64,000 bases of DNA from Bifidobacterium breve. Its GTDB lineage: Bacteria; Actinomycetota; Actinomycetes; Nanopelagicales; Nanopelagicaceae. Position numbers and translations under genes: made by a program. The stretch spans positions 41,863 through 105,862 of the forward strand of contig CAMAPO010000003.1 of the NCBI GenBank assembly GCA_945860245.1. Reading direction: 5' to 3'. Below, piece by piece: positions 1-64,000 of this stretch (the stretch's first letter is position 1; each line of letters opens with the position of its first letter). The notes under the pieces are model-generated. The model worked only from the letters and a program-made list of their open reading frames with translations. It was not told the origin of the DNA and made no database searches.

Positions 1-1364
1 TGACAGTAAACCTGAGGCAATAGATCAGGCAGCGCATGTTTATTTGGAGTCTTCCAGCCGCCCGGTGGGTAATCTTCTTTTCTTGGTAAATACATAATTG
101 ATCCGTTGGTGTATCCAAGTACGAACGTTTGCGGCATTGGAGATTTTGCTTGGATCTCCTCGCCTGTCTCAAAGAATGCTTCGACGCCGAGTCCCACCAG
201 CGCTACATCACCGATTCTTAGCGCGTGTGCAATGAAATCATCTGTCGGATTTGGATCACTCAATCTACTTATGGTCATTTGAACCCACGCATAAGTTGTC
301 TTAGCCGAACGGATCTCCCAAGAGAGAGCACCGCGTGCAGTGCGATCTGCAATCTCTTTTCGCCAATACTCTTCCTGGCTTCGTAGATAACTCTCATCAG
401 GTAATGGCGAGTATCTAAATTTGACGATTTCCTCGGCGCCGGCAAGTGTTACTTCTGGATGATCAGTTCGATTATTCCAAGGCTTGAAGAGAACGTTCGG
501 CACATTATTTACCGTAGTTCGATCGCCCTGGAAGCGGTGGGTATTGAGCCCAAGTGCAATTCTCACAACTTCAGCACCAAGTGCTGTACCAACTCTATAA
601 ACAGATTCGCTGCAATCTTTCTCGTATCCAATTCCTATCTTTGGATTGAGATTTCCGCCGCAACCTTGTAGGAAAATACCGATTCCGCCAACCTTCTCCT
701 CAACTAATTGACGTGCTGGTCCTGGAAAATCAGCAGATAAAGTAGTTGATACCGCACCATTTACTACTGGGTGGCAGGAGTATCTAAACAGGGTGAGAAT
801 AGCTTTTCCGTTTAAGTCATCAAATCTAATTACACCGACGCTGTCATCTACTCGGTGATCGATAACTTCTCCGAGAATATCTTGTCCGTTATTCCACTCT
901 CTGCGATAAATATTGAGATCAGCTGCACCCCAAGCATGCGCCATTCTGGCATCTACCATACTTGCTAGCGCTGAGCGAGTGCACTGGGCTAACTTGTCGA
1001 TCACGCCATTTTGATAGCGACTTATATCTTCAAATTCATCTTCATTGCTAGGACTACCATAATTTCGCTTCAGAGCAGGAGCGCTGTGATTGTGGCTTAC
1101 ATTAAAGAGAACACTGGCACGGGCTATCTTTAAAATATCTGCAACAGTATCTCTAAATTCATTTGCTTCTTCTGTTGTTGCACTGCTGAGGTCACAACCG
1201 ATTATTGCAATCGTCACACCTTTAGATTGCAGAACTGCAACACCCAGTTCGATCTCAGCATCAATCGAATATATTGGCTCACCAAAGAGTCTAAATCCAC
1301 CTTTTCTTAAACCTAACGGCGGACTTATATTTATTGAAGCAGCGCCAACTCTTAGAGCGGTCAT
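1..1364 (-). CDS. Neutral/alkaline non-lysosomal ceramidase-like protein, C-terminus cut by window edge
   Basis: Reverse-strand frame open from ATG at 1364 to the window edge: MTALRVGAASINISPPLGLRKGGFRLFGEPIYSIDAEIELGVAVLQSKGVTIAIIGCDLSS...NVSHNHSAP...FLQGCGGNLNP. Not in the ORF track because it is incomplete. Confidence 0.6.
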   Translation of the reverse strand, partial: MTALRVGAASINISPPLGLRKGGFRLFGEPIYSIDAEIELGVAVLQSKGVTIAIIGCDLSSATTEEANEFRDTVADILKIARASVLFNVSHNHSAPALKRNYGSPSNEDEFEDISRYQNGVIDKLAQCTRSALASMVDARMAHAWGAADLNIYRREWNNGQDILGEVIDHRVDDSVGVIRFDDLNGKAILTLFRYSCHPVVNGAVSTTLSADFPGPARQLVEEKVGGIGIFLQGCGGNLNPKIGIGYEKDCSESVYRVGTALGAEVVRIALGLNTHRFQGDRTTVNNVPNVLFKPWNNRTDHPEVTLAGAEEIVKFRYSPLPDESYLRSQEEYWRKEIADRTARGALSWEIRSAKTTYAWVQMTISRLSDPNPTDDFIAHALRIGDVALVGLGVEAFFETGEEIQAKSPMPQTFVLGYTNGSIMYLPRKEDYPPGGWKTPNKHALPDLLPQVYC

Positions 1365-1479
1365 CGGGAAACCTACTTTCGTTTGATCCCTTGGAATGGC
1401 TAATCTATAAATAGCAAATACTAAAGTCAATGATTTTTCTACTTGTTATCTACTGGAAAAGTTATTGATTTTCAGGTAA

Positions 1480-2259
1480 TTAGTAGATGTGAACACCACC
1501 GCTGACGTTGAGTGTCGCGCCGGTAATAAAGGATCCATGATCTGAGGTAACAAAGACTGCAACTGATGCGATTTCTTCTGGTTGACCAATTCTCTTTAGC
1601 GGACAAGCATCAATAATGGCTTGCACGTTCTGTGCAGTGTTATCTCGATGCTGCATTGGAGTATCGATCTGGCCGGGGGAGATCGTATTTACGCGGATTC
1701 CAAAAGTTCCTAATTGTTTTGCAAGTCCTCTTGAGAAAGCAACGACGCCCGCTTTAGAAGCGGCGTAAGCATCTGCGCCAAAGAATGAACCGGTTGACCA
1801 TGAAGGTGAGGTGAAGGTAAGAATTGAACCAGCGCGCTTATTCTCCTCCAGATGTTCGGCCACTGCTCGCGCAATTAAGAAAGTGGAGCGCAGATTTGTA
1901 TCAAATTGATTATCCCAATCTTCAACAGTGACATCTTTAAGATCTTTCCTTTTCAAAGTTGCCCCAGCCAATATCACCGCATCGACTCCACTAAAGCGAT
2001 TAATCGTTTGCTCCATTATCTCTTTGGCGCAGTGTTCACCGGATAAATCAACGGAGAGAATAAGATGGCGCGATGGATCTGAGAATTCGCCCTCCAGTTC
2101 AGAGAGCCTTCCCTTATCGAGACCAACGGCAATCACCGAAGCGCCGACTCGCTCGAGCAGAAGTGCTGTTGCTTTTCCTATACCGCTACTTGCACCAGTA
2201 ACAATTATCCGTTTTCCTTCAAGTCCTCTACCTATAGATAGATCGCTATCAGAAGACAT
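1480..2259 (-). CDS. SDR family NAD(P)-dependent oxidoreductase
   Basis: TGASSGIGKA cofactor motif, YAASK catalytic motif. Confidence 0.9.
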   Translation of the reverse strand: MSSDSDLSIGRGLEGKRIIVTGASSGIGKATALLLERVGASVIAVGLDKGRLSELEGEFSDPSRHLILSVDLSGEHCAKEIMEQTINRFSGVDAVILAGATLKRKDLKDVTVEDWDNQFDTNLRSTFLIARAVAEHLEENKRAGSILTFTSPSWSTGSFFGADAYAASKAGVVAFSRGLAKQLGTFGIRVNTISPGQIDTPMQHRDNTAQNVQAIIDACPLKRIGQPEEIASVAVFVTSDHGSFITGATLNVSGGVHIY

Positions 2260-2294
2260 GAGTTGCTCCTTTTATTTGGTTAATTTTACTTCAT

Positions 2295-3281
2295 TTACTT
2301 TCTAGAAAAACTTTGACTGCCTCGAGCAAGTGCTGGTGCAATCTCGGCAACGGTTACCCAGCCTGGTTGCGCCTGGATAATTCTTTCGATTGAGTTGATC
2401 ACCATATTTTGTGAGCCCATCTGCGCACCGATTCCTGGGTTAAGCGAGATAGTTTGATGAATCTTTTGATCGATGCTGATCTCAATCTCATCTTTAGCGA
2501 CTTTCTGAATTCCAGGGAGATCAACATGACCAAAGAAGTGCGATGAGAACCAAGGCTTACCTTTAACGATTGCGGTATATGTCTGGTTAACTCCAGCGCT
2601 ATAACCTGGTTCAATAACGAATTTCTGGGGTAGGTCAATCGAGCGTTCTGCAACAACTGGAAGTAACTCCTTATCGATTCGCTCAATTTCCAATCCGAGC
2701 GCATCAGCGACCACGTTCATCGATTGCGGAAAGCCTGCGTGCCCCAGGATCTCGCCCCGCTCGACTTTCTCTTTAAATTCTTTCTCGGTGACACCGACAC
2801 CGATTCGTCGCAGAACTGTCGCACCAAAACCAGAGATATTTACTGTTCGTCGTACCGCCACTGTCGTTTTTGGTGATCCATCACCGTTAAATCCCGAAGG
2901 AGTTGGTCCAAGTAGGGTCGCAACCAAGGAATCAAAGATTAGCCCTGGGTTAACACCTGCACCGGCAATACTGACTCGCTTGGCTTTAGCTAATTCATGA
3001 AGTTCATCTGCCAACTTCTTATCAACTGCCCACGGATAGGCACATTCTTCTGCAGAGACCAAAACATTGGAACCAGCGTTGACCGCATCTCTGATGTAAT
3101 CAGCAACATCTTTAAAGAGAGTAGTTGTAGCAATGAGAACTACATCAGCTCCGGAGTTGAGAGCTAACTCGCGATCTTCACGGGGAAAAGGTCCTGCGAC
3201 GCGGTGGATTCCTCGCGTGCGTAAACCGGCTGCAACTGCTTGGCCAAGTTGGCCAGCGCCGTAAATCGCAACCGAAGCCAT
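2295..3281 (-). CDS. Dihydrodipicolinate-reductase-like NAD(P)-binding dehydrogenase
   Basis: N-terminal VAIYGAGQLGQAVA Rossmann motif; GAGVNPGLIFD segment typical of DapB-like amine dehydrogenases. Confidence 0.6.
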   Translation of the reverse strand: MASVAIYGAGQLGQAVAAGLRTRGIHRVAGPFPREDRELALNSGADVVLIATTTLFKDVADYIRDAVNAGSNVLVSAEECAYPWAVDKKLADELHELAKAKRVSIAGAGVNPGLIFDSLVATLLGPTPSGFNGDGSPKTTVAVRRTVNISGFGATVLRRIGVGVTEKEFKEKVERGEILGHAGFPQSMNVVADALGLEIERIDKELLPVVAERSIDLPQKFVIEPGYSAGVNQTYTAIVKGKPWFSSHFFGHVDLPGIQKVAKDEIEISIDQKIHQTISLNPGIGAQMGSQNMVINSIERIIQAQPGWVTVAEIAPALARGSQSFSRK

Positions 3282-3318
3282 TTCGCCTCCTACAGAATTC
3301 TGATCGAACTAGAGAACG

Positions 3319-4437
3319 CTAATTTTTATCAACGCGGTATTGCGCAATAAAATCTTCATTCAGCTTCCAGCCAAAGCCTGGTTCAGTTGGAAGAATGAAA
3401 TCTCCGTTGACCAACTTTGGACGATTATCAAGAATTTCCCAGAAGATCGGATCTCTAGTCGGCGAGAAGGATTCGACATAAGTTCCGTGAGGAACCGATG
3501 CAAGTAAATGAGATGCCACTTGAGCTTCTTCGTGATGGCCGAGTTGAACTTCAAAGGCAAGTGCCAGCGCTGCAATCCGTCGCCACTCAGTAGGACCGCC
3601 GCCCCAAGATGCATCAAAATTACAGACATCTATAGCGCCATTAAGCATCATCTCGCGCATGCCGACTCTGTGGATCTCACTTTGACCGGCGGCGACATTT
3701 ACATTTCCACGAAGTCTTACATCCTTAAGGCCGCGCCAATCAGCGTGCCAGCGTGTTGGTTCTTCAAACCAACGTAACTTAACTTCGCCTTCGATAAGCG
3801 AGAGAAAGTTAAGCGCTTCGGCAACGGTGTAACCCTGATTTGCATCTACAACAAAAAGGAAGTCATCGCCAACAATTGATTTAGCAAGTTTTAATCGAGC
3901 TGCATCTTCCTCTGGTGGCTTGGCGCCGATTTTAAACTTCATACCAACCATGCCAATTTCATCTTTAAAGAATGCTAACTCTCGTTCTAGATCTGCTTCA
4001 CTCGAACCGTAGTAACCACCAATACCAATCATTGGAATTCGATCACGATATCCGCCCCAGAGGCGCCAAAGCGGTTGACCGGCGATCTTGCCAAAGCCAT
4101 CCCAGACAGCGCTGTCGACACACGCAATTGCCTGCATTGGCATAGCGCGATTGCGAAGTTGATCAAGAGTTACTGGGATCATTGCATGCCAGATCTTTTC
4201 AACCTGGCGGATATCCATTCCGGTGACTAGCGGCGCAATCTCATCATGGATAATTCCCAGAATAATATCTTGCTCTTCATCAGTATCAGCGTTGTAACTT
4301 TGGCCAATTACTCCATCAGATGTATGGATTCTGGTGATGATGGTGCAACGATTTCGCATCTTGTAGTAAGAACCCTTATAGATGTGCTTAAGAGGAACTC
4401 TTAGTGGAATCGTCTCAATTCGTTCAATTTTTGACAC
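3319..4437 (-). CDS. Mandelate racemase/muconate lactonizing enzyme family (enolase superfamily)
   Basis: KFKIG (KxK), VVDANQGY, WFEEP, GQSE and LGHHEE motifs. Confidence 0.85.
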   Translation of the reverse strand: MSKIERIETIPLRVPLKHIYKGSYYKMRNRCTIITRIHTSDGVIGQSYNADTDEEQDIILGIIHDEIAPLVTGMDIRQVEKIWHAMIPVTLDQLRNRAMPMQAIACVDSAVWDGFGKIAGQPLWRLWGGYRDRIPMIGIGGYYGSSEADLERELAFFKDEIGMVGMKFKIGAKPPEEDAARLKLAKSIVGDDFLFVVDANQGYTVAEALNFLSLIEGEVKLRWFEEPTRWHADWRGLKDVRLRGNVNVAAGQSEIHRVGMREMMLNGAIDVCNFDASWGGGPTEWRRIAALALAFEVQLGHHEEAQVASHLLASVPHGTYVESFSPTRDPIFWEILDNRPKLVNGDFILPTEPGFGWKLNEDFIAQYRVDKN

Positions 4438-4448
4438 TTCTAAACCTA

Positions 4449-4682
4449 CTATTCTAGAACGGCGATAACTTCGCCAGTGTTTATCTCTGCATCTATAGCA
4501 AATCTCAACTCAGTAATCTTTCCTGAAGCAGGAGACGGAACTGTTAACTGTGCTTTATCGGTTTCAACTTCCAGCAAATCTTCACCTTCGTTGACCGTAT
4601 CGCCTACAGCTTTAAGCCATGAGACCAGGTAAACCGAATCAACAGTTTCGGCAACGCGCGGCATGGTGATTTCGATACTCAT
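4449..4682 (-). CDS. Stand-alone biotinyl/lipoyl domain protein (77 aa)
   Basis: Lipoyl motif EVETDKAQLTVPSPASGKI; no E2 catalytic domain in frame. Confidence 0.85.
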   Translation of the reverse strand: MSIEITMPRVAETVDSVYLVSWLKAVGDTVNEGEDLLEVETDKAQLTVPSPASGKITELRFAIDAEINTGEVIAVLE

Positions 4683-5678
4683 TTATTGACTAACCTTTCT
4701 GCTCCAGATGTTTTCAAACATTGTCTTGGTTGTAGGTTCGGGGGCTGCCTGACATAAGGCGACGGTAGCCTCAATCTCTTTCGCTATACGAACTTTCATT
4801 TCAGCGATTTCGCTCTCAGTCATCTTCCCGGACTTCTTAACCCGCTCTTCTAATAGAAGTAGTGGATCGCGTGATTTCCAGGAGTCGAGTTCACCTTCTG
4901 GGCGATAAAGTGCTTGATCTGCACGGGAGTGGCCCGCAAAGCGGTAAGTCTTCGCTTCGATAAGGGTAGGTCCGCCACCAGATCGTGCGCGATCAACTGC
5001 AGATTGAACTCCTTCACGCACTGCATCGATATCCATTCCGTCAAGTGCGAAATGTGGCATCGCATAACTCTCGGCGCGAATATGCAAATCTTCAATCGGT
5101 GTTGTCAGATTTATACGGCTGTATTCTGCGTAAACATTGTTATCGCAGATAAAGACAACCGGCAATTTCCAGATTGCTGCAAGGTTTAAAGTTTCGTGGA
5201 ATGCGCCGATGTTTGTGGCGCCATCTCCGAAGAGAGCAACTGCAACTCGATCATTTCCTTGAATCTGGAATGCAAGTGCAGCGCCAGCAGCGATGGGCAT
5301 GCCACCACCGATAATTGCAGAAGTTGGAAGTAGCCCTAACTCAATATCGCAGAGGTGCATCGAGCCACCAAGACCTCCGCAGCATCCAATCGCTTTACCC
5401 ATAATTTCGCCCATTGCAGACTCGGGCGTTATACCAAGTGCGAGGGCAATTCCGTGACTTCGGTATGTTGCAGAAACTGGATCATCAGTGCGTAGCACGC
5501 TCGCCATACCGATTACTAAAGCTTCTTGACCGAGACAAAGGTGAGTTGTGCCTCTAATAGTTCCTGATGCGAAGAGAGCATTAATTTGATTTTCAAATTC
5601 TCGGATCTCAACTGCACGCTCAAACTGTGCAACTGGATCGCTAAGAATCGCTTTACGTCGCTCTAGACCTTTACTCAT
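4683..5678 (-). CDS. TPP-dependent 2-oxoacid/acetoin dehydrogenase E1 alpha subunit
   Basis: GDGATNIGAFHETLNLAAIWKLPVVFICDNN TPP-binding motif; GHSRADQALYR. Start likely at internal Met (5678) after the upstream CDS stop. Confidence 0.88.
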   Translation of the reverse strand: MSKGLERRKAILSDPVAQFERAVEIREFENQINALFASGTIRGTTHLCLGQEALVIGMASVLRTDDPVSATYRSHGIALALGITPESAMGEIMGKAIGCCGGLGGSMHLCDIELGLLPTSAIIGGGMPIAAGAALAFQIQGNDRVAVALFGDGATNIGAFHETLNLAAIWKLPVVFICDNNVYAEYSRINLTTPIEDLHIRAESYAMPHFALDGMDIDAVREGVQSAVDRARSGGGPTLIEAKTYRFAGHSRADQALYRPEGELDSWKSRDPLLLLEERVKKSGKMTESEIAEMKVRIAKEIEATVALCQAAPEPTTKTMFENIWSRKVSQ

Positions 5679-5680
5679 TT

Positions 5681-6685
5681 TTAGAAACCCTCCCGTGTCC
5701 ACCAAGGCTGCGGCGCTTTGCCTGTGGCCATCAATTGATCAATCTGATAATTAACTTCAACTGGATTTGGTAGGAAGCGCGCTTCCAGGCCACCGTTGTA
5801 AGGGACTGGGACATTTGGGCAGGTGATTCTAATTGGAACTGTTTTGAGGTCTGCGAATAACTCAGCGACCACCGCTGCAACAACTTCAGATCCCCAACCA
5901 CCACTTTCTGGTTGCTCTTCAACAACGACTAGGCGACCAGTTTTCTTCACTGATTCCAATACCGTTTTCTTATCCCAAGGAACGATGGTGCAGAGGTCAA
6001 TAATTTCAATATCTATACCGCTGGTTGCAGCAGCTTGACGCGCGACATTTGTCATCTGTCCAAGGGCAACAATGGTGAGATCTTTACCTGGCTTTACTAC
6101 TCTGGCTTTGCCGATCTCCATTTTAAGATTTGTATCAACTTCACCGCGCTCTGCATAAGTAACTCTTGACTCTAAGAACATCACTGGGTCTGGATCCTGA
6201 ATCGCAGCGCGCAACAGACTGTAAGCACTCTGTGCATCACTTGGAGCGAGAACTTTAAGTCCGGGTGTGGCAGCTACCCAGTTTTCAAGAGTTTGTGAAT
6301 GTTGTCCACCGAAACCAAGTCCGCCTCCGACAGATGCTCGAACCACCATTGGAACGGAGAGTTGTCCATTACTTAGGTAACGCATCTTCGCGCCTTCGGT
6401 AACGAGTTGATCAAGTGCTACGCCGAGAAATTCTATAAACATAATTTCAATAACAGGTTTCATGCCCATTGTGGCGGCACCAACTGCAGCTCCAGTAAAT
6501 GCCATTTCAGAGATAGGTGTATCACGCACGCGAACTGGCCCAAACTCTTCCAATAGACCTTCGGTGGTTTTAAATGGTCCCTCAGCTGCTGCTATATCTT
6601 CACCGAAGACGATTACCGTTGGATCGGTGCGCATCTCATCAGCGATGGCTGTTGCGATTGCTTGTCTAACGCGCATTGCTGGCAT
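5681..6685 (-). CDS. TPP-dependent 2-oxoacid/acetoin dehydrogenase E1 beta subunit
   Basis: FGEDIAAAEGPFKTTEGL, DTPISEMAFTGAAVGAA, C-terminal transketolase fold. Confidence 0.9.
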   Translation of the reverse strand: MPAMRVRQAIATAIADEMRTDPTVIVFGEDIAAAEGPFKTTEGLLEEFGPVRVRDTPISEMAFTGAAVGAATMGMKPVIEIMFIEFLGVALDQLVTEGAKMRYLSNGQLSVPMVVRASVGGGLGFGGQHSQTLENWVAATPGLKVLAPSDAQSAYSLLRAAIQDPDPVMFLESRVTYAERGEVDTNLKMEIGKARVVKPGKDLTIVALGQMTNVARQAAATSGIDIEIIDLCTIVPWDKKTVLESVKKTGRLVVVEEQPESGGWGSEVVAAVVAELFADLKTVPIRITCPNVPVPYNGGLEARFLPNPVEVNYQIDQLMATGKAPQPWWTREGF

Positions 6686-6734
6686 TGTGCCCCCTCTAAA
6701 AGTTACTAGAAATCACTATTGGAAACGATTGCTA

Positions 6735-6765
6735 TAGTATGGGCGCAGCAGGAGCAAGTCAACGC
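6735..6765 (-). promoter_or_regulatory. Sigma70-type promoter for the E1beta-E1alpha-lipoyl-MR-DapB-like-SDR operon
   Basis: Reverse strand reads TTGACT - TGCTCCTGCTGCGCCCA (17 nt) - TACTAT, upstream of the 6685 start. Coordinates approximate. Confidence 0.6.
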
Positions 6766-6803
6766 TTATAGCTGTAATTTCAAAATGTGAGAGCGAGTGA
6801 TTA

Positions 6804-7937
6804 GTGAGCAAAGATCGGGCATCGTCGGATCTGCCTCTGGCAGGGATAACAGTTCTTGATGCAACATCAAATATTGCTGGACCATTTGGCGGGGCAATCC
6901 TGGGCGATCTTGGCGCGCGAGTTATCAAGATCGAAACCCCGGCTGCCGATGCGGCAAGAACTATGTCCCCGATAGAAGGCGACCGGTCGGCTTACTTTCA
7001 TGTCGTAAATCGAAATAAATCGGCGATCACAATTGATTTGAAATCTGAATCAGGACGTTTGCTCCTGGATGATTTGCTGGATACTGCAGATGTTTTGTTA
7101 ACAAACTTCCTTCCTGAGAAATTAGCCGAGTACCACCTGACGCCAGATGAGCTAATGGCCAAGCGACCAGGGCTAATTATCGGAAATCTCTCCTCGTATG
7201 GATCTGAAGGGCCGTCTAGACACTTTCCTGGATATGACGCAACCGTCCAAGCGAGAACTGGAATCATGCAAGTAACAGGTGAGCGAAGTGGTGAACCAGT
7301 TCGTGTTGGCGTCTCTGTACTAGATGTCGGTGGCGGTACTTGGCTAGCACTTGGAATTCTTGCAGCGCTTATCAAGCGAACCAATACTGGGCTTGGTAGC
7401 GTAATTGAAACTTCGCTTTATGAGACTGGAGTCTCTTGGGTTAGCTATCACCTTTCTGCTTTTCAAGTAACCAACGCGCCTTCGATTCGTTCTGGAAGCG
7501 GTCATCCGGCATTTGCTCCTTATGGGTTATTCAAAACTGGCGATGGCAAAATAATGATCGGCGTCGGAAACAATGTCATCTTTGCGCGCCTGTGCAAGGT
7601 GATCAACCGTGAAGATTTAATTGAAAACGAGAAGTTTAAAGAGAATGTTGATCGGGTGAAAAATAACACCGAGTTAGAGGCTGAGATTGAGCTTGTCCTT
7701 GCTGGGAAGAGCTCTAAAGATTGGGTTGAACTATTGGCGGCAAGTGGCGTACCTGCAGATCACCTTGCCTTGCCCGAGGATTTGTTAAATGACCCTCAGG
7801 CAGCAGCGCTAGATATTCTCGTTGACTATCCCGACCCTACTTCTAAAGTGAAGAAAATTCCCGGATTGCCATTTCGAATCGATGGCAAGCGTCCAGGCAT
7901 CAGAAAACCTGCTCCACATAAAGATGAGCATCAATAG
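6804..7937 (+). CDS. CaiB/BaiF CoA-transferase family protein (type III)
   Basis: GLTVLDATSNIAGPFGGAILGDLGARVIKIETP; NLSSYG; SGSGHPAFAPYG. Confidence 0.88.
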   Translation: MSKDRASSDLPLAGITVLDATSNIAGPFGGAILGDLGARVIKIETPAADAARTMSPIEGDRSAYFHVVNRNKSAITIDLKSESGRLLLDDLLDTADVLLTNFLPEKLAEYHLTPDELMAKRPGLIIGNLSSYGSEGPSRHFPGYDATVQARTGIMQVTGERSGEPVRVGVSVLDVGGGTWLALGILAALIKRTNTGLGSVIETSLYETGVSWVSYHLSAFQVTNAPSIRSGSGHPAFAPYGLFKTGDGKIMIGVGNNVIFARLCKVINREDLIENEKFKENVDRVKNNTELEAEIELVLAGKSSKDWVELLAASGVPADHLALPEDLLNDPQAAALDILVDYPDPTSKVKKIPGLPFRIDGKRPGIRKPAPHKDEHQ

Positions 7938-8105
7938 CTAAGAATTTGTTGGAACAGAAACAAGCAGTGAATCAGGTAGCCATTTCCTGCAAAAGAATCA
8001 AAACAGAGAACATTAAGTAATTTCCCCCATGCATCTGAAGCAAGAAGTAGATTTGCTCTGTAACTAAATCTCTTGATATCTGATAATTCACGGGAAGGCA
8101 TAGTT

Positions 8106-10787
8106 GTGACACAACAACATATTTACCCATTTACTTTCGGAGACATGTCTCAAAAAGATTTGTTAGGTGGCAAAGGTGCCAACCTAGCCGAAATGGTGCG
8201 CATCGGTCTGCCTGTTCCACCGGGATTTACAATTGCAACAACGGCCTGTCGTGAATATTTAAAGAGCGGTCAATTTCCAGAAGGCCTTCGTAAAGAGATT
8301 AACGATTCACTTTCTGCGCTAGAAAAAGAGTTAGGCAAAACCTTTGGTGGTGTTAAAAATCCACTCCTTGTATCTGTGCGATCTGGTGCAAAGTTTTCAA
8401 TGCCCGGCATGATGGAGACAGTTCTGAATGTAGGAATAACTGCAGAGGTTGCACAGTCAATGTCTGATACTTCTGGCAATGCTCGTTTTGCGTGGGATTC
8501 GTATCGTCGTTTTATTGAGATGTACGGCAAAATTGTCTGTGATGTCGATGGCGAAGAGTTTCATAAAGTTCAAGAGCGAATCTTATCTGCGCACGGAAAT
8601 ACAAACTTGCAGGAGTTAGAAGTTGAAGGGCTAAAGGCGCTAGCTGATGGTTTCATTAAGGTAATTGAAGCGGCAACTGGAAAAGATTTCCCAACTGATC
8701 CACGTGAACATTTAATTGACTCGATAGAAGCAGTCTTTAGATCTTGGAACTCTGAACGAGCAACTCTGTACCGCAGACGCGAGCGAATTCCATCTGATTT
8801 GGGAACTGCGGTCAATATTCAATCAATGGTTTTTGGAAACCTCAGTGATGATTCCGGAACTGGCGTTGCCTTTACCCGCAACCCGTCCAATGGCGAAATC
8901 GGATCTTACGGAGACTACCTGCAGAAAGCACAAGGTGAAGATGTAGTTGCGGGTATTCGCACGCCGATGTCGCTAGATGAATTTGGCGCACTTGAACCCA
9001 AGGTGCATAGCGAGCTAGAAAAGATCATGGTGATGCTGGAATCACATTACAGAGATCTTTGTGATATCGAATTTACAATTGAACGTGGCAAGTTGTATAT
9101 CCTGCAAACTCGAGTTGGAAAGCGCACAGCTGAAGCTGCGTTTCGCATCGCGCTGCAATTTGTCGAAGAGGGAACCATCACCATGGATGAAGCCCTTGCT
9201 CGCACCAGCGGTGATCAATTAGCGGCACTGATGTTTCCGCAATTTGATATCAGAGGAACGCTCGTTGAAATCGCGCGCGGTATTCCGGCGTCACCGGGTG
9301 CTGCAGTTGGTGAAGCAGTTTTCGATTCCAAGCGCGCATTTGATATGAGCAAAGCAGGTAAGAAGGTAATTTTAGTTCGGCGCGAAACAAGCCCAGATGA
9401 TCTAGTCGGAATGGTGGCTGCAGAGGGAATCTTGACAAGCCGCGGTGGCAAAACTTCACACGCAGCCGTTGTTGCACGTGGCATGGGTAAGACCGCGATC
9501 TGTGGCACAGATTCAATATCAGTAGATGAGCGCGCAAATTTATTTACCATTGGCAGCCACACAGTTTATGAAGGCGACATCATTTCCATTGATGGCACAA
9601 CTGGAATTGTTTATCTTGGTGCGGTCCCGGTAGTGGCATCATCTGTAACTTCATATTTAGAAGGACGAGTTTCTGCTGAGAGCGATCAGGCATCACCTCT
9701 TGTCAAAGCTGTTCACACGATATTGACGCACGCAGATTTACGGCGCAAATTGCGCGTGCACACGAATGCGGATACTCCCGAGGATGCAATTCGCGCACGA
9801 ATCTTGGGAGCAGAAGGCGTTGGTCTCTGCCGCACTGAACATATGTTCTTGGGGGAGCGCCGTTCTTACGTAGAACGCTTGGTACTCGCCGAAAATGAAG
9901 ATGTGCAACGTGGAGTTATTGCCGAGATGGAGCCACTACAGCGCGCAGATTTCGTGGGAATCATGATGGCAATGTCTGGACTTCCAGTGACGATTCGCTT
10001 GCTGGATCCTCCGTTACACGAGTTCCTTCCTTCACTTGTTGATCTAAGTTCTCAAATGGCACGGTGCGAAGCACTTGGAGAAGAGATACCAGCAAGAGAT
10101 AAAGCTTTATTCTCCGCCGTTCGACGTTTACACGAATCGAATCCGATGTTGGGGTTGCGCGGTGTGCGCCTTGGAATTTTGATCCCAGAACTCTACAAAA
10201 TGCAGGTGCGTGCAATGGTTCACGCTTGCCTTGAAGTTAGAAAGTTAGGTCACGATCCACGTCCAGAAGTGATGATTCCACTCGTTTCAACACAACGCGA
10301 GCTCTTATATTTGCGCGAGACCTTAGAGGAAGAGATTGCACAAACATTTAAAGGCACCAATCAAGAGATAGATATTCCAATTGGCACAATGATTGAAACT
10401 CCACGTGCTGCAATCACCGCAGATCGCTTAGGCGTGCACGCAGATTTCTTTTCTTTTGGAACTAATGATTTAACTCAATTAACTTGGGCATTTAGCCGAG
10501 ATGATGTGGAATCGACTTTCTTACCTCGTTATCTCGACTTGGAGCTTCTCCCTTTTAATCCCTTTGAATCATTGGATGAAGCCGGGGTTGGAATCTTGGT
10601 TCGCAAAGCCGTTGATCTGTCTCGCGAAGTGCGGAGCGATTTCAAATTAGGAATCTGTGGTGAACATGGTGGAGACCCGCGGAGTATTCACTTCTTCCAC
10701 GAACTAGGCCTGGACTATGTCTCTTGTTCACCATACCGAGTACCGATTGCCCGATTGGAATCTGGTCGCGCAGCGGTAACTAATTAG
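8106..10787 (+). CDS. ppdK: Pyruvate, phosphate dikinase
   Basis: GGKGANLAEM, LTSRGGKTSHAAVVARGMGKTAICG, LGAEGVGLCRTEHMF, GTNDLTQ, GICGEHGGDP. GTG start at 8106 (MTQQHIYPFTF) preferred over 8073. Confidence 0.95.
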   Translation: MTQQHIYPFTFGDMSQKDLLGGKGANLAEMVRIGLPVPPGFTIATTACREYLKSGQFPEGLRKEINDSLSALEKELGKTFGGVKNPLLVSVRSGAKFSMPGMMETVLNVGITAEVAQSMSDTSGNARFAWDSYRRFIEMYGKIVCDVDGEEFHKVQERILSAHGNTNLQELEVEGLKALADGFIKVIEAATGKDFPTDPREHLIDSIEAVFRSWNSERATLYRRRERIPSDLGTAVNIQSMVFGNLSDDSGTGVAFTRNPSNGEIGSYGDYLQKAQGEDVVAGIRTPMSLDEFGALEPKVHSELEKIMVMLESHYRDLCDIEFTIERGKLYILQTRVGKRTAEAAFRIALQFVEEGTITMDEALARTSGDQLAALMFPQFDIRGTLVEIARGIPASPGAAVGEAVFDSKRAFDMSKAGKKVILVRRETSPDDLVGMVAAEGILTSRGGKTSHAAVVARGMGKTAICGTDSISVDERANLFTIGSHTVYEGDIISIDGTTGIVYLGAVPVVASSVTSYLEGRVSAESDQASPLVKAVHTILTHADLRRKLRVHTNADTPEDAIRARILGAEGVGLCRTEHMFLGERRSYVERLVLAENEDVQRGVIAEMEPLQRADFVGIMMAMSGLPVTIRLLDPPLHEFLPSLVDLSSQMARCEALGEEIPARDKALFSAVRRLHESNPMLGLRGVRLGILIPELYKMQVRAMVHACLEVRKLGHDPRPEVMIPLVSTQRELLYLRETLEEEIAQTFKGTNQEIDIPIGTMIETPRAAITADRLGVHADFFSFGTNDLTQLTWAFSRDDVESTFLPRYLDLELLPFNPFESLDEAGVGILVRKAVDLSREVRSDFKLGICGEHGGDPRSIHFFHELGLDYVSCSPYRVPIARLESGRAAVTN

Positions 10788-10851
10788 AAACCGACAAAAA
10801 GATCACCTTGATATAAGATTGTGACTAACTTACGAAGAAAAGAGATATTTC

Positions 10852-11001
10852 ATGGGAGCTTGTACCTGTACTTACACCAGAGATGAAGAGAAGAATTGCG
10901 ATGGAACACATAAAGTGGTCAAGGCAGTTAAGGCGGAATTAGCCGAAAAGCTTGAGGCCAATGGTTTCCCTCACGCCGCTGAATTTGTAAAAAACAACTA
11001 G
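10852..11001 (+). CDS. 49-aa CDGSH-like miniprotein (not in ORF track)
   Basis: MGACTCTYTRDEEKNCDGTHKVVKAVKAELAEKLEANGFPHAAEFVKNN*; upstream aagaaaagag; CxC...CDGTH arrangement resembles the CDGSH Fe-S motif with one extra residue. Confidence 0.6.
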   Translation: MGACTCTYTRDEEKNCDGTHKVVKAVKAELAEKLEANGFPHAAEFVKNN

Positions 11002-11008
11002 TTAATTT

Positions 11009-11437
11009 ATGCAGCGGGTAAGAATTGCCACCCAGGTTCTTTTAGGTGCTGCACTTATCTATACAGGAATTTTGCACTTAACAACTAGTCGCCTTGAATT
11101 CCAAGCGCAAGTGCCCAACTGGCTCCCGCTTTCTGCAGATTTCGTTGTACTCGCATCGGGTGTTGTCGAAATAACTCTTGGCTTGTTGCTCACTTCTCTG
11201 CAAAGACGCGCTGCGGTTGGAATCGCGACGGCGCTTTTCTTTGTCGCAATTTTCCCCGGCAACATCTCGCAGTATATAAATAAGATCGATGCCTTTGGAT
11301 TAGATAGTGATCGCGCTCGATTTATCCGATTGCTCTTCCAACCTTTATTGGTTCTCTGGGCGCTCTGGTCTACGGGAGCTTGGCGGGCTTTACTGGCATC
11401 CTGGAGGAGATTGAGCAAATTTGTTAACAAAATATAA
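11009..11437 (+). CDS. DoxX-like membrane protein
   Basis: Four hydrophobic segments; GAALIYTGILHLTTSRLEFQAQVPNWLP ... GVVEITLGLLL. Confidence 0.65.
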   Translation: MQRVRIATQVLLGAALIYTGILHLTTSRLEFQAQVPNWLPLSADFVVLASGVVEITLGLLLTSLQRRAAVGIATALFFVAIFPGNISQYINKIDAFGLDSDRARFIRLLFQPLLVLWALWSTGAWRALLASWRRLSKFVNKI

Positions 11438-12134
11438 GACGGAACAAGTAGGAATTTCTACCGAAATTGCAATTGGAGATTTAACTGGAGTTGCAATTGC
11501 TGATAAATACCGCCGGCGAGGTCGAGTCGAACTTATACAACATATCTCCCCGGCGTTGGGTGATGCGATCAGTCGTATTCCGCGACCAATTAGCCACACA
11601 GCCGAGCGAGGAAACCCAATCGATTTTTCACTTGAAGGCGGCAAAACGCTATCTGTTAAATCAAGTATGCAAGGTGCCGGAAAGGTTGCTCCTCAGAAAA
11701 TTGGCCAGCCGAGTGATCTCTCTTTTTGGGCGCACTTGCCCCATCTCATACCAGAGGGAATAGATCCCAAGAAGATTTCATATGCACAATCTAAAACGCT
11801 CTTCAAGCAGGTTGCTCTTTCTAATACAGCAGAATTACTTACCGCCTATTGGGAAAATACTTTTGATTGTGATCACATGATCTATGTTTACAATGTTTTA
11901 ACAAGTGAGAACCAATTTACAGATTCGCCGACTGTCAAGCTTTACGGAAAGCCCAAAAGCCCTCAATGGAGTAAATCAAAACTGACTTTTACACAAGATC
12001 TATCAACTTGGAATGAGAGTTGCACTGTCAAATGTGAAGAGATTTCAATAGGTGAGTTTCAAGTACACAATAATAGAAAGTGTTTTAAGTTCCGATTTAA
12101 CTTTGATGGTTTGATGCAAGCCCAGCTTTTATAG
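11421..12134 (+). CDS. Putative restriction-endonuclease-like protein
   Basis: STEIAIGDLTGVAIADKY...NPIDFSLEGGKTLSVKSSMQGAGKVAPQKIGQPS is reminiscent of the PD-(D/E)XK region of type II enzymes; TTG start overlaps the DoxX 3' end. Confidence 0.4.
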   Translation: MLTKYKTEQVGISTEIAIGDLTGVAIADKYRRRGRVELIQHISPALGDAISRIPRPISHTAERGNPIDFSLEGGKTLSVKSSMQGAGKVAPQKIGQPSDLSFWAHLPHLIPEGIDPKKISYAQSKTLFKQVALSNTAELLTAYWENTFDCDHMIYVYNVLTSENQFTDSPTVKLYGKPKSPQWSKSKLTFTQDLSTWNESCTVKCEEISIGEFQVHNNRKCFKFRFNFDGLMQAQLL

Positions 12135-12266
12135 TTCAATTTAAGCATCAGATTAGACGAGGCAGTTTTAAGAGAGCCAGAATATATAGACTCTGGTTTT
12201 GCAGATTGATTTTGGCTTACAGGCGCAGTACCGTTACCACGATCTTATTGAGAATCTAGGAGTCAA

Positions 12267-13178
12267 ATGAAAATTGCAGTGGTCGGAAGTTACGGTGTTG
12301 GTATGACTATGCGCTTGCCAAAGTTTCCAGTAGCCGGTGAAACTTTAATGGGTGGGTCATACGATTCCGGACCTGGCGGAAAAGGATCTAATCAAGCAAT
12401 TGGCGCAGCAAGACTTGGCGCAGATGTTAGTTTTTTAACCGCTATCGGCCCTGATGATTTTGGGTTGGCCGCGCGCGCACTATGGAAAGCCGAAGGCGTT
12501 AATGATTCGTGTGTAGTAACCGGAAAAAACCACACAATGGTTGGTTTCATTTTAGTGGATTCCGATGGCGAAAACAGAATCATTGTTGCAGCTGGCGCTC
12601 TCGATGAATTAACTCCAAAAGACGTTGAAAATTTCCGCTCGCACATTGCAAAAGCAGATGTACTTGTAGTCTCAATGGAGCTTGCCTTCCCTGCCGTCTT
12701 GGCTGCGCTAAAAATAGGTCGAGAAGAAGGTGTTTTCATTGTTCTAAATCCGGCACCTGCGGTGAAATTACCGCCAGAGTCGTGGTCGATGTTTGACGTT
12801 ATTACTCCCAACAGAACAGAGGCGCCTATTTTGCTGGGGCTAGATAGCAACCATGGGCTCTCACCAAAAGAGCTAATTGCTCAAATGCGATTGAAGACTG
12901 ATGCAAAGATTGTTATGACCTTAGGTTCCGAGGGCTCTCTAGTTGATGACGGCAATGGCATTCAAGCAATTCCGGCATTTAAACCCGAGAAAGTTGTTGA
13001 TACAACTGGCGCTGGAGATAGTTTTACATCCGCATTGGCCGTCGCGATTTCTGAAGGAAAAGATTTTCACGAGTGCGTGCGATTTGCGACAGCGTCGGGT
13101 GCGCATTCCGTCGGAATTGCAGGTGTAATTGATTCTCTACCAACTAGAAAAGAGATCCAAGCGTGTCTAACGAAATAG
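12267..13178 (+). CDS. PfkB family carbohydrate kinase (ribokinase-like)
   Basis: GGSYDSGPGGKGSNQAIGAARLGADV; VDTTGAGDSFTSALA. Confidence 0.9.
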   Translation: MKIAVVGSYGVGMTMRLPKFPVAGETLMGGSYDSGPGGKGSNQAIGAARLGADVSFLTAIGPDDFGLAARALWKAEGVNDSCVVTGKNHTMVGFILVDSDGENRIIVAAGALDELTPKDVENFRSHIAKADVLVVSMELAFPAVLAALKIGREEGVFIVLNPAPAVKLPPESWSMFDVITPNRTEAPILLGLDSNHGLSPKELIAQMRLKTDAKIVMTLGSEGSLVDDGNGIQAIPAFKPEKVVDTTGAGDSFTSALAVAISEGKDFHECVRFATASGAHSVGIAGVIDSLPTRKEIQACLTK

Positions 13179-13867
13179 ATTCCGAGAATTTAACACCAGC
13201 GCAAATTGCCTCATATATACAACATACAAAGATCGAAGTAGGTGCAACTCGCGAAGCGATGATCGCACATGTGGAAGATGCAATTAAATATGGATTTAGT
13301 GCGGCGATGGTCCCGGGTTCATGGGTTCCGCTAACAGCTTCGATATTGCAAGGAACGGGAATTGAAGTGGCATCTGCCTTAGATTTCCCAACGGTTGGTG
13401 TTATGACAAGTGCCGGAAAAGCTGCAGAGGCGGCCGAGCTAGTCAGGTTAGGTGCAACGCAAATTGATATTGGTGTCCAAATCGGTTGGCTTAAATCTGG
13501 AATGTTTGACGAATTTCGCGAAGATATCGCTGGCGTCGTGCGTGCGTCGGGGGTACCCATAAAGGTAATGCTGGAACTGCCGTTGCTTACTGAAGCTGAA
13601 AAGGAACTTGCGGTCCAACTTTCCATGGAAGCGGGTGTTGCTTATTTAAAGAATGCAAGTAGCGGCCAGATTGAGACTGCCAATCCTGCGAGTATTAAAT
13701 ATCTAGTTGACCGCGCGAAGAACGGTGTTTTGGTGAAAGCTTCAGGCTCGATTAAGCACTTATCGCAGGCTCGCGAGTTAATTGCTGCGGGCGCATCACT
13801 TCTCGGCACTAGCGCGGGCATAGAAATAATTTCCGGGTTGAGTAATTCCGAAACTAAGAGTTACTGA
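13163..13867 (+). CDS. DeoC/LacD-type aldolase (deoxyribose-phosphate aldolase-like)
   Basis: IQHTKIEVGAT (DHTLL-like), QIDIGVQIGWLKSG, YLKNASSG and LVKASGSI Schiff-base lysine regions. Confidence 0.8.
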   Translation: MSNEIDSENLTPAQIASYIQHTKIEVGATREAMIAHVEDAIKYGFSAAMVPGSWVPLTASILQGTGIEVASALDFPTVGVMTSAGKAAEAAELVRLGATQIDIGVQIGWLKSGMFDEFREDIAGVVRASGVPIKVMLELPLLTEAEKELAVQLSMEAGVAYLKNASSGQIETANPASIKYLVDRAKNGVLVKASGSIKHLSQARELIAAGASLLGTSAGIEIISGLSNSETKSY

Positions 13868-13997
13868 GCAAGCGAGAACAGTAGCCTATCTGGAGTGATC
13901 TGAAAGCTCTTGGATTTCGGGTCGATTGAACTGGCTCTGCGCCTGGCACGATGGCGCCTGAATTTTCAAAAAATCTGCGAGAACCGCTCCGAATCTC

Positions 13998-14026
13998 TTG
14001 ACTTACCAGCCCAAGAGAAGTTAAGT
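13998..14026 (+). promoter_or_regulatory. Sigma70-type promoter for the first sugar ABC operon
   Basis: TTGACT (13998-14003), 17 nt, TTAAGT (14021-14026). Confidence 0.45.
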
Positions 14027-14036
14027 TTCAGAGGTT

Positions 14037-14052
14037 CTGGAAAGGTTTCCAG
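14037..14052 (+). promoter_or_regulatory. Operator-like dyad CTGGAAAGGTTTCCAG
   Basis: Perfect 7-bp arms with 2-nt centre; 10 nt after the -10 and 28 nt before the GTG start at 14081. Confidence 0.65.
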
Positions 14053-14080
14053 TGGCAGAAAATAGTGAGGATCAAAGCGC

Positions 14081-15061
14081 GTGAGCAAGAAAACTAAATC
14101 GAAGCGATTTAAATTTCCAGAAGAGACGAGTGTAATTTTCGCGCTCATTCTTCTTGTGGGCATCGTTGGTTCAATGCGTCCGACATTTCTAAAGCCAGAA
14201 AATTTACTCAATCTCGCAGCAAGCTACTCAATCTCCGCTCTTCTTGCAGGCTGCATTGTTTATCTGCTTTCAATGGGAGAAATCGATCTCTCGTTTGGTT
14301 GGATTCTCAACCTTTCTGCTGTAGTTGCAGGTCTTGCAATGATCGCCGGAATCCCTGTATGGATCTCAATTCTTTTGGGCATCGTCGCAGGTGGAATTAT
14401 GGGAGCAATCAATGGCGCACTCGCGGTAGTGATGAGACTTCCGCTAATCATTGTGACTTTAGGTACCGCTTCGATATTTCAGGGTATCTCTCTGATCTCA
14501 AATAAATCAGGTTCAGTTGTTCCAACGGATGAGAAACTTAGAGCAAATATTTTCTTCCGCGCCCTTGGGGGCGAGATTGATACCCCAATTCCATTTATTC
14601 TAATTTTTGTTGTTTTTTCATTCTTCGTACTGCACTTTACTCTCCATAAGACTCGCTTTGGATATCGCGTCCTTGCTATCGGCAGCAATCCCGAGGCTGC
14701 GCGCTTGGCTGGTATACCAACCAAGAGAATTAAAATTCTTGCTTGCACATTAATGGGCGTTGTCTCCGGAATAGGCGGAGTTCTATTCCTTGGATTTAGA
14801 GGCGCCGTAGATCCAAGCACAGGTGCCAACTTGTTACTTCCAGTTGTTGCCGCCGCAATCATCGGCGGAACACCATTATCGGGTGGCGCCGGAACGGTTT
14901 GGGGCTCGCTAGTTGGAGCGCTAATTGTTGGAGTTATCGGTGTGGGAATTGTCTTCTTGGGCATTGATGCAGTTTGGAGCACCCTGGTAACCGGTCTAGT
15001 TATTATTTTTGCAATCGGTGTAGATCAAATTGTTCGAGTTCGAAAAAATCGAATAAGTTAA
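14081..15061 (+). CDS. Sugar ABC transporter permease (RbsC-like)
   Basis: Multi-pass hydrophobic protein; GEIDLSFGWILNLSAV, LPLIIVTLGTASIFQGISLI, GSNPEAARLAGI. Confidence 0.9.
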   Translation: MSKKTKSKRFKFPEETSVIFALILLVGIVGSMRPTFLKPENLLNLAASYSISALLAGCIVYLLSMGEIDLSFGWILNLSAVVAGLAMIAGIPVWISILLGIVAGGIMGAINGALAVVMRLPLIIVTLGTASIFQGISLISNKSGSVVPTDEKLRANIFFRALGGEIDTPIPFILIFVVFSFFVLHFTLHKTRFGYRVLAIGSNPEAARLAGIPTKRIKILACTLMGVVSGIGGVLFLGFRGAVDPSTGANLLLPVVAAAIIGGTPLSGGAGTVWGSLVGALIVGVIGVGIVFLGIDAVWSTLVTGLVIIFAIGVDQIVRVRKNRIS

Positions 15062-15124
15062 AACAGGTTTCAACCTTGCTCATAGTGGGCATTGCTTGAA
15101 AGAAATAAAAAGGGAGAGGTAAAG

Positions 15125-16222
15125 ATGATCAAAGAGATCCGTAAGTCGCGTTGGATGGCGCTAGCACTTACTGCAGCTATGGTGGTGACTGCTAGCGGAG
15201 TTGCAACTCCTGCGCAAGCAGCCCCGAAGAAACTCACTATTGGTTTCGTAGTTCACGTAATTGGTAACCCATTTATCAACCAAATTATCGAGGCAGCTAA
15301 AATGGCTGCCAAAGATCTAAATGTAACTATCAAGGTCACAGGCCCAGCGGGTGCTGAAGGCGATGCTCAGCTCACAGCTGTGCAGAACATGGCTGCTTCT
15401 GGTGTTGACGGAATTGCTACATCTGTTCCAGCAGCCTCAATGGTCAATGGACTTAATGCAATTATTAAGGCCGGAACACCAATCGTTCAATTCAATGGTC
15501 TCGGCGTTGGTGTTAACGCACCATATGTTGGGGAGAAGTCAGTTGAATCAGGACGTCTGTTAGGAAAGATGGTCTTGGACAAGATTGGTGGCAAGAGTGC
15601 AAAGGGTGATGTCATTGTCGGAAACTGTTACCCAGGCTTCCCAGTGTTGGAAAACCGTCAAAAGGGTGTATTGGAAAGCTTGAAGAAGGCTCCGGGCGTG
15701 AAGATTGTCGGACCATCTGATGTGAAGGTTGACTCTGCAGCGAACTTTGCTGCTTGGCAAGGACTTCTAGCTGCTAATCCAAAGGCGCTCGCGATGGTTG
15801 GACTCTGCGCTCCAGATGTGGAAAGCATCGGAAAAGTTAATGCAGCAGTGCCAGGCTCAAAGACAATCGGTGGCGGTTATGACCTCACAACAGGAAACTT
15901 GGCAGCTCTAGCAAATGGAACTGCACATATCAGCCTCGGACAGACTCCATTTCTCCAGGGTTACCTTCCTGTATACGTCTTGGTCGACAGCATTCGCAGT
16001 AAGACCAAGATTAATTTCTCTGGCTTCTTGAATTCTGGAACTGAAATTGTTACTCCAACTTCAGTTATTGAGCCATTCAAATCTGCACCTCTTACATTCA
16101 AGCAGTTGCAGGCGATGTCAGCATCAAACAAGCTGACTCGTGCCTATTACGACAAGCTAGTTAAGACATACGTCAAGGATTGGCGCAAGAATCTCGCTCC
16201 AATCGCTGAAGAATCTGCTTAA
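15125..16222 (+). CDS. Sugar ABC transporter substrate-binding protein
   Basis: Signal peptide then KKLTIGFVVHVIGNPFINQIIEAAKMAAKDLNV; periplasmic-binding fold. Confidence 0.9.
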   Translation: MIKEIRKSRWMALALTAAMVVTASGVATPAQAAPKKLTIGFVVHVIGNPFINQIIEAAKMAAKDLNVTIKVTGPAGAEGDAQLTAVQNMAASGVDGIATSVPAASMVNGLNAIIKAGTPIVQFNGLGVGVNAPYVGEKSVESGRLLGKMVLDKIGGKSAKGDVIVGNCYPGFPVLENRQKGVLESLKKAPGVKIVGPSDVKVDSAANFAAWQGLLAANPKALAMVGLCAPDVESIGKVNAAVPGSKTIGGGYDLTTGNLAALANGTAHISLGQTPFLQGYLPVYVLVDSIRSKTKINFSGFLNSGTEIVTPTSVIEPFKSAPLTFKQLQAMSASNKLTRAYYDKLVKTYVKDWRKNLAPIAEESA

Positions 16223-16269
16223 TTAGTAAATAAGTACCCGGGCCAAAAACTACGAACGGAGGTCACCGA

Positions 16270-17775
16270 ATGAATTCTCAAACAACTCATAAGGTGATCT
16301 CCGTTCGTGGTTTGGCAAAACGCTATGGAGGAGTAAAGGCCCTTAACGGATTAGATTTAGATCTAGATGCGAACAAAGTGCACGCCATAGTTGGTGAAAA
16401 TGGTGCGGGCAAATCAACATTTATGAAGATTCTCTCTGGTGGAGTCACCCCAGATGATGGAAGTATTGAAGTTCTAGGAGAGAAGTTCTCCTCCTTTTCA
16501 GTTCAATCAGCATCAAAGCTCGGCATCGGGATCATGTACCAAGAACTGCGCTTGTTTCAACATCGAGATGTTCTTACAAATCTCTTTCCAGACCGGGAAA
16601 TGCGCATAGGTCCTTTTATTGCTAGAAAAAAGATGGCAGAAATTGCGATACCAGTTCTCAAATCAATTGGACTTGATGTTGATTTAAATCAAATCGTCGG
16701 TGAACTCGCACTATCTGATCAACAACTTATCGAGCTCGCCCGAGTTTTAATTGAAAAGCCAAGACTTTTGATCTTAGATGAACCAACATCAGCTCTTAAT
16801 GGACGCGAAAGCGAGCGATTGCTGGACCTCGTGAGATTGCTTCCTAAGCAAGGAACTACAGTTCTATACGTTTCTCACCGGTTAGATGAAGTTTTTGCAG
16901 TGTCACAACATATAACTGTGTTACGTAACGGTTCTCTAGTGTTCTCCAAACCAACTAGTGAGCTCGATATTCCGACAGTTATTGCAGGAATTGTTGGAGA
17001 AAAATCTGTAGAGTCAATTGCAAAGAAAACTGGTAGCGTAGACTCTAACTCTAAAGCAGAGAAAGTTTTGGAAGTTAAGAACTTAAGTAACGGCCGACAA
17101 GTTGTAGATGTTTCGCTCAATGTTGCGCCAGGTGAAATTGTTGGAGTTGCTGGACTAATTGGTTCTGGTGCTGACGAACTACTGGAAACTCTCTTTGGAG
17201 CACGCCAAAAAATTTCAGGTAGCGTTAAATTTAAAGGGGTCAAAATGCAAACTTTGAGTCCTCAAAATTCAGTACGTGATGGAGTTGCACTAATTCCGGC
17301 CGATCGTAAGCGAGTCGGCTTAATGATGGATCGCACAGTTTCTGACAACTTATCTCAGGTCTCAGCTGGCGGATATAAGCGTGGCACTTTTTTTGTCTCC
17401 AAATCCGGTATTGCAATAACCGCTGAAAGACTCGTGAAAAAATTTGCTATTAAAACAGAGAATGTTCAAGTGCGAGTAGGAAATCTCTCTGGTGGAAACC
17501 AGCAGAAAGTTGTCATTGGTAAGTGGCTGGAGATTGCCCCAGGTCTCGTCTTACTTGATGATCCAACTCGAGGAGTCGACATCGGAGCCAAAGTAGAGCT
17601 CTTTCGCCTTGTTCGAGAAATCGCTGCTGAGGGCAAGGGAATTCTCTTTCGGTCAACTGAGATTTCCGAGTTAACCTCATTGTGCGATCGCATAGTTGTG
17701 GTTAAAGATGGAGTTAGTACGCGTGAAGTAAGTGGCGTCGATGATGCAGAACTTATCAAGTTAATTAACGAATAA
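16270..17775 (+). CDS. Sugar ABC transporter ATP-binding protein (two ABC domains, RbsA-like)
   Basis: Walker A GENGAGKST, LILDEPTSAL, second-domain LSGGNQQKVVIGKWL. Confidence 0.93.
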   Translation: MNSQTTHKVISVRGLAKRYGGVKALNGLDLDLDANKVHAIVGENGAGKSTFMKILSGGVTPDDGSIEVLGEKFSSFSVQSASKLGIGIMYQELRLFQHRDVLTNLFPDREMRIGPFIARKKMAEIAIPVLKSIGLDVDLNQIVGELALSDQQLIELARVLIEKPRLLILDEPTSALNGRESERLLDLVRLLPKQGTTVLYVSHRLDEVFAVSQHITVLRNGSLVFSKPTSELDIPTVIAGIVGEKSVESIAKKTGSVDSNSKAEKVLEVKNLSNGRQVVDVSLNVAPGEIVGVAGLIGSGADELLETLFGARQKISGSVKFKGVKMQTLSPQNSVRDGVALIPADRKRVGLMMDRTVSDNLSQVSAGGYKRGTFFVSKSGIAITAERLVKKFAIKTENVQVRVGNLSGGNQQKVVIGKWLEIAPGLVLLDDPTRGVDIGAKVELFRLVREIAAEGKGILFRSTEISELTSLCDRIVVVKDGVSTREVSGVDDAELIKLINE

Positions 17776-17841
17776 CAGAAGATTCACTCCCCAAACCGAT
17801 CAATATAGAAAAAATAGAGAGAGAATAGAGAAAGAGGAAAA

Positions 17842-18165
17842 ATGGTAAGAAGAGCGTTCACTATGCGTTTGCAGCCAGGAAGTTTGGCGACATACAAGAT
17901 GCACCACGATGCCATTTGGGCAGAGCTTATTGCTGAGCTTGAAAAGTCCGGCATAGCAAATATGACAATTTTTGAAAATGATCCGGTATTAGTTATGTAT
18001 TCTGAGATAACCGATGTTGAGGCATGGGATCGTCTTTGGCATTCAGAGGTTCACGATCGATGGGCAGTCTTGATGAATCCTTTAATGGAGTTCAGGCCAG
18101 ATGGAATTGTTGACTCAACTGAACTTCGAGAAGTCTTCCACCTTGAAACAAATGCAGGCAAGTAA
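17842..18165 (+). CDS. L-rhamnose mutarotase-like protein
   Basis: MRLQPGSLATYKMHHDAIWAELIAELEKSGIANMTIFENDPVL; ~107 aa. Confidence 0.85.
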   Translation: MVRRAFTMRLQPGSLATYKMHHDAIWAELIAELEKSGIANMTIFENDPVLVMYSEITDVEAWDRLWHSEVHDRWAVLMNPLMEFRPDGIVDSTELREVFHLETNAGK

Positions 18166-18170
18166 GAAAA

Positions 18171-18977
18171 ATGTCTGATAAAAAACTGGCTCTCGTAACA
18201 GGAGCCAGCCGTGGGATAGGACGTCAGATCGCGATCGGTTTGGCAGATAATGGCCATCAGGTTATTGCTGTTTCTCGCACTGCACTAGATACAAGTGAAC
18301 TGTCGGCTTCTCAAAAGTCGTTAATCACAAGTATCACCGGCGATGTCGCAGATGTATCTTTTGTAGAGAAACTCGAGAGACAAGTGTCTAAAGAACACGG
18401 GGCAGTGCAAATTCTAGTTAACGCAGCTGGGGTATTCGGTCCTATTGATTTGGTTCATAACACCGATCCTGCCGAATGGGTAAGAACGGTAGTTATCGAT
18501 GCAATAGCGCCGTATTACACAACTCGCTCTTTCTTGCCAGGAATGCTAAAAAATAAATGGGGCAGAATAATAAATCTAACATCTGCTGCATCTTTGCATC
18601 CACCTGGACCTCTAAACAGCGCTTATGGAACTTCGAAAGCCGCACTCAATCAACTCACTCGACATGTCTCTGCCGAAATTGCGGGTTCAGGGGTAACTGC
18701 CAATGTTATTCATCCGGGCGATGTACGAAGCGATATGTGGGGAGATATCAAAGCTCAAGTGGAGGCACTTGGTGAGATTGCGAAAGATTACAAAGCTTGG
18801 GTTGACTGGGTAGATCAAACTGGTGGCGACGATCCAAAGAAAGCGATGGATCTCGTTCTTAAGCTAATCAGTCCTGAAAGTGATTTGATCAACGGTACAT
18901 TTTGTTGGATTGATCAACCACTGCAAGCCCCTATTCCAAGTTGGGATGCTCCTAAAGATGCGAGACCTTGGACTTAG
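18171..18977 (+). CDS. SDR family oxidoreductase
   Basis: TGASRGIGRQ; YGTSKAALNQL. Confidence 0.9.
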   Translation: MSDKKLALVTGASRGIGRQIAIGLADNGHQVIAVSRTALDTSELSASQKSLITSITGDVADVSFVEKLERQVSKEHGAVQILVNAAGVFGPIDLVHNTDPAEWVRTVVIDAIAPYYTTRSFLPGMLKNKWGRIINLTSAASLHPPGPLNSAYGTSKAALNQLTRHVSAEIAGSGVTANVIHPGDVRSDMWGDIKAQVEALGEIAKDYKAWVDWVDQTGGDDPKKAMDLVLKLISPESDLINGTFCWIDQPLQAPIPSWDAPKDARPWT

Positions 18978-19065
18978 AAGGAGAAAAGATAAAACGCCCG
19001 TCGAGTGGTTTAATAACTTCGAGAGCCCTGGTTTAGCCCGAACAAGCAGTCAAGGGGAATGATTT

Positions 19066-20295
19066 ATGTCTGAACAGGAAAAGAACTCAATAAGTTTTGT
19101 AAATGAGTTAATTGACTACTCAACGCTTAAAACCTCTGCTGAATTACTTCAGAGACTAGAAATAATTCTCGCTGATTTCATGATTTGTGTGGCCAGCGGC
19201 AATAAACTTCAAGCGCGGGAATCACTGCTAAAAAACGACGGCTCGGTTGGTTTAGCAGCTCGGTTGGCGAGCCATTCCGCGTTCGAAGATCGAGATGATC
19301 TCGATTGGTCTGCAGTCAACCATCCAGGTTCGGTAGTTTTTGCCACAAGTTTTGCTATTGCATTGGAATACCCAAAGTTTCGAGAAAACTTCTTAAAATC
19401 TGCCCTCGCGGGTATGCGTGCGAGTGCATCCGCTTCACATTTCTTCGGACCAGGCCATCGCAAACGTTGGCATATAACTGCCACCGCCGGCACCTTTGGC
19501 GCAGTATGCGCTGCATCTGCAGCTATTGGATTAGATAGTGCGAAAGCGCAACAAGCGCTGCACCTTGCCGGAACTAATATGGGTGGAATTGGACAAGTCT
19601 CTCGTGAATTACAGGGCACACCTAGATTTAATCGATCAGCAGCCGCGGCGTTGGGTGTTGCATCCGCTTTTGCAGCATATGAAGAAATGCCAGCAGTGAA
19701 GAATCTTTGGCTTGGCGATCGAGGACTATTCGAAGTTTTTGACTTGGCAGGAGTCATCACCGAAGGTGGCCTTATTCGAGATGGCATTTCAACGGTTCGG
19801 GTACGCACTTTTCCAGCAAATGGCTTTATCCATAGCGCATTATTTGGAACCGCTAAATTGGCGCAGGAAAACAGCGGCCAGTTGGTAAATCTCAACGTCG
19901 AAGTAAATTCTGGCATTTTCCCCATTCTCAATGATCCCGAGAAAGAACGCTGGTGGAACATAAAGGAAAATGTCGCATCTGCTTGGCGTTCCAAGAATCC
20001 AATGGATCTCACCGCCGCTCCAGATGTTGAAAAGCTAACTAGTGTTAATGGCGCAGATATTCCGCTTGGTACTGCACGAATCTCAGGGTCAACTACATCC
20101 GGGCCATTTGAGTTATTTGTAACTGAGGCACCAGGTTTAAATCTATTTGATCCCACAGAAACTTTATGGCGCGAGGAAAAATGGCACTCAATGATTGGTG
20201 AAGGTTATAAAGATGTTGTTGCGCTAGCCAGCGCCCTTATCTCTAAAGATGTTTCCGATATTACTTGGAGCAAAATAGAGAAAGTGTTGAGGTGA
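19066..20295 (+). CDS. MmgE/PrpD family protein
   Basis: HFFGPGHRKRWHITATAGTFGAVCAASAAIGLDSAKAQQALHLAG. Confidence 0.8.
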   Translation: MSEQEKNSISFVNELIDYSTLKTSAELLQRLEIILADFMICVASGNKLQARESLLKNDGSVGLAARLASHSAFEDRDDLDWSAVNHPGSVVFATSFAIALEYPKFRENFLKSALAGMRASASASHFFGPGHRKRWHITATAGTFGAVCAASAAIGLDSAKAQQALHLAGTNMGGIGQVSRELQGTPRFNRSAAAALGVASAFAAYEEMPAVKNLWLGDRGLFEVFDLAGVITEGGLIRDGISTVRVRTFPANGFIHSALFGTAKLAQENSGQLVNLNVEVNSGIFPILNDPEKERWWNIKENVASAWRSKNPMDLTAAPDVEKLTSVNGADIPLGTARISGSTTSGPFELFVTEAPGLNLFDPTETLWREEKWHSMIGEGYKDVVALASALISKDVSDITWSKIEKVLR

Positions 20296-20298
20296 AGC

Positions 20299-21246
20299 GT
20301 GAGTAGTTTGCATCCCAAGATTAAAGAATTTCTCGATACTTTGTCAGCCGAAGGCGGCAAAGCAACCGAGCTATCCACGCCAATGGAGGTGCGCGCTAGC
20401 GCGCTAAGTAAATGGAGACCAGAATTCCTTGGAACTCGGCCCAAGAGTGGTTCGGTTAAAAAGAGGTTTTTCACAGGCCCTCACGCAGACCTTCCTATCA
20501 ACATATACACACCCGAAGGTGAGGGGCCGTTTCCGGCGATCGTATACATCCACGGCGGGGGATGGGTGGCCGGAACGATCGAAATGACCGAAGTACAACA
20601 TCAATTAGTAGGAGAAGCATGCGGCGCAGTTGTAGTTTCGGTTAATTACCAGAAAGCGCCCGAACACAAATTCCCCATCCCATTTGATGATTGCTATGCA
20701 ACCCTTGAATGGGTCTGGCAGAACGCTGATGCGCTAAATATCGATCGTGAAAAAATCGGAATTGCTGGAGAGAGCGCAGGCGGAAATATCGCAGCGGGAG
20801 TAGCGCTCAAGTCCAGAGATGTAAATGGTCCAAAAATTGCTTTTCAAGTTCTAATTTACCCAGCAACTGATCATAAATTTGATTACACATCAATGATTGA
20901 CAACGCAAAAGGATATGCCTTATCCACCGAAGGCATGAAATGGTATTGGAAGCAATACCTATCTAATCCAGGCGATCTAGAGAATCCTTACTGCAGGCCT
21001 ATGGCTGCAAAAGATTTTTCAAATCTGCCGAACACGTATCTAATTACTGCAGAATTAGACCCACTGCGCGATGAAGGATTTGAATATAGTAAAAGATTAG
21101 AAAGTGCTGGAAACTTGGTAATTTACAAGAACTACCCATCCCTGATACACGGATTTCTTCTCATGCAAGGATTCTTGCCTGAGGCTCAACAAGCTATTCA
21201 AGAAATTGCAGAAGCAGTTAAGCAGTTTTTGAAGACAACTAAATAA
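20299..21246 (+). CDS. Alpha/beta hydrolase (HSL-type esterase/lipase)
   Basis: YIHGGGWVAGT oxyanion motif; GESAGGNIAAGVAL nucleophile elbow. Confidence 0.92.
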   Translation: MSSLHPKIKEFLDTLSAEGGKATELSTPMEVRASALSKWRPEFLGTRPKSGSVKKRFFTGPHADLPINIYTPEGEGPFPAIVYIHGGGWVAGTIEMTEVQHQLVGEACGAVVVSVNYQKAPEHKFPIPFDDCYATLEWVWQNADALNIDREKIGIAGESAGGNIAAGVALKSRDVNGPKIAFQVLIYPATDHKFDYTSMIDNAKGYALSTEGMKWYWKQYLSNPGDLENPYCRPMAAKDFSNLPNTYLITAELDPLRDEGFEYSKRLESAGNLVIYKNYPSLIHGFLLMQGFLPEAQQAIQEIAEAVKQFLKTTK

Positions 21247-21278
21247 ATCTCGTTGCCTTTATTCAGATCAAGTTCCTG

Positions 21279-22766
21279 CTAAAGATCAAAGGGATAGGTC
21301 GGAATAGTCCGCAGAGAAAAGTCTAGTGAGAGTAAATCTGCAGTTGTTGGCCCTCGTGTATTGGCGAGTATGTAACTTTCAGTTAAAGGTGCAAAACCTG
21401 CTTTAAAACTCACGTGTGATTTGGCCTGCACAAGTGTGTAATCCAAGATGTTGACCCCGTGAAGTTCATAGAGACTGGCATCAATTACTCGTACTGGATT
21501 CTGATGGATCACTGCAAATATCTGGCTAACTGGGTGAGAAATCGCTACAAATAGTGATTTACCTGGGCTCCCAGTAACATCTTTTGCCGCTGGGTGGGTG
21601 TAAATCACTTTGCGATCACATTCAGCTAGCACTTTGATTTCACATTCAACAGATTCGTTGTATTCAGATTTACCGCCCGTGCCTAAAGTTATCTTCGTTG
21701 CGCCACCGCCCTTGCCCCACAATTTCGCAACTGCTGCAGGATCAGTGATTGTGAATATTGCTCGCATATCGTGATTTGACTCAAGCAACCCACGAAGCAG
21801 CTCGGTGCTGTCTCCATATGATCCTCCATTTGTCGCATCTCCAATATCTGCGAATACCTTTAAAGTTGAATCTTGCGCAGCAGCCGTTAAAGCATCCGAA
21901 ACAGAAAGTGTTGTGTCTTCCATAAACAATTCACGAATGCTCCATGCTTCTGCCGCTAATTTTTTAGCAGCCGAAACACCATCAAATTTTTTAGAATCAT
22001 AAACAACTAGTGATTTCCAGCCTAAATCTGGAACATTTAGCCAAGGTTGCACGGTAAGCAAACTTGCTGCGTGGGCCCCTTCCTTTTCAATTTCTTTGCA
22101 CAAATTCATTAAAGATCCGTACGGTTTAAATTCGTTATCGTGTTTCGCCGGTGGCACAACCATAGGAATTCTCTCTACATATGTAACGGGATTGATGTTA
22201 CCGATGACCGCTTGATGAAGAATTTGCGCTGCTTGAGCACCAGTTTCGTATAAATCGATGTGCGGGCAACTTCTATACGCAACGGCAATATCAACGGCGT
22301 TATGCATTTCTTGAGTGAAGTGTGCGTGCAGATCCATACTGATCGAAATAAAAGGGCGAGGACCAACCTTCTCCCTGAGCGCTTTTAGAAGTGCGCCTTC
22401 AGGGTCAAGTTCTTCTCTGCAGTAGGCAGAGCCGTGCAACATTAAGTAAATGCCATCCACATTTTCGGGGGTGCGACTTACGATTTCATTTTTTATGAAT
22501 TCGAAGGCATCAATGGCCAGGGGAGGGGCGGGGGTGCCGGCAATCAGCGCAGTTTTCACCAAAGTGACCGGTAAAGCGGTCAAAACATCCCATGCTCCCG
22601 CAAATTCACTGCTTGTTCCAGCAGAATCCCGGGAAATATCATCACCCAAAGCAAAGTTTTCGGATCGAAGCTGATCCAGGGAAGTCGAATTTGGGGCAAA
22701 GCTGTTGCACTCAATTGAGAAACCACCGATTGCTATCACGGGCATGTCTTTAGCCTTGCGATTCAT
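21279..22766 (-). CDS. M81 family metallopeptidase (MlrC-like)
   Basis: IGGFSIECNSFAP; YLMLHGSAYCREELDPEGALLKALREKVG; SMDLHAHFTQEM; YRSCPHIDLYETG. Confidence 0.88.
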   Translation of the reverse strand: MNRKAKDMPVIAIGGFSIECNSFAPNSTSLDQLRSENFALGDDISRDSAGTSSEFAGAWDVLTALPVTLVKTALIAGTPAPPLAIDAFEFIKNEIVSRTPENVDGIYLMLHGSAYCREELDPEGALLKALREKVGPRPFISISMDLHAHFTQEMHNAVDIAVAYRSCPHIDLYETGAQAAQILHQAVIGNINPVTYVERIPMVVPPAKHDNEFKPYGSLMNLCKEIEKEGAHAASLLTVQPWLNVPDLGWKSLVVYDSKKFDGVSAAKKLAAEAWSIRELFMEDTTLSVSDALTAAAQDSTLKVFADIGDATNGGSYGDSTELLRGLLESNHDMRAIFTITDPAAVAKLWGKGGGATKITLGTGGKSEYNESVECEIKVLAECDRKVIYTHPAAKDVTGSPGKSLFVAISHPVSQIFAVIHQNPVRVIDASLYELHGVNILDYTLVQAKSHVSFKAGFAPLTESYILANTRGPTTADLLSLDFSLRTIPTYPFDL

Positions 22767-22800
22767 AGCAAATCACCCTTCTTAGAACTTAGGTAATCCC

Positions 22801-22830
22801 TTGACCGGTAGTCCGAACTGCGCTTATATA
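22801..22830 (+). promoter_or_regulatory. Sigma70-type promoter for the second sugar ABC operon
   Basis: TTGACC (22801-22806) and TATATA (22825-22830), 18 nt spacing. Confidence 0.5.
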
Positions 22831-22835
22831 GAGAC

Positions 22836-22851
22836 CTGGAAATGATTCCAG
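22836..22851 (+). promoter_or_regulatory. Operator-like dyad CTGGAAATGATTCCAG (extends to ACCTGGAAATGATTCCAGGT)
   Basis: Perfect 8-bp arms in the 20-mer 22834-22853; lies just after the -10. Confidence 0.65.
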
Positions 22852-22883
22852 GTTCTTTATCTAAAAAGAAACGGAGGCGACCA

Positions 22884-23924
22884 ATGAGGTTTCGCCACTA
22901 TAGCAAGAAAAACGCAGCTGTAATTGTTGCAATTGCAGCTCTATTGATACCTGCTACTTCAAATGCAGTAGCGGCAACAAAGTCTCCTAAGTCACTTCCA
23001 TCACCAGAATTCGTTTCATTTGAAAAGGTGAAAGCTGGCAGTGGTAAGGGCCTTACCTTGGGATATATCTCATTGGGTGACTCAGTTCCTTTCGTGAAAT
23101 TAGTAAGTGATTCAATTAAGCGTGAAGCAAAGAAGTCTGGCGCAAAGCTAGAATTTTGCGATTCACAGATCGATGCAGCAAAGGCACTTGCATGTACACA
23201 GCTCTTCAAGCTGAAGAAGGTTCAGGCTTATTTGAACTTCAACCTTGATGCAGCTGCAGGTCCAGCAATTTACAATGCAGGTCCACAAGTTCCTGTGATT
23301 GCAATCGATATCAACCAGACTCCAAAGCAAGTTTCATTCATGGGTGCTAACAACAACCGTGCAGGCGTTATCGCCGGCCGTGGTGTTGGAGAACTTATGA
23401 AGAAGAAGTTCGACTGCAAGTACGATGCAGTTGTACTTATGGAATCACCTGGCGTGGGTTCAGTTAACGAAGCGCGTATCGGTGGTAACAAGCAAGGTTT
23501 TGCAGAAATTTGCGGAGCTTTGAATCTGAAGAAAGTTAAGTCAATCGACTCTACATTCTTAGAAGAAGCACAAGCTTCATTCAAGGATGCTCTAACAACA
23601 CTTCCAACTGCGAAGACAATCGTTGTTTTGGCTATGAATGATGACAGCTGCCTTGGAGCACTAGCTGCCGCAAAGGCAGTTAATCGTCAAGGTGATATCT
23701 ACATGGCTTGTCACGGTGCGGATCCAACTTCTTGGTGTGAAATCAAGAACAATCCAAACTGGGCCGGAGATGTTGCTTACTTCCCAGAGCGTTACGGTGA
23801 AGTTGGTATCCCATACTTGATCAAGGCTGCACGCGGCATTGCAATTCCTGCCAAGTTGCAACTCGATCACGTTTGGATCGACAAGGACAACCTGAGTAAG
23901 TACTATCCAAAGGTGTCGTGCTAA
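22884..23924 (+). CDS. Sugar ABC transporter substrate-binding protein
   Basis: Signal peptide; GLTLGYISLGDSVPFVKLVSDSIKREAKKSGAKLEFCDSQ. Confidence 0.88.
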   Translation: MRFRHYSKKNAAVIVAIAALLIPATSNAVAATKSPKSLPSPEFVSFEKVKAGSGKGLTLGYISLGDSVPFVKLVSDSIKREAKKSGAKLEFCDSQIDAAKALACTQLFKLKKVQAYLNFNLDAAAGPAIYNAGPQVPVIAIDINQTPKQVSFMGANNNRAGVIAGRGVGELMKKKFDCKYDAVVLMESPGVGSVNEARIGGNKQGFAEICGALNLKKVKSIDSTFLEEAQASFKDALTTLPTAKTIVVLAMNDDSCLGALAAAKAVNRQGDIYMACHGADPTSWCEIKNNPNWAGDVAYFPERYGEVGIPYLIKAARGIAIPAKLQLDHVWIDKDNLSKYYPKVSC

Positions 23925-23927
23925 GAA

Positions 23928-25430
23928 ATGAAACATCCTGACAAAGTTATGAATATCATTTCTGCGTCAGGGATTCGTAAGTCCTTTGGCGGGGTAGAGG
24001 TCCTCCACGGAGTAGACCTCTCCCTCGCCCAAGGCGAAGTCCTTGCACTATTAGGAGAAAATGGTGCAGGGAAATCCACGCTTGTAAAGATTATTGCGGG
24101 TGATTATGTTCCTGATGAAGGAACAATCACATGTGGTGGAAATGAATTTTCTAGCCTTGATCCGATTAAGGCGCGCGAATTAGGCATCCGGATGATTTTT
24201 CAGGAATTAAATGATGCACCAACCCTTACTGTTGCAGAGAATATTTCTTTGGGAAGTTGGGGCGCAAAAAACGGATTCGTCTCGTGGAAAAAAATCAACG
24301 AGCGCGCAGAGAGCGCCTTGGCGCTGCTTGGGGTAGAACTAGATATGACCAAGAAAGTAGCAGATCTTCGCATTGGTGAACGACAGATAATTGAGATCGC
24401 CCGAGCTGTATCAGAAAATGCCCGAGTATTGGTATTCGATGAACCAACAGCCGCACTTTCTTCAGCAGAGACTGAAAGGCTTTTCACTGTTATTGAAAAC
24501 CTGCGCACAAAGAACGTTGGCATGATTTATATTACCCACCGCCTAGATGAAGTTGCGCGAGTAGCGGATAGAGTAGAAGTTCTCCGCGATGGTTCTGTAG
24601 CGCTGATAGCTAACGCCAAGACCGCTAGCCGTGGTGAATTAGTGTCAGCCATGATTGGTCGCGACGCCTCTGATATTTCACATCCAACAGATCGCCCGAC
24701 ACCTGGCGCCAAGATTTTGAGCGCGACAGGTATTGAGCTTGACCGAGCATTTAGCGGAATTGATTTTGAGGTACGTGAAGGCGAAGTTGTTGCGTTATAC
24801 GGCAAAGTTGGCTCCGGTACCGCAGAAGTAGCTGAAACAATTTTTGGCCTTCATCCAGAACACTCCGGAAAGATTGAGCTTAACGGAAAAGTTTTCGTAC
24901 CAAAGAATCCAAATAGCGCAATTGATAATTCGATTGGTTTCTTACCAGCAGATCGACAGCGCTTAGGTGCTTTCATGGTTCGCCCAGTGGCCGAAAATCT
25001 AGGAGTTCCGTCATGGCCGCGATATTCCAAGGGTGGAGTTATCACAATTGAGCCAGAAGAGAAGGCATATCTTCATTGGACAGAGAAACTCAAAATTAGA
25101 TCCCGTAATGATCCAAAGCAGAAAATTGCAACGCTCTCTGGAGGAAATCAACAGAAAGTTCTCCTTGCCAGATGGTTTGAGGGCAATAGCAAGTTACTAG
25201 TACTAATTGAGCCAACACGCGGAGTAGACGTCGGTGCCCGAAGAGATATTTACGAAACTTTGAGAAAAAGCGCGAAAGAACAGAATATTGGCGTTCTGAT
25301 TACGACATCAGATCACGAAGAAGTAGTTCAAGTAGCTGACCGAGCAATTGTGATGGCAAAGGGCCACAAAATTGCTGAATTCAAGGGTAACAACATCACC
25401 GTAGAGTCCTTAATCTCTGCGGCAAGCTAA
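23928..25430 (+). CDS. Sugar ABC transporter ATP-binding protein (two ABC domains)
   Basis: GENGAGKSTLVKIIAG; LVFDEPTAALS; LSGGNQQKVLLARWF. Confidence 0.93.
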   Translation: MKHPDKVMNIISASGIRKSFGGVEVLHGVDLSLAQGEVLALLGENGAGKSTLVKIIAGDYVPDEGTITCGGNEFSSLDPIKARELGIRMIFQELNDAPTLTVAENISLGSWGAKNGFVSWKKINERAESALALLGVELDMTKKVADLRIGERQIIEIARAVSENARVLVFDEPTAALSSAETERLFTVIENLRTKNVGMIYITHRLDEVARVADRVEVLRDGSVALIANAKTASRGELVSAMIGRDASDISHPTDRPTPGAKILSATGIELDRAFSGIDFEVREGEVVALYGKVGSGTAEVAETIFGLHPEHSGKIELNGKVFVPKNPNSAIDNSIGFLPADRQRLGAFMVRPVAENLGVPSWPRYSKGGVITIEPEEKAYLHWTEKLKIRSRNDPKQKIATLSGGNQQKVLLARWFEGNSKLLVLIEPTRGVDVGARRDIYETLRKSAKEQNIGVLITTSDHEEVVQVADRAIVMAKGHKIAEFKGNNITVESLISAAS

Positions 25431-25448
25431 CGAGAGGCTAGAAAAAAA

Positions 25449-26429
25449 ATGACAAGCGATACACAGAAAACTAGTGATGCAATGACCAAGAAGAAAGGTC
25501 GAAGCATCCCTGAACTATTCGCTCTTTCAGTTTTTCTCGTTCTGCTGATTGCGTTTTTTAGTTTTGCTTCTGAGTACTTCTTTGATATCGAAAACGCGAT
25601 CAACATCGTAACTACCCTTTCCGTTGCTGGAATCATTGCAGTGCCCGGAACAATGTTACTTATTGCCGGTCAGGTAGATCTTTCTATTGGTTCTGCTGCT
25701 GCATTCCTTGGAACGATGGTCGGCGTCTATGCAATAAAGGATTCGCTCGGAGTTGGTATTGCCTCAGCAGTTGTACTTGGAATTATCGTTGGGCTACTCA
25801 ATGGATTCTTAATTACAAAGCTCCAGGTTAATTCATTGATTACAACACTTGGTACGCTGGCAATTCTGCGCGGACTGTGTTACATCGTCGGTGGCGGCCA
25901 AACGATAATGGTCAATGACTTTACCTTCCTTGGTTTGGATCGACCATTCCTCAACCTTCCAACCTCTGTAATCGTATTTGTATTTATTGCCATCATTGGT
26001 GGATTAGTCATGAAGTACACGACCTTTGGCCGTAGCCTTTATGTAATCGGTGCAAATCCAGCGGCTTCACGACTTGTTGGAGTTCGAAATTCACGCGTAT
26101 TAATGATTTGCTTTGTACTCTCCGGATTAAGCACTGCTGTAGCTGGATTGATTCTGACCTCTCAACTTGGTGCGGCTGCTCCTATGGCAGCGACAGGTCT
26201 TGAACTCTCTGTAATCACCGCAATTGTTCTTGGCGGCGCAAGCCTTAATGGTGGTCGCGGAACAATTTCAGGAACCATCCTTGGTCTAATCATTATTGGT
26301 GTATTAAATAATGGTCTGGTTCTGCTAAACGTTGATACTTTTTGGCAAGATGTAGCCCGCGGTACCTTGTTGATTGTTGCCGTTACTTTCGATCAGATAA
26401 GAGAGCGTTGGAGCATTAAGCACAAGTAG
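25449..26429 (+). CDS. Sugar ABC transporter permease
   Basis: AGQVDLSIGSAAAFLG; NSLITTLGTLAILRGL; GANPAASRLVGV. Confidence 0.92.
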   Translation: MTSDTQKTSDAMTKKKGRSIPELFALSVFLVLLIAFFSFASEYFFDIENAINIVTTLSVAGIIAVPGTMLLIAGQVDLSIGSAAAFLGTMVGVYAIKDSLGVGIASAVVLGIIVGLLNGFLITKLQVNSLITTLGTLAILRGLCYIVGGGQTIMVNDFTFLGLDRPFLNLPTSVIVFVFIAIIGGLVMKYTTFGRSLYVIGANPAASRLVGVRNSRVLMICFVLSGLSTAVAGLILTSQLGAAAPMAATGLELSVITAIVLGGASLNGGRGTISGTILGLIIIGVLNNGLVLLNVDTFWQDVARGTLLIVAVTFDQIRERWSIKHK

Positions 26430-26475
26430 TTTCTACGCTTCTGTCTCAACTCTTTAATAGCTTCATGAAAGGGAT

Positions 26476-26940
26476 TTGACCATGGCAGGTATTACCGGAT
26501 TTTTTCACGGGGGAATCACCGTGAAAGATATGGAAACATCCCTCGCGTTTTATCGCGATGGCCTAGGTCTTTCAATGAAGTTCGACCGCATCTTGGATGG
26601 CCCGTATCTAAATGTTGTTCTTAATTTGACGCAAAAAAGAATTAGAGTTGCCTACCTTGATATCCCAGGAGGCGGCTACATTGAATTACTTGAATACCAA
26701 GAGATCGAAAGATTAGATGCCGCATCACGTCCTTGTGACTACGGTGCCGGCCACTTCTGCTTTTATGTCGAAGGAATCGATGAATTGGCAGAGCGCATGT
26801 TCTCAATGGGCTATCGGGCCAGAAGTGAGAGTTGCGTAGATATCACTGCAGGACCTAACGCAGGCGCAAGATCTTTATATCTCAAAGATCCAGATGGCTA
26901 TAGCATTGAGCTCTTTCAGAAAGCGCCAACGCAAAATTAA
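26476..26940 (+). CDS. VOC superfamily protein
   Basis: GGITVKDMETSLAFYRDGLGLSM ... LYLKDPDGYSIELFQ. Confidence 0.85.
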   Translation: MTMAGITGFFHGGITVKDMETSLAFYRDGLGLSMKFDRILDGPYLNVVLNLTQKRIRVAYLDIPGGGYIELLEYQEIERLDAASRPCDYGAGHFCFYVEGIDELAERMFSMGYRARSESCVDITAGPNAGARSLYLKDPDGYSIELFQKAPTQN

Positions 26941-26952
26941 CTATATTAAGAG

Positions 26953-28005
26953 TTAAATTCTCTTCTCTAGCTTTCCAGAAGCTGCGCTGCGGTAAGCAAT
27001 ATCGAGGGCTTCCACGGTGCGTGCACCGAGTTCGCCAGGAGATTGATTAACAAAGGCTTCACCTCGTCCAGCTGACATTAAAGAGTCAATTGGCCCGATG
27101 CAGTTGTAGAACCCGGCATCATCGGCAAGATTTAAGCGAGTTTCTTTACCATTCTTATGGTGCCAAACCGCTGCACGCTCTAAGTCGACAAGAATTTGTC
27201 CCTCTGATCCAATTGCGCGAACCTCAACTGCGTGCACCTTCTTATGGGCTGCTGCGTGAGAGGAACCCCCGGAGATAACGCCAATCGCGCCATTGTCATA
27301 TCGCATAGAAATCGCGTCATGCAGCTCTACAGGAGCGTTCATTGGAGCCGACATCAGGGCAAAACCCTCTTTTGCGCGCGCTCCAGTGAGCCACAGAGCC
27401 GCGCCTAGGGCATGCGATAGCTGTGCTTGAGCATAACCTCCGCCAGAGAGCTTGGAATCTGTCCAAGTTCTCTGCTCAGGAAGAGCTTCAGGGGCCGCCT
27501 CAGGATAGGCACCGGTATTTGATAACAGTTCTCGAGTCATTGAAGACATATGCAAGGTCATATGTTCGAGTTCGCCGATTCCTTCTTCATCCATAAGCTT
27601 CTTGGCCCCGGTCATTACTTCCTGGTAATTCCAACCGAAAGAAATAATTAAATGCTTTCCAACTCTGTTGGCTGTCTCAACTAAATCCCAGGCATGTTTT
27701 GGATCAATTGTTACCGGCTTTTCACACATCACGTGCGCGCCAGCTTCTAGCGCTGCCTTCGCATGTTCGTGGTGAAATCCAGTCGGACTTCCAACAACGA
27801 CAACATCAACCCCAGCTGCGATTACATCTTTGTAATCCTCAGATGCGATCTTAAAATCATACTTTTCTTTTATCTTAGTAAGCAGTTCTACGCCTTTACG
27901 GGCGACTGCGACGAATTCGACATCCTTATGCGCTGCCAGATTCGGCAAGTGAGATGCCACAGTCCAACTACCTGCTCCAATGATGCCAACACGAATTTTG
28001 CTCAC
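26953..28005 (-). CDS. Gfo/Idh/MocA family oxidoreductase
   Basis: VGIIGAGSWTVASHLPNL; GAHVMCEKPVTIDP. Confidence 0.92.
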   Translation of the reverse strand: MSKIRVGIIGAGSWTVASHLPNLAAHKDVEFVAVARKGVELLTKIKEKYDFKIASEDYKDVIAAGVDVVVVGSPTGFHHEHAKAALEAGAHVMCEKPVTIDPKHAWDLVETANRVGKHLIISFGWNYQEVMTGAKKLMDEEGIGELEHMTLHMSSMTRELLSNTGAYPEAAPEALPEQRTWTDSKLSGGGYAQAQLSHALGAALWLTGARAKEGFALMSAPMNAPVELHDAISMRYDNGAIGVISGGSSHAAAHKKVHAVEVRAIGSEGQILVDLERAAVWHHKNGKETRLNLADDAGFYNCIGPIDSLMSAGRGEAFVNQSPGELGARTVEALDIAYRSAASGKLEKRI

Positions 28006-28080
28006 GAAATACCCCGCTCCTTAGTCTGCTTCTAACTCACCAAAGATATGTTCATTTTTTAATTAAGTCAAGGTTTTTCA

Positions 28081-28108
28081 TTGACCCAATTTTAAAAACG
28101 CCTACACT
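28081..28108 (+). promoter_or_regulatory. Sigma70-type promoter for the mutarotase gene at 28136
   Basis: TTGACC, 16 nt, TACACT; ribosome-binding site AGGAGG upstream of 28136. Confidence 0.55.
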
Positions 28109-28135
28109 TAAGGATCTCAACCTAGGAGGCAAAAT

Positions 28136-28450
28136 ATGCAGAGAATGTGCTTTACCTTCGAAATTTTTGAAGGACAAGAGGCAGAATACAAGAAGCGTCA
28201 TGATGAAATTTGGCCAGAATTGGTAGCCGCTATCAAAGATGCTGGCTTCACAAACTACAGCTTGTTCCGCCGCGGAACACAGATTGTCGGATACTTTGAA
28301 GTCGAACCTGATGCTGCGACTGCCTTTGCAAAATTAGGAAAGGCTGAATCAAATGCTCGTTGGGCGAAGTGGTTCGAAGAAGTAATTGTGAATCTAACTG
28401 ACAACAAGGGCAATTTGATGGAAATGACAGAAGTCTGGCACTTGGATTAA
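28136..28450 (+). CDS. L-rhamnose mutarotase-like protein
   Basis: MCFTFEIFEGQEAEYKKRHDEIWPELVAAIKDAGFTNYSLFRRG; W..WFEEV motif near C-terminus. Confidence 0.9.
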   Translation: MQRMCFTFEIFEGQEAEYKKRHDEIWPELVAAIKDAGFTNYSLFRRGTQIVGYFEVEPDAATAFAKLGKAESNARWAKWFEEVIVNLTDNKGNLMEMTEVWHLD

Positions 28451-28472
28451 CCAATGTTTTGAGCCGAGATGG

Positions 28473-29207
28473 CTACATAGTTATGCCGCCATCTTGGCTC
28501 AAACTTTGTCCGGTAATGTATTTTCCTTCGTCAGAAATCAAGAAATAGACAAAAGCTGCAGTTTCTTCAGGCTTAGAAGTTCGATGCAAAGGAACTGTAT
28601 CTAATCGTTTGCTAGAAATACTTTCTACAGTTATATCTCTTAGCTCCGCCAAGCGTTTCAATACATGTTCTTGCATTGGCGTATCAACGATTCCTGGAAG
28701 TATTGCATTGACATTAATTCCACGTGGAGCAAGAGCGTAAGCCCATGACCGTGTCATCGCTAACATTGCAGTTTTGGACGAGGCATAGATAGCCGTCTCT
28801 TGAGTTGCAGTTAGTCGAGCAGAGACCGATGAAATATTTACAATTGATCCATTGTCGACCATGGTTCTTCCAAGATGGCTCATTAAATACCACGGTGCTT
28901 CAACATTAACCGCATAAATATCACGGATATCTTGGGTTGTGAAATCTGTAATTTTCTTGAGTCGAATTAATCCAGCAGCATTTACGAGTGTGTGAGCACC
29001 TCTTCCCGCCTCTACTACCTTTGCACGACCTTCATCATTTGAAAGATCCGCCACTACATGCTCAATTCCTACAACATTCTTCAAACCATCTGGGTTAATG
29101 TCGACGCCGATTACTCGCATACCTTCATCTCTTAAACGTTCTGCGGTTGCGCGACCGATACCACCAGATGCTCCTGTAACTACGGCGATTTTTCCTTTGA
29201 CTGACAT
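28473..29207 (-). CDS. SDR family oxidoreductase
   Basis: TGASGGIGRATA; YASSKTAM. Confidence 0.9.
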   Translation of the reverse strand: MSVKGKIAVVTGASGGIGRATAERLRDEGMRVIGVDINPDGLKNVVGIEHVVADLSNDEGRAKVVEAGRGAHTLVNAAGLIRLKKITDFTTQDIRDIYAVNVEAPWYLMSHLGRTMVDNGSIVNISSVSARLTATQETAIYASSKTAMLAMTRSWAYALAPRGINVNAILPGIVDTPMQEHVLKRLAELRDITVESISSKRLDTVPLHRTSKPEETAAFVYFLISDEGKYITGQSLSQDGGITM

Positions 29208-29407
29208 TTTTCCTCCTAAGAGATTATTCAATTTTACTGCTGGTTAGAATTTACGAAAGAGTTAGATTATTTTGCTGCAAACTTTTAAATTGTTCCAGAC
29301 CTCTAATATGTTTTCTAAAAACTTTCAAGCCTTGAGTATTGCCTATTGCTTAGATTCTGCCTAGTATTTAGGCTTACCAATTACCGGAGTAAACTGAAGC
29401 GGGGGAT

Positions 29408-30181
29408 TTGATCATTATGCAATGGAGAAACGATGCGGGACTTGCTGGAAAATCAGTAGTTGTTACAGGAGCAGCCGGCGGCATCGGAAGCGCGGTTGCT
29501 CGCGGATTTGCTGAGGCTGGATCCAAGGTGCTTCTCGTAGATATTCCAAGCTCTCCTCTTGCCGATGTTCTCAAAACCTTGACCGGAACCGGCCACCAAA
29601 TTTTGCCCTGCGATCTTTCAGATCTCAAAAGCCATGTAAATATTTTTGAAAAAGCAGCGGAGGCGGCAGAAGTTGTTGCCTTGGCTCATTGCGCTGCCGT
29701 TCTTTGTCGTCGCTCAACGGTAGATGATGTCACCGAAGAAGACTGGGATCTCCAGATCGATGTAAATATGAAAGCTACCTTCTTTTTAAATCGCACAGCA
29801 CATGCTCACTTTAAAAAGAATGGAACTAAAGGTTCAATCGTTAACTTCTCATCACAGGGTTGGTGGACCGGCGGATTTGGCGGCTCAGTTGTCTATGCCG
29901 GAAGTAAAGGTGGCGTCGTCACGATGACCAAAGGCTTAGCTCGTTCATTTGCACCTGATGGAGTTCGAGTCAATGCTGTATCTCCCGGTGGAGTAGACAC
30001 TTCGATGATGACTGGAAATCAAAGCGCAGAACAACTTGCATCATTTGTAACCATGATTCCGATGGGCAGACTCGCAGCCCCAGAAGAGATGGTTGGTCCG
30101 GTTATTTTCCTCGCATCACAGGCTTCAAGTTATGTCACTGGAACAGTTGCAAATGTCTCCGGTGGGCAGTTGATGTACTGA
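29408..30181 (+). CDS. SDR family oxidoreductase
   Basis: TGAAGGIGSAVA; YAGSKGGVV. Confidence 0.9.
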   Translation: MIIMQWRNDAGLAGKSVVVTGAAGGIGSAVARGFAEAGSKVLLVDIPSSPLADVLKTLTGTGHQILPCDLSDLKSHVNIFEKAAEAAEVVALAHCAAVLCRRSTVDDVTEEDWDLQIDVNMKATFFLNRTAHAHFKKNGTKGSIVNFSSQGWWTGGFGGSVVYAGSKGGVVTMTKGLARSFAPDGVRVNAVSPGGVDTSMMTGNQSAEQLASFVTMIPMGRLAAPEEMVGPVIFLASQASSYVTGTVANVSGGQLMY

Positions 30182-30190
30182 TCAATTACA

Positions 30191-31039
30191 TCAGAGGGAA
30201 AGGCTTAGCGCTGCAATTCCCAGTACGGTAAGTATTGAGCTGATGATTATCGCCTTTTCAGGGCGCTTTTTGTAGGCAACAGTTTCAATGACAATTACGG
30301 TAATAGGAATTGCTGCCATAAAAGTCTGCACAACCAATGGGCTGCCCTTTTGAATCGCCTCAATTGTTGTCATGTGACCAATCGCCATAAACATTGATCT
30401 GCGAAATAACTCATAGAAGTCGCGAAACTTTAATCCAATGGGTGGAAAGATGATGATGAAGGCCAGACCAGAGAGAATCTGTCTGACCACAAAGGTCTCC
30501 GGCATCCCAACGCCTTCCTGGGCCAATAGCTTGGCGAGTACTGCCACAGCTCCATTTCCCAAGGCAGCGACCAAGATAAATGCATATGTCTTTACCGAGT
30601 TCAAGCCTGAGATTGAATTTCGCAGTGGATACAAAGTTATGCCCATCAAGAAGGTGACGAGCAGTATTTGAGCAAATGTAATTGAAGTGCCCAGAAAAAT
30701 TGGTGAGAGCAGTAGAACGACGATGGGTGCCATTGCAGGTGCCACAGAACTCACGGATGCAGTGCTCTTGGAAATCATTGAAAAGATTACGTAGGCAAGG
30801 ATTCCACTTGCAACCGCCGAAATAATGTGCAAATACGGAACTGAACCTGTGGTGAGTTTCCACGATGGCCCGGTACCGATAAATGGAATAGCAAAGACGG
30901 CGTTAAGGAGAAAAAGTGGCCCTATTGCTCTAAAGATTGAGATTCGAAGCGTCACACCTTTAGTAAAGAAAGTTCCGAAGGCAAATGAGAGCGTGCCTGC
31001 AATGGCAAAAAGGTAAAACACGTTGCACACCACCTCCAA
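30191..31039 (-). CDS. DMT/EamA-like multi-pass membrane transporter
   Basis: About ten hydrophobic segments in 282 aa; real start probably a few codons downstream behind GGAGGTG. Confidence 0.6.
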   Translation of the reverse strand: MEVVCNVFYLFAIAGTLSFAFGTFFTKGVTLRISIFRAIGPLFLLNAVFAIPFIGTGPSWKLTTGSVPYLHIISAVASGILAYVIFSMISKSTASVSSVAPAMAPIVVLLLSPIFLGTSITFAQILLVTFLMGITLYPLRNSISGLNSVKTYAFILVAALGNGAVAVLAKLLAQEGVGMPETFVVRQILSGLAFIIIFPPIGLKFRDFYELFRRSMFMAIGHMTTIEAIQKGSPLVVQTFMAAIPITVIVIETVAYKKRPEKAIIISSILTVLGIAALSLSL

Positions 31040-31046
31040 TTAATTC

Positions 31047-31069
31047 CTGGAAATTTCATAAATTTCCAG
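31047..31069. promoter_or_regulatory. Perfect dyad CTGGAAATTTCATAAATTTCCAG in divergent intergenic region
   Basis: 10-bp arms, 3-nt centre, between transporter (-) and P450 (+). Confidence 0.5.
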
Positions 31070-31147
31070 CGAGAGAGACAACTTCTTTGCAATTCCTAGT
31101 TATGCTTACACTACACCTGATTGCATACTTTTAGAGTTGGAGTGAAA

Positions 31148-32389
31148 GTGAGCCTTGCAGAAAACGGTATAGATAAGTTTCTGGTTGGCGATTACTTCCA
31201 TAATCCGTATCCGGTCTATCGTGAGTTACTAGAGCAATCTCCAATTTTTTGGAGCGAAATTGCACGCGCCTGGATTGTTTCACCTTTTGATGAAGTCGAA
31301 AAAGGTCTTAACGATGATAATAATTACAATGCGAGCGAACGCATGACTAAAGCTTCATCTCACTTAACTAAAGAGCAGTTAGATACTTTGCCCCACATTA
31401 TTGTCAACTTAAGTAATTGGATAGTCTTTCAGGATCCACCATCACATACTCGTCTGCGCAGACTCATCAGTAAATCTTTCACGCCACGCAGCATCACTGC
31501 CTTCGAGCCTAAAATTGAGAAGATCGTCAGCGATTTACTCGATAAAGCCTTATCTAAAGAGGTTTTCAATCTCGTTGACGACTTCGCATTTCAGCTGCCA
31601 TCAATAGTTATTTGCGAACTCCTGGGCATTCCTTTGGAAATGCAGTGGGATTTAAAGCGTTGGTCTGATGGTGTGGCCGGATTTACTGCATCAGCACGAA
31701 TTACTACAGAGCAAGCCCAGCGCGCTGAAGATGTTGCGCGCGAGGCAGAGGATTATTTGATGCGCCTCTTTGGAGAACTTCGTGCAAAGCCAAATGATGG
31801 CCTGTTAAGTAAAATTCTTAATGCACCAAAAGACGAGAACGATGATGGTTTGACCGATAAAGAGATAGTTGGTCTTATTATTCAATTATTCTTTGCAGGA
31901 TTTGAGACTACCGAAGGACTTATTGGCAATATGGTTCTGGCCTTGATTGAAAATAAGGAGCAGGAGTTACTGCTCCGAGCAAATTATGATTTGATCCCTG
32001 CTGCAGTCGAAGAGACGTTGCGATATGACTCATCGATATTAAAGCAGAGTCGTGTGGCATCAATTGATCTTAAAATTCTTGGCCAAGAGATTGCAAAGGG
32101 TGATTACATTCACTTCATGATTGGTGCAGCCAATCGCGATCCAAAAAAGTATAAGAACCCTGACGTATTCGACATTGCTCGCCCTGATGGCGGAAACATT
32201 AGTTTCGGGCACGGAATTCACTTCTGCATAGGCGCACCGCTGGCCAGGCTTGAAGCGAAGATAGCTTTACGCCAATTACTGGAGCGGCTACCTTCATTTG
32301 TGCTACAAGAACCTTTGCCTGAGTTCCCTGAGTTATTGTCAGTACGTAAACCACTACATTTGTGGTTAACGGGTGCTAAGGGTAATTAA
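31148..32389 (+). CDS. Cytochrome P450
   Basis: Heme-ligand motif FGHGIHFCIGAPLARLE; I-helix FAGFETTEG; EETLR. GTG start assumed at 31148. Confidence 0.95.
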   Translation: MSLAENGIDKFLVGDYFHNPYPVYRELLEQSPIFWSEIARAWIVSPFDEVEKGLNDDNNYNASERMTKASSHLTKEQLDTLPHIIVNLSNWIVFQDPPSHTRLRRLISKSFTPRSITAFEPKIEKIVSDLLDKALSKEVFNLVDDFAFQLPSIVICELLGIPLEMQWDLKRWSDGVAGFTASARITTEQAQRAEDVAREAEDYLMRLFGELRAKPNDGLLSKILNAPKDENDDGLTDKEIVGLIIQLFFAGFETTEGLIGNMVLALIENKEQELLLRANYDLIPAAVEETLRYDSSILKQSRVASIDLKILGQEIAKGDYIHFMIGAANRDPKKYKNPDVFDIARPDGGNISFGHGIHFCIGAPLARLEAKIALRQLLERLPSFVLQEPLPEFPELLSVRKPLHLWLTGAKGN

Positions 32390-32412
32390 CAATTAAAAAA
32401 GTAGTTAGAAAT

Positions 32413-32450
32413 AAAACTAGGGGGAGCAAATTTGCTCCCCCTAGTTTTTT
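32413..32450. terminator. Bidirectional rho-independent terminator
   Basis: Perfect palindrome aaaactagggggagcaaa/tttgctccccctagtttt between convergent genes. Confidence 0.9.
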
Positions 32451-32504
32451 CACTTTGGGTTTTTTCACTTTGGAAACTTATTTGAAGTCTCCGTGAGTTA
32501 AACC

Positions 32505-33392
32505 TTAAAACTTATAAAGTTTAGATGCGTTCTTGTTGAGGATCTTCTCTTGCTCAGAAACAGAGAGCTTTTCAATGTATTCACGGTAGTAACGCATGAT
32601 TGGGTCATAAGAGCTATAAAGGCGATCGACTGGCCAGTTGGAGCCAATGACACAACGATCTGGGCCAAAAGCATCCAAGCAGGCATCAATCCAGCGCTTT
32701 AGAGACTCTTTTGTGAAGAATGGATCGGTCATTGCAACGCCAGAGATCTTCATCGTGACGTTACCTGCCTTAGCCAAGCCTTCAATAGCGCTCTTCCAAT
32801 TTTGGAAGTAAGTATCGGTGCGCTCACGTGGGAATCCAATATGTTCCAAAACAATTGGAAGATCTGGATGACGCTCAGCGAGCTTGCGCGCCTCAGGCAT
32901 GTTCATCCACTCGCAATCTAAGTCAAAGACCATTTGATGTTTAGTCATCCACTTAAGTGATTCTTCGTAATTTGGATTTATCTCTTTTGCAGCAAGCATC
33001 GGCTCCGCATTAAAGTCACGTACTCCCACGAATAATTTGGATTTTGCGTGATCTTCTAGTTGGGAAATTGCGCCAGCTGCTCCAAGATTGCTGTCAGCAA
33101 CAATTCTAATTGGAATTGGAGATGTCTCATTCATCTTAGTGAGCCAGACAGTTTCTGTTACTGGATTTGGTGAACCAATTGCAGCCTGTACGTGGACAAC
33201 TCCGTCAACGCCGGCAAATCTTGACTCGGCACGGAAATCTTGAACCACATAGGCCTGAGATTTGATCGCGTTAATATTTCCGATGATTGGGTGGTGGAAA
33301 TCAGGTGCTAGCCAGACCCATTTAAGTTCAGGATGTGAGAAGTCAAAGAAATGAACGTGCGTATCAATTATTGAGATTTGATTGTTCGACAT
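32505..33392 (-). CDS. Amidohydrolase family (sugar lactonase-type, COG3618-like)
   Basis: IIDTHVHFFDFSHPELKWVW; VLEHIGFP; RCVIGSNWPVDRLYSSYD. Confidence 0.85.
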   Translation of the reverse strand: MSNNQISIIDTHVHFFDFSHPELKWVWLAPDFHHPIIGNINAIKSQAYVVQDFRAESRFAGVDGVVHVQAAIGSPNPVTETVWLTKMNETSPIPIRIVADSNLGAAGAISQLEDHAKSKLFVGVRDFNAEPMLAAKEINPNYEESLKWMTKHQMVFDLDCEWMNMPEARKLAERHPDLPIVLEHIGFPRERTDTYFQNWKSAIEGLAKAGNVTMKISGVAMTDPFFTKESLKRWIDACLDAFGPDRCVIGSNWPVDRLYSSYDPIMRYYREYIEKLSVSEQEKILNKNASKLYKF

Positions 33393-33415
33393 TTTGCGTA
33401 CCTTTCGCAACTAGT

Positions 33416-33435
33416 AATGTAAGTCTTATTACATT
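33416..33435. promoter_or_regulatory. Operator-like dyad AATGTAA-gtctta-TTACATT
   Basis: Perfect 7-bp arms in the divergent intergenic region between lactonase-like (-) and enolase-superfamily gene (+). Confidence 0.5.
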
Positions 33436-33516
33436 TTCAAATTAAATAAGGCAAGTCCTTGTCTCACCTCTGTAACGGCTCTATATTAGATGCAATTACT
33501 CCAAAGGAGAAGACCC

Positions 33517-34650
33517 GTGAAGATTGTCAAAGTTGAGCCAATTCCAGTTGCCTACCCAGAGCCAAATGACTTTAATGCCGAGCGCTACCTTTGCTTGGTC
33601 AAGATCACGACAGATGATGGTCTTGTCGGGTGGGGCGAATCAATCACACAATTTAAAGAGGCAAATGGCGCTGTAGCCGCTCTGATAAGTGGTCTTGCTG
33701 ATGATTTTTTAATTGGAAAAAATCCAATAGATAACTACGCCATTTGGCATTCGCTCAAGGAGCGCGCTTGGTGGTACGGATACAGGGGTGGAATCGCTTC
33801 GTATGCAATATCAGCTATCGATATTGCGCTTTGGGATCTAAAGGGTAAGGCGCTAAACACTAGCGTTCTTGAATTACTTGGTGGCCCAGTACATGATCGC
33901 TTACCGGCCATTGCATCTGGCCATGCTCACGATGTTGATATTAAGAAGATGGCAGAAGAAGCAAAGACCTGGATGGATCAAGGTCTGCAGGGAATGAAAG
34001 TTGGATTTGGAAAGCGTGGACACGCCCATCTTGGATACGAACACGATCGCGATGTCGAATATGTAAAGACTATGAGAGAGACTCTTGGCGAAGACAAGAT
34101 GATCATGATCGATTGTGGTTATGCAATTAAATGGGATGTTGCAACTGCAGTTAAACGCGTTCAAGCCTTCGATGATTACAACATTGACTGGATTGAAGAA
34201 CCACTAGGTGCTTGGGATCCTGCAGGTTATGCAGATCTTCGCGCAAAGACCAAAACACTTATCGCCTACGGTGAGCGCGAATGGCAAGTAGGCGGGTTTG
34301 AAGAAATTCTTAAGACCGGCACATGCGATGTCTTCGGAATTGATCCAGGTCGCGCTGAAGGAATTACCGGATTTAAGAAAGCAGCCGATCGGGTTGAGGC
34401 TTATCGCCGAACAGCTAATGCGCATGCTTGGTCATCTGCAATTATTTCTGCCGCAAGCCTTGCTGTTTCATTTAGCAGCGCTGCATTTAGACTCTTTGAG
34501 TTCAAACCACTGGCTAATCCGATGCAAAATGATTTAATCACCGAGCCATTTACTCACTCTGAAGGCTGGGTATATCCACCACTTGGAAAACCTGGTCTTG
34601 GTATTGAAATCGTTGATGAAGTAATTGATAAGTACCGCCAGAAGTTTTAA
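33517..34650 (+). CDS. Enolase-superfamily (MR/MLE) sugar-acid dehydratase
   Basis: MIDCGYAIKWD, DWIEEPLGAWD, YGERE, ANAHAWSSAI; GTG start at 33517 behind aaaggaga. Confidence 0.88.
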   Translation: MKIVKVEPIPVAYPEPNDFNAERYLCLVKITTDDGLVGWGESITQFKEANGAVAALISGLADDFLIGKNPIDNYAIWHSLKERAWWYGYRGGIASYAISAIDIALWDLKGKALNTSVLELLGGPVHDRLPAIASGHAHDVDIKKMAEEAKTWMDQGLQGMKVGFGKRGHAHLGYEHDRDVEYVKTMRETLGEDKMIMIDCGYAIKWDVATAVKRVQAFDDYNIDWIEEPLGAWDPAGYADLRAKTKTLIAYGEREWQVGGFEEILKTGTCDVFGIDPGRAEGITGFKKAADRVEAYRRTANAHAWSSAIISAASLAVSFSSAAFRLFEFKPLANPMQNDLITEPFTHSEGWVYPPLGKPGLGIEIVDEVIDKYRQKF

Positions 34651-34693
34651 TAACTTCTACTCTTTATCTAAATTCTTTATCTAAATTCGGACT

Positions 34694-35698
34694 TCATTCA
34701 AAGAGGCTTTGGGCCTGCGAACTGAGCAAGGTTTCAATTCGCTTTGATCCTTTTTCATAGAACTCTTTGTCGCGTTCAACCAAGATTGCCGAGCGTTTGG
34801 AGATAACCGCGGCTTCACCCAGTGAAGATGAGCCCGCAAATGGATCGAGCAAAACATCATCCGGCTTTGAAAGTAGCTCGATTAAATAACGCAGCAAGTT
34901 AACCGGCTTCTCAGTTGGATGCAGGCGATTTCCGGCTTTACTGTTGAAGTTTACGAAATTAGGAACACACAATTGCGCAGAGCCTTCATCTTCTGAGTAA
35001 ATATTGATTGAACGTTCGGCCGCGGCCGTAGCCACTTCGGCAATTGCATTATTTACAATCTCTTTAATTCGACTTGCACTTGGGCGCGTATCAAGCTTAT
35101 CTAGCGCTTTACGTATCTCGAGATCAATTATCGTGGAGGCTTTATCTGAGATAGCGATGACTTCTTGCACAGTGATTTCAGGTTCTTCATTAAAATCAAT
35201 ATCAGCGTTGAAAACCGCCTTTGAACCTTTAACGCCAAGAACAATATATTCGCAGGCGCTCATCATCATGTGCTTGCGATTTACCGGTACCGCATTTGGC
35301 TTGCGCCAGGTAAGAGTGCGACGCGGCTTTAACTTGGCATCCTTCAGTGCAGAAATCAGATCAGACAAATACTCATCGGCACAGAAGATCGCAAAGCTGC
35401 CACCCGGACGCAATACTCGCTCGAACTCAACGGTCCAGCGTTTTAACAGATCTTTAAATTCATCCGGAGTGTAAGAATCCCAACCCTTTTCAGCATCAAA
35501 GCGGTAAGAGTTGATGGTGTTACCTTCGTAGGTGTGAAAATTTGTATCGCGCGCAATATTAAATGGGGGATCGGTCAGCACTAGATCGATAGATTGATCG
35601 GGCAACCATGTAAAGCCATCATCATTTACTAATCGGATATCACCTTGAGCCGTGTGGGTTTTCCCAACCAGGTTCGTATCAAGATCGCTGATGTTCAA
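34694..35698 (-). CDS. Site-specific DNA methyltransferase, beta-class order (DPPF before FxGS)
   Basis: VLTDPPFNI motif IV; LHPTEKPVNLLRYLIEL; LDPFAGSSSLGEAA motif I. Confidence 0.9.
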   Translation of the reverse strand: MNISDLDTNLVGKTHTAQGDIRLVNDDGFTWLPDQSIDLVLTDPPFNIARDTNFHTYEGNTINSYRFDAEKGWDSYTPDEFKDLLKRWTVEFERVLRPGGSFAIFCADEYLSDLISALKDAKLKPRRTLTWRKPNAVPVNRKHMMMSACEYIVLGVKGSKAVFNADIDFNEEPEITVQEVIAISDKASTIIDLEIRKALDKLDTRPSASRIKEIVNNAIAEVATAAAERSINIYSEDEGSAQLCVPNFVNFNSKAGNRLHPTEKPVNLLRYLIELLSKPDDVLLDPFAGSSSLGEAAVISKRSAILVERDKEFYEKGSKRIETLLSSQAQSLFE

Positions 35699-35746
35699 GT
35701 AGGGCTCTTCCTTTATTTGATATCTGTGTGAAAACCAAAGAATACG

Positions 35747-35820
35747 CTTTAGTTCAGCGGATAAAGCATCTGCCGACTAGGAGAAGGGTAGCGGATTCGA
35801 CTGACAGTCACTCCTGGGAA
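35747..35820 (+). pseudogene. Degenerate tRNA-like sequence
   Basis: TAGTTCAGCGGATAAAGCATC D-arm-like block and GTAGCGGATTCGA T-arm-like block; stems do not pair well. Confidence 0.35.
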
Positions 35821-35823
35821 AAG

Positions 35824-37065
35824 TTAGATATTGCCCTTATTGATCACGATTTTTCTTAAGCCTTCTTCATTAAGGCCAGTAAATTCTTCAACTTCGTGCG
35901 ATTGAATTGCGCCACAATCTAAACCTCGCAGGAAGTATCGAGCGAGAGTCAGAGCTGTGGCTGGTTCATCCATCGTTCCTGAGTGAGCGCTATTTAAATA
36001 GTTCTTAAGTCGAAGCGATGCAGCAGCAAGGCCATCACGATAGAAGATCCAGTTTGCGGCGATGCGAGTTGGCAGTTGCGATCCGTGCATATCCCAACCT
36101 TGATAGATACCGCGCTCTAGCGATCTGCGCACCAAGCGATAGTGATTGTGCATAGCTGCATGCACTTGATCACGTGTTCCGATTGGCAAGATATTGGTAG
36201 ATCCATCTGACATTCGCACCGTTGTGCCCGCAATTGCTACCTGCAGGATTGTTTTTGCATAATCCGCGGCCGGATGATCAAGGGTTTGATAAGCAGATGA
36301 GATTCCTGCCGCAGCCGAATAGTCATAAGTTCCGTAATGAAATCCAGTTAAGCGGCCCTTTGCTCGATCAATGTATTGCGAAGCAGTAGCTCGCCCTTGC
36401 TGATCCAATATGGCTTGTGTAGTTTCGATTTGAATCTCAAAACGGATCGTTCCATTTTTTAGAGCGTGATCGTTTTCAATCTTTTCGCAGGCAGCAACCA
36501 TGACATCGACTTGCTCGGGAAAAGTAACTTTCGGCAGAGTGACTATGAAGTTATCTGGGTATTTTCCTTGTTCTAGCATTCCTGCAATAAATCGATCGAG
36601 AGTCTTCAGCCCTCGAACTCTGGTTACCTCTTCCATAGCTTTCATACGTATTCCAATAAATGGCACTCTTAAAGAGGGAACTGCTTGCAAAGCGCTCTCA
36701 ATATGCTTTTCTTCTTGCTCATCGCCCCTGCGTCCGTAACCATCTTCAAAATCTATGCGCAAGTCTTCAATTGGCTGTCGTGCTAATTTATCTTTTATTC
36801 GTTCAAAGATTTCAGAGACCGAACCCTCTTGGCAACCAATTGCTTTAGCAAAAGATGCAGCGGTTGGAGCGTGTTCATCTATTACTGCTAGACCTGCAGC
36901 GCCCCATTCGGCAGGAGTCGTTGCACTCAACTTATCTGCTGGCACATAGCACGTGTGGATAGGTTGTCTGCCGCCAAAGTCGCCACGGTATTTCTTTGCA
37001 AGCAAATCATCTGCTTGGGCTAGCGTCTTAGATGCCTTATCAAAAAAAGCCTTATCTAAACTCAT
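35824..37065 (-). CDS. HpcH/HpaI aldolase/citrate-lyase-like protein of the purine-catabolism operon
   Basis: Protein contains LRIDFEDGYG, TLPKVTFPEQV, IQIETTQAIL, GTYDYSAA; follows allantoicase with overlap. Confidence 0.65.
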   Translation of the reverse strand: MSLDKAFFDKASKTLAQADDLLAKKYRGDFGGRQPIHTCYVPADKLSATTPAEWGAAGLAVIDEHAPTAASFAKAIGCQEGSVSEIFERIKDKLARQPIEDLRIDFEDGYGRRGDEQEEKHIESALQAVPSLRVPFIGIRMKAMEEVTRVRGLKTLDRFIAGMLEQGKYPDNFIVTLPKVTFPEQVDVMVAACEKIENDHALKNGTIRFEIQIETTQAILDQQGRATASQYIDRAKGRLTGFHYGTYDYSAAAGISSAYQTLDHPAADYAKTILQVAIAGTTVRMSDGSTNILPIGTRDQVHAAMHNHYRLVRRSLERGIYQGWDMHGSQLPTRIAANWIFYRDGLAAASLRLKNYLNSAHSGTMDEPATALTLARYFLRGLDCGAIQSHEVEEFTGLNEEGLRKIVINKGNI

Positions 37066-38039
37066 TGCGCCGCCGCCTCTTCTCCCCATACTCGAAAGCG
37101 ACCCATGCCACCATCAGGAAAGACATCAACGCGGACCGCTTCTACTATCTGATTGCAGGGAGTTATGAATTTGTGAGGAGTATCAGGTTGAACTACTTGC
37201 CGCGCCAACAATTGAATCGCCCCTGGCGCTTTAAGTAATTCGGCAGCAGAACCCGCAGTCACCATTACTTCTGCAGGTGCATTTCCCTTGTAATGAGTTG
37301 TATCAATTTCAAGGGAATTAATCTTTCCCGCTGCAGATAATTGAACTACAAAATAATCATTTCCTTGGCCGCGACGTCTCTTATTTTCCCAACCATCGCC
37401 TTGATTCTTTGGTCGACCCGATTGAAGAGTATTTTCCGCGGATGAGTAAAAATTATCACTTGAGCCTATAAGTTTTGCTCCATTATCAAGTGCTGCCAGG
37501 TTCTTTGGACCCGAAGATGCTAACCAATTCGCATCAGGTGCTGGCTCGCCATGAACTCTAAAACGGGCTATGCCACCGTCGGGATGCATTGTTAAACGCA
37601 CATGAGTCCAGCGCGCATCACTCACAATCGGAAATAGATTTTCAGCATCACCAGTAAGTTCAGATTTTTCAAGGATAGTTATCCACTTTGCACCAAGAAG
37701 TTGGGCAATTGTTGGAATCTGATCAAAGTGAGCGGCCTGTACTGATGCGTGTGGGGGATAGTTGCCAGTGAAGTTACCAGTATCAATGTTGACACCTTTT
37801 ATAACCCCAGCCTGTCCGAGTCGCACAATTGCAAAGTCATTGCCGGGATCATTTCTGCGGCGACGGGTTTCCCAGCCATCGTAGATCTGACCCTTGTGGC
37901 CAAAGGTATGGGATGAAAACTTTGCGCGACCTGGGTTTAGAAGATTCTCTTTTTCAGCGAAGAATTCATCATTGGCATAAACAACTCCAGCGCCACTTTC
38001 CCGATCGGCTAAATCTGGCAAGCTCTGGAAAGCGCTCAA
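37062..38039 (-). CDS. alc: Allantoicase
   Basis: Duplicated DGWETRRRR / DGWENKRRRGQGNDYFVVQL modules, GNFTGNYPPHASV. Confidence 0.92.
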   Translation of the reverse strand: MSAFQSLPDLADRESGAGVVYANDEFFAEKENLLNPGRAKFSSHTFGHKGQIYDGWETRRRRNDPGNDFAIVRLGQAGVIKGVNIDTGNFTGNYPPHASVQAAHFDQIPTIAQLLGAKWITILEKSELTGDAENLFPIVSDARWTHVRLTMHPDGGIARFRVHGEPAPDANWLASSGPKNLAALDNGAKLIGSSDNFYSSAENTLQSGRPKNQGDGWENKRRRGQGNDYFVVQLSAAGKINSLEIDTTHYKGNAPAEVMVTAGSAAELLKAPGAIQLLARQVVQPDTPHKFITPCNQIVEAVRVDVFPDGGMGRFRVWGEEAAAQ

Positions 38040-39379
38040 TTTTCTCCTCGTATCAAAAATTTTCCTTGAGGTGAATTTATCATTGCCCCATCTTTATAAA
38101 TGAGTTCACCACCCAGCCAGGTTTGTTTTACTTTCCCCTTTAAAAACTTACCTTGGTATGGCGTAAATTGGTTTTTATGAAATAACTCTGTCGGTTCTAC
38201 TCTAAATTCGTTTTCAGTATCAAATTCTGCGAAATCAGCATCCATTCCAACAGCAATCGCACCTTTATGTGCAAGACCTGCGAGCTGGGCTGGTTTTTCA
38301 GCCATCCATTTTGTGACCTGCCAGAGCGTTATTCCGCGCGCAAGGGCTTGAGTCCAAATAATAGAAAGTCCTAACTGTAATGAAGATATTCCACCCCAAG
38401 CCTGCTGGAAATCTCCAACATCAAATATCTTCAAATCCTCTGTGCAAGGCGAGTGATCAGAAACTATCTGATCGATTATTCCCGCTTCCAGCCCCTGCCA
38501 TAGCTCATCTTGATTACGTTGTTCTCTTATCGGGGGACAGCATTTGTAATGTGTTGCTCCATCCACGATTTCTTCAGAAGTAAGTGCCAGGTAATGTGGG
38601 CAAGTCTCCGCTGTGATTTTTACACCATCAGCTTTTGCAGATCTGATTAAGGAAAGTGAATCTCCGCTAGATAAATGCAGCACGTGTACCTTCGCCTGAT
38701 TACGTCGGGCTTCTTCGATCAATTGGGCGATCGCAACATTTTCAGCGCCTTTTGGTCGGGAAGCTAAGAACTCGGCATACGAGCGTGAAGATGGTTTTGC
38801 AGATCGCTCAATCGCAATTGAATCTTCAGCGTGCACGATCATTAGCGCATTATTTCTGGCAAGGACCTCAAGTGCTGCAGATAAATCATCAAGTGAAGAT
38901 GCGGGGAATTCATCCACACCAGAATGCAGCAGGAAGCATTTAAAACCAAAGACTCCTTCTTTCAGAAGCGGTTCCAGATCTTTGACATTGCCTGGGATTG
39001 ATCCACCCCAGAACCCAACGTCAATAGAACATTTGCCTTTCGCAGCTGCCTTTTTAATTGCCAGCGCCTCCACATTTACTGTGGGAGGAATGCTATTTAG
39101 CGGCATATCTATAACTGTTGTGATTCCTCCAGCCGCCGCTGCCTTGGTGGCAGATTCAAAACCTTCCCACTCTGTTCGTCCAGGTTCATTGATATGTACA
39201 TGTGAATCAACCAGGCCGGGAATCAATGCGCCAGTAATGGTCACATCCTGCGCTGCTTTTACAACATCGCTAAAGCCAGCAATTTTTAAAATCTTTCCAT
39301 CTTTTACACATACCGCTGCTGGTCTGCCACCAATATCTGTGATGACTTGTTGTGATCGAATAACTAGATCGAACTCCAT
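38036..39379 (-). CDS. allB: Allantoinase
   Basis: GLVDSHVHINEPGRTEWEGFESATKAAAAGGITTVIDMPLNSIPP. Confidence 0.95.
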   Translation of the reverse strand: MEFDLVIRSQQVITDIGGRPAAVCVKDGKILKIAGFSDVVKAAQDVTITGALIPGLVDSHVHINEPGRTEWEGFESATKAAAAGGITTVIDMPLNSIPPTVNVEALAIKKAAAKGKCSIDVGFWGGSIPGNVKDLEPLLKEGVFGFKCFLLHSGVDEFPASSLDDLSAALEVLARNNALMIVHAEDSIAIERSAKPSSRSYAEFLASRPKGAENVAIAQLIEEARRNQAKVHVLHLSSGDSLSLIRSAKADGVKITAETCPHYLALTSEEIVDGATHYKCCPPIREQRNQDELWQGLEAGIIDQIVSDHSPCTEDLKIFDVGDFQQAWGGISSLQLGLSIIWTQALARGITLWQVTKWMAEKPAQLAGLAHKGAIAVGMDADFAEFDTENEFRVEPTELFHKNQFTPYQGKFLKGKVKQTWLGGELIYKDGAMINSPQGKFLIRGEN

Positions 39380-40962
39380 TAATCAATCATCTCAAGAGCG
39401 GGCAACGTTAGGAAGTCTGCGTAGTCATTATCTAGGCTGACGCGCTCAAAAAGTTCTCCCGCTTGGGCTATTTTCGCCCTATCCCAACCACGAGCAATCA
39501 ACAGTTCTGACTCCTCTGCCAAGATTTTGCGAACTAAATCAACGCTTGCCTCGTTTGAGGTATCAGAATAAATAACCTTATTTTTAACTTGTTGCCAGAT
39601 CTGCGAGCGAGATATTTCTACAGTTGCCGCATCTTCCATCAAATTATGAATTGCGACCGCTCCGTTACCCGCTAGCCATGCCGCCAAATACTGAAGTGAT
39701 ACATCGATATTTAGCCGCAGACCTTCTTGAGTTATCGCCCCAGGAGTTTTAGACACCGCCAGCAAATCACTTGCTTGTACCTTCACTTCTGGACGCATTT
39801 TATCTAGTTGATTTGGTTTATCGCCGAGAGCACCATCAAAGACTTCTTTACACACGGCGACTAAATCTGGGTGTGCAACCCAAGATCCATCGAAGCCATC
39901 TCCTGCTTCACGGATTTTATCGGCGCGAACTTTATCAAAGGCAATCTTATTTATATTTTCATCTTTCCGGCTTGGCACAAATGCGGCCATACCTCCAATT
40001 GCAAAGGCGCCACGCTTATGGCAAGTTTGAACGAGCAAATCTGTGTAAGCCCGCATCATTGGCGCAGTCATAGCAACTTGACCACGATCGGGAATAAGAA
40101 ACTGCGCACCTCGATCTCTGAAGACCTTAATCATTGAGAATAAGTAATCCCATCGGCCAGCATTAAGCCCGCACATATGATCTTTTAACTCATATAAAAT
40201 CTCTTCCATTTCAAATGCGGCAGGGATTGTTTCGATCAAGAGGGTTGCGCGCACAGTGCCCTGAGGGATACCTAGATAACGTTGCGCCTCAACAAAGATT
40301 TCATTCCAAAGGCGCGCCTCGAGATGGCCTTCAGTCTTAGCTAAATAAAAATACGGTCCAGAGCCTCGTGCAATAAGTTCTTTTGCATTATGGAAAAGGT
40401 GCATTCCGGCATCAAAGATTGCTCCAACAATCGGTTTTCCATCGATAGTCACATTGCGCTCGAGCAAATGCCAACCCCGTGGTCTCACAACAAGCGTTGC
40501 GATTGGACCTTCACTTAATTTGTAGGATTTTCCTTCAGGGGATGTGAAAGTTAAATTTCGACGGGCAACACCTTGCAGGGTGAGTTGGCCCTCAACGACA
40601 TTTGACCAATGCGGTGTGTTCGAATCTTCTAAATCTGCGAGCCAAACTTTCGCTCCAGAGTTCAGGGCATTAATTGCCATCTTCGGATCTGTTGGGCCAG
40701 TGATCTCTACTCGTCGATCACGTAAGTCGGCAGGAGCTGGGGCAACTTGCCATTCTGATTCTCTAATAGCCCGTGTGCTGGGCAAGAAATCTAAAGTGCC
40801 ACCATTAGCAATCATTTGACGTTGTTCTTTTCTTGCCGCCAATCGTTGATCACGTTTTGCGTGGAAGAGTTGATCTAGATGAACAACAAAATCAATGGCT
40901 TCCTTCGTTAATACCTTTTCACTTCCAACTATCGCTGAAGGCGCGACACGGATCTCAGGCAT
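39379..40962 (-). CDS. aceB: Malate synthase A
   Basis: VWLADLEDSNTPHWSNVVEGQ; VRATLLIETIPAAFEMEEILYEL; GLNAGRWDYLFS. Confidence 0.95.
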   Translation of the reverse strand: MPEIRVAPSAIVGSEKVLTKEAIDFVVHLDQLFHAKRDQRLAARKEQRQMIANGGTLDFLPSTRAIRESEWQVAPAPADLRDRRVEITGPTDPKMAINALNSGAKVWLADLEDSNTPHWSNVVEGQLTLQGVARRNLTFTSPEGKSYKLSEGPIATLVVRPRGWHLLERNVTIDGKPIVGAIFDAGMHLFHNAKELIARGSGPYFYLAKTEGHLEARLWNEIFVEAQRYLGIPQGTVRATLLIETIPAAFEMEEILYELKDHMCGLNAGRWDYLFSMIKVFRDRGAQFLIPDRGQVAMTAPMMRAYTDLLVQTCHKRGAFAIGGMAAFVPSRKDENINKIAFDKVRADKIREAGDGFDGSWVAHPDLVAVCKEVFDGALGDKPNQLDKMRPEVKVQASDLLAVSKTPGAITQEGLRLNIDVSLQYLAAWLAGNGAVAIHNLMEDAATVEISRSQIWQQVKNKVIYSDTSNEASVDLVRKILAEESELLIARGWDRAKIAQAGELFERVSLDNDYADFLTLPALEMID

Positions 40963-40973
40963 TCATTTACCCC

Positions 40974-42365
40974 TTATTTTCTTTTGGTTGCAATTGCAAA
41001 AACTGCTTCAGATACCGCCGGTGAAACAGCAGGATCAAAAACGCTAGGGACGATGTAACTTTCATTTAGCTGTTCGGCGCTAACGCACTCAGATATTGCC
41101 CGAGCCGCAGCCGCCAGCATTTCATCGGTAATTTTTGAGACTCCAGCATCGAGCAGCCCTCGGAAAAGTCCAGGGAAGGCAAGTACGTTATTGATTTGAT
41201 TTGGATAGTCACTTCTGCCGGTTGCAACAATGCGGGCATGCTTATGGGCGAGGGCGGGATCAATCTCTGGATCTGGGTTCGACATAGCAAAGACAATTGA
41301 GTCACTTGCCATCGATGCAACATCTGCTTCCGTGATGATATTTGGTGCGCTAACTCCAATAAACACATCAGCACCCTTCATCGCCTCAGAGACTGAATAG
41401 CGCTTATTTTCATGGTTTGTGTTTTCGATTAACCAGGCGCGCATAGGGTTTTCTGAGAGTGATTCTTTATGCAAAATCCCTTTTGAATCAAAGGCAACTG
41501 CGTTCTTTAGGCCAGATAGGAATAGCAGTTTGAGAATCGCTGTTCCAGCTGCTCCAGCACCTACCAATACGACTCGGATTTCTCCCATATCCTTTTTAAC
41601 AATGCGCAGCGCATTCAATAGCGCAGCCAGAACCACAATGGCGGTGCCGTGCTGATCATCGTGGAAGACGGGAATATCAAGGAGTTCTTTCAGCCGTGCT
41701 TCGATTTCAAAGCAACGGGGCGCGGAAATATCTTCCAAGTTGATTCCACCAAAACCAGGAGCAATAAGCTGCACAGTACGAATAATTTCTTCAGCATCCT
41801 GAGTATCTAAACAGATCGGCCAGGCATCTACATTTGCAAAGCGCTTAAATAAAACTGCTTTACCTTCCATTACCGGCATCGCCGCTTCTGGTCCAAGATT
41901 TCCAAGGCCCAAAATAGCTGAACCATCAGAGACTACCGCCACGGTATTTCGCTTAATTGTCAGACGTCGCGCATCGGATTTATCAGCAGCGATTGCTAAG
42001 CAAATGCGAGCAACACCTGGTGTGTAAGCACGCGATAGATCATCGCGAGTTTTCAGCGGAACTCGAGAAGCGACTTCAAGTTTGCCACCTAAGTGCATTA
42101 AAAATGTTCTGTCGCTAACTTTCTTTACAGTGAAGTTAGGTGATGCCGCAGTAATAGCCGCACTAATTTCATCTGCATGATCTGCATCTCGTGTATCGCA
42201 GGTGATATCTACAACGACGCGATCGTGATGAGATTCGACAACGTCTAAGGCGGTCAAAGTTCCGCCAGAACTGACGATTGCCGCGGTGATCAATGAGGTG
42301 GGGGAAGATTGTGTTTTCGCTTCCACTCGGATTGTGATCCCATATCCAGGGCTAGTTGTGCTCAC
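40974..42365 (-). CDS. Malic enzyme with N-terminal ACT-like domain
   Basis: N-terminal ACT-like region, then YTPGVARICLAIA, HDDQHGTAIVVLAALLNAL, VGAGAAGTAI. GTG start at 42365. Confidence 0.92.
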   Translation of the reverse strand: MSTTSPGYGITIRVEAKTQSSPTSLITAAIVSSGGTLTALDVVESHHDRVVVDITCDTRDADHADEISAAITAASPNFTVKKVSDRTFLMHLGGKLEVASRVPLKTRDDLSRAYTPGVARICLAIAADKSDARRLTIKRNTVAVVSDGSAILGLGNLGPEAAMPVMEGKAVLFKRFANVDAWPICLDTQDAEEIIRTVQLIAPGFGGINLEDISAPRCFEIEARLKELLDIPVFHDDQHGTAIVVLAALLNALRIVKKDMGEIRVVLVGAGAAGTAILKLLFLSGLKNAVAFDSKGILHKESLSENPMRAWLIENTNHENKRYSVSEAMKGADVFIGVSAPNIITEADVASMASDSIVFAMSNPDPEIDPALAHKHARIVATGRSDYPNQINNVLAFPGLFRGLLDAGVSKITDEMLAAAARAISECVSAEQLNESYIVPSVFDPAVSPAVSEAVFAIATKRK

Positions 42366-42382
42366 AGATCGCCTCTTTTCAT

Positions 42383-42422
42383 ATTTCACTATACGGAGTA
42401 TCATTCTCTTAGAATGAAATTT
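42383..42422. promoter_or_regulatory. Nested dyads in divergent malic enzyme / IclR intergenic region
   Basis: ATTTCACTATACGGAGTATCATTCTCTTAGAATGAAATT: ATAC-GGA-GTAT and CATTCT-CTT-AGAATG. Confidence 0.5.
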
Positions 42423-42456
42423 AGGATAACCTTATTTGGAAAGAAAGGCCACTCAT

Positions 42457-43209
42457 ATGCCAAGTAACGTTTCTAGTGTTCAGTCGGTGGATCGCGCCTT
42501 TTCAATCTTGGAAGAGATGGCCCGCAATGGGGGAGAGATCGGTTTAACAGAGTTAGCCACTGCGCTAGGCCTGCCGGTTCCGACAGTGCACCGTTCAATG
42601 CAAACGCTAGTTAATTTGGGATATGCAAAGCGAAATGGAACACGTAAGTACACACTCGGTGCCTCACTTCTCTATCTAGGTGAAGCGGCTTCAAAAGGCA
42701 TGGCTTCGTGGGCAAAGCCTTCATTATTGGCGCTCTCAAATGTATGTGGGGAAACTGTCAACTTAGCAACCCTTGAAGGCGATCGCATTGTCTACATCGG
42801 ACAATCTCCATCGAAGCACAATATGCGCATGTTCACTGAAGCAGGCAGGCGCGTGCTGCCTCACGCATGTGGCGTCGGTAAAGCCATCCTGGCTAGCATT
42901 TCTGAAGCTAAAGGAAAAGAGATTATTTCTCATACTGGAATGCCGAAGTACACCGAAACGACTCACACAACGTGGAAGTCGCTGCATAAGGATTTAGAAG
43001 GAATCAAATCTCGGGGATTCGCTATTGATGAAGGCGAGCAAGAAGTAGGGGTGAGATGTATTTCAGCGGTACTAATTGGTGTGGCATCACCCACGGCGAT
43101 TTCAATTAGCGGTCCAGCTACAAGAGTCACGGATGCATTTATTAAAAAGTACTCACCCCTGCTGCTTGAATATGCCAGCGAATTAGCTAAAGAATTTGCT
43201 GTTAGCTAA
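42457..43209 (+). CDS. IclR family transcriptional regulator
   Basis: SVDRAFSILEEMA ... LTELATALGLPVPTVHRSMQTLVNLGYAKRN HTH; C-terminal IclR domain. Confidence 0.93.
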   Translation: MPSNVSSVQSVDRAFSILEEMARNGGEIGLTELATALGLPVPTVHRSMQTLVNLGYAKRNGTRKYTLGASLLYLGEAASKGMASWAKPSLLALSNVCGETVNLATLEGDRIVYIGQSPSKHNMRMFTEAGRRVLPHACGVGKAILASISEAKGKEIISHTGMPKYTETTHTTWKSLHKDLEGIKSRGFAIDEGEQEVGVRCISAVLIGVASPTAISISGPATRVTDAFIKKYSPLLLEYASELAKEFAVS

Positions 43210-43455
43210 GCAATCTTTGAAAAGGTAAGAAAGCGCGCTTAAGTTTCGCAAGGCGAAATATGAGCCAAAATCAATACTTTTCTACCTATGAGTAATTTAA
43301 ATAAGGCTCAGAATTCACCCAGAATGTACTTGAACTCTGCTATCCCCAGGTTTACCGTTTGGGTAGAAGAAACTCCGTGAGAGGTCTTCGCGAAGAGTTC
43401 AATGACGAACTTATGTTTCGATTTGATCTCGACGCCAAATTGGGATGGGAGAAAC

Positions 43456-44901
43456 ATGGCATATCAAGTGTCGCCACGTCTTCACAATGAAGACCTGGCA
43501 CCTGCAAAAGAACGCAACTGGGGATCATTTAGCATATTCAATGTTTGGACTTCAGATGTTCACAGCCTTTACGGTTATTTCCTCGCAGCAAGTCTTTTCT
43601 TAGTTGCAGGCGGTGGACTTAAGTTCTTATTTGCAATTGCTCTTGGTTCAACTGCAGTTTATTTCTTGATGACATTGGTGGGAAATGCTGGTGTTAAAAC
43701 CGGCGTGCCTTATCCAGTGCTTGCGCGTGCATCTTTTGGTGTATTCGGCGCAAATATTCCGGCGCTTGTTCGCGCCATTGTTGCAACATTTTGGTACGGC
43801 GCACAGACAAGTGCTGCAGCCGGCGCAATAGTTGCATTCCTCGTTCGCTATGACGGCATGAAGTCATTTAATGAAAGCGGAACATGGCTAGATCACACAC
43901 CACTCGAGGTGGTTTGTTATCTAGGCGTTTGGGCAGCTCAACTCTTGATTATCAGCAAGGGTATGGAAACAGTTCGCCGCTTTATGGACTTTGCCGGACC
44001 TGCTGTATGGGCAATGATGTTGCTACTCGCCGTTGGTCTATCGATTAAAGCCGGAACCATTTCATTCAATGTTGACATGGATCCACAAGCTTTGGCTGAT
44101 CTTGCAAAGGGCCAGACTGGCTTTGCAGTAACTCCAGGCAGTTTGGCTGCGATATTTGCAGTTGCTGCTACGTGGGTAACTTACTTTGCCGCCCTTTATC
44201 TAAACTTCTGCGATTTCTCCCGCTTTAGTCCAAGTAAAGAGTCGCTTAAGAAGGGCAACCTTTGGGGCCTTCCAGTAAACCTAATTCTCTTCTCAGTTGT
44301 TGCAGCTCTAACAACTGCCTCTGCTTATAAGGTCTATGGTGAAATTCTCCTAGAGCCAGGTGCAATCGCCGCTAAGTTTGACTCTGTCTTCTTAGCTCTG
44401 CTTGCAATGTTGACCTTCGCAGTTGCAACACTTGGAATTAACGTCGTAGCAAACTTTGTTTCACCTGCTTACGACTTCGCCAACGTTGCTCCAAACAAGA
44501 TTGACTTCAAGAAGGGTGGCTACATTGCTGCAGGTATTGCACTTGTACTGTACCCACTTCACCCTTGGGACAATGCACCTGCATTCGTAAATGCAATCGG
44601 CTCAACTATGGGACCACTATTTGGAATCATCATGGTTGATTACTACTTGCTTCGTAAGGCGCAGGTAGATGTCGATGCACTTTACACAGAAGACAAAACT
44701 GGACCTTATTACTTCCAGTCCGGATTCAATATGAAGGCAATTGCTGCCGCACTTATTGGATCAGTCTTCTCTAGCTTCCTCCCAATCTGGGGACCTGTCT
44801 CATATGACAAGTTCGCTCCATATGGTTGGTTCTTGGGTGTTCTAGTAGCAGGCATTGTCTACTGGGGAGTCAACGGCGGGAAAACTCCACACAAGAAGTA
44901 A
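43456..44901 (+). CDS. NCS1 family nucleobase/allantoin-type permease
   Basis: ERNWGSFSIFNVWTSDVHSLYGYF; about 12 TM; FNVVANFVSPAYD-like segment. Confidence 0.9.
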   Translation: MAYQVSPRLHNEDLAPAKERNWGSFSIFNVWTSDVHSLYGYFLAASLFLVAGGGLKFLFAIALGSTAVYFLMTLVGNAGVKTGVPYPVLARASFGVFGANIPALVRAIVATFWYGAQTSAAAGAIVAFLVRYDGMKSFNESGTWLDHTPLEVVCYLGVWAAQLLIISKGMETVRRFMDFAGPAVWAMMLLLAVGLSIKAGTISFNVDMDPQALADLAKGQTGFAVTPGSLAAIFAVAATWVTYFAALYLNFCDFSRFSPSKESLKKGNLWGLPVNLILFSVVAALTTASAYKVYGEILLEPGAIAAKFDSVFLALLAMLTFAVATLGINVVANFVSPAYDFANVAPNKIDFKKGGYIAAGIALVLYPLHPWDNAPAFVNAIGSTMGPLFGIIMVDYYLLRKAQVDVDALYTEDKTGPYYFQSGFNMKAIAAALIGSVFSSFLPIWGPVSYDKFAPYGWFLGVLVAGIVYWGVNGGKTPHKK

Positions 44902-44909
44902 ATAAATAA

Positions 44910-44955
44910 AGAAACTGACCCGGGATCACCAAGATCTCGGGTCAGTTTCTTTTTT
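44910..44955 (+). terminator. Rho-independent terminator
   Basis: gaaactgacccgggatc...gatctcgggtcagtttctttttt. Confidence 0.92.
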
Positions 44956-44958
44956 AGC

Positions 44959-44980
44959 CCAACGACAATGTTGGTTTTTT
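44959..44980 (+). terminator. Second tandem terminator-like hairpin
   Basis: ccaac-gacaat-gttggtttttt directly after the first terminator. Confidence 0.55.
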
Positions 44981-45072
44981 GGCAAAGCCCCAAGGTTCTA
45001 AAGTGCCGAAACCTTCACCCAATTGATCCTCAACCCTCCTAGAGAAACCCCTAGAAAAACTCTTCAAAACTA

Positions 45073-45101
45073 TTGACAGTTAGGCTTAAAAAGTAGATTC
45101 T
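45073..45101 (+). promoter_or_regulatory. Sigma70-type promoter for third sugar ABC operon
   Basis: TTGACA (45073-45078), 17 nt, GATTCT (weak -10; TAGATT overlaps). Confidence 0.45.
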
Positions 45102-45108
45102 TTTGCTA

Positions 45109-45124
45109 CTGGAAACCTTTCCAG
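45109..45124 (+). promoter_or_regulatory. Operator-like dyad CTGGAAACCTTTCCAG
   Basis: Perfect 7-bp arms, exact reverse complement of the 14037 site, same position relative to the promoter. Confidence 0.65.
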
Positions 45125-45170
45125 ATAAGAGCCAATATCACTGCGGCTCAAAGGCCTAAGAAGGGTTCTT

Positions 45171-46505
45171 ATGAAAATTACAGGCAAAGTTATCGCCGCT
45201 GGCTCAGCAGTCGCGGTGCTCTTATCTACATTTACCTTGATTGGTGCATCAGCATCTGTTGATCCCAAGAAAGCATTTCCTACTAAACCAGTAACACTGA
45301 CTATGTGGTGGTGGGGCGAACAGGAAGCTCCTGGTGCGCAAGCTTGGGTCGATGCGACAGTAGCGGCATACAAGAAGAAGCGTCCTAATGTAACTATTAA
45401 AACTGTATTACAAACAACAGATGGCCTAGTGCCTGGATTTGCAGCAGCAGCTGCAGCCAAGAGCGGTCCAGACTTGCAGTACTTCTGGGGTGGAATTTAT
45501 AGCCAGCAACCTGGATGGGACGGCCAAATAGCGCCAGTCTCAGATCACATTCCTGCTGCTGAGTTAAAGCATTACATCAATGCAACAACCGAGCTTTCAT
45601 TCCAGGGGAAAATTTGGACAGCGCCTTGGTATGTAAATCCATCATTCCCAGTACTTGCACGAACAGATATTTTAAGCAAGTACAACTTGAAGGTACCAAC
45701 AACCTGGAAAGATCTACTCAAAGTTTGTGATGTCCTAAGCAAAGAAGGTGTCCCAACCTTGGCTGGTGGCGTTAAGGATGGTTGGTTCGGTGGTTGGTTG
45801 TATTCAATTATCGGCGGACAATCTGTCACAAATAAAGATGTAGTTGCTGCAGTAGTTGGTAAGCAAAAATTTACTGATGCAAAGCATGCTGATTGGTGGA
45901 CTCGCCTACAGGAGACAAAAGAGCGTAAGTGTTGGAACTCTGACATTAACTCTCTTGAGCTCTACCAAGCACAACAATTGTGGAAGGACGGAAAGGCAGC
46001 AATGACTGTCGTCGCCGGTCCTGATGCTCCAAACTTCGCTAACGCAGTTGGTGCCTCAAAGGTTGTTGTTATGGCTATGCCAAAGTGGAGTACTGGAAAG
46101 TTTGCCGGCAAGATGGGCAGTACTTCACAGACCATCGGCATTACACAGTGGAGCAAGAATAAGGATGTCGCAGCTGACTTCATTATGTTCGGCCACGAAA
46201 AAGCACAACTCAACAGCTGGTACAAGCTGACAGGTTCTATGCCAGCTGATGATCGCTTTGACTTAAATTCAGTTAAGGATCCAGTCAAGAAGGCCTTATT
46301 CAAGAGCGCACTTCCTGGCGCTCCGTACCTAGAGAACTTCATTCCTGCTCAGCTAGATGCTGATGCAGTATTTGCAAATGTGCAGTTAGTGCTCGCTGGT
46401 ACAAAGACCGGAAAGGCAGCAGCTGCAGATATGCAAGCTGTAATGGAGAGATTGCGCAAGACTGATAGAAATCTTGTGAAGAACTTCACCGCTTGGAATA
46501 AATGA
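45171..46505 (+). CDS. CUT1-type sugar ABC substrate-binding protein
   Basis: Signal peptide; VTLTMWWWGEQEAPGAQAWVDATVAAYKKKRPNVTIKTV. Confidence 0.92.
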   Translation: MKITGKVIAAGSAVAVLLSTFTLIGASASVDPKKAFPTKPVTLTMWWWGEQEAPGAQAWVDATVAAYKKKRPNVTIKTVLQTTDGLVPGFAAAAAAKSGPDLQYFWGGIYSQQPGWDGQIAPVSDHIPAAELKHYINATTELSFQGKIWTAPWYVNPSFPVLARTDILSKYNLKVPTTWKDLLKVCDVLSKEGVPTLAGGVKDGWFGGWLYSIIGGQSVTNKDVVAAVVGKQKFTDAKHADWWTRLQETKERKCWNSDINSLELYQAQQLWKDGKAAMTVVAGPDAPNFANAVGASKVVVMAMPKWSTGKFAGKMGSTSQTIGITQWSKNKDVAADFIMFGHEKAQLNSWYKLTGSMPADDRFDLNSVKDPVKKALFKSALPGAPYLENFIPAQLDADAVFANVQLVLAGTKTGKAAAADMQAVMERLRKTDRNLVKNFTAWNK

Positions 46506-47434
46506 TCAAAACCGCACCATCGGAGTACCGTTTCACCGCCCCTAGAAAGTTAGGGGCGGTGTTCGGCCGTATACGCCCGTCAGGACCATTCTTATGGATT
46601 CTTCCTGCAGGTTTATGTGTTCTATTCATTTTTGGTTACTCAGTCGTTGATTTAGTACAGCAATCCTTCAAGTATCAAGGGGATTGGGTTGGCTTCGAGA
46701 ATTTTTTACTGGTCTTAACTGATCCGCTTTTTAGAACCGCAATCACCCATAACTTTCTACTTTTATTTACAGTTCCGATACTTACCGTAATGAGCTTTAC
46801 TTGCGCTGTCTTACTTTTTGAAACCCGCAAAGGAATGAAGTTCTATCGATCTGCAGTTTTCCTTCCATACATTCTGCCGATTCCCGTGATCGGCGTTGTC
46901 TTTGGACAACTCTTGCAGTTAAACGGCGCTCTTAACTCTGCACTTAGAGCAATGGGATTTGAGAGCCTGGCTTTAGATTGGCTGGGGGACCCAAAGCAAG
47001 CGCTGTGGACGATGAGTGGAATTATTATTTGGAAAGAAGTTGGCTTCGGGACCATCTTAATTTTGGCACGGTTGATTTCCATCCCGCTCGAGACTTTGGA
47101 AGCGGCACGAATAGATGGGGCTGGATTCTTCCGATTACATTGGCAAGTAACGTTGCCACAGCTGCGGGCCGTCATACTCTTTTACATTATCAACGAATCC
47201 ATCGTCATGGTCTCTTGGGTCTTTAACTATGTATATGTGATGACTAATGGCCAGGGCGGCCCAGGAAATGCAACGGTTGTTTCTGAGCTTTATATATATC
47301 GCAGCGCTTTTCAAAATAATGCACCAGAGTTAGCGGCAACTGCCGCTTTACTTCTACTTTTAGCAACCTTAGTTTTTATTATTGGTTTCTTTAGAATTCA
47401 AAGAAATATGAGTAAAGGCGTCTTTGATGACTAA
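46502..47434 (+). CDS. CUT1-type sugar ABC permease
   Basis: EAARIDGAGFFRLHWQVTLPQLRAVI EAA motif. Confidence 0.92.
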   Translation: MIKTAPSEYRFTAPRKLGAVFGRIRPSGPFLWILPAGLCVLFIFGYSVVDLVQQSFKYQGDWVGFENFLLVLTDPLFRTAITHNFLLLFTVPILTVMSFTCAVLLFETRKGMKFYRSAVFLPYILPIPVIGVVFGQLLQLNGALNSALRAMGFESLALDWLGDPKQALWTMSGIIIWKEVGFGTILILARLISIPLETLEAARIDGAGFFRLHWQVTLPQLRAVILFYIINESIVMVSWVFNYVYVMTNGQGGPGNATVVSELYIYRSAFQNNAPELAATAALLLLLATLVFIIGFFRIQRNMSKGVFDD

Positions 47435-48269
47435 GAAACATACGCAAATCGAAAGAGCGGGGATTAATTCCCGACAATTAATCCTTATTTTAATTACTGC
47501 TATGGCTCTAGTGCCTGGTTACTTAATGGTGACTGGTTCCTTAAAAACCCAAGAAGAGTTCTTGAATTCACCGTGGTCAATTCCGATGAATCCGAATTTT
47601 CAGGGTTATGCCGCAGCGTGGAATGATCAATTTCCAACCTGGTTTAAAAATACCTTGTTTGTCACTTTGTCGGCTGTGCTTCTGACAATCGCATTGGCTG
47701 CAACAGCGGCATGGGGATTTGCTAACTGGAAATGGCGAGGCCGCGATACTTTTCTGGGAGTCCTTATCTCCTTGATGGTTGTCCCACCCGTTGTTTTGCT
47801 AATCCCACTTTTCACATTGGGCGCAAAAATTGGATGGATCTCAACTTTTCGAATGTTGATCTTGGTCTATGTAGGGCTGATGCTGCCTTTTTCTATCTAT
47901 CTTCTAACTAACTTTTTTAGAGCTATTCCTGTAAGTCTCATTGAAGCGGCAAAGATCGATGGAGCATCTGATTTGCGAACATTTAGGTCTGTGGTTCTTC
48001 CGCTTTCTGGCCCACCATTAATCACGCTGACAATTGTTAATTTACTTTGGGTATGGAATGAACTCTTATTGGCTTTAGTATTTTTACAAAGTGATGAGAA
48101 GAAGAGCCTAATGGTCGGCATCACCGGATTCCAAAGCCGCTATTCATTATCGATTCCAACCATTATGGCTGGCATGACGATCGCAACTCTGCCACTCTTT
48201 ATTATCTATATTTTTGGTCAGCGCCACTTTATAACTGGCCTAACTGCCGGTGCGACCAAAGGGGAGTGA
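47424..48269 (+). CDS. CUT1-type sugar ABC permease
   Basis: EAAKIDGASDLRTFRSVVLPLSGPPLITL EAA motif. Confidence 0.92.
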   Translation: MMTKKHTQIERAGINSRQLILILITAMALVPGYLMVTGSLKTQEEFLNSPWSIPMNPNFQGYAAAWNDQFPTWFKNTLFVTLSAVLLTIALAATAAWGFANWKWRGRDTFLGVLISLMVVPPVVLLIPLFTLGAKIGWISTFRMLILVYVGLMLPFSIYLLTNFFRAIPVSLIEAAKIDGASDLRTFRSVVLPLSGPPLITLTIVNLLWVWNELLLALVFLQSDEKKSLMVGITGFQSRYSLSIPTIMAGMTIATLPLFIIYIFGQRHFITGLTAGATKGE

Positions 48270-48326
48270 GTATTTTGCAAAAAGAAGCGGTTCACAATCA
48301 CCCTATCTACAAGAAGAGGAAATGAA

Positions 48327-49115
48327 ATGAAGAAACTGGATCAGAAGGTGGCTATTGTTACAGGCGCTGCACAAGGCATCGGCCGCGCAATTGCAGATGA
48401 ATTAGCACTAGCCGGTGCACACATTGCAGTATTTGATTTAAAACTGGAAGCCGCTCAAGCTGCGGCAGATGAAATTGCACTGTTAGGTGTAACTGCTCGC
48501 GGATATGCGGTTGACGTTTCAAAGTCGAAGGTAGTAGATGCTGCATTTGCCCAAGTCGTTTCAGATTTCGGACATCTGGATATATTGGTCAACAACGCTG
48601 GAATATCAATGGTTGGTCCGCATATAAAGGATCTCACCGATGAAGTTTGGGATTTAAGCCTTGGTGTTATGCAAAGCGGTGTTTTCTACTGCATGCGTGC
48701 AGCAAGTAAGTATTTCCTTCCACAACGTTCGGGCAGCGTAGTTACTATCTCATCCATTCGTGGCTTCTCTTCTAATCCCGGAAGAGTTGCATACTGCGCA
48801 ACGAAGGCTGCAGTCATAATGATGACAAGCGTAGCCGCGGCTGAATGGGCACCGTATGGGGTCCGCGCCAATGCAATCGCACCCGGAGTTCAGCGAACCC
48901 CGATGTGGGATGTTGATGTTGAACTAGGTGTCGTTGATGAAGAGCGCGTATTGAGAGTTACTCCAGCTGGACGCTTAGGAGATCCTAAGGAGGTTGGAAA
49001 GCTGGCAGTGTTTCTCTGTTCTGATGATGCCGAATTCATTAACGGTGACTGCATCACAATCGATGGTGGACTCACAAAGGTTCCAATCGATGGAGTGGTA
49101 ACTCGGCCAGAATGA
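48327..49115 (+). CDS. SDR family oxidoreductase
   Basis: TGAAQGIGRAIA; YCATKAAV. Confidence 0.92.
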   Translation: MKKLDQKVAIVTGAAQGIGRAIADELALAGAHIAVFDLKLEAAQAAADEIALLGVTARGYAVDVSKSKVVDAAFAQVVSDFGHLDILVNNAGISMVGPHIKDLTDEVWDLSLGVMQSGVFYCMRAASKYFLPQRSGSVVTISSIRGFSSNPGRVAYCATKAAVIMMTSVAAAEWAPYGVRANAIAPGVQRTPMWDVDVELGVVDEERVLRVTPAGRLGDPKEVGKLAVFLCSDDAEFINGDCITIDGGLTKVPIDGVVTRPE

Positions 49116-49993
49116 ACCACCACACTCTTGCCACCGAAAAGTTAAGCCTCTCAGTGCTGCCCGAAAACGGCGCAGCAATTACTGATGCGTTATTTTTAGG
49201 GCAGAGTTTTCTTGCTAAACCACCATATCCATCAATTGCGCCTAAACCATTGGGTACAGAGAGCGATTGGGTTGCCGCATGGAACGGTGGCTGGCAACCA
49301 CTTATCCCTAGCGCTGGAGGTCAACATCTTCAGGGAAAACATCCACAAGGTTTTCACGGCAACGCATCGCAGGCGCGTTGGAGCGTCACGGATGCAAATT
49401 CGAACTCTGTCTCTCTCAACTGGAGCGATGAAGACCTTGAGAGCGAACGAGAAATAAATATTTCAGACAATGAGATAACCGTACGATGCTCTTTAGTAAA
49501 TCTGGACAGCAGTCCTCGCCCCGTAATTATTACCGAACATTTGATTTTGGGATCCGACTTTTTAAACTCTGAGATAACTTTCGAGCCGGTGGGCACTGCG
49601 CAATTTAGAGAGTTGGCCTATGACGGTTCGGCAAATGGCGCAGAGTTTGAACCCTGGAAAAACTTTGAGCAATCAGGTTGGTCAAAGGTCAATAAAAATA
49701 CCCCAGCGAGAATGGGTGTCTTTAGCGGTACTTCCTGCATAAAGTTGTGCAATGAACTATACGAAATCGAAATCTCTTGGGATGCAGCTAAGCTGCCATT
49801 TCTTTTGATTTGGGAAGAGATGGGACAGACAACTGAACACCCTTGGGATGGCAAATATTGGGCTTTAGGAATTGAACCTTCCAGCGTTGCAGATGGCGTT
49901 GGTTTAAGCGGTGGACCTGCTTTAACTTTGCAAGTAAATGAGAAATTCGATTGGTCGGTAAATCTAAAGATCCACGAGAGAGAGGGAAAATAA
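49112..49993 (+). CDS. Aldose-1-epimerase-like protein
   Basis: Beta-rich protein, GFHGNASQARW segment, PFLLIWEEMGQTTEHPWDGKYWALGIEPSS. Confidence 0.6.
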   Translation: MNHHTLATEKLSLSVLPENGAAITDALFLGQSFLAKPPYPSIAPKPLGTESDWVAAWNGGWQPLIPSAGGQHLQGKHPQGFHGNASQARWSVTDANSNSVSLNWSDEDLESEREINISDNEITVRCSLVNLDSSPRPVIITEHLILGSDFLNSEITFEPVGTAQFRELAYDGSANGAEFEPWKNFEQSGWSKVNKNTPARMGVFSGTSCIKLCNELYEIEISWDAAKLPFLLIWEEMGQTTEHPWDGKYWALGIEPSSVADGVGLSGGPALTLQVNEKFDWSVNLKIHEREGK

Positions 49994-49994
49994 A

Positions 49995-50480
49995 ATGGCA
50001 ATTCGAGGCGCAGTCCAACACACTGGTTTTACAGTGAGCAACTTAGCGAGATCGGTGGACTTCTATGTTCGCATTCTCGGCTGCAAAGTAATAATGACCC
50101 AAGAAAAAACCGGTGGCTATATAGCAGCGATAGTTGGATACCCCAATGCCAGCTTGAAAATGGCGCATTTGAGTGATCCAGCAGGACACCATGTAATTGA
50201 GCTATTTGAATACCTTGTTCCTGAAATGGTTAAAACTAATCTGGAGCCACGCCTCATAGGTAACGCCCACCTCTGCTTTCTAGTCTCTGATTTAAATGCA
50301 ATTTATGATGCGATAAAAGATGAAGGAATCACTTTTATCTCCGGGCCGGTAGACGTTGATACCGGTGCCAATGCAGGGGGAGCGGGGCTTTATCTAAAGG
50401 ATCCCGATGGAATTATTATGGAAATCTTCCAACCAGGTCCAGGTACCGAGGCTTACAAGCTTTTACACGGAGAGAAATGA
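49995..50480 (+). CDS. VOC superfamily protein
   Basis: QHTGFTVSNLARSVDFYVRILGC ... LYLKDPDGIIMEIFQ. Confidence 0.88.
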   Translation: MAIRGAVQHTGFTVSNLARSVDFYVRILGCKVIMTQEKTGGYIAAIVGYPNASLKMAHLSDPAGHHVIELFEYLVPEMVKTNLEPRLIGNAHLCFLVSDLNAIYDAIKDEGITFISGPVDVDTGANAGGAGLYLKDPDGIIMEIFQPGPGTEAYKLLHGEK

Positions 50481-51220
50481 AGAGCTTTGAAGGAGATGTT
50501 GCCATTGTCACTGGTGGTGCAAATGGAATCGGTAAAGCAACTGCGGAATTACTTTTCGAACTTGGGGCAAAAGTCGTTGCCTTCGATCGCGAGCAGCCAG
50601 CAGGAAAGTCCGGCGTTGAAAATGTGACCATAGATTTAGGCAATCTTCCTAGCCTTGAAGGTGCAGTCTCAGATGTAATTAAAAAATACGGAAGAATTGA
50701 TGTTCTAGTTAACGTCGCCGGTGTTTCAATGCCCAACACAATTCTTGAACTTGAAAACGGCAAATACTTCACGACACTTGATGTCAATCTTCATGCTCCA
50801 GTATTTCTGATGAAGCACGTTGGAAAAATAATGGTTGCACAAAGGTATGGACGAATAGTTAACTTAACCAGCATCCATGGAAAGTTGAGCGAACCAAGCT
50901 CTACGGCATATGACATTAGCAAGGCTGGGTTAGAAGCGGCTACACGAACTGTGGCACTTGAGCTTGCAGAAAATGGCGTGTTGGTCAATGCAGTTGCCCC
51001 AGGATTTGTTGCAACTCGAATGTCAATCGTTGATGGCCAGGATGAACTTGAAAGTGAGTGGTTTAAAAATATTTATATAAAGAATAAGCGCTTGCCGATT
51101 GCGCGTCCTGCACAGCCTATTGAAATTGCTCAGGGGATCGCTTGGTTAGCCAGCAAATCCAATACTTATATGACAGGCCAAACTGTCACCATTGATGGTG
51201 GATTATCGGCTAGGTTCTAA
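50477..51220 (+). CDS. SDR family oxidoreductase
   Basis: TGGANGIGKATA; YDISKAGLE. Confidence 0.9.
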   Translation: MKSFEGDVAIVTGGANGIGKATAELLFELGAKVVAFDREQPAGKSGVENVTIDLGNLPSLEGAVSDVIKKYGRIDVLVNVAGVSMPNTILELENGKYFTTLDVNLHAPVFLMKHVGKIMVAQRYGRIVNLTSIHGKLSEPSSTAYDISKAGLEAATRTVALELAENGVLVNAVAPGFVATRMSIVDGQDELESEWFKNIYIKNKRLPIARPAQPIEIAQGIAWLASKSNTYMTGQTVTIDGGLSARF

Positions 51221-51223
51221 AGA

Positions 51224-52072
51224 ATGAAGCCAGAGATAGTTTTCAAAGGAACCGCATTTCCAGAATCTTTGCGCTGGCATAAAGGTGATTTGTGGTTCTC
51301 AGATATTTTATCTGGGCTCGTATATCGAGGCGATGTCACAACTGGCCAATTACATAAAGAAGCAGAGATATCACCACTGGTATCAGGTTTAGGCTGGTTA
51401 AATTCTGGGGAATTACTTGTTGTGGATTGCGAAAAACGATCTGTAATGCGACAGGATCCAAAGACTGGCCTATCCCTGCACGCAGATTTAAGCAGTCACT
51501 GGGGCTACAACGCCAATGACATGCTCGTTGATGCTGATAACACAGTGTGGGTAGGAACCTATGGTTATAACCCGGAAAGCGACGCTCCAGCACCAGCTGA
51601 GCTAGCTCGCATTGTTAATGGCAAAGTTGACTTTCCAATTGGCGGCCTGGTTTTTGCCAATGGCATTGCTCGCATTAATGCGCAAAAAATCGTTGTTGCA
51701 GAAACTTTCGCAGATCGAATATCCATTATTCAAACCAGTGGCGAGGTAAAACTACTCAAGCAAATAGACCTGCCTAAGAATTCAACGCCCGATGGATTAG
51801 TCGTCGATAATCAAGGCTTTGCTTGGATAGCACTTGCTTATTCCGAAGCCATTCTTCGCGTTAACCTCGAAACCGGCGAGATGGAACGCGCCATCGAACT
51901 ACCAGGCACAGGGGTTTATGACTGCACTTTTGGAGGACCAAACCTCGACATACTGTACGTCGCAACTTCCGATACAGATGAGACACACGTGATGCGAGAT
52001 CTACCCGGCAAGATTCTATCTTTTGATTTATCGCTCACTCATCCAGGAGTTCATGGCTTAGGAAACAAATAG
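51224..52072 (+). CDS. SMP-30/gluconolactonase family protein
   Basis: FPESLRWHKGDLWFSDI; NDMLVDADNTVWVGTYG; PDGLVVDNQGFAWIA. Confidence 0.88.
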   Translation: MKPEIVFKGTAFPESLRWHKGDLWFSDILSGLVYRGDVTTGQLHKEAEISPLVSGLGWLNSGELLVVDCEKRSVMRQDPKTGLSLHADLSSHWGYNANDMLVDADNTVWVGTYGYNPESDAPAPAELARIVNGKVDFPIGGLVFANGIARINAQKIVVAETFADRISIIQTSGEVKLLKQIDLPKNSTPDGLVVDNQGFAWIALAYSEAILRVNLETGEMERAIELPGTGVYDCTFGGPNLDILYVATSDTDETHVMRDLPGKILSFDLSLTHPGVHGLGNK

Positions 52073-52094
52073 AAACAAGTTTGCGACGATATAT

Positions 52095-52316
52095 TTAAGA
52101 TTTAAAGCGCTTAAATAAGCTAACAACCAAGCCAATAACTATCAGAAGTAGCCCTATCGGCACGGAGATCATCAGCAGCCATAGATAACCACCACCACCA
52201 GATCCCTCATCAAACATAGAACCACCGTTAAAGAGTGAGAATAAAAAAGCACAGATAATTGGGAACACAGCAATAAGTAGCCCTGCTCGTACGAGGGTGA
52301 TTGTTTTTGGGCGCAT
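52095..52316 (-). CDS. Small two-TM hypothetical membrane protein
   Basis: 73 aa with two hydrophobic segments. Confidence 0.5.
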   Translation of the reverse strand: MRPKTITLVRAGLLIAVFPIICAFLFSLFNGGSMFDEGSGGGGYLWLLMISVPIGLLLIVIGLVVSLFKRFKS

Positions 52317-52360
52317 GCTGTAAGGGTAGGGGCAAATTCAAAAATATCCACAGAAAAAGA

Positions 52361-52396
52361 AAAAACCTAAATCAGTTTCTTCAACTGACTTAGGTT
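52361..52396 (-). terminator. Minus-strand rho-independent terminator
   Basis: Reverse strand AACCTAAGTCAGTTGAAGAAACTGATTTAGGTTTTTTCTTTTT. Confidence 0.7.
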
Positions 52397-52407
52397 CTGC
52401 CTTGCGT

Positions 52408-52481
52408 ACCGCTGTAGCTCAATGGATAGAGCATCCCCATAACTAAGGGAAGTGTAGCGGGTTCGAATCCCCTCAGCGGTA
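52408..52481 (+). tRNA. tRNA-like gene, isotype unresolved (apparent anticodon AAC by standard numbering)
   Basis: Perfect 7-bp acceptor stem ACCGCTG/CAGCGGT (extends to 11 bp), TAGCTCAATGGATAGAGCA D-arm, GGGTTCGAATCCC T-arm; but C31-A39 and C50-C64 mismatches. Confidence 0.55.
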
Positions 52482-52489
52482 CGCACCAC

Positions 52490-52524
52490 AAAGTGGCCTC
52501 ACGCTAGTTACGTGGGGCCACTTT
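52490..52524 (+). terminator. Hairpin following the tRNA-like gene
   Basis: aaagtggcctcacg-ctagtta-cgtggggccacttt; weak T tract. Confidence 0.5.
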
Positions 52525-52544
52525 GCTTTAACTACTCTGCGTAA

Positions 52545-53027
52545 CTACCCACAACTTATGTTGTGAATATCGGCGAACATATCCGCCTGCCTCCCCGGAC
52601 GCTCCAACACGTAATCACCACAAACCTGGCAAAAGGCGTCGTAGTAATAAACCCCGCGCTCTTCCATCCACTTGTAGTCATATATAAATGCAACAACAAC
52701 CTCACCGAAATCCGGCAACGACCTGTGACCACGCGCGCGATGCGCCGCATCTAGATCCAACTGCGCAAGCCCACCGACTTCGGCCTTGGCCCCCATCGGA
52801 ATTACCAAACCACACGTGCAGTGCCATTCTCTCCCCGCGTAATTTACATATCCCCAATGCCACTTCTGTTCTTGCCAACCTTTCAAATTGGCATAGCGCA
52901 GCCAATTCTTAAAGCGCCCGTACTTTTCCATCGTTCCGCCAGGTGTGTCATTCTGTTTTTGCTTCAACTCGATTAACAACTCAGGAGCAACGCTTACATC
53001 AAGATATTTCTTCTTTGCTTTTGGCAT
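52545..53027 (-). CDS. Hypothetical protein with CxC/CxxC pairs (possible zinc ribbon)
   Basis: EWHCTCGLVIP...DAFCQVCGDYVLERP; no family recognised. Confidence 0.5.
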   Translation of the reverse strand: MPKAKKKYLDVSVAPELLIELKQKQNDTPGGTMEKYGRFKNWLRYANLKGWQEQKWHWGYVNYAGREWHCTCGLVIPMGAKAEVGGLAQLDLDAAHRARGHRSLPDFGEVVVAFIYDYKWMEERGVYYYDAFCQVCGDYVLERPGRQADMFADIHNISCG

Positions 53028-53233
53028 AACAAACACAGTCCTTAATGGACCTCATATTGAGACCCGCTCTTCTGGCGGTGTCATTCATCGCCAGCAGGTC
53101 TTCTCTAGAACCACCGTGCGCGGTTGGCGCGGTTGGTACTAAGCAAGCTAAAGGCTTAACGCTTAGTTCTTGACCTAGGTAAAAGATACATCCAGCCACC
53201 GTCAACTCCGAGTAGCCCAGCCCAAAGCCCACC

Positions 53234-53247
53234 CGAACACCTGTTCG
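53234..53247. promoter_or_regulatory. LexA/SOS-box-like dyad CGAAC-acct-GTTCG
   Basis: Context CCGAACACCTGTTCGA vs actinobacterial consensus TCGAAC-N4-GTTCGA; extended -10 TGCTAAAGT follows at 53255-53263. Confidence 0.5.
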
Positions 53248-53368
53248 AAATCTGTGCTAAAGTCCGCTTCCCCCTAAGGAACCCCCAAGTCACGGCAACG
53301 CCCCTTGTCAGTGACCCTCGGTAACTTTTGCAACTGTCCGAAGCACATTCCCAAAGAAGAAGGAAACG

Positions 53369-54313
53369 GTGAGCGCAGAAAACAACGATGAGAACAAGAC
53401 CCAAGAGCTAGAACTCTGGGAGCGCATGAGTACAACCGAAGGTGCCGAAAGAGCTGAAGTCTTAGATGAACTCAGCCACATCGCATACCGGCGAGATGCT
53501 TTCAACGAATGCTTGCAACTCGTTGATACATCAATCGATATCTACTTCAAACTAGGTATGGATTCACATATTAAAGAACTTATCCACCTCTACGAAGGAA
53601 AAGCATTTTCACTGCGCCACTTAGAACGGCCCGCAGAATCTGCAGATACCTTTGAAGAAATAGCCACGTTGCATCAGATCAATGATGATACAAATGGTTA
53701 TATAAGAGCCAAGCGCGCCGCAGCCTGCGATTGGTATGACGCCAGAGAATGGCAGAAATCACTTGACGGACATATAGCCGCACAAGGTGCAATTGATCCA
53801 GATGCCACACCGATGTCGATGGGGACCGACCTCTTAAATATCGGAACTGCGCAGATTAAATTAAATCTGCACACCGAAGCAATTGCAACTTTCTTAAGCG
53901 CTCGCAAACTATTTAAGGAAGTGAAGAACCCGGAATTCGTTAACTGGGCCGATCAATATCTAGCGATTACATATGCAGTGCTAGAAAATGGCCCAGAAGC
54001 AAAGTTCCACGCCAAGCATTACTTTAACTATTCAAAAGTTGCCGAAGATATGTCAATGGAAGGCTTTGCACGTTATCGCCTTGGCATCGCACATCTACTC
54101 TGCCAGGAGTATGAAGATGCAGAAAGAGAACTAGTCTCAGCCTTAGAACAGCTAACACTCGATGAGAATAAAGATTGGGAAGATATTCTCGGCGCCAATC
54201 AAGCACTAGCCAAAGTGCTCACCGCACTTGGCAAGGAAGAAGAAGCCAACATCCGGCTAGAACGTATCGCCACTATCGCAGAAACGATCTTCGGCGATGC
54301 AGAAGCCGCATAA
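53369..54313 (+). CDS. TPR-like repeat protein
   Basis: Helical repeats, e.g. ALDELSHIAYRRDAFNECLQLVDTSIDIYFKLG; GTG start. Confidence 0.6.
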   Translation: MSAENNDENKTQELELWERMSTTEGAERAEVLDELSHIAYRRDAFNECLQLVDTSIDIYFKLGMDSHIKELIHLYEGKAFSLRHLERPAESADTFEEIATLHQINDDTNGYIRAKRAAACDWYDAREWQKSLDGHIAAQGAIDPDATPMSMGTDLLNIGTAQIKLNLHTEAIATFLSARKLFKEVKNPEFVNWADQYLAITYAVLENGPEAKFHAKHYFNYSKVAEDMSMEGFARYRLGIAHLLCQEYEDAERELVSALEQLTLDENKDWEDILGANQALAKVLTALGKEEEANIRLERIATIAETIFGDAEAA

Positions 54314-54368
54314 CGCGCGTGTCACTGCAGCGGTTGCAATCGCAGCCGCTGCAGTTTTAGACTCCAGG

Positions 54369-54872
54369 ATGAAGAGATTGTTAACAGCAGTCCTGGTATT
54401 TACATTTCTCGCTCTTTCTCCAGCTTCTGCCCATCAGCCTGTATTTCTACTAGATACCGATACAACTGCTGCTAAAGGCCCTTTGTTAGTCGATGGCACA
54501 GTCTCATTTGCCGTGCAGGCATCTTTTGCTAAAGCTGGCCAAAAGAAAGCTTTTCGCGCAGCCCTTAAGGATGGCGATCAACTCGCTGTTCAGTATTTGA
54601 TTATGGATCAACCACCTAGCAATCGTCTTAAGAATAACCTTCTTCCACAAGTGACAATCACCGCACCCGATGGCAAGAAGACAGTTATGAAGATTACCGA
54701 GCGCACCGTGTTTTATGAGAAGTACAGCGGTACTAACTATTTCTATCTATCTCGCCTTGATGCCCCAGCAAAAGCGGGGATCTACTCGTTCGTCATCACC
54801 GCTCGTGCAAAATCCGCGGTTACGATCGCAGTAGGGGAGCAAGAGATACCTGGCGATGTTATTCGCAAGTGA
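54369..54872 (+). CDS. Secreted hypothetical protein
   Basis: Signal peptide MKRLLTAVLVFTFLALSPASAHQ; start at 54369 rather than 54297. Confidence 0.6.
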   Translation: MKRLLTAVLVFTFLALSPASAHQPVFLLDTDTTAAKGPLLVDGTVSFAVQASFAKAGQKKAFRAALKDGDQLAVQYLIMDQPPSNRLKNNLLPQVTITAPDGKKTVMKITERTVFYEKYSGTNYFYLSRLDAPAKAGIYSFVITARAKSAVTIAVGEQEIPGDVIRK

Positions 54873-54918
54873 CTTCCAAACAACTTCTTGAATTTGGGGG
54901 TAAAAAGCCTTGAACCGA

Positions 54919-54931
54919 TGATTAAGAGTTA
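54919..54931 (+). repeat. Left copy of 13-bp direct repeat TGATTAAGAGTTA (putative att core)
   Basis: Exact match to 63734-63746. Confidence 0.6.
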
Positions 54932-55015
54932 TAAGACAGTGAGAATCTGAGTTTGTTTAAAGAAGTAATTGACGGGATTTAGAGCTTTTCCAAGGGGAAA
55001 ATCGGTCGACTTTAT

Positions 55016-56140
55016 TTATGCCAGATCTGCAATATCTCCACCGGGAGTAATTCCCTCTAGTTCACATATCTTCCGCGCCATCTTCAGCGTTATCAAGAGG
55101 TCTTCCTTGCCGGAAATAATGGGATCCTCTTGTTGTTTTCCAGTATGAACTAATTCAGCAAAGGCGGCTAATTCGATTTCAAAATTGGGCTGGTATGACT
55201 TGAAGCTACTCTCGACATGATCTAGACCATTTCGCTGTGTGTGAATGTACTCTGTTGGCACCCTTAAGATATATGGACTATAAAAAATTATGTGATGGCC
55301 CTCTTTCTCATTAACCCAACGAATCTCCTCTTGATACTTTGGGTAGTCCTCAAGATAGAACCAACGGATTGTGACTCGGACTCCATCTAAGGTATGTCCT
55401 AGGATAATAAAGGATTCGCTACGACTCTTCTGTGGCCATCGATCAACATAATCAATTTTCTCGATATGCACATCTAGCGCTCGCAATACGGAGAGTTCGT
55501 GGATTATTGAGCCCATCATTATGTCGTGATATTCGGGACCGAAGGCCTTGGCAGCATCAGCACCTAAGGCATCAACCATCGCCTTTTTGTTTGACTCCTC
55601 TATCTTTGCGAGTGATTCTTTTGATAGCGGAAATGTTTCGAGGTGTGCATCGGTTGTGGCTACTTGGCTATCGCCGCTAGGGTGAAAAACGACCACATCA
55701 ACACTTCTTGGACGACTTTTGATTCGTTCTTGGGCCTTGTAGACAGCCTGATCGAAAGTTTTCATATACCCAAGCATCAATTTACGGCCAGACTTCCGCC
55801 AGGCAGTCTCTATCAAGACCATCTCATCCTGAGAATATGCGAGGGGTTTCTCGCAAAAGACATCTAAACCTGCATCAAGGGCCTGAGCGGCGACCTGCGC
55901 ATGTGCTCCAGAATTCAAGATGAATACCGCGTCGATTTCACCAGATTCATACATTGCAGCGGTCGAGTCAAATACCTTGCTGATAGCAAAACGCTTGGCT
56001 AGCGCATCTGCAGCCGCTCGATTTAGATCTGTGATTGCACGTAAGTCAAAGAGGTCAGTTCGTCGTCGCAAAATTGGTAGATGAACAGATGATGCAATTA
56101 AGCCAGCGCCAACGACACCAATCCGTATTGGTATAGGCAT
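55016..56140 (-). CDS. Gfo/Idh/MocA family oxidoreductase
   Basis: GVVGAGLIASSVHLPIL; GLDVFCEKPLAYS. Confidence 0.92.
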   Translation of the reverse strand: MPIPIRIGVVGAGLIASSVHLPILRRRTDLFDLRAITDLNRAAADALAKRFAISKVFDSTAAMYESGEIDAVFILNSGAHAQVAAQALDAGLDVFCEKPLAYSQDEMVLIETAWRKSGRKLMLGYMKTFDQAVYKAQERIKSRPRSVDVVVFHPSGDSQVATTDAHLETFPLSKESLAKIEESNKKAMVDALGADAAKAFGPEYHDIMMGSIIHELSVLRALDVHIEKIDYVDRWPQKSRSESFIILGHTLDGVRVTIRWFYLEDYPKYQEEIRWVNEKEGHHIIFYSPYILRVPTEYIHTQRNGLDHVESSFKSYQPNFEIELAAFAELVHTGKQQEDPIISGKEDLLITLKMARKICELEGITPGGDIADLA

Positions 56141-56370
56141 GAAAACCTCTGATTCTTCCGAACTTGATCCTTAGAGTAACGGCTACTAACTGCAGGCGCC
56201 ACGGTGATTAGCAGTCTAACTGACGTATTTGGCCCCAGTGGGGTGATTCTAAAAGGTCGCCTGATTCCCTGTGGGTGATGTACTATCGAATTTAGGCATA
56301 CAACCCTCTTCCATATCGAGCTCTTCCCGAATAAAGTGAAGATACAAGCACGCTCAGAGAGGGGCGCAAA

Positions 56371-57726
56371 ATGAAAGCCAAAGTTGTAATCGCATTAATT
56401 GCATTATCTATGACGGTCGCGGGTTGCTCTAGTCCTGGATCAGATAGCGAAAATAGTGCAAATACTACAGAAACAGTAAATCAACCAGTCACTGTTGAAG
56501 AAGTGGCCGCCTTAGGTGATATCACACTCGATGTTTGGGCTGATGCGGGTGAAGAGAAGACAATGAAAATTCTTATACCTAAGTTTGAGGCTATGTATCC
56601 AAATGTAAAGGTTAATCTCACAATTAAAGGCTTTGATGATCTCATGAGCACTGTAGTTCCTGCCTTAGCTGGAGAGGGAGCACCAGATGTGGCTCAAGGT
56701 AATCAAGGTTATGGGGTAGATGGTGCACTAGTTAAAGCAGGGCTCATCAGAAAACTTACTGATGTTGCTGCAGCTTATAAATGGGACAGTGTTTTTAACT
56801 CAGGAGACTTCGGTCAATTTTCCTGGAGTGAGGACGGCTCCCAGTACGGCTCAGGTGAGTTATTTGGAATGAGTCCTGTGGCTGAATTTGTTGGTGTTTT
56901 CTATAACAAGAAGAAATTAACGAAATTGGGTATTTCAGTTCCAACAAGCTTTGATGAATTTGCGGCCGCAGTTGCAGCAGCGAAAAAAGCAGGAGAAACT
57001 CCAATAGTTCTCGGTAACTCTGATCAATGGCCAGCTACGCATGTCTTTGGATTAATGCAAGGTGCATTCACACCCGCATCTGAAACTAAAGACTTTATAA
57101 CTGGAGCAGCAGGATCTTCATTCGTGTCGAAAACAAACGAGACTGCATTAAACACTCTGCGTGACTGGATCAAAAAGGGTTACTTCACTAAGGGTTATGA
57201 TGGAGTGAGCGCTGATGATGCAACTGCTAAGTTTGCGGCTGGCGACGGTGTCTTCTACATGGGTGGTACTTGGTTCGCTGGGACTATTGGTGAGGGACTG
57301 GGCGATGACGCTGGCTTCATTGCAAATCCCGCTGCCGGATCTGGTAAGCGAGCTGGAACAGGTTCATATGGACTTGGTTGGCACATAAGTAGCAAAACTG
57401 ACGCGCTAAGTGCATCAGTTGCATTTTTAGCGATGGTTATGGATGTAGAGACTGCTCAAACTCTGGCCTCCCTTGACCGCATTCCATCTGCAAAGACTTC
57501 TCTTGAAGCAAGCAGTAGTTTGCTAAAGGATATGCAGGATGCTGGGGCGAGTATGTTTGCTGACTCAGGGCTGACTTTCTATCTGGATTGGGCTACTGAC
57601 ACAATGTATGACGTTTACACGTCAAAACTTCAGGAGTTCATGGCAGGTAGAATTGATGCATCGGCAATGATGCAAGCAGTTCAAGATAATTGGAGTAAAT
57701 TCCAAGAATCAAGATCTAAAGCGTAG
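56371..57726 (+). CDS. CUT1-type sugar ABC substrate-binding lipoprotein
   Basis: Lipobox MTVAGCSS; ITLDVWADAGEEKTMKILIPKFEAMYPNVKVNL. Confidence 0.92.
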   Translation: MKAKVVIALIALSMTVAGCSSPGSDSENSANTTETVNQPVTVEEVAALGDITLDVWADAGEEKTMKILIPKFEAMYPNVKVNLTIKGFDDLMSTVVPALAGEGAPDVAQGNQGYGVDGALVKAGLIRKLTDVAAAYKWDSVFNSGDFGQFSWSEDGSQYGSGELFGMSPVAEFVGVFYNKKKLTKLGISVPTSFDEFAAAVAAAKKAGETPIVLGNSDQWPATHVFGLMQGAFTPASETKDFITGAAGSSFVSKTNETALNTLRDWIKKGYFTKGYDGVSADDATAKFAAGDGVFYMGGTWFAGTIGEGLGDDAGFIANPAAGSGKRAGTGSYGLGWHISSKTDALSASVAFLAMVMDVETAQTLASLDRIPSAKTSLEASSSLLKDMQDAGASMFADSGLTFYLDWATDTMYDVYTSKLQEFMAGRIDASAMMQAVQDNWSKFQESRSKA

Positions 57727-57731
57727 TTAGG

Positions 57732-58664
57732 ATGCGAGGCGCCACTTCAAATAAAAGTGAGATGCGAATAAAGTCTCATAAAGATATGAAGTGGCGCCCT
57801 CGCCAGTTTGATTTACTTCCCATTATTTTTGTTTCCCCAGCTCTAATTTTCTTTTCTCTATTTGTTATTTATCCGATATTCCAAACTCTGTGGTTATCTT
57901 TTTGGAAGTGGGATCGAATATCACCTAGCATTTGGGTAGGTATTGAGAACTATCGAGTAGTACTCTCCAATCCGGAGATTTATTCCGCATTTTCACACTC
58001 TTTTGTCTTTGTTATTTTTTATAGCGTAATTCCCATATTTATCGGACTAATGATCACACTTCTATTATTAAGAGTAAAAGTCCGTGGCGAGGGTTTCTTT
58101 CGTGCAATACTTTTTATGCCGCAAATAATTTCGACAGTTGTCGTGGCAATATCTTGGCGATGGATCTACGCTTCAGATGGGCCAATTAATGATTTTTTTA
58201 TATTCTTAGGTGCCGAGAAGATCACAACTGCATGGCTAGGTAACTTTGACACAGCCCTTATTGCTGTCGGCATCATTGGAACTTGGATAAATTATGGTCT
58301 AGCAATGATTCTATTTTTATCTGGGGCACAACGAATATCTCAAGATTTGCTTGATGCAGACAGAATTGACGGCGCAAATATGTGGCAAGAATTTCGATAT
58401 ATTCTTCTGCCCAGCATTAGGGGTGAAATCGTAATCGTCTTAATTGTAACTATGACCCTTGCATTACGAAATTTTGATATTGTCTGGAATGCAACACAAG
58501 GTGGCCCGGGAAATTCTACGGATGTTCCCAGTATTTTTATCTATAAGTCAGCCTTCGTAAATAGATATGTTGGAGAAGCAGCAGCAACCTCGTTTATCTT
58601 GGCGCTCGTGATTTTTTCAATTACAAGTGCATTGTTACTAAGTAGAAGAGAATCTGATGACTAG
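57732..58664 (+). CDS. CUT1-type sugar ABC permease
   Basis: DADRIDGANMWQEFRYILLPSIRGEI EAA-like motif. Confidence 0.9.
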   Translation: MRGATSNKSEMRIKSHKDMKWRPRQFDLLPIIFVSPALIFFSLFVIYPIFQTLWLSFWKWDRISPSIWVGIENYRVVLSNPEIYSAFSHSFVFVIFYSVIPIFIGLMITLLLLRVKVRGEGFFRAILFMPQIISTVVVAISWRWIYASDGPINDFFIFLGAEKITTAWLGNFDTALIAVGIIGTWINYGLAMILFLSGAQRISQDLLDADRIDGANMWQEFRYILLPSIRGEIVIVLIVTMTLALRNFDIVWNATQGGPGNSTDVPSIFIYKSAFVNRYVGEAAATSFILALVIFSITSALLLSRRESDD

Positions 58665-59484
58665 TCTTCGTGACAAATTTATAGCCTATACAGTTTTATT
58701 ATTTGGGGCAGTAGTTGCGCTTTATCCCCTCTGGTCAATATTTAATCTCTCCATCTCAGGATCAAGGAGCATTGAGAAATCTGAATTAACATTTCTCGGT
58801 ATCTATTTTGGTAATTATGTCGAAGCGTGGAATCGGGGTGCTTTTGATCAGGCTTTATTGTCGAGTCTGTTTGTATCAACCACAGTTGTTCTTGTAACCT
58901 TGCTTTGTTCAGTGTTGGCTGGGTATGCCCTTGCTTTGATGAAGGTGCCCTTCTCTAGAACTATTTTATTGTTTTTACTCCTTGGATTAGTTATGCCTTA
59001 CGAGGGAATTGTAATTTCCCTCTATGAGATGATGAGTGCGCTAAATATCCTAAATACTTACTGGGCCTTAATTCTCCCGCAGATTGCTCTTTCAACTCCC
59101 TTCTCCGTACTTTGGCTAAGAACTTTTTTTAGAACAATCCCACGAGGAATCTTGGAATCAAGCACACTGGATGGGGCAAATCGGTGGCAAAGCTTGAGAT
59201 ACATTTTGATTCCGTTGGCGAAATCTGCTATCGGGACTCTAGCAACATTACTTTTTTTGTTTACTTGGAATGAATTCTTACTGGCGTTAGTGTTGGTCCC
59301 AAGTAACTCCTCTGTTCAAACAGTTCCATTGTCCCTTTCTTTCTTTGCGGGAAATAGAAGAAATAGTGATCCTTCAGTAACTGCCGCCGCCGCCGTTATG
59401 GTTGCCTTACCCATCTTGTTGGCATACGTTTTTCTTCAGCGCAGATTAATCAGGGGCATAATTTCAGGTGCTATTAAAGAATAA
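58657..59484 (+). CDS. CUT1-type sugar ABC permease
   Basis: ESSTLDGANRWQSLRYILIPLAKSAIGTL EAA-like motif. Confidence 0.9.
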   Translation: MTSLRDKFIAYTVLLFGAVVALYPLWSIFNLSISGSRSIEKSELTFLGIYFGNYVEAWNRGAFDQALLSSLFVSTTVVLVTLLCSVLAGYALALMKVPFSRTILLFLLLGLVMPYEGIVISLYEMMSALNILNTYWALILPQIALSTPFSVLWLRTFFRTIPRGILESSTLDGANRWQSLRYILIPLAKSAIGTLATLLFLFTWNEFLLALVLVPSNSSVQTVPLSLSFFAGNRRNSDPSVTAAAAVMVALPILLAYVFLQRRLIRGIISGAIKE

Positions 59485-59523
59485 TCTTCTGGAAAACAGA
59501 TAAATCTCTTAGTTTTATTCTAA

Positions 59524-60420
59524 TTACGGCTTCCAGTTTGCCGGGACATCACCAGAGCCTCGCAGGTAAACTGCCGAATCTGACCGCTTTACAGACATTT
59601 TTTCTTTCGAGCCCTTAGGAAGAAAGAAAGCGTCACCTTTGGAAAGAACTGAGTTTGAAATTTGACCATTCATTCCATCCACAGAGTCGATGATCAAGGT
59701 GCCCTCTAAAACATACACAACACATTCTCGCTCGACCAGTGCAAAATCCTCAACATGACCTAATTCAATAGTCCCCTTAATAACATGCAGAAATTCAGTT
59801 GCTACAAGTGTTGAAATGAGATGGGTTGGATCTGAATCACGAAAAGACAAAATTGATGTTTTATCTGAAATCTCAAAAAAAGATGCCTTACTTTTTGAAT
59901 CTGGCGAACTATCTGGCCAGTTATTTACAGTATTCCCATAATTGTATTTATTTTCTAGCAGGGGCGGTTGTTTCTTTGAGAATTCAGAGGCCGCTCCCAT
60001 TGCTGGGGGAGGGGAGAAGTACTCAAGGACACGAGTAGTTTTTTTCCCCTTGCTAAAGCCATGATTCCAGGTTTCTCGATGAAACAGTAATCCGCTTCCT
60101 TCGCTCGCTAATTCAACTTCACCAGTTTTGGGATTAGCTAAAATCAGATCACCCTCTAATACGAAATATAGAACATCTGCAGCAAAGATTGTCTGATTTA
60201 TTGAACTATGTCTAAACCCACTACTAGGGCCTAATTCAAATTCAAGCACATGCAATTGTTTTGTTGATGATATAACTCGATCGGTGACCAAGCCTGATGT
60301 TGAGTCACCCCAGGTGTGCATGACCATATTTTCTCTTTTAATATGAGTAGGTTCTTTAAACTCTGGTCTTGGAGTCGGCTTACGTTTGATTTCTGAAGGC
60401 TCTAATGGATTTTCCGGCAC
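59524..60420 (-). CDS. Bicupin domain protein
   Basis: Two cupin-like barrels: ADVLYFVLEGDLILANPKTGEVELASEGSGLLFHRETWNHGF and CVVYVLEGTLIIDSVDG...LSKGDAFFLPKGS. Confidence 0.75.
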   Translation of the reverse strand: MPENPLEPSEIKRKPTPRPEFKEPTHIKRENMVMHTWGDSTSGLVTDRVISSTKQLHVLEFELGPSSGFRHSSINQTIFAADVLYFVLEGDLILANPKTGEVELASEGSGLLFHRETWNHGFSKGKKTTRVLEYFSPPPAMGAASEFSKKQPPLLENKYNYGNTVNNWPDSSPDSKSKASFFEISDKTSILSFRDSDPTHLISTLVATEFLHVIKGTIELGHVEDFALVERECVVYVLEGTLIIDSVDGMNGQISNSVLSKGDAFFLPKGSKEKMSVKRSDSAVYLRGSGDVPANWKP

Positions 60421-60528
60421 AAACGAATTGTAGCACTATCATAAAATACAGATATTTCAGCGCTAAAGAAAATACGAGACCAAAGAATTTATTCGCAGAA
60501 GTTTAGGATTTAGCAAGGGTGTTATAGA

Positions 60529-61428
60529 TTATTTCTTTTCAAGATTTCCCAATATTTTTAATGAATTTTGGGCTATAACGCCAGCTCCAATTAAACCTGA
60601 ATTAGAATGAGATGCCAGGCTAATAATGTCACTAATAGTTCTTGGCAAAAGATCACCAACCAATTCTCTGTAATTCTGTGATCCTAGCCAAAGACCACCT
60701 CCAATAATAATTTTATGGGGATCTAGGACTTCGACTAGATTTGTTAATCCTCGACTGAGACTCTCAGCAGCCTGTTTAATTACTATTCTGGAATTAGAAT
60801 CTGAATCAAATTTTTGGAAGACTTCAACCGCTCCACGCACTGAGATGCCACTCAACCGTTCATATTCTCGTGCGATACCAAGGCCAGAAGCAACAGATTC
60901 TAATGACTTAAGCCGCCCACCGTGCTCAATTTGGGTTACTCCAAATCCGATTGCACGTCCATTTGCACCTGTCCACGCGCGACCGTCAATCACCATAGTA
61001 TGAGAAATCCCAGAACTCACCAATACATATAAAAAATTAGTTTTTAATTTATCCTCTATTAAGTGCAGCTCACCCATTGCTGCACATCTGATATCAGATT
61101 CAACAATCCAATCAATTCCTGTGAGTTCAAGTAATTCACTTCTCGGTTGACTTTGCCAATCCATTGTATCCTTGCTTATTAATTGACCATCATTGGAAAC
61201 ATACTCTGGAAAGCCGATGCATGCTGATGAAATCTTGATATTAGATTTTGCAGCTAATGACGTTAATTCAACAATAACATTCTTTGTCCGGTGTAATCCC
61301 TGATCTGCTAAACCAAGTATAGATTCCCGAGAGGCTATCGTCTTTTCATGAATTATCTTTAGGTTTTCATCCAAAATTCCTCCATGAATCTTTGTTGCCC
61401 CTACATCAACAGCAAGAACGTACTTCAC
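60529..61428 (-). CDS. ROK family kinase
   Basis: VLAVDVGATKIHGGILDENL; no N-terminal HTH; IIIGGGLWLGSQ. Confidence 0.85.
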   Translation of the reverse strand: MKYVLAVDVGATKIHGGILDENLKIIHEKTIASRESILGLADQGLHRTKNVIVELTSLAAKSNIKISSACIGFPEYVSNDGQLISKDTMDWQSQPRSELLELTGIDWIVESDIRCAAMGELHLIEDKLKTNFLYVLVSSGISHTMVIDGRAWTGANGRAIGFGVTQIEHGGRLKSLESVASGLGIAREYERLSGISVRGAVEVFQKFDSDSNSRIVIKQAAESLSRGLTNLVEVLDPHKIIIGGGLWLGSQNYRELVGDLLPRTISDIISLASHSNSGLIGAGVIAQNSLKILGNLEKK

Positions 61429-61534
61429 TAAAACCTCCAGCTAGAACCACAGCCACTATTCATGCACGTACTAAGTATCTTGTTAGAGAGGAAGTTTTGG
61501 CAAACTTAGGCAGACAACACATTCTAAACTATGA

Positions 61535-61819
61535 CAGATTGTTGAGAGCTACCGATTCTCTCCTCTCTTCTTTCCTGCATTTCCGGTTGCCTTAGTGTGG
61601 CGCGGACCTACTCGGGTGATTAGCAATTGGCATCTGGCTCGAGGCTTGATTCGACACGGCAGACTTGATTTAGCGCGTCATATCGCGGCTCAGAGCATAG
61701 AGTTGGCGAAGAAGAGTGGCGTGCGTGAGTATTACAACCCAAGCACAGGAGCAGATTGGGGAGCTCCAGATTTTAGTTGGTCAACGGTTCTAATTGATTT
61801 AGCAAAGGAAGTAATCTAA
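61535..61819 (+). pseudogene. C-terminal remnant of a GH63/trehalase-like glycoside hydrolase
   Basis: In-frame ...FPAFPVALVWRGPTRVISNWHLARGLIRHGRLDLARHIAAQSIELAKKSGVREYYNPSTGADWGAPDFSWSTVLIDLAKEVI; matches the C-terminal (alpha/alpha)6 signature only; frame closed by TGA at 61532. Confidence 0.65.
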
Positions 61820-62698
61820 GTGAGAGAGTTCAAACGTTTGCAAGGCTCAAAGATTGGCCTGGTGCCACTTAATTGGAGATTTACCGATGAACGCAAGAGT
61901 GAAGTTATCGCAAAGTTTGCAGAGTATGGTTTTCTTGGTATCCAAGTTTCTGAGAAGCAAGCAAACTCATCTGAGTATCGCAATGTTTTTACAAAATACT
62001 CGATAGCAGCTGCTGAACTTTATATAGCAATAAAGTGTGATACTAAATCAATTGCAGAAAATTCAGATGAGGAGACCAAACGTCAGATTGACTCTGCAAG
62101 AAATGCAAATGTGGAGATGATTGTATTTGCCGTAGATGGCGATTCTGTTCGTGACCGGATTGCATCCAATGTCCGTCAAGAACATGCTTTGACTCCAAAA
62201 GCGCTAACCGAATTGGCTGAGCACTTAAATAAGTGGAGCAAATACTGCAATTCCCTTGGAATGCGTGCTTCCTTTCATCCTCATGCAGCCACTTATATTG
62301 AAACCCCAGAAGAGACTGCAAATCTGTTTTCTAAATTAGATGAGAATGTAGGGTTCTGTCTTGATGTAGGCCACTGGTTAGTAGGTGGCGGTGACCCAGT
62401 TGAGGCCGTTAAAGAATACAACTCTCGAATAACTCACATACATGTTAAAGATGTTGACCCTCAGGTGTTGGCGAAACTAAAGACGGGTAAATATCGGGGA
62501 ATGGATATAGCAGTAACTCAAGATAAGCTCTTTACACCTGCTGGCACTGGAGCTCTTGATCTAGATGGTCTTTTTGACTCGCTAAACCAAGTTGGCTTCA
62601 GAGGCTGGTTGATGAGTGAACAGGATTCAGCTTGGGAGCCTTCAGAGGAAAAATCCTTAGAGTCTTATCGCAATATTGAAAGGGCGCTAACTACCTAG
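61820..62698 (+). CDS. Sugar phosphate isomerase/epimerase (xylose-isomerase-like TIM barrel)
   Basis: ASFHPHAATYIETPEET; GFCLDVGHWLVGGGDPVEAVKEYNSRITHIHVKDVDP. Confidence 0.9.
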   Translation: MREFKRLQGSKIGLVPLNWRFTDERKSEVIAKFAEYGFLGIQVSEKQANSSEYRNVFTKYSIAAAELYIAIKCDTKSIAENSDEETKRQIDSARNANVEMIVFAVDGDSVRDRIASNVRQEHALTPKALTELAEHLNKWSKYCNSLGMRASFHPHAATYIETPEETANLFSKLDENVGFCLDVGHWLVGGGDPVEAVKEYNSRITHIHVKDVDPQVLAKLKTGKYRGMDIAVTQDKLFTPAGTGALDLDGLFDSLNQVGFRGWLMSEQDSAWEPSEEKSLESYRNIERALTT

Positions 62699-62772
62699 AA
62701 TTTTCTTAACTCCAATAGCAACATTAGTTAGATTTGCAACTACAGCCTTAATGTGTCGAACACTTGTTGACT

Positions 62773-63579
62773 TTATCCCACAAGCTCATCGACGACGATC
62801 ATCCCCTCCCGGCACTCCGCGACCACGGTAGCTGGCCAATTTGGGTCATATTTTCTTGCTGAGCTAATTATTTGGAACGCCTCTCGCTTTTCCTTGCTAG
62901 TTAGGATCATGATTGCCAATCGAGACTTATCTGCAATAGTCGATATCCCAACTGAGACACCAAATCTAGGCACTTCCTCAATACTCTTGAAATCAGGAAA
63001 TGTAAGTAAGTTATCGTTGCGAGTCTTTTCTGCCAGCCCCATAACTGATGTCAATGATTGCCTTGCGGCACCAGGCCCATTAAATGCAACGTGGCCATCG
63101 CTACTTCCGCTGGCAAGAATAAAGATGTCTATTCCACCAAGTGAATCAATTAAATTTTCATAGGCCATTGGATCTTCGGCATCAGGGGCATGAAGATTTG
63201 CCAAGTTGATCTGTCTAGGTTTTTCCAGCCCCGCATTAATAAGAGTCACCAATTCTTCGTGGGCAAATTTCCGACAACTAAAGTGCTCAGATAGGGAGAC
63301 ATTCTTAAATTTACCTTCGGGCTCCTGCCAGACATAGTCATCCATCAACAGAATGTGCACTTGCGAAAAATCTAACATTTCCTTGTGGGCAATCTGAGCG
63401 AGAGCTTTGATGGTAGACCTTGGAGTGCGACCGCTGGGAAAGCCCAAGACAAGGCGATTAGAACCAGCCTGTTTTATCGCGGTAGCAATCTTTTGGCCAA
63501 CAAATTCACCAACAGAATCAGAGTCCTTCAACTTGATTATTGGAACTGGTGTGCTCGACATCTGCCTAGGATAGTGCAC
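62773..63579 (-). CDS. Glucosamine-6-phosphate deaminase/6-phosphogluconolactonase family
   Basis: LGFPSGRTPRSTIKAL; ILLMDDYVWQ; ASGSSDGHVAFNGPG. Confidence 0.85.
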   Translation of the reverse strand: MHYPRQMSSTPVPIIKLKDSDSVGEFVGQKIATAIKQAGSNRLVLGFPSGRTPRSTIKALAQIAHKEMLDFSQVHILLMDDYVWQEPEGKFKNVSLSEHFSCRKFAHEELVTLINAGLEKPRQINLANLHAPDAEDPMAYENLIDSLGGIDIFILASGSSDGHVAFNGPGAARQSLTSVMGLAEKTRNDNLLTFPDFKSIEEVPRFGVSVGISTIADKSRLAIMILTSKEKREAFQIISSARKYDPNWPATVVAECREGMIVVDELVG

Positions 63580-63701
63580 GAAGAGCTCAACTGGAGTTGC
63601 TGAATCTCGAGTTGTTTAATAACGGTAAGGACCATGTTGACAGCTCCTTGAGCCAAAAGAAGCAATACGAAGATTCATGCAGAGCCACTTACGCTCATAA
63701 G

Positions 63702-63744
63702 TGGGTTGTGAGGGGATCGAACCCCCGACCCCGTGATTAAGAGT
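63702..63744 (-). pseudogene. 3' half of tRNA-Lys(CTT); 5' half absent
   Basis: Reverse strand ACTCTTAATCACGGGGTCGGGGGTTCGATCCCCTCACAACCCA; intact anticodon loop CTCTTAA, paired T-arm, 3' acceptor strand; upstream sequence does not supply CGTGA or a GGGTTGT 5' strand. Confidence 0.75.
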
Positions 63745-63746
63745 TA
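63734..63746 (+). repeat. Right copy of 13-bp direct repeat TGATTAAGAGTTA
   Basis: Exact match to 54919-54931. Confidence 0.6.
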
Positions 63747-63773
63747 ACGGATTCCATTGTGTACGCTTCACCC

Positions 63774-64000
63774 ATGTCCTTCGTTATGTACTCAACTACC
63801 TGGTGCGGCTATTGCAAGCGCTTGAAATCTCAATTGGCTGATCTCGGGGTGACCTTTGAAGAGATCAATATTGAAGAGGTTGCGGGTACGGCAGAGATTG
63901 TTGAGAAGGTAAATGGTGGCAATCGCACGGTGCCGACGTTGGTGTTCTCGGATGGAAGTGCGATGACTAATCCATCGGCTAAAGAGGTAGTGGAGAAGTT
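63774..64000 (+). CDS. Mycoredoxin/glutaredoxin-like protein, truncated by window edge
   Basis: MSFVMYSTTWCGYCKRLKSQLADLGVTFEEINIEE...GGNRTVPTLVFSDGS. Confidence 0.88.
   Translation, partial: MSFVMYSTTWCGYCKRLKSQLADLGVTFEEINIEEVAGTAEIVEKVNGGNRTVPTLVFSDGSAMTNPSAKEVVEK

Follow-up and report, generated by a model that had tools for sequence, protein, structure and literature searches.

A sugar cassette bounded by a recurrent recombination-like core in a Planktophila-group bacterium: a probable integrase-less integrative element

Introduction

Two exact copies of a 13-bp sequence bracket a block of sugar genes in the genome of a tiny freshwater bacterium of the Planktophila group, and half of a tRNA-Lys gene adjoins one of the copies. 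How did this block come to lie there? Among streamlined freshwater actinobacteria, strains reportedly differ in their carbohydrate transporters (PMC10872708). A preliminary description of the locus proposed that an integrative element had used the 13-bp sequence as a secondary attB. We compared the locus with other genomes of the genus and with known genomic islands. The 8.8-kb cassette is probably a non-autonomous integrative element, lacking an integrase of its own, at a core site that is not a tRNA gene.

The host assembly (G000) is a draft of 1.39 Mb in 47 contigs and is 93% complete. The window, that is, the whole stretch of 64,000 nucleotides that was analysed, corresponds to C3:41863-105862 and reaches the contig end. 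Positions are those of the window unless a contig is named.

Results

The cassette and the repeat at its borders

The repeat TGATTAAGAGTTA is present on the + strand at 54919-54931 and 63734-63746, exactly where it had been described, and the sugar-uptake block lies between the two copies (Table 1). The cassette has a GC content of 42.7%, against 45.7% in the window to its left. None of its genes encodes an integrase of any kind, as had been noted before. The glycoside hydrolase gene at 61595-61819 is truncated, a sign of an earlier deletion or recombination. Outside the left arm, the cassette DNA had no match above 72% identity in 134 relatives, and by this comparison the cassette is missing from them. 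The secreted-protein gene on the left matched no Pfam or NCBIfam family. The only tRNA gene that ARAGORN found in the window is a tRNA-Val at 52408. A SAM-IV riboswitch lies at 53061-53175 (-), between ORFs at 52545-53036 (-) and 53369-54313 (+).

Table 1. Coordinates of the cassette, its borders and its flanking genes in the window.
Feature	Position	Strand	Basis or remark
Small secreted-protein gene, left flank	54369..54872	+	homologous in many relatives; DNA identity 89-90% with G001/G139 up to 54906
Putative left attachment site CCGA-TGATTAAGAGTTA-TAAG	54915..54935	+	CCG before the core is the genus consensus
Putative left element arm (P arm)	54919..55005	+	match in G137:C3; shorter ones in G110, G114, G140
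Gfo/Idh/MocA oxidoreductase (inositol-dehydrogenase-like)	55016..56140	-	family profile match
Sugar ABC transporter substrate-binding protein (SBP_bac_1)	56371..57726	+	family profile match
Sugar ABC transporter permease	57732..58664	+	family profile match
Sugar ABC transporter permease	58657..59484	+	family profile match
Cupin-like protein	59524..60420	-	weak match, under Pfam cut-off
ROK-family sugar kinase	60529..61428	-	family profile match
MGH1-like glycoside hydrolase, C-terminal fragment	61595..61819	+	match covers only positions 291-356 of the 356-position profile
TIM-barrel protein like inosose dehydratase (IolE)	61820..62698	+	under family cut-off
Glucosamine-6-phosphate deaminase/isomerase-like (NagB family)	62773..63579	-	family profile match
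Putative right element arm (P' arm), hairpin CCACTTATGAGCGTAAGTGG at tRNA 3' end	63668..63700	-	arm common to G014, G013, G033, G147, VGAE01000029
3' half of tRNA-Lys(CTT), variant TCACG...TTCGATC	63701..63744	-	alignment to intact tRNA-Lys genes
Putative right attachment site CCCG-TGATTAAGAGTTA-ACGG	63730..63750	+	exact core copy, genus comparison
Mycoredoxin gene, right flank	63774..64000	+	runs off contig end, goes on in contig C27

Could the two copies be a coincidence of 13 bp beside a stray tRNA fragment? The argument that a chance 13-mer match at both borders would be too rare did not hold, since 57 maximal direct repeats of 13 bp or longer occur in the window. Among these 57, however, the TGATTAAGAGTTA pair is the only widely spaced one with both copies outside ORFs of at least 100 aa, and the sequence has just two exact copies in the whole 1.39-Mb genome, both at the cassette borders. 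Moreover, homology to unrelated loci begins at both copies, and the left one is preceded by the CCG expected from the extended consensus given below. Coincidence is thus very improbable. The repeat by itself is insufficient as proof, which has to come from comparison among genomes.

Just past the right copy, 63861-64000 is identical to G000:C27:11736-11875, and this 140-bp exact overlap of two contigs resembles a fork in a k-mer graph. We also asked whether the contig end at 64000 points to alternative junctions and dismissed the idea; that end lies beyond the core and is therefore no evidence for this site.

The core site recurs across the genus

A search with the 17-bp pattern TGATTAAGAGTTAACGG, allowing at most one mismatch, found the core in 34 of 135 genomes of the genus, and a reversed-pattern control gave 0. 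At positions -4 to -2, which lay outside the search pattern, 16 of the 34 core sites have CCG; the background before TGA in the window is 15 of 1180. The 13-bp unit exists as it was described, but the functional unit appears to be longer, CCG[A/G]TGA-TTAAGAG-TTAACGG. In this unit the 7-bp TTAAGAG, which is the anticodon loop of tRNA-Lys, is placed between the inverted arms CCG[A/G]TGA and TTAACGG. This is the layout of a tyrosine-recombinase core. XerCD/dif was considered as the recombination system and put aside, since the core does not appear to resemble dif.

The 21-bp form had 32 matches in 257 Gb of GTDB prokaryote genomes. All but one are in records titled actinobacteria (31/32), mostly lake MAGs, and the one in a record titled proteobacterium may be a case of misbinning. 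The core was not found in viral contigs. Eight of the 34 cores have a contig end within 170 bp, where 0.8 such cores would be expected, and this excess is what assembly forks would give. At 75-310 of locus L143 (G115:C31), two cores are about 226 bp apart and the second has a tRNA-Lys 3' half, so that the pair might be a mini-element or a bare pair of arms. A sequence of 150-210 bp, seen at L135:10593-10803 and in several core-bearing loci, is present in at least eight loci in all, often near cores.

Flanks are exchanged at the core

G137 has an empty form of one such site, with a SOUL-domain gene on one side of the core and a DUF2087 gene on the other. In G024 this site is occupied, and an insert of 23.3 kb with a core at each end separates the same two flanks (left flank 96% identical over 581 bp ending at the core, right flank 90% identical over 121 bp from the core). 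Other pairs share one flank only, among them G077/G108, G139/G107, G086/G098, and the window with G071. Alignments among core-bearing segments started at the core in 34 of 55 cases, and a single MAG, Kiruna3_bin-1122, has one right flank joined to two different left flanks. These alignments show the core as a recurrent junction where flanks are exchanged. Since the border copies of the cassette belong to a recombination site that recurs across the genus, the cassette is most likely passenger DNA that was moved by a borrowed integrase to a spot other than the usual tRNA target.

For the window itself, the empty junction that had been predicted, with the secreted-protein gene, the core and mycoredoxin in a row, was in no relative examined. 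In G071 the core directly precedes mycoredoxin, with no tRNA half, and the match to the window (85% over 273 bp) begins at the core, but the gene on its left is a different one.

Both arms are shared with other elements

On the left, homology of the secreted-protein gene in G001 and G139 ends about 12 bp short of the core. The left arm is 90% identical over 83 bp, from 54920, to G137:C3, where the match begins inside the core, the gene on the left is a different one, and the cargo that follows differs too. The left copy has the core only and no tRNA half, in agreement with the preliminary description.

On the right, the 3' half of tRNA-Lys(CTT) does adjoin the core, and ARAGORN found no intact tRNA at this border. 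The tRNA half plus CACTTATGAGCGTAAGTGGCTC is common to the window, G013, G014, G033, G147, and VGAE01000029, and G013, G014, and G147 match the right arm with 91-95% identity along 65-76 bp. After this arm, G014 has a leader and then a complete small tyrosine integrase in which the catalytic signature is present, VGAE01000029 has the leader and a 25-aa fragment, and G147 has the leader alone, while the window, G013, and G033 have the arm only. The set reads as a series that would lead from autonomous to integrase-less elements. By these matches, both arms of the cassette are shared with other elements, and in G014 an integrase goes with the right-arm type. No other element is known to have the left and right arms together.

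The integrase of the kind found in G014 and G094 has a PF00589 domain with a SAM-like N-terminal domain. It is present in 11 of 135 genomes and absent from the host, in which the only two PF00589 genes are consistent with XerC and XerD. No relative of this integrase was found in viral contigs, and the matches in phage records were distant integrases only (about 26-28%). In G094:C12 (L139), two tRNA-Lys 3' halves lie in tandem at 1107-6800, 5.7 kb apart, and a tyrosine integrase is encoded at 1220-1987 next to the first half. At G114:C2:18864-20505 and again at G028:C104:2019-3579, two integrase genes with 45-48% identity to that of G094 lie side by side.

Past the right core, the sequence (TTAACGG...) is similar to arms of other elements, and TTAACGG begins element arms in G094, G090, G077, and G082. 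The mycoredoxin side could therefore be element DNA too. The same is suggested by the upstream neighbor of mycoredoxin in the window, which no relative examined has at this place; most relatives differ from each other there. The right core might thus be the junction of two inserts in a composite or tandem island, in which mycoredoxin onward is a second element with an arm starting TTAACGG. In that case, a simple empty site that took up the whole cassette in one piece would not be required. The tandem tRNA-Lys halves of G094 agree with such an arrangement. However, 11.7 kb of contig C27 past mycoredoxin contains no further core, and the arrangement in G071 is also what an ordinary chromosomal site would give. 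We consider a composite island unlikely, although far from negligible.

The tRNA-Lys gene of the host lacks the core

The intact tRNA-Lys(CTT) gene, for which a search had been advised, was found at G000:C2:139838-139911, but its anticodon stem and 3' flank are unlike those of the tRNA half in the window. The stem is AGGCA/TGCCT, not GGTGA/TCACC; three pairs are changed with compensation, and the att core is lost. The preliminary description equated the core with tRNA-Lys sequence. This is nearly true of relatives, whose tRNA-Lys reads TGATTAAGAGTCA and agrees at 12 of 13 positions, but the host's own gene reads GCATTAAGAGTGC, and thus the tRNA half in the window is not derived from its present form. 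The difference fits integration away from a tRNA gene.

It also bears on whether the cassette could be an ordinary tRNA-Lys island that was moved by rearrangement, the half being a remnant of the host's old tRNA-Lys and the left core its partner. Classic tRNA-Lys islands do occur in the genus, as in G014, where the intact gene and the remnant are 4.1 kb apart, and the genes around the window are in a shuffled order compared with G001. Nevertheless, given the differences in anticodon stem and 3' flank, and a left border that matches no tRNA locus seen here, a displaced island is improbable.

Across the 135 genomes, tRNA-Lys(CTT) occurs with three stem alleles, GGTGA/TCACC, AGGCA/TGCCT, and AGCGA/TCGCT, and G089 and G140 have two alleles each. 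On a tree of 60 genomes built from the single gene XerC, the tRNA changed between the att-positive and att-negative states at least nine times, a number that could be inflated by recombination of the XerC gene. Whole or partial tRNA-Lys halves of the GGTGA type were present in 11 of 14 genomes matching the pattern. No AGGCA-type remnants were found, with a search pattern that misses arms beginning TG. Standalone or half-tRNA cores are present in 12 of 24 att-negative genomes versus 7 of 62 att-positive genomes (Fisher p = 0.0003); with phylogenetic correction, which leaves only 7 independent pairs, the association of core use with tRNA allele is not significant.

Discussion

The reading that we favor is a non-autonomous element at a non-tRNA core. 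Its ends would be the left arm at 54919-55005 and the right arm at 63668-63744, the latter carrying the tRNA-Lys(CTT) 3' half. The att core of the element would have been recombined with a matching chromosomal core by a tyrosine integrase, of the G014/G094 kind or another, that either acted in trans or was lost afterwards. The crossover would lie inside the 7-bp TTAAGAG flanked by the inverted arms, and the target would have been a non-tRNA copy of the core between the secreted-protein gene and mycoredoxin. This model predicts an empty junction ...CCTTGAACCGA-TGATTAAGAGTTA-ACGGATTCCATTG... and a circular junction ...GACCCCG-TGATTAAGAGTTA-TAAGACAG... We infer the acting integrase, the order of events, movement as one unit, and an earlier core at this spot. 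The att cores, the tRNA half in the element arm, and the non-tRNA site agree with the earlier proposal of integration at a secondary attB, but this term may be too narrow. Across the genus the core is found at many places other than tRNA genes, and it therefore has the look of a site family in regular use.

Genomic islands with tyrosine integrases in tRNA genes are known as the Islander type (PMC4383910). Similar to these, the cassette has an att core from the anticodon loop, a tRNA 3' fragment in the element arm, and direct repeats at its ends. G014 is a standard example at tRNA-Lys, while the cassette has no tRNA gene at either end and no integrase, and its target would be a core copy outside any tRNA gene. 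Additive flexible genomic islands with tRNA-fragment repeats have been described in Actinomarinales (PMC7771536), and fGI-2 of Methylopumilus sits at tRNA-Lys(ctt) (PMC10872708). These share with the cassette a streamlined planktonic host, small cargo cassettes, and part of a tRNA repeated at the cassette ends. However, they adjoin a tRNA gene and repeat part of it, whereas the cassette has a short core and its own arms away from a tRNA gene; cassettes stacked at a tRNA gene were not seen here. Tycheposons, described for Prochlorococcus and Methylophilaceae (PMC10872708), also carry nutrient-related cargo and have tRNA sequence at a border, but they have a border tRNA gene and their own tyrosine recombinase, both of which the cassette lacks. 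The cassette would behave like a tRNA-targeting integrative element and like the additive islands, but since defining features of standard islands (intact tRNA, integrase) and of tycheposons are absent, it is best described as a putative integrase-less cargo element on a recurrent non-tRNA core.

A broader scheme can be offered only as a speculation that we ourselves doubt. Cassettes might be exchanged genus-wide on a core copied from the tRNA-Lys loop, the tRNA escaping through the compensated alleles AGGCA/TGCCT and AGCGA/TCGCT and the elements going to non-tRNA cores, as in the window. If this is true, the escape alleles would preserve folding of the tRNA while destroying the att site. The switching of alleles points to the possibility that an essential tRNA evolves out of its role as an attachment site. 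The cassette itself bears on how carbohydrate-transporter genes move without plasmids or obvious integrases, and the defined site of 21 bp, whose flanks can be exchanged, offers a means of mapping cargo exchange in genomes and reads.
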